IMG/VR virus record: IMGVR_UViG_3300021964_000500
Coordinates: 1-24,771 of that record
From: a virus
DNA length: 24,771 nt
Reading direction: 5' to 3' (one strand)
The position numbers and the translations under genes are program-made. A model generated the notes under the pieces. It had not been told where the DNA came from. It did no database searches and saw only the letters and a program-made list of their open reading frames with translations. Shown piece after piece: positions 1 through 24,771 of this stretch (position 1 is its first letter; each line of letters begins with the position of its first letter).

Positions 1-2
1 AG

Positions 3-479
3 AACAGACATTCATTTGCAGGAATATCTTTTCTAGCAATGTCCGGTGACAAAGACTATAACCAAGCACCTAATACTGCAGTTATTACAGCAGATAAAAT
101 GGTTAATAAATATGGTAATGCAGCAGTTTTTGCTTCAGGTATGGTGGTTGATGCTCTTAAATGTTTCAATAACTTATGGGATGCATGTGCAACAGCAAAA
201 GGATTTGGAGATGATATATCTTTAGAATCATCTGAGAATGCTCTTAAAAATGACTGGGTAAGAAGATTCAATAAGTTTGCAGATAACTACTTAGGATCTG
301 ATGCTGTTTTAGCAGAACATTGTTTAAAAGACGCTTACTTATTACATAAGTGGAATAAAATACAATCTACACTTAAAACTATAGATTGGAAAGAAGATAT
401 AACAGAAAAGAAGTATACCGATGTTGATACACTCGCTGCAGCCGCATGCGCAGGAGGTGCTTGTGAGATTGACTTCTAA
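3..479 (+). CDS. class II (adenosylcobalamin-dependent) ribonucleotide reductase, C-terminal fragment
   Basis: The frame is open from the left edge of the window, so only the last 158 residues are present; the internal ATG at 39 is not the true start. The protein would reduce ribonucleotides to deoxyribonucleotides for phage DNA synthesis. The visible part begins NRHSFAGISFLAMSGDKDYN, typical of the C-terminal barrel region of monomeric B12-dependent reductases. It ends CAGGACEIDF, a C-x4-C pair close to the C-terminus. That layout matches the swinging-arm redox cysteines of the Lactobacillus-type RTPR (family knowledge). No radical-site residues can be checked because the catalytic core lies outside the window. 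The stop overlaps by 4 bases the stop of the opposing HNH gene. Confidence 0.75.
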   Translation, partial: NRHSFAGISFLAMSGDKDYNQAPNTAVITADKMVNKYGNAAVFASGMVVDALKCFNNLWDACATAKGFGDDISLESSENALKNDWVRRFNKFADNYLGSDAVLAEHCLKDAYLLHKWNKIQSTLKTIDWKEDITEKKYTDVDTLAAAACAGGACEIDF

Positions 480-856
480 TGTTTTTTGTATTTGATACCT
501 TTACGGGTAGGATTAGCTTTAGTGCCTTCTTTACCGTTAGTGCAAGAATATAAATGACGAGACATATTGTGTTTAGATATGGTTCGTCGGCAATATTTAC
601 AAGTGAGTTTTGTTTTGATTAAGTTATTCATAAGTTTACGAGATATATCTGAACAAATTTCTTCTTTACCTATGAGACCTTCTAATCCTTTCCATGCCCA
701 TTTGTCTTCAATATGACCATATTCTTCGTATAGTTTTTTATGAGCTAAAGCGTGTTGTTCTACAGTGAGATAAATAGTTATATTAGCAACAGGGCAAACG
801 GATTTGAAATGTTTAGGTATAACGTGATGTCGATGATATATAATATTGCTGGACAT
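476..856 (-). CDS. free-standing HNH homing endonuclease with C-terminal zinc finger
   Basis: 126 residues, starting at an ATG with a strong AAGGAGG Shine-Dalgarno on the minus strand. The N-terminal third carries HRHHVIPKHF, then LTVEQHALAHKKLYEEYG about 20 residues later. This is the HNH layout common in phage mobile endonucleases (HH, a beta hairpin, then a helix with a conserved H). The C-terminus has CKYC followed by H-x3-H and a Cys (residues about 86-105), a small zinc finger likely used for DNA recognition. The gene points against its neighbours, abuts the reductase gene tail to tail, and has a T4-type late promoter upstream, all typical of a homing gene inserted at a gene boundary. 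The recognition site cannot be read from the sequence. Confidence 0.8.
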   Translation of the reverse strand: MSSNIIYHRHHVIPKHFKSVCPVANITIYLTVEQHALAHKKLYEEYGHIEDKWAWKGLEGLIGKEEICSDISRKLMNNLIKTKLTCKYCRRTISKHNMSRHLYSCTNGKEGTKANPTRKGIKYKKH

Positions 857-917
857 ATAAGCCTCCTTAGGGTTGTCTAGAGTAAGTGGATATTGCTAGT
901 ATCGTGACTTACATTAA

Positions 918-925
918 TATTTATA
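918..925 (-). promoter_or_regulatory. T4-type late promoter for the HNH gene
   Basis: The minus strand reads a perfect TATAAATA here. Its start site would fall near 912, giving a leader of about 55 bases before the HNH start at 856. T4 late promoters consist of this single -10 element recognised by the phage sigma factor. The other gene-flanking copies in the window precede structural genes. Because the match is only eight bases in AT-rich DNA, placement next to an otherwise orphan minus-strand gene is the main support. Confidence 0.6.
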
Positions 926-942
926 CAAGTAGAGGCGTAAAA

Positions 943-1116
943 GTGAAATCGACTTCTAATATTATTTCACCTTGTGTTAAAATATGTAAAGTCGAAAATG
1001 ATACTTGTATAGGTTGTGGAAGAACCACTCATGAAATTGCAGAGTGGTTCAAAGCATCTGATGAAAGAAAGAGAGAGATCATTGAAGGATTACGAAGTAG
1101 AATGCGAAGAGTGTGA
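943..1116 (+). CDS. DUF1289-like small Cys-rich protein
   Basis: I chose a GTG start at 943, preceded by AGAGG seven bases upstream; an ATG at 886 is in frame but has no ribosome site and would add 19 residues unlike the family. The 57-residue product has SPCVKICKVENDTCIGCGRT near its start, then THEIAEWFKASDERKREII. This is the DUF1289 pattern: SPC, C, C-x2-C, GRT, E-I-x2-W. The four cysteines probably bind a metal. The biochemical role of the family is not known. The 3' end overlaps the zinc-ribbon frame that follows, so the two are probably co-translated. Confidence 0.7.
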   Translation: MKSTSNIISPCVKICKVENDTCIGCGRTTHEIAEWFKASDERKREIIEGLRSRMRRV

Positions 1117-1201
1117 TGAAACAACATATGTAGCATCATACGAAAAACCTATTTTTTGTCCGATGTGTGGAAGAAGAGTAGAAGCAGAAGAAGTCGAATA
1201 A
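1082..1201 (+). CDS. 39-residue zinc-ribbon protein
   Basis: The reading frame is open from upstream of 1016, but a TTG at 1082 after a GAGAGAG ribosome site gives a product starting MKDYEVECEECD. An ATG at 1061 is the alternative start and would add 7 residues. The product is a minimal zinc ribbon with C-x2-C (residues 8-11) and CPMCG near the C-terminus, followed by an acidic tail (EAEEVE). It overlaps the end of the DUF1289-like gene in another frame. Such mini-ribbons are frequent in marine phage genomes; nucleic-acid or protein binding is likely, but no specific function can be given. Confidence 0.6.
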   Translation: MKDYEVECEECDETTYVASYEKPIFCPMCGRRVEAEEVE

Positions 1202-1204
1202 TAA

Positions 1205-1606
1205 ATGTGGCTTTTAAATAATGAAGAATTTACAATAACACCAGAAGAGTACCAAGGTTTTGTTTACGTCATCACAGAGTTGGATACAGGCAAGAAGTAC
1301 ATTGGAAAGAAAAACTTCTGGAAACCTAAAACTTTACCCATCACTAAAACACGTAAGAGAAGAGTACGAACACGCGTCGAATCTGATTGGAGAGAATATT
1401 ATGGTTCGTCCAATGAAGTACGCAAACTTGTGGAAGAATTTGGATCTGACCGATTTACCAGAGAAATATTAAAACTCTGTAAGACAAAAGGTGAGATGTC
1501 ATATCATGAAGCAAAACTCCAATTTGATAATGATGTGTTATTTAGAGATGATTACTACAACAATTTTATAGGTTGTAGAATTCATGCAAAACATTTAACA
1601 AGTTAA
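1205..1606 (+). CDS. GIY-YIG-type (Seg-like) endonuclease
   Basis: 133 residues. The N-terminal half has GFVYVITELDTGKKYIGKKN, a GIY...YIG signature (GFVYVI as GIY, KKYIG as YIG) spaced as in GIY-YIG nucleases. It is followed by a basic segment (KTRKRRVRTRVESDW), then REYYGSS, KLVEEFG and the conserved CKTKGEMSYHEAKLQF helix, with YYNNFIG near the C-terminus. Expected activity is metal-dependent DNA nicking or cleavage. In marine T4-like phages relatives are usually labelled Seg-like endonucleases, though they are widespread enough that a non-homing role is possible. The ribosome site is weak (GAAGAAG). Confidence 0.7.
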   Translation: MWLLNNEEFTITPEEYQGFVYVITELDTGKKYIGKKNFWKPKTLPITKTRKRRVRTRVESDWREYYGSSNEVRKLVEEFGSDRFTREILKLCKTKGEMSYHEAKLQFDNDVLFRDDYYNNFIGCRIHAKHLTS

Positions 1607-1637
1607 TAACTATTTTTCAAATAAGTGAAAAAAACGG

Positions 1638-1666
1638 TTTACATTCCCTAATTTATGTGGTATAAT
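1638..1666 (+). promoter_or_regulatory. sigma70-type promoter, early cassette 1
   Basis: TTTACA at 1638-1643, a 17-base spacer, and a perfect TATAAT at 1661-1666. This is followed by CTATAAAAT-rich initially transcribed sequence and an AAGGAG site before the gene at 1702. The same arrangement recurs at 2296 and 3172. This is the expected form of a promoter served by unmodified host RNA polymerase early in infection. Confidence 0.8.
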
Positions 1667-1701
1667 AGTACTATAAAATAAAAAATTAAGGAGTTGAAAC
1701 C

Positions 1702-1965
1702 ATGAAAAATTTATCAAATTTAATTAAAGATCTACAAAAATCAGCTAAATCAAAGTGGGCTATCAAAGAAGATATGGCTGATATGTACAATCAAGATGCT
1801 AGGGACACTGAAGTTGTTCTTATGTCAATCCTAGCTGGTAGATATAAGTGGGCTGATGAAAAGCTTTCAATGATGGATACTCTTCCAAGAGATAATGCTG
1901 TATTAGCAATCGTCGAAGATAAAGGAAATGATTGGGCAGCATCAAACATCGGTTGGAGTATGTAA
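1702..1965 (+). CDS. small early protein of unknown function
   Basis: 87 residues, first gene behind early promoter 1, with AAGGAG eight bases upstream of the ATG. The protein is mixed charged and helical in character, starting MKNLSNLIKDLQKSAKSKWA and ending DWAASNIGWSM. No transmembrane segment, metal motif or recognisable domain is visible. The stop overlaps the next start (TAATG), so translation is coupled. Position and promoter suggest an early host-interaction or accessory gene; this is inference from context only. Confidence 0.7.
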   Translation: MKNLSNLIKDLQKSAKSKWAIKEDMADMYNQDARDTEVVLMSILAGRYKWADEKLSMMDTLPRDNAVLAIVEDKGNDWAASNIGWSM

Positions 1966-2120
1966 TGTCAAAAAAATCAAACATCTTAAGTTTCGAAAAA
2001 GCAGTTAAGCAAAAATTTAATAATGAAAAAGAAGTTACTTTTATACTAGATGATAACAGTGATGATACGATAGAATTTACTTTTGAGATGGAGGTAGACG
2101 ATGACAACGAAGACTTATAA
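1965..2120 (+). CDS. small acidic protein of unknown function
   Basis: 51 residues starting MSKKSNILSFEKAVKQKFNN. I chose the ATG at 1965 inside the TAATG overlap because GGAG lies seven bases upstream; an in-frame ATG at 1932 has no ribosome site. The second half is strongly acidic (LDDNSDDTIEF, then EVDDDNEDL at the end). Such acidic mini-proteins are common among early phage genes and sometimes mimic DNA, but nothing here identifies a target. Confidence 0.65.
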   Translation: MSKKSNILSFEKAVKQKFNNEKEVTFILDDNSDDTIEFTFEMEVDDDNEDL

Positions 2121-2256
2121 TGAAGTTGATCTTTTGAAAAAACAAATTGCTGAAGAAGTAAAAGAAAAATATGCTTTATATAAAAGAATTAAAGAGTTGA
2201 CTGAAGAGCTTGAAGTAGCTAAGAATAAAAATATTTTTAATTGGAAAGATAGTTAA
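2101..2256 (+). CDS. 51-residue predicted coiled-coil protein
   Basis: An ORF shorter than 60 codons, starting at ATG 2101 inside the end of the previous gene, with GGAGG at the right distance (2090-2094). The translation begins MTTKTYNEVDLLKKQIAEEV and ends FNWKDS. It is dominated by Lys/Glu with hydrophobic residues every three to four positions (LLKKQIAEEV, YKRIKELTEELEVA), as in a short helical coiled coil. It is the third gene of the small operon behind early promoter 1. Function unknown. Confidence 0.6.
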   Translation: MTTKTYNEVDLLKKQIAEEVKEKYALYKRIKELTEELEVAKNKNIFNWKDS

Positions 2257-2295
2257 TATGTTAATCACTTTTTTAAAATTAAATGCATTTTTTCC

Positions 2296-2324
2296 TTTAC
2301 AAAGGCAAAAAAATAGTGTATAAT
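2296..2324 (+). promoter_or_regulatory. sigma70-type promoter, early cassette 2 (drives the structured RNA)
   Basis: TTTACA at 2296-2301, a 17-base spacer, and a perfect TATAAT at 2319-2324. The upstream GCATTTTTTCC is shared exactly with the promoter at 3172, and the downstream TATAAAATT and AAAAGG sequences are shared with both sister promoters. Unlike them, the ATG in the matching position (2357) is followed by ACA TAG, so this promoter leads into a non-coding structured region. Confidence 0.8.
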
Positions 2325-2370
2325 ATTATTATAAAATTGAAAAGGAAGTTTAAATAATGACATAGCGAAA

Positions 2371-2566
2371 GTAACCGACAAGGTGTTGTGATGGAGAAGT
2401 TGCATTAGGCAGAAGCAGAAGCACATCGGGGTTTACAGGTAAGGAACTACCCAGGGAACCATAGTCGGAGTATAAAACGTTCCCCTTATCTTCCGCGGAG
2501 GGGTATACCTATGGAAGATAAGGATGTGTTAGAGAGCCCCTCCAAAGAATTTTAACAGAATTGGAG
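2371..2566 (+). ncRNA. structured leader RNA with pseudoknot and Shine-Dalgarno switch (candidate orphan riboswitch)
   Basis: No reading frame of useful length covers this stretch. G+C over 2371-2543 is about 49% by hand count, clearly above its neighbours. Helices visible directly: GTAA-CCGA (2371-2378) with TCGG and TTAC (2426-2429, 2433-2436); GGTA/TACC (2438-2441, 2448-2451); GGGAAC/GTTCCC (2454-2459, 2479-2484); and an uninterrupted 11-bp stem CCTTATCTTCC (2484-2494) with 2513-2523. The loop of that stem holds GGAGGGG (2497-2503), fully complementary to CCCCTCC (2537-2543), forming an H-type pseudoknot. The same CCCCTCC overlaps CTCCAA (2540-2545), complementary to TTGGAG (2561-2566), which contains the ribosome site of the gene at 2575. 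The two pairings exclude each other, as in a translational riboswitch. A trans-acting RNA processed from the leader is the alternative. Confidence 0.7.
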
Positions 2567-2574
2567 AGTAGCAT

Positions 2575-2823
2575 ATGCCTAGCCCATCAGAGATACAATC
2601 AATGCTTCCACTATTTTTTCAACTCCTCTTCTTCGCAGTAGCTGGAGCATTGATTGTAGGCGTCTTCTTTTCCATAGTTGGCTGGTTTTTTCGTAATGCA
2701 ATACTTATTATGATTGTAGTTGCAATCATTTTTGCAGTCAACTATGGCTATATTGATTTAACTAAATTATTTGGAGCAGTACAAAATGACAATGCATCTA
2801 TTACCAGTTTACTACAACAATAA
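2575..2823 (+). CDS. small two-helix membrane protein
   Basis: 82 residues. GGAG at 2563-2566 sets the ATG at 2575. Two hydrophobic segments are evident: about residues 12-35 (LFFQLLFFAVAGALIVGVFF...) and 39-56 (NAILIMIVVAIIFAVNYG), separated by a short WFFR turn, with a polar C-terminal tail ending SITSLLQQ. The protein should sit in the host inner membrane. Size and topology would fit a holin-like or superinfection-exclusion protein, but nothing proves either. Its translation is probably controlled by the structured RNA directly upstream, and the next gene starts inside its 3' end. Confidence 0.7.
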   Translation: MPSPSEIQSMLPLFFQLLFFAVAGALIVGVFFSIVGWFFRNAILIMIVVAIIFAVNYGYIDLTKLFGAVQNDNASITSLLQQ

Positions 2824-3148
2824 TAGTTCTAAAAAGAAGAAGCCTTTTCGTAAACCAGGTTGGGCTAAAGCTCAAATAGAACACGATAAATGGTTAATGG
2901 CTCGTGGCGTACATCCCAGTCAGCTTAAAAATAAATCTAAAAATTCAGGAATCAAAGCTCCTAATTATAAAGAGCTTTCACGGTCTCTACCAACAAGTGA
3001 TAAAGTAGGTAAAATTGTTGGTAAGTCTAAATCTAATGCATACACTGGTACGTTCATTACTGGTATCGCTACTATGCATAAATCAAATATGGTACCAGTA
3101 AATAAAAATGGTGATGCAAAAGAATATGCAACTATGAGGAGAAATTAA
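2786..3148 (+). CDS. conserved basic phage protein of unknown function
   Basis: I chose the ATG at 2786, nine bases after a GGAG, rather than the TTG at 2771 or the ATG at 2792; all are in the same frame. The 120-residue protein is very basic at the start (SSKKKKPFRKPGWAKAQIEH). It ends with a segment I recognise as recurrent in marine phage hypotheticals: YTGTFITGIATMHKSNMVPV followed by YATMRRN. It overlaps the membrane-protein gene by 38 bases, implying translational coupling and thus indirect control by the upstream RNA. No catalytic motif is visible; nucleic-acid binding is plausible from charge alone. Confidence 0.7.
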   Translation: MTMHLLPVYYNNNSSKKKKPFRKPGWAKAQIEHDKWLMARGVHPSQLKNKSKNSGIKAPNYKELSRSLPTSDKVGKIVGKSKSNAYTGTFITGIATMHKSNMVPVNKNGDAKEYATMRRN

Positions 3149-3171
3149 TTTCTAAATTGTGCATTTTTTCC

Positions 3172-3200
3172 TTTACATTTGCTCAAAACTATGGTAGAAT
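3172..3200 (+). promoter_or_regulatory. sigma70-type promoter, early cassette 3
   Basis: TTTACA at 3172-3177, a 17-base spacer, and TAGAAT at 3195-3200, one mismatch from consensus. GCATTTTTTCC immediately upstream of the -35 is identical to that of promoter 2. The following ACTATAAAATTAAAAAGGGAG closely matches the leader of promoters 1 and 2. It drives the small operon starting at 3235. Confidence 0.78.
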
Positions 3201-3234
3201 ATAACTATAAAATTAAAAAGGGAGTTTTTATATT

Positions 3235-3423
3235 ATGGCTAATTACGATACAATAATCAAACAAATAGAATCACTAAATCACGGTCAAAAGCTTTTATTC
3301 GCTGAAAGACTAGTTAACAAAAATGAAACACTAGCTTCTACTTTATCTAATTACATTGATGTTACAATGATGGATAAAGCTTTTCTAGCTAATGAAAAGA
3401 AAGTTCAAAAGGCTATAGCTTAA
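3235..3423 (+). CDS. small early protein of unknown function
   Basis: 62 residues, first gene behind early promoter 3, with GGGAG upstream of the ATG. The sequence starts MANYDTIIKQIESLNHGQKL and looks largely helical, with no cysteines, no membrane segment and no recognisable motif. It ends in a TAATG overlap with the next gene, so the two are translated together. The role cannot be inferred beyond early expression. Confidence 0.7.
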   Translation: MANYDTIIKQIESLNHGQKLLFAERLVNKNETLASTLSNYIDVTMMDKAFLANEKKVQKAIA

Positions 3424-3668
3424 TGAAAAACCCTATAGCTAAATATTTAATGTGTGCATATGCTTATTATCAACTTGATAAAAATTTAATAACTGATACT
3501 GAATTTGATCAATTAGCAAAAGATATTCTTGCAAACTATGATAACATTGAGCATATGCATAAACATTTAGTTACTAAAAAAGATTTAGATGCCGGCACAT
3601 ATCTTGGTGAATATCCAAATATGGTTATCGGCGCAACATTAGATTACATTAAAACACACAACATATAA
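3423..3668 (+). CDS. small conserved phage protein resembling ligase domain Ia
   Basis: 81 residues. The N-terminal half, AYAYYQLDKNLITDTEFDQL, follows the pattern YY-x2-D-x5-D-x-E-F-D-x-L. This is the pattern of domain Ia of NAD-dependent DNA ligases, where the Tyr and Asp residues contact the nicotinamide half of NAD. No adenylation domain follows: the rest is HMHKHLVTKKDLDAGTYLGE and a short helix. It is therefore a stand-alone mini-protein, not a ligase. The start is fixed by TAATG coupling to the gene before it. Relatives occur in many marine phages as hypotheticals (family recollection); function unknown. Confidence 0.7.
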   Translation: MKNPIAKYLMCAYAYYQLDKNLITDTEFDQLAKDILANYDNIEHMHKHLVTKKDLDAGTYLGEYPNMVIGATLDYIKTHNI

Positions 3669-3681
3669 ATGGGAGTTTAAT

Positions 3682-4833
3682 ATGGGATTACAAGCACTTA
3701 AAGGTAAAAAATTAAAAAAGAAAACAATAAGATCTAGAGCAAGAACTGGACTCGCTGGTGTTCCAGTTGATAAAAATTTCAATGCAGTGAAGGATTACTT
3801 TCATTTACATGTTGATAGAAAAGATTGTATTAATCAAGTAAAAACTTGGGTTAAGAAAAACTTTCCAGATGCATCAAAATATATTCTAGCAAATCCAGAA
3901 TATAAATTTACAATGACACATCATGCCGCTACAGCATTCTGGTACAATAATGATCTACATAAAAATAATGATGCAGATAATAATACTGCTAAAGATTTCT
4001 TAAATCATTTATTTGATAGAATGATTCCTTTAATTGATGAAGGTAAAATTTTATATGAAGAAAAACAACGAGAAAGAAAAGCTCAAAATAATATAATTTC
4101 TATATCACCACAAGAAAAATTAACACGTAAGATTAATAATACTATTATGCAAGAATTACTTGAACTAGAAGACAAGTGGATCGATGGTGAAGATGCCACA
4201 ATTAACATATACGATAGGTTCAAGTTCCACGGCTTAACAAACACTGCAATAAGTCACGTTAAGCCAATGATTGAGGGCTGGCTTCTTGATTATGAAGACG
4301 CATATCATAAGAGATGCGATCAAGCTGTCGAAGGTTACTCCCACCTTAAACGGTCAGTCCTCAATCAAAGAATTAAAATATGTACTGCAATGTTGGAAGA
4401 TCTTGAAAGAATTAGATCTGCTACTAAAGCTTCAAGAAATGTTAAAATCAAAAGACCAAAATCTATTGATAAGCAGGTTGCTAAAGTGCAGTACAAGAAA
4501 GAAGATAACGATTTTAAAATTGTATCGATCAATCCAATTCAAATACCATCAAAAACTCGGTTATACGCATTCAATACTAAAAGTAAAATGATTATTGAGT
4601 ATGTTACCGAAAGTGTTAATGGATTTGAAATATCAGGTTCAACCATTAAGAATTTTTCAAAGGTTTCAAGTAGAACAGTGTGTTTACGTAAACCGCTTGA
4701 TTTCTTACCGATTGTTTTACAGAAAACTCCGAAGCAAATTAATGATGCTTGGCAAACTCTTAAAACAAAAACAAAAGCACCTAATGGACGAATCAATAAA
4801 GATACAATATTATTAAGGGTTTTAGACAAATGA
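3682..4833 (+). CDS. conserved T4-like phage protein upstream of gp33/gp32, function unknown
   Basis: 383 residues; GGGAG lies 8 bases before the ATG. The N-terminus is strongly basic (ALKGKKLKKKTIRSRARTG). The middle is rich in charged helices (about residues 130-260), including WIDGEDATINIYDRFKFHGL. A second basic patch (RNVKIKRPKSIDKQVAKVQY) precedes a likely beta-rich C-terminal domain (KTRLYAFNTKSKMIIEYVTE, ending RINKDTILLRVLDK). No catalytic motif is recognised. The gene overlaps gp33 by 4 bases (ATGA) and lies just before gp32. That position suggests a DNA-replication or DNA-structure role, but this is inference. In T4 the helicase loader gp59 sits near gp33 and gp32; I see no clear sequence match to it. 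Confidence 0.7.
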   Translation: MGLQALKGKKLKKKTIRSRARTGLAGVPVDKNFNAVKDYFHLHVDRKDCINQVKTWVKKNFPDASKYILANPEYKFTMTHHAATAFWYNNDLHKNNDADNNTAKDFLNHLFDRMIPLIDEGKILYEEKQRERKAQNNIISISPQEKLTRKINNTIMQELLELEDKWIDGEDATINIYDRFKFHGLTNTAISHVKPMIEGWLLDYEDAYHKRCDQAVEGYSHLKRSVLNQRIKICTAMLEDLERIRSATKASRNVKIKRPKSIDKQVAKVQYKKEDNDFKIVSINPIQIPSKTRLYAFNTKSKMIIEYVTESVNGFEISGSTIKNFSKVSSRTVCLRKPLDFLPIVLQKTPKQINDAWQTLKTKTKAPNGRINKDTILLRVLDK

Positions 4834-5072
4834 AAATAGAAGAACAATTTTTAACAAAGTCTAAATTCACTAAGCTTATCGAAAGTACCGTAGCAGATCT
4901 CAAGATTCCATATATGGATGCAATACTGAAGGTCTGTGAAACTAACGATATTGAAATCGAAGACATTCGAAAATTCATATCACCAGTTATAAAAGATAAG
5001 CTTGAAGCCGAAGCGATGGAACTCAATTTTTTACCAAAGAAAAATGCTATTGATTCATCGTTTTTTAACTAG
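4830..5072 (+). CDS. 33: late-promoter transcription coactivator gp33
   Basis: 80 residues, ATGA overlap with the preceding gene. In T4, gp33 binds the beta flap of host RNA polymerase and the gp45 sliding clamp, letting the phage sigma factor gp55 fire late promoters. From memory the T4 C-terminal two thirds align with this protein. Matching features are the I-E-x2-V start, a Y-x-(D/E)-A helix, KFI(S/P), an (I/L)-x-(A/S)-EA-(M/I) helix, and a Leu/Pro turn before a short hydrophobic tail. Here those are IESTVADLKIPYMDAIL, RKFISPVI and LEAEAMELNFL. The tail DSSFFN would be the clamp-binding end (T4: LDFLL). It lacks about 30 residues found at the N-terminus of the T4 protein. Placement directly before gp32 and the presence of TATAAATA promoters support the call. 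Confidence 0.75.
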   Translation: MKIEEQFLTKSKFTKLIESTVADLKIPYMDAILKVCETNDIEIEDIRKFISPVIKDKLEAEAMELNFLPKKNAIDSSFFN

Positions 5073-5078
5073 TATATA
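5050..5078 (+). promoter_or_regulatory. possible promoter of gene 32
   Basis: TTGATT at 5050-5055, a 17-base spacer and TATATA at 5073-5078; TATTAT at 5082-5087 is an alternative -10. Gene 32 is normally transcribed strongly and has its own promoters in T4. The match is weak and the region is AT-rich, so this is tentative. The AU-rich 5' leader just after it (5085-5124) ends in a good AAGGAG site. Confidence 0.3.
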
Positions 5079-5124
5079 TAGTATTATACTTCAGTCAATA
5101 TTTCAGTAATAAGGAGACAATACA

Positions 5125-6009
5125 ATGTCATTTGAAACACTAAAACGCAATCGCGGTTCTAATATCAGTAAAATCATTAAAGCAGCAGAAGCCACTAATA
5201 CTGGTGAAACTAAATCATACGTTGATGATAGAATATGGAAGCCAACTGTTGATAAAGCAGGTAATGGTTACGCTGTGATCAGGTTCCTTCCTGGTACAGA
5301 AGATAATCTTCCATTCGTAAGATATTGGGATCACGGTTTTAAAGGCCCTACTGGTCAATGGTATATTGAAAATTCACTTACTTCAATAGGTCAACCTGAT
5401 CCAGTTGGTGAACTTAACTCCAGACTTTGGAACTCAGGTATTGAGTCTGATAAAGATAGAGCAAGAACTCAAAAGAGAAGATTGCATTACGTAACTAACA
5501 TCTATGTAGTTAGTGATCCATCTGCACCTCAAAATGAAGGTAAGGTATTCTTATATAAATTTGGTAAGAAAATCTTTGATAAGATTTATGATCTTATGAA
5601 TCCTGCATTTGCCGATGAAACACCAATTGACCCATTTGATTTTTGGGAAGGTGCTGATTTTAAACTTAAGATCAGAAATGTTGAAGGTTATAGAAACTAT
5701 GATAAATCAGAATTCTCTTCTGCAGCTTCGTTATTAAACGGTGATGAAGCTAAGTTAGAAGAAGTCTATGGCAAGTTGCATGATTTATCAGAATTTACTA
5801 ATCCTAAAAACTATAAATCATATGATGAGCTTAAAGCGAAACTTATGAGAGTGTTAGGTGAACAAGCTACTGCTGGTGCCTATACAATGAAAGAAGAAAT
5901 TAAATTAAATAATCCTGAGCCGGCTGTTGAGCCAGTCACTGCAGAAGATATAAGTAGTGATGATGAGGATACTTTATCTTATTTCTCTAAACTCGCAAAG
6001 CAAGATTAG
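5125..6009 (+). CDS. 32: single-stranded DNA-binding protein gp32
   Basis: 294 residues (T4: 301). It coats ssDNA during replication, recombination and repair. The N-terminus is basic (LKRNRGSN), where T4 has the LAST motif for cooperative self-binding. The core shows the family blocks DRIWKPTVDKAGNGYAVIRF, DHGFKGPTGQWYIE, NIYVVSDPSAPQNEGKVFLY, KFGKKIFDKI and FDFWEGADFKLKIRNVEGY. The C-terminus is acidic (SSDDEDTLSYF), the usual protein-interaction tail. The three zinc-binding cysteines of T4 gp32 are absent: the loop after WYIE reads NSLTSIGQPDPVGELNSR and the whole protein contains no Cys, although the HGF histidine is kept. AAGGAG precedes the ATG. It ends 4 bases inside the opposing tape-measure gene. 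Confidence 0.92.
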   Translation: MSFETLKRNRGSNISKIIKAAEATNTGETKSYVDDRIWKPTVDKAGNGYAVIRFLPGTEDNLPFVRYWDHGFKGPTGQWYIENSLTSIGQPDPVGELNSRLWNSGIESDKDRARTQKRRLHYVTNIYVVSDPSAPQNEGKVFLYKFGKKIFDKIYDLMNPAFADETPIDPFDFWEGADFKLKIRNVEGYRNYDKSEFSSAASLLNGDEAKLEEVYGKLHDLSEFTNPKNYKSYDELKAKLMRVLGEQATAGAYTMKEEIKLNNPEPAVEPVTAEDISSDDEDTLSYFSKLAKQD

Positions 6010-7697
6010 CCAACATTCCATCCAAGCATCTGGTCCTGTAGATCTACTGCAGGGCCGTTTGATATTAGAGCGTTTGTAGTATTACTATTACTTATTGTTT
6101 GATTATTGGTCGGTGATATTATGACATTACTCTTTGAAGAGTTGTTATTATTAGTTGTATTAGAAGGAGCTGTATACTTTCCAGTTTCAGGTGGATTTAT
6201 GTTAGATTTTTGAAGTTGACTAGAAGGTTCTATTGTATTAGTCTTGCCTAATATCATATTCACTTTATTCATTTGTTTGACTAAATCATCTACCTTTAAG
6301 TCTGGAGATAAAAAACCTTTGCCAAAATCGACTTCTGGTATTCCATCAAAATATCCACTACCTACTTTTCCACCATTAGCCATTTTATCAATTAAATCAA
6401 GCTGAATACCCATTCCAGCAATCATGTCTTTGACACTTTTTTCAAATCCCTTAAGACTTATCTTTCCTAAGTCATTTAAGTTATCCATAAATTTCTTTAA
6501 TGCGCCACTAAGCCTATCTAAATTGTCAGCAACTGATACATCGATAGTTTTGAGAGGTTCCATAGCATCAACCATGCTTTGAATCATGTTTGCTCTTGTA
6601 GTCTTTTGATCTTTTAAATCTGTTCCAAATAAAAAGTTAACAATTTTTTTAGCACCATCAATTAAGCCATCAACTAATTGAACTCCGCCTGTGCCTACCA
6701 TTGCTGATAATAAAGCAGGCCCAATTCCAGCAATTGCGGCTATTTTGCTTAATAAACCATCAGCTTCTATTTTACTTAATTCTGATAATCCTCCAGCTAT
6801 ATTAGTAACTAAAGTTTTGAATGCACTACCGTCTACACCTAATACAGCACCTAGTTTAGTAATTCCAGCTAAAGATGTAATAAAAGCTCCAATGCCAACA
6901 CCTATTGCGCCAATTCCTAATGCTGCTGCTTGAGCACCTCCAGGAAATAATGCTAATAACGCACCTGAACCCATAGCGACACCTAGCGCTGCAAACTCTT
7001 TCCCTCCAAATGCGCTAAGGCCACCTGCAATATTTGTTAATAATTTTTTTAAGTTTTCTCCTTGGTCACCGCCCATCATAGACATTAAAGCATCAGCTCC
7101 AGCTAATGCGGTGAAAAAACCGGCCATGCCTACACCTACGGCAATTAAACCTTTTGCAGTACCTTTGGGGAATATTATACCTGCTGCTAAAACAGCACCT
7201 AATGCTAAAAATTCTTTTTTACCAAAGGCGCTTAAACCTTCAGCTAAATTAGTTAATAATTTTTTTATACCTTCACCAGCATCTTTTGATGCAAATTTTT
7301 GTATAATAGCTTCAGCACCAGCTAATCCTAAAAAGAATGCACCTAATCCAACACCGGCTGGTCCTAATGATGCCAATATCTTTGCAACGCCGCCTCCAAC
7401 AGCTTTAGCCAATAATGCAAGACCACCTAAGAATCCTATTCCCTTTAAACTTTTTAAGCTTCCAAATAATCCACCATCTGCTTTTTTAACTTGTTCAGTG
7501 ACACCAGATGTAACTGCTTTTCCTTTGGCAGTAGATTTTTCTCTTGATGCTTCAAGATCCATTTTAGATTTTTTAACAAAATAACTTGATACAGTGTTAT
7601 GTAAACTATCAACAGCTTGCGTTGTATCTATGGTAGAGTCATTATTAGTTTTGAGTTGATTAATAACATCACCTAATGTTGAATATGTTCTTGCCAT
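6006..7697 (-). CDS. tail tape-measure protein (T4 gp29 analogue)
   Basis: 563 residues, close to T4 gp29 (590). It would run inside the tail tube and set tail length. The N-terminal 80 residues are polar, then come long Gly/Ala-rich hydrophobic stretches (about residues 85-330). Three imperfect repeats start near residues 145, 217 and 294: KKLLTNLAEGLSAFGKKEF, KKLLTNIAGGLSAFGGKEF and KTLVTNIAGGLSELSKIE, a spacing of 72-77 residues. A charged helical segment follows. The C-terminus is Asn/Ser-rich and polar (NTTNNNNSSKSNV) and ends DLQDQMLGWNVG. GGAAAG precedes the ATG. It lies directly after the gp26/gp51 pair, the usual place for a tape measure behind tail-assembly chaperones. Assignment rests on composition, repeats and position rather than a motif. 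Confidence 0.75.
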   Translation of the reverse strand: MARTYSTLGDVINQLKTNNDSTIDTTQAVDSLHNTVSSYFVKKSKMDLEASREKSTAKGKAVTSGVTEQVKKADGGLFGSLKSLKGIGFLGGLALLAKAVGGGVAKILASLGPAGVGLGAFFLGLAGAEAIIQKFASKDAGEGIKKLLTNLAEGLSAFGKKEFLALGAVLAAGIIFPKGTAKGLIAVGVGMAGFFTALAGADALMSMMGGDQGENLKKLLTNIAGGLSAFGGKEFAALGVAMGSGALLALFPGGAQAAALGIGAIGVGIGAFITSLAGITKLGAVLGVDGSAFKTLVTNIAGGLSELSKIEADGLLSKIAAIAGIGPALLSAMVGTGGVQLVDGLIDGAKKIVNFLFGTDLKDQKTTRANMIQSMVDAMEPLKTIDVSVADNLDRLSGALKKFMDNLNDLGKISLKGFEKSVKDMIAGMGIQLDLIDKMANGGKVGSGYFDGIPEVDFGKGFLSPDLKVDDLVKQMNKVNMILGKTNTIEPSSQLQKSNINPPETGKYTAPSNTTNNNNSSKSNVIISPTNNQTISNSNTTNALISNGPAVDLQDQMLGWNVG

Positions 7698-7698
7698 G

Positions 7699-7878
7699 TC
7701 ATCTTCTTTCCTGTTTGCTTTCTTCTTCTTTTATGTGGTCTATTAGCATTCCTACATAAACTTCTTTTTCCCATGGTATCAAATTGTCTATCTCACTTAA
7801 AGAATATTTGTGATGCTGCATTAAGTTAAAATTAGTCTCATAATAATTACTTAATGAGTTATGAGATAGACTTATTAT
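7699..7878 (-). CDS. small ORF in gp51 position, probably expressed as a -1 frameshift extension of gp26
   Basis: The frame is open for 59 codons from 7878 to a TGA at 7701-7699, two bases before the tape-measure ATG. There is no ATG, GTG or TTG between the gp26 stop and the ATG at 7821, and that ATG has no Shine-Dalgarno (AATTTTAACTTA precedes it). Entered by -1 slippage on the gp26 TTTTTTA, the product would continue IISLSHNSLSNYYETNFNL, then MQHHKYSLSEIDNLIPWEKE and a charged helix. The aromatic and polar YYETNFNL before the ATG looks coding. In T4, gene 51 follows gene 26 and both products act in baseplate-hub assembly without being in the particle; I assign gp51 by position only. Confidence 0.65.
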   Translation of the reverse strand: MISLSHNSLSNYYETNFNLMQHHKYSLSEIDNLIPWEKEVYVGMLIDHIKEEESKQERR

Positions 7879-7884
7879 AAAAAA
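7834..7884 (-). other. programmed -1 ribosomal frameshift site (slippery heptamer plus hairpin)
   Basis: Minus strand 7884-7878 reads T TTT TTA in the gp26 frame, directly followed by the TAA stop (7877-7875). Five bases further on, a hairpin can form. CTCATAA (7865-7859) pairs with TTATGAG (7843-7837), and AGT (7872-7870) pairs with ACT (7836-7834) across a 4-base bulge. Slippage by -1 enters the open 59-codon frame. X-XXY-YYZ heptamers with a 5-9 base spacer and a stem are the standard -1 frameshift signal. Confidence 0.65.
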
Positions 7885-8582
7885 CTTTGCAAGCCCTCCA
7901 CTTTAATTTCATTATGTGTATTACATTTAATGCAATCAAATTTAATATCATGAGATAATTTAGGTATATTCTCAATATATTCTCTTATCTTAGTAAATTG
8001 TTCTTGTGTCATTGATTCGATAAATTCTTGAAATTCTTCTTTTTCAATATCCTTTATATCGATCCTTTCATCATCTGTCATTACAGCATTGATTGATTCT
8101 TTTATTAATCCAAACACTTGAACCGTTGGAGATTCTTCATTTAATGATTCACTAGCCGCCATTTGACTAAAAGTAGGATGCTTCATTTCAACTACTATCT
8201 TATCAGTTATATTAATTCTATTGTTGCTATTATCAACTTTTATGTTTATATCGTCAACATTAATCCTAACATCATTTTCAGTTGTACACTCTTTACATTT
8301 AAAAATCAACTTAGATGTTTCTCCAACTGACTTTGCTCTTATCTTTAAAAATAAATATTCAATGTCATATGAAGTTAAAGACTTCATGTTTAATTCTTCG
8401 TATACACATGACTTAACTGTGTCCATTACAGCACCAGCTATTTGCATAGCGTCTTGTGTTTCTAAACCTATTAATAAAATTTTTTCTTCTTTAACTAAAA
8501 AAGGCCTAAATGTAATTTCATCATTTGTTGAAGGTACCACTGCTTTGTATTTTGGTACGTCATTTAATTTAGGTAATCTCAT
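7875..8582 (-). CDS. 26: baseplate hub assembly protein gp26 (T4_baseplate family)
   Basis: 235 residues (T4: 208). The N-terminus MRLPKLNDVPKYKAVVPSTN followed by ITFRPFLVKEEKILLIGLE is the hallmark of the gp26-type family in marine T4-like phages. Two CxxC pairs, CKECTTEND (about residue 97) and CIKCNTHNE (near the C-terminus), could form a zinc site. In T4 gp26 helps build the central hub of the baseplate. AAGGAG precedes the ATG, overlapping the leader after the gp54-like gene. The last codons AGT TTT TTA TAA form a frameshift heptamer leading into the next ORF, so some product is probably extended by 59 residues. Confidence 0.82.
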   Translation of the reverse strand: MRLPKLNDVPKYKAVVPSTNDEITFRPFLVKEEKILLIGLETQDAMQIAGAVMDTVKSCVYEELNMKSLTSYDIEYLFLKIRAKSVGETSKLIFKCKECTTENDVRINVDDINIKVDNSNNRINITDKIVVEMKHPTFSQMAASESLNEESPTVQVFGLIKESINAVMTDDERIDIKDIEKEEFQEFIESMTQEQFTKIREYIENIPKLSHDIKFDCIKCNTHNEIKVEGLQSFL

Positions 8583-8595
8583 ACTATTTTACTCC

Positions 8596-9288
8596 TTATA
8601 ATAAATCAATTCCACCAAGAGGTGTATCAATATCCATGTTAATAAATCCTTGAGTGTTACTTGAACGAGCCCAATTTGTATATGCAAAAGTTACAGTTAA
8701 TTGAACTAATCCGTCTAGTTCGTTACTTAATTCTATTGCACTAGTTGATACAGGAAAAGCATCTAGTAACTCTACAGAATAGACAGTTCCACCACCAATG
8801 CCAGCATTAAGTCTAATTGGTCCAACTTGTTTTGAAAATCCTTTTAATGGTTGACGTAGTTGGTGTATAGTTACAGACTTAGCATACTGGCTTTTATAGT
8901 TACTTGTAAATGCTCGAGCTCCATCTTCTGGAATTGCTGTATTTCTCCATGCATCAAAATATTCTTTCACGCCGTAATCATTCATTAAGTAGAAAGTCAT
9001 CGAAACATCGTCGATAGCATACCCGTACGCTACTTTTTGAAATTCCATTCCTATTCTTCTGTCATTAGTTAATGTGATCTTTCCAGGCATAGTCGCATTA
9101 GAGCAAAGAATATTTAATTCTCTACCAGAAGCTCCGCCTCCACCGCCAGTTAACATTCCAATTATGCCACCTAACAATCCTCCACCTCCACCAAAGTTTG
9201 TTGGAAATGTGACTAAGAATCTATTTGCTCGAGCAAATCCTAATTTTGTATTAGCTAAAGCTTTTAATTCATCTACACTACTAGCCAT
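8596..9288 (-). CDS. 54: tail-tube-fold protein, baseplate tail tube initiator gp54-like
   Basis: 230 residues (T4 gp54: 320; tube protein gp19: 163). The start VDELKALANTKLGFARANRF parallels the gp54 start, where a short helix leads into R-x-N-x-F. TMPGKITLTNDRRIGMEFQ, then VSMTFYLMNDYGVKEYFDAW and finally LVQLTVTFAYTNW follow the tube-fold order seen in gp54 and gp19. In T4, gp54 caps gp48 and nucleates tube polymerisation. A glycine-rich insert (residues about 32-56, GGGGGLLGGIIGMLTGGGGG) interrupts the N-terminal part. AAGGAA precedes the ATG. A gp19 paralogue is the alternative, but gp19 normally sits next to the sheath gene, which is not here. Confidence 0.7.
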   Translation of the reverse strand: MASSVDELKALANTKLGFARANRFLVTFPTNFGGGGGLLGGIIGMLTGGGGGASGRELNILCSNATMPGKITLTNDRRIGMEFQKVAYGYAIDDVSMTFYLMNDYGVKEYFDAWRNTAIPEDGARAFTSNYKSQYAKSVTIHQLRQPLKGFSKQVGPIRLNAGIGGGTVYSVELLDAFPVSTSAIELSNELDGLVQLTVTFAYTNWARSSNTQGFINMDIDTPLGGIDLL

Positions 9289-9871
9289 TTGATATCTTCC
9301 TTGAATCTGAATATACTCTTCCAGCAGAAGCTTTCTTCCAACTCGCTGTTGGTAAGAATGTAGCTATCTCCCATTCAGGTGCTGGTACTTGAGCAAATCT
9401 AGATTTAACGTGATCTAAAAGATAATGTTTAAAACACGGTTGAAAGTATCTAAATCTTGCTGCACCTTTAAGTAATCTGTATGTTAATGTAAAACGTGTC
9501 GATTCATCATATTTTTTATTGTTAACTATATCAAGTAAACTATCCAAAAACTTTGCTCTTAAAACTGGAGGAATGTAATGTAAATTTAGACCTTTAAATC
9601 CACCTTCAGCTTTTTCAACTGGTATAACCAACGGAAAAGTGTCGTAGTATGGAAGTTTGTCTTTAAGCTTAGGGTCATAAAAGAACATCATCATACTACC
9701 AAGTAAAGGTCTACTTACTTTATTGATTTCATCTTCTCTCATTAATGCTTCACGATTCACTCTTGTGAGTCTTTGCACACGACGACGGAACCAATCTCGA
9801 GATTCTTGTGTTCGAGGTGTAATACCTTTTCGAAAAGCTTCAAGCTCTAATCTTTGAAATAAATTACTCAT
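9281..9871 (-). CDS. conserved T4-like structural/packaging protein, possible DNA end protector gp2
   Basis: 196 residues, basic overall. Conserved-looking blocks: SRDWFRRRVQRL near the N-terminus, MMFFYDPKLKDKLPYYDTFP, then GFKGLNLHYIPPVLRAKFLD, TRFTLTYRLLKGAARFRYFQ and APEWEIATFLPTASWKKASA. I recall this pattern from marine T4-like genomes beside gp4, where it is labelled gp2, the protein protecting packaged DNA ends. In T4 genes 2 and 4 are neighbours. T4 gp2 is longer (about 274 residues), and I cannot align it from memory, so the identity is tentative. It overlaps the gp54-like gene by 8 bases. No good Shine-Dalgarno precedes the ATG, which lies just 8 bases after a TATAAATA element. Confidence 0.6.
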   Translation of the reverse strand: MSNLFQRLELEAFRKGITPRTQESRDWFRRRVQRLTRVNREALMREDEINKVSRPLLGSMMMFFYDPKLKDKLPYYDTFPLVIPVEKAEGGFKGLNLHYIPPVLRAKFLDSLLDIVNNKKYDESTRFTLTYRLLKGAARFRYFQPCFKHYLLDHVKSRFAQVPAPEWEIATFLPTASWKKASAGRVYSDSRKISNG

Positions 9872-9878
9872 CTTAAGT

Positions 9879-10385
9879 CTATTTATATCTTTTTTTACGC
9901 TTTTTTCGATATGCAGGTAGAGGTTTATATGCTTTAAGTTTGCCAGGAACGGGCTTAGTTAGCAACTTCATTTCTTGTAAAGTTTTTTCGGTCCATACTT
10001 GAAACTCCCATCCACGATCTTTTGCATAATTATCAGCAGCTTCCCACTTATTCATGTTTTTAACGTATGTTAAACCTTCAGTAATATATCTTTTAGTTCT
10101 CTTTGAACCTACTGGCGGTATTGTTTCTTTTTCTGGTTTTATTTCTACTAACAGGGTTTTATCTTCAAATATTATTTTTACGTCTACATAATATTTGTGA
10201 TATCTTTTATCAACATCATAATAATATGGTACAACTATTTCTTCAGAACTCCAACCTTTTACTTTTGGATTATTATCGCACCATTGAAAAACAGCTTTCT
10301 CCCATAGAGATCTATATACTATATTAGTATAATCACCTTTATATTTTGAAACATTTTTCGCACTGTAAAGACCTGAATAAACCAT
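9879..10385 (-). CDS. 4: head completion protein gp4
   Basis: 168 residues (T4: 150). The start MVYSGLYSAKNVSKYKGDYT, then YRSLWEKAVFQWCDNNPKV, matches T4 gp4 (MAYSGKWVPKNISKYRGD..., YRSNWEKFFFEWLDKNPE) nearly position by position. WSSEEIVVPYYYDVDKRYHK, then YYVDVKII, LVEIKPEKETIPP and KWEAADNYAKDRGWEFQVWT continue the family. The D-V-K and E-I-K-P-E-K residues resemble a PD-(D/E)XK nuclease core. In T4, gp4 finishes the packaged head before tail joining. The C-terminus is very basic (YRKKRKKRYK). It is the first gene of the minus-strand operon, divergent from gp48. Confidence 0.88.
   Translation of the reverse strand: MVYSGLYSAKNVSKYKGDYTNIVYRSLWEKAVFQWCDNNPKVKGWSSEEIVVPYYYDVDKRYHKYYVDVKIIFEDKTLLVEIKPEKETIPPVGSKRTKRYITEGLTYVKNMNKWEAADNYAKDRGWEFQVWTEKTLQEMKLLTKPVPGKLKAYKPLPAYRKKRKKRYK
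9880..9887 (-). promoter_or_regulatory. possible late promoter inside the end of gene 4
   Basis: The minus strand reads TATAAATAGACTTA here, identical over 14 bases to the late promoter before the fibre gene at 22303. It overlaps the Tyr-Lys-stop codons of gp4. A start site 5-6 bases downstream would leave almost no leader before the ATG at 9871, so either that gene is nearly leaderless or the element is a coincidence of coding sequence. Confidence 0.4.
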
Positions 10386-10394
10386 GATAACCGT

Positions 10395-10402
10395 TATAAA
10401 TA
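10395..10402 (+). promoter_or_regulatory. T4-type late promoter for the gp48 operon
   Basis: A perfect TATAAATA on the plus strand, 38 bases before the gp48 start, in the divergent gap between gp4 and gp48. The start site would be near 10408. It should drive the first part of the rightward baseplate operon. Confidence 0.75.
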
Positions 10403-10422
10403 AAGAAATAATACTTTAATAT

Positions 10423-10430
10423 TATCTATA
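10423..10430 (-). promoter_or_regulatory. possible degenerate late promoter for gp4
   Basis: The minus strand reads TATAGATA, one base off the TATAAATA consensus, with the predicted start about 30 bases before the gp4 ATG at 10385. It lies back to back with the perfect plus-strand element at 10395, so the 55-base gap may hold two overlapping divergent late promoters. Confidence 0.35.
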
Positions 10431-10440
10431 AGGATTACAC

Positions 10441-11799
10441 ATGGAAATATTCGATAAAGCTGGACCTTTAGGAGAAACACTTAAAGGCGGAGGTGGATTG
10501 AAAAATCCAATAAAGAATTTTAGCAACATTGAAGGTGCATTCGAAGAATTTGCAGAAGCTGGTCAATCGTTACTAGGTGCCTTATTTCAAAACTTTGGTG
10601 TTGGTGGCAGCACATTAGAATATCCATTAGATGTATCTGGTAATCCTGCTTATGCTGCAACTGTGTCATTTCAAACTTTAGAATATACAACGCCCGAATC
10701 TGGTAAAAGTCAAAAGTCTCATATGAAACAGCAAGAAGATAATCTCAAACAAGCCAGATTAAGAGAAGCCGATGATGCTAGAAACCAAGCTGCAGGCTTA
10801 GGATTGGTTGACGATTTTGGAAGTAGAAATCCAGGGTTTCAACAATCAAATGATGCAAATGCATCATTCTTAGGTGCTACTAATCAACCAACAACATTCT
10901 CTGCAGATGTTGCAGATGGAAGCGGAGGATCTAATTCAGCAGCTTTTGCTGATGACGCTTCTGCATTAAATTTTGCAGCTAAAAAAGATACTGAAGTTGA
11001 AGCTGCTACTGCTAAAAAATCTTCTTCAAGTGTAAGAGCTGGCACAAGCTTTTTTCCTAAGAAAGGTGAACCAACAGTCACAATGTACTTTCCTCCAAGT
11101 ATGTCTTTTGTTGATAATGTTGGATATGACACAAATGCTGAATTAGGTGTACTAGGTGCTTCAACATTAGCTGGAATAGAAGGTGGCATGTCAGGTTTAG
11201 GCGCGGCAGCTGAAGCAATCAAAGGTGAAGGAACTGCTTTAATTGATACATTCTTAGGTGGTGGAGATGCTAGTAAAAATCTCTCACCAGGAGTCACAGA
11301 CTCATTGAAACTTGCAATTGCAAAAGTAAACAACAGATTTATGCCATTGCAATCTTTTAAAAACGCAACAACTCTTGCTAATAGGTTTATTGTTAATCCT
11401 AATGTAAGAGCTATATTTAGAGGAGTTAATATACGTGAGTTTCAATTTCAATTTAAACTTATAGCAACTTCTCCAGAAGAAGCAAGAGCTGTACAAAAAA
11501 TAATTAAGCATTTTAGAAAAGAGCTATATCCAAAAGGATTTCCAGTAAATTTCGGTTCTGCTTCTGCAGATATAGGTTATCATTTTCCAAATGCATTTAA
11601 AATTGTGTTTAAGTTCAAAGGAAGAAGAAATAAAAATTTACCTAAGATAAAACCTTGTTACTTAAGAAGTTTTAACGCAACGATTAATCCTACAGGCGGT
11701 GGATTTAGAAATGATGGTCAACCAAACGAAATAGATATTTCAATGGCATTTGTTGAGCATGAAACTCTTAAATCACTCGATATTCAGAAAGGATTCTAA
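10441..11799 (+). CDS. 48: baseplate tail tube cap gp48
   Basis: 452 residues (T4: 364). The C-terminal third is diagnostic: FRGVNIREFQFQFKLIATSP, EEARAVQKIIKHFRKELYPK, FPNAFKIVFKF, then LPKIKPCYLRSFNATINPTG, FRNDGQPNEIDISMAFVEHE. This is the order found in gp48-type tube caps that sit on the gp27 hub and template the first tube ring with gp54. The extra length is a low-complexity Ala/Ser/Asp-rich insert (about residues 80-200), followed by TVTMYFPPSMSF, where the tube fold resumes. It is the first gene after the late promoter at 10395, with a weak AAGGA site, and ends in a TAATG overlap with gp53. Confidence 0.82.
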   Translation: MEIFDKAGPLGETLKGGGGLKNPIKNFSNIEGAFEEFAEAGQSLLGALFQNFGVGGSTLEYPLDVSGNPAYAATVSFQTLEYTTPESGKSQKSHMKQQEDNLKQARLREADDARNQAAGLGLVDDFGSRNPGFQQSNDANASFLGATNQPTTFSADVADGSGGSNSAAFADDASALNFAAKKDTEVEAATAKKSSSSVRAGTSFFPKKGEPTVTMYFPPSMSFVDNVGYDTNAELGVLGASTLAGIEGGMSGLGAAAEAIKGEGTALIDTFLGGGDASKNLSPGVTDSLKLAIAKVNNRFMPLQSFKNATTLANRFIVNPNVRAIFRGVNIREFQFQFKLIATSPEEARAVQKIIKHFRKELYPKGFPVNFGSASADIGYHFPNAFKIVFKFKGRRNKNLPKIKPCYLRSFNATINPTGGGFRNDGQPNEIDISMAFVEHETLKSLDIQKGF

Positions 11800-12530
11800 T
11801 GTTATATTTTAATAACTTTTCAAATATCAGTTACAACTTTGGCGATGAACCCGATCCCGTTATATTTCAAAACATATCGTTATATGCCGATATAATAGAT
11901 CAAATCAAAGATAATATCACTTTTGCAAATCTGCATACAATACAAGAGGGATTTAGACCTGATCAAGTATCAATACAATTGTATGATACACCTCTACATT
12001 ACTGGACTTTTTATCTCTTAAATGATAATTTAAGAGAACAAGGTTGGCCTCTACCTAATCAAGAACTAATTACTTATATACAAAAATCTTTTCCGAATAC
12101 TACTATAACTACAAGAGATAGTAGTTTGGCTAGCAAGTTTAAGATAGGTCAAACAATAACTGGTAATACTTCAGGTTTAAGCGGTAAAGTAATAAGAAGA
12201 AATTTAGATTTAGGACAAATCGTTGTAGAAGGAAATATATCTTTTACAAGTGGAGGAGAAATTTTTACTTCTACTAATTCATCTGATGTGGAGGAAACTC
12301 TTGTTTCTGTATCAGCAGAAAGAGAATATTTATCAGAAAGTCATTATGTAGATGGCACTGGAACTATAGTTGACATTGATCCTGAAGTAGGTCCTGGTGC
12401 ATTACTCACAGGTAAAACACATCAAGATGTATATCATAGTGTAAACGAAAGTTTAAGACAAATCAAAGTTATTAAACCAGACTTAATTAATGGAATAGTG
12501 ACAAGTTTTAAAAAGTCACTAAGGGGTTAA
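11799..12530 (+). CDS. 53: baseplate wedge protein gp53
   Basis: 243 residues (T4: 196). The N-terminal half is the gp53 fold: NISLYADIIDQIKDNITFAN, YDTPLHYWTFYLLNDNLREQ, GWPLPNQEL. The C-terminus NESLRQIKVIKPDLINGIVT matches the end of gp53, where T4 has LRQIKIIAKSDINSF. Between them sits a Gly/Thr/Ser-rich module (residues about 110-165: KIGQTITGNTSGLSG ... SGGEIFTSTNSS) that T4 gp53 lacks and that recurs in this phage's gp8. gp53 bridges wedges and clamps the inner baseplate. The start is the TAATG overlap with gp48, with AAAGGA upstream. Confidence 0.85.
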   Translation: MLYFNNFSNISYNFGDEPDPVIFQNISLYADIIDQIKDNITFANLHTIQEGFRPDQVSIQLYDTPLHYWTFYLLNDNLREQGWPLPNQELITYIQKSFPNTTITTRDSSLASKFKIGQTITGNTSGLSGKVIRRNLDLGQIVVEGNISFTSGGEIFTSTNSSDVEETLVSVSAEREYLSESHYVDGTGTIVDIDPEVGPGALLTGKTHQDVYHSVNESLRQIKVIKPDLINGIVTSFKKSLRG

Positions 12531-13871
12531 ATGGAATTATCTGCACAATCAAGTACCGATTATTTAATCGTTGAAGCTGTTATATCATCAACTCGAAATG
12601 ATACAGAAGTTGATATAAGAACATTAGTTTCAGAATTTACGATTTATGAACATATTGAAAAACCTTATCTAACTGGAAGATTAACTTTTAAAGAAGAAGA
12701 AAATATTCTACAAGATATTGATTTTCAAGGTGGTGAAAAATTAACTCTCACTATTCAACATTTAGAAGAAACAGTATCAGCTAATACTATTACCAAAGAA
12801 TTCTTAGTTGATAAGATTGAAAACGTAGTAAGAGTTGACGAAAGAACAGAATTCGTAGTATTGCATTTGATAGAATATCATGTATTTGATTCATCAGGAC
12901 AAAATATCAGTAAGTCTTATGTTGGTTCTCCTACATCAATTATAAAAACAATTATAGAAAACTTCTTAGATAAAAAAGTATTGATTGAAGGAACTGATGA
13001 TGTAAAAGGCATGAAAGTTATAATTCCAAATTTAAATCCTTTAGAAGCTGGTGCGTGGTTAAATAAAAGAGCTACTACAAGTGATGGTCTTCCTTTCTTT
13101 TTCTTTTCAGCCCTTGGCGTAGATAATTTAGTATTAAAAGATTTAGAAAAAATGTTGACTCAACAACCTATAAACGCAGAACAGCCTTACATATACGCAC
13201 CTAGTGCTGGTGATGGTAATGAGATTGTAAAAAGATATTTGATACTTAAATACAGATATGAATCTCAAGAAAATTTATTAAAGATCATGAGAAATGGGCA
13301 TGTAGGTGCAAAGTATGTTTTTCATGATACGTTTAAAGGTATACCTACAAATGTTGATTTTGATGTAGACAACGTCTTTAAGAAACTGATCCTTAAGAAT
13401 GCTCTTGGTGGTGAAAATTCTAGATACAATCATTCACCAGAATTTAGAATAAAAGATAAAAAGATTGGTAAACATAATTCAAAAGTTATATCTCAAATTG
13501 CTTCATCTGGTGCTTATGACACAGTAGGAACGACATTTAAGAGTTATCAAGATGAAAAAACTGTAGGTGGTCAAACTAAAAAGATTAATAGGGATTCATT
13601 AAAAGAATTTTTAATTAAATCACCACTAGTCATAACAGTGAGAGGTAGAGAATTTATTACCGGTGATGCAAACTACACTGTTGGTAAAACCATAAGACTT
13701 AGATTCTTAGACACAAATCCCTATTTAGATGATCAAAATGCAAAGTTTGATTTAAAAAAATCTGGAGATTATCTTATAATGACAGCAAAACATGTTTTTT
13801 CAGATGAAGGTGTATCTACTGAATTGACATGTGGAAGAGTTGCGTCATTAGGTGTGGAGGCTGAATTATAA
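12531..13871 (+). CDS. 27: baseplate hub protein gp27
   Basis: 446 residues (T4: 391). gp27 trimers form the torus linking spike, tube and wedges. Features: EFTIYEHIEKPYLTGRLTFK near residue 40, GGEKLTLTIQHLE, and a second tube-like domain with FVVLHLIEYHVFDSSGQNIS. GSPTSIIKTIIENFLDKKVL and LNPLEAGAWLNKRATTSDGL are typical of gp27/gpD-type hub proteins, where the hub folds and sequesters membrane-proximal loops. The C-terminal FITGDANYTVGKTIRLRFLD and YLIMTAKHVFSD fit the last hub domain. It starts immediately after the gp53 stop with AAGGGG upstream, and couples to the next gene by TAATG. Confidence 0.78.
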   Translation: MELSAQSSTDYLIVEAVISSTRNDTEVDIRTLVSEFTIYEHIEKPYLTGRLTFKEEENILQDIDFQGGEKLTLTIQHLEETVSANTITKEFLVDKIENVVRVDERTEFVVLHLIEYHVFDSSGQNISKSYVGSPTSIIKTIIENFLDKKVLIEGTDDVKGMKVIIPNLNPLEAGAWLNKRATTSDGLPFFFFSALGVDNLVLKDLEKMLTQQPINAEQPYIYAPSAGDGNEIVKRYLILKYRYESQENLLKIMRNGHVGAKYVFHDTFKGIPTNVDFDVDNVFKKLILKNALGGENSRYNHSPEFRIKDKKIGKHNSKVISQIASSGAYDTVGTTFKSYQDEKTVGGQTKKINRDSLKEFLIKSPLVITVRGREFITGDANYTVGKTIRLRFLDTNPYLDDQNAKFDLKKSGDYLIMTAKHVFSDEGVSTELTCGRVASLGVEAEL

Positions 13872-14728
13872 TGGTAAACTATTACGGTGATGAAACTAGA
13901 TGGTTTATAGGATATGTTGTTAATAACTCAGATCCTTTAAAACTCGATAGAGTAAAAGTAAGAATCATTGGAATTCATACAGATGATGTTAATGACATTT
14001 CTGATGATGACTTGCCATGGGCGCAAGTTGGTATACCAGTGACCGAAGACGGCAGTTCAGGTCAAGGCGCAAATTCACAATTAAAAATAAGAGCACAAGT
14101 TTTTGGTATATTTCTAGATGGAAAGAATTCACAACTTCCTTTAGTGTTAGGTTCTATTCCAAAGATTGAAACAAACACAAATTCAATTGACGAATCATCG
14201 CCTTCGGTATCAATTCCTATAGATGGAAATACTAATATTGAAAAGGCTTTTAATTTTTTTATATCGCCTGAAGGTGGAGAGTTTACACCGCAACAGGCCT
14301 GTGGTATGATTGGAAACTTTTGTGTAGAATCTGGAGCGACGTCAAATAGAGGAGACATTAATCCTGCAGCAGTATCAGGATTTAAAGATGAAGGATCATT
14401 TGGCATAGCTCAATGGAATCCTGCAAAGAAAGCTGGCAATAGATTTGGTGAACTTCAAAAATTTGCTGGAAGGATAAATAAAAATTATAGAGAAATAGAA
14501 ACACAATTAAGGTTTGTCAAACACGAATTAGAAACTATTCCATATTTAGGATTAGGCCAATTAAGAAGTACAACTACTCTTAAAGACGCCACTATAATTT
14601 TTCAAAATAAATATGAAAGACCAAAAAAAGATCTTGCGCACACCAATCAACGAATAGCATTCGCACAAGAAACAATGAAGAAACTTGGCATTGGTGCTAG
14701 TAATGATGCAATTGATCCTGAGGAGTAA
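13871..14728 (+). CDS. 5: gp5-type hub: OB domain fused to phage tail lysozyme domain
   Basis: 285 residues. Residues about 8-98 form the gp5 N-terminal OB fold (WFIGYVVNNSDPLKLDRVKV, DLPWAQVGIPV, QVFGIFLDGKNSQLPLVLGS), which docks on gp27. Residues about 118-275 look like the phage_tail_lysozyme family, not the T4 lysozyme (GH24) fold. Visible motifs are ACGMIGNFCVESGATSNRGD with the likely catalytic Glu153, then FGIAQWNPAKKAGNRFGELQ and LRFVKHELET. It would locally digest peptidoglycan during tail contraction. Unlike T4 gp5 there is no C-terminal beta-helix; that function appears moved to the gene two downstream. GGAGG precedes the TAATG start. Confidence 0.8.
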   Translation: MVNYYGDETRWFIGYVVNNSDPLKLDRVKVRIIGIHTDDVNDISDDDLPWAQVGIPVTEDGSSGQGANSQLKIRAQVFGIFLDGKNSQLPLVLGSIPKIETNTNSIDESSPSVSIPIDGNTNIEKAFNFFISPEGGEFTPQQACGMIGNFCVESGATSNRGDINPAAVSGFKDEGSFGIAQWNPAKKAGNRFGELQKFAGRINKNYREIETQLRFVKHELETIPYLGLGQLRSTTTLKDATIIFQNKYERPKKDLAHTNQRIAFAQETMKKLGIGASNDAIDPEE

Positions 14729-14733
14729 AATAT

Positions 14734-16986
14734 ATGGCTAGTGAATCTTTTAGTCTTAACGGAAAAGCTTTTCAAAAAGGCATAGGTCCTATAGGAAAGA
14801 ATCGTTCGTTTAATGGTACTACATTTTTTTTCGCGCCTGAAGATAAAGGTAGAATAGTAAAAATTATTGAAGTTAGAGCAGGAGCAGATAGTTTAAAACA
14901 ATCTAAACTCGAACAAGGAGTAGGCTATTATTTTAATGGAACCACTGTAACATTAGTTAACGGTGGTGTGAATTATTTTAGAATTGAATTTGAAAGAGAA
15001 GTTACTCAAGAAGAATTTAATAAAGCAACAGAAAACGCACCAATATTGAGGGATATACAAGCTAAGTTAATTCTTAGTGTAGCTGGAGGCGAAGTTGCAA
15101 CTGTTAAAAATGAACAATTAAAAAATTCTGTAACTAAAAACTCTTTTTTTCAAAATCCAGGACAAATTATTTCAGGGTTTAAATCTTTTGGTGTAACTTC
15201 AAAACCTTCAAAAGATTTTGTTAAGAGTCCTATGCCCGTAATATTACAAGAAGATGCAGGCGATGGATCGGCAGTTTCTTCTTCTCCTAATGCGTCTTCA
15301 CTTGTTAAATTATTAAAAAAGAAAATGAATTCTACTAATTTATCTAAAATTGAAATATGTAACGGTACTTTAGATGATATTCAAAAAAGTTTAACAAAGA
15401 ATACACCAGGGTTAAAACCAACTGCTAGGAAAAATTTATTATCTACAAATTTTATTCCTGCCACAGTAAGTGCAAAAGTTTTATCAAAGGTTGAAGAAGC
15501 TGTAGCTGATAAAGAAGAAGGCAAATCACCTGAAGATATTATAGGTGCAAAACAAAAAGAAGTAGCAAAAGCGAGATCATCATTATTTAATAACGCAGGA
15601 TTTGATTTAGGTAAAATTGGTGATATGCTTCCTCAAGCTGGAAGATCTTTTGCAAATATACAACCAAACTTACTCGCCAAAGCTAAAGGGATTTCAGGTT
15701 CTACTGATATAACTGCACCAATATCAAATATCAACGATGGATTTATAATACCGCCTGAGCAAAAAGGTCAAGCAGTTGAAAAATTAATGAAAGGTAAAGA
15801 TTCAACTACTGGAAAAGTCGATTTTAGTACGAATATGAGTCAAGCTGTTGGTAAAGGAACTTTAACACCTGATATGACTCCAGATATTGGAAAAGAAGAA
15901 AAAGCTGCTGAAACTTCAAAGTCTAGATTTAATGGGTATCTTACACCCGATAATTATGTGTTTGAGTCTATTGGATCATATGACAAATTATTAGATTATC
16001 TGGAAGGAAGTGTTAGATGTAATACTAAAGGTGCTCGAGCAGTAACTCAATTGCTTGTTGATTACACAACTGATGATTATGTTTATGCTAAAGATGCAAA
16101 AGGTTTACAGAAGCTAAATAAAGAACTAGATTTAGAATTTACAATAGAAGAAGAAAAAAGTAAAAAAAGTCCAACAGAAGCAAGTGCTTCAGCTCGTAGA
16201 ATTTTAGAAGGTCCTGATGCAAAAAAATTTGGAATACAAGCACACTTTGTTATAAAGAGAGACGGTACTGTACAAAAAGGTCGACCTATAGACGAGATCA
16301 ATGATGAAGGAGTTTTTCCAGCAAGATTTGATAAAATGATATATGTTGTTTTGATAGCTGGTGAGACAAATCCTGTAACACCTCAACAGGCTGCAGCTGT
16401 TGATCATGTTATATCTGCAGCGTTTGTAGTTATGCCACAAATTTATGCACTCGGTATTAATGAGACTGATCCAGAGGTTGTTGGGCCTGGAATAGATATA
16501 TCTGCTATTAGAGCAAAATATAATAAAATAATAGCAGGAACATCAATAACAGAGTCAATAGATCCGGGTGATAAAACGAGAGAGGAACTTGCAGTTGTTA
16601 AGTCACCAGAATTTGTTAAAACTGTTCCTACAAAGCTCAGTGATATAGAAAAAATTAATCCTAGCAAAATTACAAAGGAATTTGAAAGTATTGATGAAAC
16701 AACTGGTATCAAAAAACCAGTAAGCATTGATGAAGCTACTGCTGAAATAAAAACTACATTAGAAGATATAAAATCAGGAAATATAGATATTCAAAGTAAT
16801 CTAGATGCATCTAAAATAAAAGCTAGAGGTGAAGCAAGTAAAATTTTAGGTGATAATAATGCTAACGCTCTTTTTAACAAACTAGACGGAAGTATGGGTA
16901 ATGTTGACGGTCTTATTAAAAATTTAAATATTAATAAAATTGATGATTTAACAAATAGCATAAAAAATGCTTTCGGAGTGAAATAA
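14734..16986 (+). CDS. large hub-associated protein with degenerate amidase-like domain
   Basis: 750 residues, lying between gp5 and the spike gene; GAGGAG in the last codons of gp5 serves as its ribosome site. The N-terminus (about 1-110) looks beta-rich (FNGTTFFFAPEDKGRIVKII, GVNYFRIEFEREVTQEEF). A long polar, Lys/Ser-rich stretch follows. Residues about 435-595 resemble an amidase_2/T7-lysozyme fold: LLVDYTTDDY, then FGIQAHFVIKRDGTVQKGRP, VTPQQAAAVDHVISAAFVV and GPGIDISAIRAKYN. The positions that hold the zinc ligands in T7 lysozyme (His17, His122, Cys130) appear to be Asp/Tyr, Asn and Gly here, so it is probably non-catalytic. The C-terminus is helical (SKIKARGEASKILGDNNANA). Likely a structural hub or spike-accessory protein. 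Confidence 0.65.
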   Translation: MASESFSLNGKAFQKGIGPIGKNRSFNGTTFFFAPEDKGRIVKIIEVRAGADSLKQSKLEQGVGYYFNGTTVTLVNGGVNYFRIEFEREVTQEEFNKATENAPILRDIQAKLILSVAGGEVATVKNEQLKNSVTKNSFFQNPGQIISGFKSFGVTSKPSKDFVKSPMPVILQEDAGDGSAVSSSPNASSLVKLLKKKMNSTNLSKIEICNGTLDDIQKSLTKNTPGLKPTARKNLLSTNFIPATVSAKVLSKVEEAVADKEEGKSPEDIIGAKQKEVAKARSSLFNNAGFDLGKIGDMLPQAGRSFANIQPNLLAKAKGISGSTDITAPISNINDGFIIPPEQKGQAVEKLMKGKDSTTGKVDFSTNMSQAVGKGTLTPDMTPDIGKEEKAAETSKSRFNGYLTPDNYVFESIGSYDKLLDYLEGSVRCNTKGARAVTQLLVDYTTDDYVYAKDAKGLQKLNKELDLEFTIEEEKSKKSPTEASASARRILEGPDAKKFGIQAHFVIKRDGTVQKGRPIDEINDEGVFPARFDKMIYVVLIAGETNPVTPQQAAAVDHVISAAFVVMPQIYALGINETDPEVVGPGIDISAIRAKYNKIIAGTSITESIDPGDKTREELAVVKSPEFVKTVPTKLSDIEKINPSKITKEFESIDETTGIKKPVSIDEATAEIKTTLEDIKSGNIDIQSNLDASKIKARGEASKILGDNNANALFNKLDGSMGNVDGLIKNLNINKIDDLTNSIKNAFGVK

Positions 16987-19014
16987 ATGGCTTTTGAAAA
17001 TAGAAATAGTAATAAGCTTATACCGGGCGGTATTAGAAAAGAAAATGGATTTGATGATCCTAATGAAGCATATCCTAAAAAATCTTTCTTAAATACTTCT
17101 TCTGTAAATGAAAAAGCAAGAGGTACAAAGAGAGTTAATGTAGAGCTTGGAGGTGGTAATGCTGATCTAGATCTCGAATTAAAAGATGAAGCAGCTTCTA
17201 CATATCCAAACAGTCAGGTTAAAGAAACAGCATCAGGACACATTGTTGAGTATGATGATACTCCCGGAGCTGAACGTATAATGATACGTCATAGAACTGG
17301 ATCAGGCGTAGAAATGCGCGCAAATGGAACTGTAATATACGGATCAGTAGCTAATACAATAAGAGTTACTGCGCATGATGAAAAAGTTATTGTTGATGGC
17401 GATGGAGAATTACATTACAACGGAAACTTAAAATTAAAAGTTGCAGGTGACTTTGATTTAGAAGTTGGCGGTGATTTCAATGTAAGAGTTGACGGAGATG
17501 TTGATCAGACTATTAAAAGAAGTTATAAACAAGATATAGGAAAAAATAAAGAAGTAAAGATTATAGAAAGTAGATCAGAAACAATAGGTATAGATGGCAC
17601 TACATTTATACACGGTAATAGTACAAATACAATCAAAAAATCAAATAATATATTTGTAGGAGAAGATGAGGCTCATAACATCGGTGGTACTTTGTTTATG
17701 ACTGCAGAAAATGAAGTTTCACTGTCAACAAAAAGCATAAACGCTACTGCGTCTTCACTTGCAGTTTTAGGAGATAGCGGAACAATAGGTGGTGTAAATA
17801 TGGTTTATTATGGTCATACAGCTCATATACCAAGAATTAATGCAACTTCTGTTCATGCTTCACAAGGCGTAATTGCTGATGTTGGAATGACTGCACCAAC
17901 TTTTAATGGTAACTTATCGGGTAATGCAAGCACTGCAGGAAAATCTGCTGTAGCTTCATTACTTGGAGCTGGAGCTGGTAGCTCACAGGATACCGTAACA
18001 ATAACCCCAGCAGCAGATTCAGATACGTTACAGCCAACAACTTCTATCTTAAATGAATTATTAGAACAATCAACTGTTGCTATAAAAAGAGTTGCTATCG
18101 ATACATTTGGTGGATTATTTGATAGACTTAATAGAAAAACTCATTATGGCGGACTATCAACTACCGATTTAACTACACGTCAAGTTAGATCTAAGCTAAG
18201 AGATCCTAATGCACTTAACAATGAAAAGTTTACGAATGCGTGTCAAGCAGAAGGGATATTGTCACCATTCTTTACAAGACAAGCTATACTTACGACTGAT
18301 AGAATTGTTTCTGGAAAGAAGAGTTTAAAGATACCAAGCACTATTATAGGTAATCCAGACAAACCTATGGAAAGATTCAAAGGAGCACCAATAAGTGTAA
18401 AAACAACTGAAGCTTTACCTGAACCAAATTTCAATCCAGTATTTCAAGATGAAATTACAAGTAGAACTAGGTTGGCACCTGGTATTACTATGGCTACTTT
18501 CTTAGGTGGTTCTGGAGATCCTGTTACTTTAACTCACATACTTGATGATAACGTAAGATTAAAACTCGCAAAACAATATACTTTACACGCTCGAGTATTA
18601 AGATCTGTTAACTCATATAACGCAGTTAAAGAGTTTAAAGATTTTAGGTTACAAGTAGTTGAAGGATTATATAGAGCTGAAGAAGGCGAAGAGCTTGATG
18701 TAAGTGATGGACTAAACTATTTGATGTCAAGAGGAAGAGCCGTTGTATACGAGTTAATCAATATGAGAGGTGAAATCGCTATAGAAAAAACATTTGATTT
18801 AGCTGTATATTTAAAAGATACACTGAATTTTGAAAAGCTTATTTTAGATTACGATAACTATAATCCGGATGGATCGTTAAATGCTCAAATTATAATAATA
18901 ATGCCTGAGATAACACCACCGTGGACAGTTACATATAAGAATGAAGTTGAAACTAGATATAATAACTTTTCTCAAGTAACAAATGAGCTTATGGAAGCGT
19001 TACCCACTACATAA
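16987..19014 (+). CDS. central spike protein with gp5 C-terminal-type beta-helix
   Basis: 675 residues, starting right after the previous stop with GGAG upstream. Residues about 75-245 are built of short repeats such as HDEKVIVDGDGELHYNGNLK, VAGDFDLEVGGDFNVRVDGD and IGIDGTTFIHGNSTNTIKKS. This is the VxVxG/GDxxxxV pattern of the triple-stranded beta-helix needle at the gp5 C-terminus and in VgrG-type spikes. The region around 300-350 is Ala/Ser/Gly-rich. The C-terminal 200 residues contain FKDFRLQVVEGLYRAEEGEE, LMSRGRAVVYELINMRGE and FDLAVYLKDTLNFEKLILDY. These recall M15-type peptidase domains at the end of marine phage spikes, but the zinc-binding His and Asp are missing. Likely gp5's spike half as a separate gene. 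Confidence 0.7.
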   Translation: MAFENRNSNKLIPGGIRKENGFDDPNEAYPKKSFLNTSSVNEKARGTKRVNVELGGGNADLDLELKDEAASTYPNSQVKETASGHIVEYDDTPGAERIMIRHRTGSGVEMRANGTVIYGSVANTIRVTAHDEKVIVDGDGELHYNGNLKLKVAGDFDLEVGGDFNVRVDGDVDQTIKRSYKQDIGKNKEVKIIESRSETIGIDGTTFIHGNSTNTIKKSNNIFVGEDEAHNIGGTLFMTAENEVSLSTKSINATASSLAVLGDSGTIGGVNMVYYGHTAHIPRINATSVHASQGVIADVGMTAPTFNGNLSGNASTAGKSAVASLLGAGAGSSQDTVTITPAADSDTLQPTTSILNELLEQSTVAIKRVAIDTFGGLFDRLNRKTHYGGLSTTDLTTRQVRSKLRDPNALNNEKFTNACQAEGILSPFFTRQAILTTDRIVSGKKSLKIPSTIIGNPDKPMERFKGAPISVKTTEALPEPNFNPVFQDEITSRTRLAPGITMATFLGGSGDPVTLTHILDDNVRLKLAKQYTLHARVLRSVNSYNAVKEFKDFRLQVVEGLYRAEEGEELDVSDGLNYLMSRGRAVVYELINMRGEIAIEKTFDLAVYLKDTLNFEKLILDYDNYNPDGSLNAQIIIIMPEITPPWTVTYKNEVETRYNNFSQVTNELMEALPTT

Positions 19015-19017
19015 CTG

Positions 19018-19025
19018 TATAAATA
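19018..19025 (+). promoter_or_regulatory. T4-type late promoter for gp25
   Basis: A perfect TATAAATA, followed by GA as in two other copies in the window, in the 27-base gap between the spike gene and gp25. The ATG follows 17 bases after it, with AAAGGAAAT as ribosome site, so the leader is very short. Confidence 0.7.
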
Positions 19026-19041
19026 GAACAAAGGAAATAAT

Positions 19042-19485
19042 ATGCCGGCAAGAGCTTTTTCAATAGAGGATGGAAACTTAGGAAGTAAGACTATACTTAC
19101 TGCTCGCACAAAGTCATCTCAAGATATTGACTTATCATTCGCTAAAAAGCCATCTGGTGACGTATTTAAAAAAACAGATGCGGCTGCTGTAAAACAAGCA
19201 GTTAAAAATTTATTACTTACAAATTTTAGTGAGAAACCTTTTCTTCCAAGATTCGGTGGAAACTTAAATTCATTATTATTTGCACTTAATACAGACATAG
19301 ATGATGAAGATTTAGAAGAACAAATAATTAATGCTATAGAAATATATGAGCCTCGTGCGCGAGTTACTAACATAAGTAGTAACTTAAGTGATGATGATCA
19401 TCAAATAAAAGTTACAGTGACTTTTAGAATAATTAACACAAACGAAACTGTAACTACAAATATAGATTTAACAAGGTTAAGATAA
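19042..19485 (+). CDS. 25: baseplate wedge protein gp25
   Basis: 147 residues (T4: 132). gp25 nucleates sheath assembly and joins the inner baseplate wedge. The family core is clear: KNLLLTNFSEKPFLPRFGGN, LNSLLFALN, LEEQIINAIEIYEPRARV, with the conserved EPR motif at residues 103-105, then VTVTFRIINTNE. Ribosome site AAAGGAAAT. It follows its own late promoter and overlaps gp6 by TAATG. In T4 gene 25 lies on the other side of the hub cluster; here it has moved next to gene 6, as in marine T4-like phages. Confidence 0.92.
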   Translation: MPARAFSIEDGNLGSKTILTARTKSSQDIDLSFAKKPSGDVFKKTDAAAVKQAVKNLLLTNFSEKPFLPRFGGNLNSLLFALNTDIDDEDLEEQIINAIEIYEPRARVTNISSNLSDDDHQIKVTVTFRIINTNETVTTNIDLTRLR

Positions 19486-21314
19486 TGGCAACAACAATCA
19501 AATCAACTCAACTAGACTTTGATACTATAAAAAGCAAATTAAAAGATTATTTAAAACAACAAACTGAATTTGCTGACTATGATTTTGAAGCATCTGGATT
19601 GAGTAACATATTAGATGTATTAGCTTATAATACACATTTTACTGGTTTAAATGCCAACTTTGCTTTAAATGAGTCTTTCATAAACACTGCACAACTAAGA
19701 AGTTCTGTTGCCGCGCTTGCAGAAAATCTTGGTTACGTTCCAAGATCTTATGTATCGCCTGAAGCTTCTTTAAACTTATCAATAAATATTACTACAACTC
19801 CAAGACCTAATGCAATAGTATTGCCGCGAAATACACAGTTCACCACTAGTGTTGATGGAACATCATATACATTCCAAACTAGAGAAGCCTTTACGGCAAA
19901 TGATAATGGTTCTGGCGTTTATCAATTTTTAAATAGCACAAGTGGAACTGCTATACCGATTTATGAAGGAACAGAAAAAACAAAGACATTTTTTGTAGGT
20001 GATACAACAGACACACAAATATATGTCATACCTGATATTACAATGGACACTACCACTATTAGAGTTCGTGTCTTTCCTACAGCATCATCTACTATCTTTG
20101 ATACTTACACCGATATTAAGAAAGCAGTAAAAATAGAAAATGACTCAACTTATTATCAAATTAAAGAAGTTCCTAATGGATATTATGAGTTAATATTTGG
20201 TGATGGTACTACTACCGGAAAAGCGCCAGTTGCTGGTAATAAGATAATAGTTGATTACTTATCAACACAAGGTAGTGCAGCAAACACTGCTAGTACATTT
20301 ACTCCGTCTTCAACAATAACTATTAATTCTGTATCTTATAACATAACAACTGTTACAGAATCAAATGCAGCTGGCGGCGCATTTAAAGAAAGCATAGAAT
20401 CTATAAGACAAAATGCTCCTATAGCTTTTACCTCGCAAAGAAGATTGGTCACAGCTGAAGATTATAAAGGACAAATATTATCAAATTTTAATGCATATTT
20501 AGATGATGTAACATCTTTTGGCGGTGCTGATAATGTTCCACCAATTTATGGGCGTGTTTATGTTGGCTTAAAATTTAAAGCTGGAATAACTGATAGCACA
20601 CAACAGAGCGTAAAAGATCAAATAAAAACTGATTTAATTGATAATATGTCAGTAATGTCAATTACAACAGAGTTTGTTGATCCTATAACAACAAATTTAC
20701 AACTTACAACTACTTTCAATTTAGATCCGGATTTAACGAGTGCTACTGCACAGTCAATGGGAAATTTAGTACAAGCAAGAATAAATACTTTTTTTGCAAC
20801 TGACTTAGAAAGATTTAATAAAGTTTTTAGAAGATCAAATTTACTCACTATTATAGACGCATTAGATCCTGCAATTTTAAACTCTAAGATAGATGTTAAG
20901 ATGGTTCAAACTTTTATACCAACCAATAATATTTCTCTTAGTTACGATATAAATTATCCCGCGAAGCTTGCTCTTCCAGCTGCGGATTTACCGGTTTTAA
21001 GTTCATCAGGATTTACTTTTAACAGCCAACAATGTTTTTTACGAAACAAATTAAACAGTACAAAAATACAAATTGTTTCAGTTGATGGAACTGTTGAAAA
21101 TGATAATGTGGGTATATATAATCAAGATACAGGCGTTATAAGTTTAGTTGGATTTAAACCAAGTTCTATAGATGGAAGTTTCATATCTGTAACAGTTACT
21201 CCAGCAAATCAAAATACTATAAGACCATTACGTAACTATGTTCTCGGTATTGACACATCGGCTTCAACATCTAGAGCTCTACTTGATTTTCAAAATACAC
21301 AGGTTAGCATTTAA
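19485..21314 (+). CDS. 6: baseplate wedge protein gp6
   Basis: 609 residues (T4: 660). gp6 dimers form the continuous ring that holds the baseplate together during the change to the star shape. The N-terminus TQLDFDTIKSKLKDYLKQQT followed by FADYDFEASGLSNILDVLAY and THFTGLNANFALNESFINTA is characteristic. The middle has YELIFGDGTTTGKAP and IVDYLSTQGSAANT. RRLVTAEDYKGQILSNF, then VYVGLKFKAG, fits the gpJ/gp6 core. The 3' end overlaps the next ORF by TAATG. Length and block order are complete, so this is an intact copy. Confidence 0.9.
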   Translation: MATTIKSTQLDFDTIKSKLKDYLKQQTEFADYDFEASGLSNILDVLAYNTHFTGLNANFALNESFINTAQLRSSVAALAENLGYVPRSYVSPEASLNLSINITTTPRPNAIVLPRNTQFTTSVDGTSYTFQTREAFTANDNGSGVYQFLNSTSGTAIPIYEGTEKTKTFFVGDTTDTQIYVIPDITMDTTTIRVRVFPTASSTIFDTYTDIKKAVKIENDSTYYQIKEVPNGYYELIFGDGTTTGKAPVAGNKIIVDYLSTQGSAANTASTFTPSSTITINSVSYNITTVTESNAAGGAFKESIESIRQNAPIAFTSQRRLVTAEDYKGQILSNFNAYLDDVTSFGGADNVPPIYGRVYVGLKFKAGITDSTQQSVKDQIKTDLIDNMSVMSITTEFVDPITTNLQLTTTFNLDPDLTSATAQSMGNLVQARINTFFATDLERFNKVFRRSNLLTIIDALDPAILNSKIDVKMVQTFIPTNNISLSYDINYPAKLALPAADLPVLSSSGFTFNSQQCFLRNKLNSTKIQIVSVDGTVENDNVGIYNQDTGVISLVGFKPSSIDGSFISVTVTPANQNTIRPLRNYVLGIDTSASTSRALLDFQNTQVSI

Positions 21315-22276
21315 TGTCTATTAATCATCGCAGTAAAAGAAGGCTTAAGAACTTTCAAGTGCGGAAAGTGCGTGAAGCTTTACCTGAATATTATACAAGT
21401 GAGTATCCGACTCTCGTAACTTTTTTAGAAAAATATTATGATTTTTTAGATTCAGATAACGGAACACATTCTTTCGGCGATGATGTAAGACAGTTGTTTT
21501 CTAAAAAAGATGCAAGAGAAATGCCTAGTGATCTTATTAATAATGTGGTGAGCGAAATTGCTGGTGGATTAAAAACAGGTGAAAATTTTACTAGTGCAAG
21601 ATATGCAATAACAAGGCTAGCCGAGTTAGCAAGAAGCAAAGGTACTAAATTTGGATTTCAAGAATTTTTTAGATTATTTTTTCAGCAAGTTGCTGAAGTT
21701 GAATATGGTAAAGAATCAATATTTAATGTTGGAAACTCTGCAAGTCAAATAGGTGTTGACTCATTAAGATATCTACAAGACGATGAGCTTTTTCAAACAT
21801 TTGGCTTATTAGTAAAAACTGGAATCGATATAACTAAATGGTCAGAGCTATATAAAAAGTTTGTTCATCCTGCAGGATTTTATTTTAAAGGTGAAGTGGT
21901 TTCTGATACAGTTGGTTCTTTTAATATTACAGCGCCTTTATCACTTGTAGATTCATCGCCCGGACCAACACTTGTTTCTGAAGCAACTCCAGCATTCTCA
22001 TTTCCTTTTGTTCAGACAACGGTGTTGATAGACTCTGGCGATGGTAAAGTTAGATCTAATTTAAATGAATTAGTAGAAGAGTATAAAGATATTACTTTAT
22101 CGCAACTTGATACAACTTATCACACATTACGTCAAATAATAACACCAAACTCATTTACTTTTGATGATAGTTCAATTAGAGATAGTGCTGAAAACGCTAC
22201 ACCAGATTTCTCAATAATATTAGAAACAATGGATAACGAAATATTTACTAGAAGAGTGACTGACTCATCTTTCTAG
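21314..22276 (+). CDS. baseplate wedge candidate in gp7 position
   Basis: 320 residues, coupled to gp6 by TAATG. The N-terminus is basic (MSINHRSKRRLKNFQVRKVR), followed by LPEYYTSEYPTLVTFLEKYY and DFLDSD, a block I recognise from structural proteins next to gp6 in marine T4-like phages. RLAELARSKGTKFGFQEFFR, YGKESIFNVGNS and YKKFVHPAGFYFKGEVV follow. T4 gp7 is far longer (1032 residues), and I see no direct sequence link, so gp7 is suggested by order only (6-7-8). A shortened wedge or connector protein is most likely. The gene ends just before a late promoter. Confidence 0.55.
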   Translation: MSINHRSKRRLKNFQVRKVREALPEYYTSEYPTLVTFLEKYYDFLDSDNGTHSFGDDVRQLFSKKDAREMPSDLINNVVSEIAGGLKTGENFTSARYAITRLAELARSKGTKFGFQEFFRLFFQQVAEVEYGKESIFNVGNSASQIGVDSLRYLQDDELFQTFGLLVKTGIDITKWSELYKKFVHPAGFYFKGEVVSDTVGSFNITAPLSLVDSSPGPTLVSEATPAFSFPFVQTTVLIDSGDGKVRSNLNELVEEYKDITLSQLDTTYHTLRQIITPNSFTFDDSSIRDSAENATPDFSIILETMDNEIFTRRVTDSSF

Positions 22277-22284
22277 TATAAATA
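22277..22284 (+). promoter_or_regulatory. T4-type late promoter before the fibre-like gene
   Basis: A perfect TATAAATA beginning one base after the preceding stop codon, in a 26-base gap. The following GACTTA is shared with the minus-strand element at 9887. The start at 22303 is preceded by TTAGGATTT. Confidence 0.75.
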
Positions 22285-22302
22285 GACTTATTAGGATTTA
22301 AC

Positions 22303-23256
22303 ATGACTAGACAAAATATAAATGTAGGTTCAGCAGCAAACGATGGTACAGGAGATACCTTACGCACTGCTGGAACAAAAATTAATCAAAACTTTCAAGA
22401 ATTGTACACACAACTTGGAGGTGATAGCTCAACACTAAGTACAAGAGTTATTATAAAAGATTCAAGTAGTATTGGCACTATCATATTTGAAGGATCTAGT
22501 ACAGATTCGCATGAAACAAAATTAATTGCAACGGATCCTACAGCAGATAGAACTATTAGTTTACCAAATGCTGATGGTAATGTTATATTAGATACTGCCA
22601 CACAAACATTAACTAATAAAACTTTAACAACACCAACTATAGCATCAATTACAAATGGTGGAACAATTACTATACCAAGTGGTGCTGGTACATTTGCAAC
22701 AATAGCAGGAACTCAAACATTAACTAATAAAACGTTAACATCGCCGACGATTAACACACCTGTTATCGGCGCGTCTTTAAATGATGCTAATGGAAACGAA
22801 TTTATAAAATTTACAACTACTAGTAACGCTATTAATGAACTAACAATAGCAAACGGTGCTTCAACCACAGGACCAACTCTTTCAGCAACAGGGACAGCAA
22901 CTGATTTAAATATAATATTAACACCTAAAGGTAAAGGATCTGTAAGTGTTAAAAAGGCTGCTTACGGATCAAACACAATGTCCATAGACGGACAGGTTGA
23001 TTCATCTGCATCTTTGATAATATGTAACAGTGAAAATGCTTTGGCTGCAGATTTAGGTAGCGGAACGACAATAGGTGAATTTAAAATTTTTACGAATAAA
23101 GGAACAGGTACTGCGACTATCACACCTCATCCGTTTGCAAATGGAACATCATTTAGTTTAACACAAAACAAAGCCGCACAATGTATCTGGGACGGATCAA
23201 ATTGGTTTTTATTAACTACAGATTCAGCCGCGGTTGGTTTAACGATAACAGCATAG
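22303..23256 (+). CDS. fibre-like virion structural protein
   Basis: 317 residues. The N-terminus NVGSAANDGTGDTLRTAGTK followed by INQNFQELY is the attachment block often seen at the start of fibre and appendage proteins of marine phages. It continues with beta-rich low-complexity sequence: DRTISLPNADGNVIL, then two copies of TQTLTNKTLT(T/S)PTI, and LNIILTPKGKGSVSV. The C-terminus has WDGSNWFLLTTDS, a common end of such trimeric fibres. It probably attaches to the baseplate near gp8. It lies behind its own late promoter. Host specificity cannot be read. No chaperone or auto-cleavage domain is visible. Confidence 0.7.
   Translation: MTRQNINVGSAANDGTGDTLRTAGTKINQNFQELYTQLGGDSSTLSTRVIIKDSSSIGTIIFEGSSTDSHETKLIATDPTADRTISLPNADGNVILDTATQTLTNKTLTTPTIASITNGGTITIPSGAGTFATIAGTQTLTNKTLTSPTINTPVIGASLNDANGNEFIKFTTTSNAINELTIANGASTTGPTLSATGTATDLNIILTPKGKGSVSVKKAAYGSNTMSIDGQVDSSASLIICNSENALAADLGSGTTIGEFKIFTNKGTGTATITPHPFANGTSFSLTQNKAAQCIWDGSNWFLLTTDSAAVGLTITA
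22603..22750 (+). repeat. direct repeat inside the fibre gene
   Basis: A 20-base identical sequence, CAAACATTAACTAATAAAAC, occurs at 22603-22622 and again at 22714-22733 (111 bases, 37 codons apart). It encodes QTLTNKT within two copies of TQTLTNKTLT(T/S)PTI. Such near-identical units suit slippage or recombination between fibre genes. Confidence 0.75.
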
Positions 23257-23265
23257 AGATAGACA

Positions 23266-24669
23266 ATGCCAGCAATAATTACAGACCCGTTTAAAAAAAT
23301 ACTAACTCAAAATATCTTTGATGAAGTTACGAATAATACTAATAGATATTATATAGGAATAGGTAAATCAGAGCCTTGGGACAGTTCAGAAGCCGTGCCT
23401 GATCCCACAAATAATCCTAGAACTATTAGAAATTTAAGAGCAGGTTTACAATCAATAAAATCTGCAAGTGATGTATCATATGTTATACCAAGATATAATT
23501 GGTCATCTGGATCTATATATCAAGCTTATGATGATAATTTTACTGGTATACCAGATACAAATCCTTATGCGGTTATGACAGAAGATAATCAGGTTTATAT
23601 TGTTTTACAACAAGCCAAAAATAATGCAGGCGTTGCAACAACTTCTACTATAAAACCAACTGGTACAAGTACAAAGCCATTTAAAACTTCTGATGGGTAC
23701 GTTTGGAAATTTTTATATTCTTTGGCAGCTGCAAGAGCAAGTGCTTTTTTATCAGCAAACTTTTTACCAGTTGAAAAAATTCTAGACTCTGCAAGAGTTA
23801 ATGAATTAACTGGCACAACCACTTTATCTGTACTTGAGATTCAACATGCTTTAGTTCAAGATTCTGCAGTTCCTGGACAAATAATAGGCATTAAAGTCAC
23901 TAATGGTGGAAGTGGATATACTTCCACTCCAACGATAACTATCAATGGTGATGGCGTTAGAGCTACAGCTACTGCTACAGTTTCAGGTGGAGCTGTTACA
24001 AAAATTGAGCTTGATTCAAGTACAGACAGCGCGATATCTATGGGACAAGGCTATAATTTTGCTAGTGTTGAAATTACAAGCGGCGGTGGCAGTGGTGCAG
24101 CAGCAAGGGCGATATTAGGTCCTAAAGCTGGATTAGGTGCAGATGCAAGAGATGATTTAAGATCAAATTCATTGATGTTTAATTCAAAGCCGAATGGAAT
24201 AGAAGATAGTAATTTTATAATAGGACAAGATTTTAGACAGGTTGCTTTGATAAGAGATCCAAGACATACTTCAGATAGTGCAAATGACGGTCCTCCTTTT
24301 ACTACATCGAGCGGTAAAGTTTTAAGATTTTTAAAGCTTGCTGCAGATGCTAATGCGAGTTTCCTAGATACAACAATAACAGGTGGAACATCAGGAGCTA
24401 AAGCTTTAGTTGATGAAGTTGATAGCGATAGATTATATTTTCATCAATCAGAAGCTACTGGATTTAAAGCGTTCACTGAAGGTGAAACGATAACTGGCGG
24501 TGGCACATCAGGAACACTTATAGAAGAAGGCATAGATGCAGACAGTGATGCTTTCACTAGAGATGATGTAGATAAACTTTCTGGAAACATTTTATATATA
24601 GAAAACAGAGCACCAGTTACAAGAGCAGCAAATCAACAAGAAGACATTAAAGTTGTAATATCACTGTAA
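23266..24669 (+). CDS. 8: baseplate wedge protein gp8
   Basis: 467 residues (T4: 334). gp8 connects the wedge to peripheral baseplate proteins. The start FKKILTQNIFDEVTNNTNRY then YIGIGKSEPWDSSEAVPDPT matches the gp8 pattern (T4: FGRSEPW), and TSDGYVWKFLYSL matches T4 GDGYVWEYLFEI. DFRQVALIRDPRHT and the C-terminus LSGNILYIENRAPVTRAANQ (T4: SGEMIYMENRPPI) confirm it. The extra length comes from inserts: a GGSGYTSTPTITINGDG block near residue 215 and a TITGGTSGAKALVDEV ... EGETITGGGTSGTL module near 365-423, the latter also present in gp53. The ribosome site is weak (GAGATAG). Confidence 0.87.
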   Translation: MPAIITDPFKKILTQNIFDEVTNNTNRYYIGIGKSEPWDSSEAVPDPTNNPRTIRNLRAGLQSIKSASDVSYVIPRYNWSSGSIYQAYDDNFTGIPDTNPYAVMTEDNQVYIVLQQAKNNAGVATTSTIKPTGTSTKPFKTSDGYVWKFLYSLAAARASAFLSANFLPVEKILDSARVNELTGTTTLSVLEIQHALVQDSAVPGQIIGIKVTNGGSGYTSTPTITINGDGVRATATATVSGGAVTKIELDSSTDSAISMGQGYNFASVEITSGGGSGAAARAILGPKAGLGADARDDLRSNSLMFNSKPNGIEDSNFIIGQDFRQVALIRDPRHTSDSANDGPPFTTSSGKVLRFLKLAADANASFLDTTITGGTSGAKALVDEVDSDRLYFHQSEATGFKAFTEGETITGGGTSGTLIEEGIDADSDAFTRDDVDKLSGNILYIENRAPVTRAANQQEDIKVVISL

Positions 24670-24679
24670 GGAATAAACT

Positions 24680-24771
24680 ATGGCAACTAATTTAACTGAA
24701 ACCACTTTTCCAAGTACTTATAAAGATGATTTTACTGACAGTGCTGGATTTCACAAGATACTTTTTAACTC
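24680..24771 (+). CDS. start of a further virion structural gene (DUF4815-like), cut by the window edge
   Basis: The ATG at 24680 follows a TAAGGA site ten bases after the gp8 stop. Thirty codons are visible, beginning MATNLTETTFPSTYKDDFTD and continuing SAGFHKILFNS. The FHKILFN segment resembles the opening of DUF4815-type structural proteins, where it continues into G-R-A-L-Q-A-R-E; that continuation is outside the window. Its place after gp8 suggests a baseplate or appendage protein. Confidence 0.55.
   Translation, partial: MATNLTETTFPSTYKDDFTDSAGFHKILFN

Follow-up and report, generated by a model that had tools for sequence, protein, structure and literature searches.

A probable new RNA family of T4-superfamily marine phages, with a start-stop ORF in front of a pseudoknotted fold

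The pseudoknots of the SAM-II and preQ1 riboswitches and of the T4 gene 32 leader either take in or adjoin the ribosome site of a fixed target gene, or control a single fixed gene. Lambda bar and other AUG-stop minigenes consist of a Shine-Dalgarno sequence, a start codon, one or two codons and a stop. GOLLD and ROOL are ornate, pseudoknotted, large noncoding RNAs that come in part from phages, and the exonuclease-resistant RNAs (xrRNAs) of mosquito-borne flaviviruses carry a further hairpin after their pseudoknot. The flavivirus xrRNA is a three-way junction with a pseudoknot, L3-S4, and also blocks the bacterial RNase J1 (PMC5760640). In the shunt leaders of plant pararetroviruses a 5'-proximal short ORF stops 7-8 nt before a stable structure (PMC3291615).

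We analysed a stretch of 24,771 nucleotides of the IMG/VR virus record IMGVR_UViG_3300021964_000500 (the window), which by its gene content is a fragment of a T4-like marine myovirus: Pfam and PHROG annotation identified a gp32-like SSB at 5125-6009 together with T4 baseplate and tail genes. Two large ORFs in this otherwise recognisable T4-like structural region, 6006-7697 (minus strand, 563 aa) and 14734-16986 (plus strand, 750 aa), had no PHROG or Pfam match at E 0.001. An earlier note on this DNA had described positions 2371-2574, just before a membrane-protein gene, as a candidate orphan riboswitch. The region is structured, but the 5' part was missed: the conserved unit, which is larger than described there, reaches from the ATG at 2357 to about 2543 (~190 bases). 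Judging from its homologues, it is very probably a member of an RNA family of T4-superfamily marine phages that has gone undescribed. The elements recognised in and around it, all on the plus strand, were the following:

2296-2324, plus strand: putative promoter, TTTACA-17-TATAAT, 11 of 12 consensus matches
2343-2348, plus strand: Shine-Dalgarno sequence AGGAAG of the start-stop ORF, read from the sequence
2357-2365, plus strand: start-stop mini-ORF ATG-ACA-TAG, start and stop conserved in homologues
2365-2372, plus strand: short hairpin GC(GAAA)GU, right after the stop codon
2375-2379, plus strand: helix A, 5' strand CCGAC, pairing with GTCGG at 2464-2468
2382-2427, plus strand: arm B, 2382-2389 pairing with 2421-2427, with a variable extension inside
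2430-2460, plus strand: hairpin D, outer stem 2430-2434/2456-2460, inner stem 2438-2441/2448-2451, loop 2442-2447
2443-2447, plus strand: PK1, 5' strand GGAAC in loop D, pairing with GTTCC at 2479-2483
2464-2468, plus strand: helix A, 3' strand GTCGG, partner of CCGAC at 2375-2379
2479-2483, plus strand: PK1, 3' strand GTTCC, partner of GGAAC at 2443-2447
2484-2523, plus strand: hairpin E, with the 11-bp stem 2484-2494/2513-2523 of the earlier note
2497-2503, plus strand: PK2, 5' strand GGAGGGG in loop E, pairing with CCCCTCC at 2537-2543
2509-2511, plus strand: helix F, 5' strand CTA, pairing with TAG at 2530-2532, at the base of PK2
2537-2543, plus strand: PK2, 3' strand CCCCTCC, the 3' end of the conserved RNA
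2540-2566, plus strand: anti-ribosome-site pairing CTCCAA/TTGGAG, present in the window and not counted as part of the RNA
2575-2823, plus strand: membrane-protein gene (82 aa), an ORF with its own ATG, 3' of the RNA

As read from the aligned relatives, the core of the RNA is a three-way junction (helices A, B and D) with the loop pseudoknot PK1, joined to an H-type pseudoknot made up of stem E, PK2 and the short helix F. Helix A encloses arm B and hairpin D, and GGAAC in loop D reaches GTTCC 3' of the junction; further helices upstream of the 11-bp stem, already listed in the earlier note, are indeed present. Changes on both sides were seen in all five pairs of helix A and all seven of arm B, four pairs in each being significant against a tree-based null; the extension of arm B is nearly missing in one relative (L234). 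Hairpin D, which has a conserved ACA/CAGG internal loop, showed compensatory changes, 98-100% of paired cells and three significant pairs. In PK1, 99.3% of cells were paired, three of five pairs were significant against the tree-based null, and the variants were GGAAC/GTTCC, GGTAG/CTACC, GGTAC/GTACC, GGTTG/CAACC and GGATC/GATCC.

Alignment A2, a covariance-model-fitted alignment of the core (57 distinct rows, 28 pairs scored), had 95.3% of its cells paired, 18 of 28 pairs changing on both sides, 304 double-change cells against 103 after shuffling, and a covariation score of 0.523 (0.184 on shuffling, at most 0.084 on sliding), all of them counts that lean towards nested structure since A2 was fitted to the nested part, with PK1 outside the model. 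An independent MAFFT alignment, A1, agreed (91.1% paired; covariation 0.465 against at most 0.163 slid). By the tree-based null, devised for this analysis, 14 of the 28 pairs were significant and 0-1 after sliding; three remained in a stricter test over all column pairs, all inside the structure. The short hairpin at 2365-2372 was 97% paired in A2, where it varies little, and is weakly supported. Folding-energy z-scores were -1.45 for 2371-2574 and -2.02 for 2328-2600, and the minimum-energy fold differs from the conserved one. Because folding energy just weakly beats that of shuffled sequence, the case for structure rests on the relatives; thermodynamic folding by itself (z just -1.5 to -2.0) was rejected as proof.

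The 3' domain had been described in part by the earlier note, and on a base-by-base check its 11-bp stem proved perfect, as did the complementarity in the window between CTCCAA (2540-2545) and TTGGAG (2561-2566). Stem E was perfect in all 50 distinct 3' modules, which carry 29 distinct stem sequences. The pairing of GGAGGGG (2497-2503) with CCCCTCC (2537-2543), likewise proposed there, is a genuine pseudoknot with compensatory changes in homologues: of 46 distinct loop/3' combinations, 37 had at least six Watson-Crick pairs, whereas with swapped partners 23% did. Covariation among homologues, which the note had suggested looking for in stem E and PK2, bears out a conserved structured RNA. PK2 takes the form TGATC/GATCA in the L161 type, and no clear PK2 was seen in L164 and L198. 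Helix F reached at least 3 bp with its own partner in 27 of 29 cases, against 55% swapped (CGGTC/GATCG, AGTTC/GAACT, AAGTC/GACTT and CTGTC/GACAG in relatives); in the window, with 3 bp only, its assignment is tentative. Whole 3' modules have been exchanged: L214 combines an L167-like core with the module of the window, L229 an L159-like core with an L178-type module, and L217 an L158-like core with an L201-type module. The E/PK2 domain would be a separately folding part that is swapped by recombination, and the presence of such a separable, recombining domain suggests that diversity has been selected for, as it is in arms-race elements.

Searching with the downstream protein brought up 80 viral contigs, about half of which have the RNA before the gene, the remainder showing a small unrelated gene in its place or a different upstream gene. 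In most of L011-L032 and L035-L052 the small gene (MQFTKEIKDIQF...YA) precedes the membrane-protein gene, its TAG overlapping the next ATG as ATGCCTAG; in L157 and L205 the RNA and the replacing-gene family co-occur. With a pattern built on the best-conserved stretch, 85 stretches were recovered from viral contigs, in many further gene contexts, and with a second pattern eight more that have divergent cores; the pattern ATGACATAGCNANAGTAA also matched many unrelated coding sequences, and only fold-like matches were kept and confirmed with R1, a covariance model of the core. R1 matched each of 95 loci once (bit scores ~54-125), and whole-contig searches gave exactly one match in 23 of 26 records and none in three; among the single-copy contigs is one of 328 kb that encodes a T4-type major capsid protein. 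The single copy in each contig speaks against a selfish element and against a generic leader, which would be reused. The scan of bacterial and archaeal genomes yielded one contig, L234 (NZLM01000077.1), binned as a marine Euryarchaeota MAG, which may be a misbinned phage as its ORFs match PHROG families of unknown function. Searches of phage GenBank records with blastn and tblastn gave, at the sensitivity used, chance matches to the RNA only, and R1 found nothing convincing in eight related isolates (including C48C1, Melnitz, HTVC008M, Syn33 and P-SSM2; best E 0.14, in Syn33). We found no published description of the family in the literature; it is spread over distant T4-superfamily phages, up to the 328-kb contig, with no described relative.

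All 56 distinct 5' ends had a purine-rich ribosome site, then an ATG, one to three codons and an in-frame stop, and promoter-like sequence lay upstream of this start-stop ORF in distinct homologues with enough upstream sequence. The absence of ORFs reported earlier for this region holds for long ones, but the three-triplet start-stop ORF at 2357-2365 is conserved. Its commonest form is ATG-ACA-TAG, and variants are ATG-TTA-TAG, ATG-TTG-TAG, ATG-GAT-TAC-GGA-TAG, ATG-AGG-CGA-TAA and ATG-CGG-CGA-TAA. Since the intervening codons differ and a 6-base insertion preserves the frame, it is the start and the stop that are kept; the conserved ATGACATAGC could serve RNA folding instead of translation, although the mini-ORF variants argue otherwise. 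The distance from stop codon to helix A is 9-10 nt in all groups but one (5 nt in L179/L185/L191), which puts helix A about where, from the ribosome footprint, the leading edge of a terminating ribosome is expected. Given this agreement, a ribosome at the 5' end beside an intact fold appears to be the most economical reading. With an invariant start-stop ORF standing before a pseudoknotted fold, one may ask why a ribosome should be loaded onto a noncoding RNA. Two other translational events were considered and rejected: readthrough of the mini-ORF stop, which in the window is directly followed by a second in-frame stop, and bypassing of the T4 gene 60 type, for which no matching in-frame landing codon was found by eye before the window gene.

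At least 11 unrelated small phage genes, or none, lie directly 3' of the RNA across the relatives. They encode the membrane protein, short lipoprotein-like proteins, proteins beginning MSEEIK, MKFIKEIKDI, MQYDLF, MDMDMF and MKNPIAK, and others. The 82-aa membrane protein itself had no Pfam or PHROG match, and many homologues of its gene have no adjoining RNA. Promoter-like sequence separates the RNA from its downstream neighbour in L203 and L234, and the RNA of L199, L208 and L167 is followed by a gene-free stretch of 100-250 nt (~250 nt in L199 and L208). In about 11 of 14 contexts a gene start comes within tens of bases, as would be expected anyway from tightly packed phage genomes. At ~250 nt 3' of the RNA, L199 and L208 have a second long inverted repeat and the conserved noncoding sequence GGGGTTTATATTGGCAGAATCGC, perhaps another structured RNA. 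Some of the RNAs (L167, L214, L219) are near a gene that, judged by eye, may be a PDDEXK-like nuclease.

We tentatively favour the reading that the RNA works with a ribosome docked at the start-stop ORF, independently of the downstream gene. A ribosome would start at the AUG and, two to four codons on, terminate with helix A at its leading edge; halting there, it would never unwind the fold. The knotted fold and its docked ribosome would jointly make up a stable RNA acting independently of the next gene, most likely a phage noncoding RNA or a gene-independent 5' module whose 5' end the ribosome guards. Against docking, translation of the 80-codon ORF that one clade keeps open through the RNA would undo the fold, and the stop of L179/L185/L191 precedes helix A by only 5 nt; against gene independence, a role in cis is possible given how soon a gene begins after the RNA in about 11 of 14 contexts. 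Less probably, the terminating ribosome parked at the pseudoknot edge might be captured, transferred, disabled or used as a cap, the exchangeable domain giving specificity; we know of no ribosome-parking RNA machine of such a kind described in bacteria or phages.

Control in cis seems unlikely. The mini-ORF ribosome would be passed over the fold to the next start, a bacterial shunting, or the fold would couple translation of the mini-ORF to that of the downstream gene. The nearby gene starts would fit such a role, as would the layout, which matches the pararetrovirus shunt with 7-8 nt there (PMC3291615) and 9-10 nt here; yet in L203 and L234 a new promoter-like sequence follows the RNA, and L199, L208 and L167 offer no gene within 100-250 nt. 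The downstream genes, moreover, have their own ribosome sites, and bacterial ribosomes need no scanning.

An RNA acting in trans against host defence or translation, in which the core would serve as scaffold and the exchangeable E/PK2 domain would confer specificity, is given an equally low probability; the single copy per contig, own promoter, variable location and recombining 3' modules speak for this candidate role. Slightly less likely again is an exonuclease-resistant RNA, in which the junction and the loop-D pseudoknot would encircle the 5' end and stop a 5'-3' exonuclease such as RNase J. The order of elements is that of mosquito-borne flavivirus xrRNAs, and such RNA blocks RNase J1 (PMC5760640), but the likeness is one of topology only, with no Rfam match; by eye, no pairing of 5' nucleotides into the junction was seen to covary, and the start-stop ORF would be left unexplained.

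The dedicated switch of the earlier note, be it an orphan riboswitch, a thermosensor or a protein-binding leader, would have PK2 compete with a helix hiding the ribosome site of the gene at 2575; this now appears improbable. The competing pairings exist in the window, and the six-base CTCCAA/TTGGAG recurs in the close relatives L001/L206 and L170, but the helix is not conserved beyond chance, and the covariation expected in it was not found: in 20 distinct relatives that share the window's downstream gene, the mean run between the PK2 3' strand and the ribosome site was 4.10 bp with their own partners and 4.22 bp with swapped ones. Many same-gene relatives lack CTCCAA/TTGGAG (for example CCCCACAG...TTTGGAGG). 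As the pairing does no better than with swapped partners, the competition is in our view incidental: wherever a C-rich pseudoknot strand stands close to a G-rich ribosome site, the two can pair. The RNA is also found before unrelated genes, and homologues of the 2575 gene are often without it. The lack of a common theme among downstream genes, together with the intervening promoter-like sequence, speaks against reading the RNA as that gene's own riboswitch, thermometer or autogenous site.

In one clade (L201, L228, L218, L171, L160, L175, L192, L158, L217, L233 and others) an ORF of 80-85 codons (MEKE...) spans the RNA (about -44 to +205, counting from the start of the core), its ATG near the transcription start and its end usually in ATGCCTAG over the next start. 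Substitutions by codon position numbered 143/151/121, 38/32/42 and 50/60/57, and compensating frameshifts alter the protein while base pairs stay and the frame is still open; equal substitutions at the three positions and base pairs kept across frameshifts give no sign of selection on a protein. A protein gene with the RNA signal as a by-product, which this ORF and its ATGCCTAG end might suggest, is very improbable and as main explanation was ruled out by the absent codon-position bias, the shifts of frame with kept pairs and the lack of such an ORF in the window's clade also standing against it.

In keeping with the earlier view that no known class is present, neither the window's RNA nor that of 11 relatives had a gathering-level match in Rfam 15, and permissive Rfam scans of the window and three variants gave chance-level matches only. 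A group I or II self-splicing intron was rejected, there being no match to an Rfam intron model, as was a tmRNA, ARAGORN finding none in the window or in 20 RNA-bearing relatives. Methylophilales phage Melnitz (L298, MZ577097), among the nearest isolates by gp32-like SSB, has a tmRNA at 5232-5684 (tag ANDNYVPVDYALAA) near PDDEXK nuclease and gp32 genes; ribosome-directed RNAs thus exist in related phages, this one being unrelated in sequence to the new RNA. What is new is the RNA family and its layout, the function being inferred and no part of the claim to novelty. The anatomy (start, stop, single helices) offers direct entry points for mutation.

Like SAM-II, preQ1 and the T4 gene 32 leader, the last also from a phage, the RNA has an H-type pseudoknot in a 5' leader, but its ribosome site lies outside the conserved fold and the downstream gene varies. 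The logic of SAM-II and preQ1 as translational riboswitches was not recovered: mutually exclusive sequestration of the site was not conserved (20 distinct pairs), and no consistent class of downstream gene was found. With the shunt leaders of plant pararetroviruses (CaMV, RTBV) and RTSV it shares a short-ORF stop a few bases before structure. Those leaders, however, belong to eukaryotic scanning, have a large simple stem-loop and always lie upstream of a coding region, whereas the new RNA has a bacterial Shine-Dalgarno sequence, a pseudoknotted fold and sometimes no gene after it; the shunt feature of a structure followed by an ORF to translate is absent in L203, L234, L199 and L208. As in flavivirus xrRNAs, A, B, D and PK1 come in the same order, covarying, and are followed by another hairpin, but there is no sequence or Rfam match and the RNA stands behind an initiation site, not in a 3' UTR. 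For the conserved GUAA no covarying junction partner was seen by eye, and invariant bases cannot show covariation. Since the defining shunt feature failed and exonuclease resistance would be only a candidate property, we file the RNA under neither. GOLLD and ROOL, which are much larger, without sequence match and, to our knowledge, without a preceding start-stop ORF, resemble it as ornate pseudoknotted RNAs. We know of no conserved RNA fold behind lambda bar or other AUG-stop minigenes, and it is these that the 5' end of the new RNA resembles: a Shine-Dalgarno sequence, a start, a few codons and a stop.
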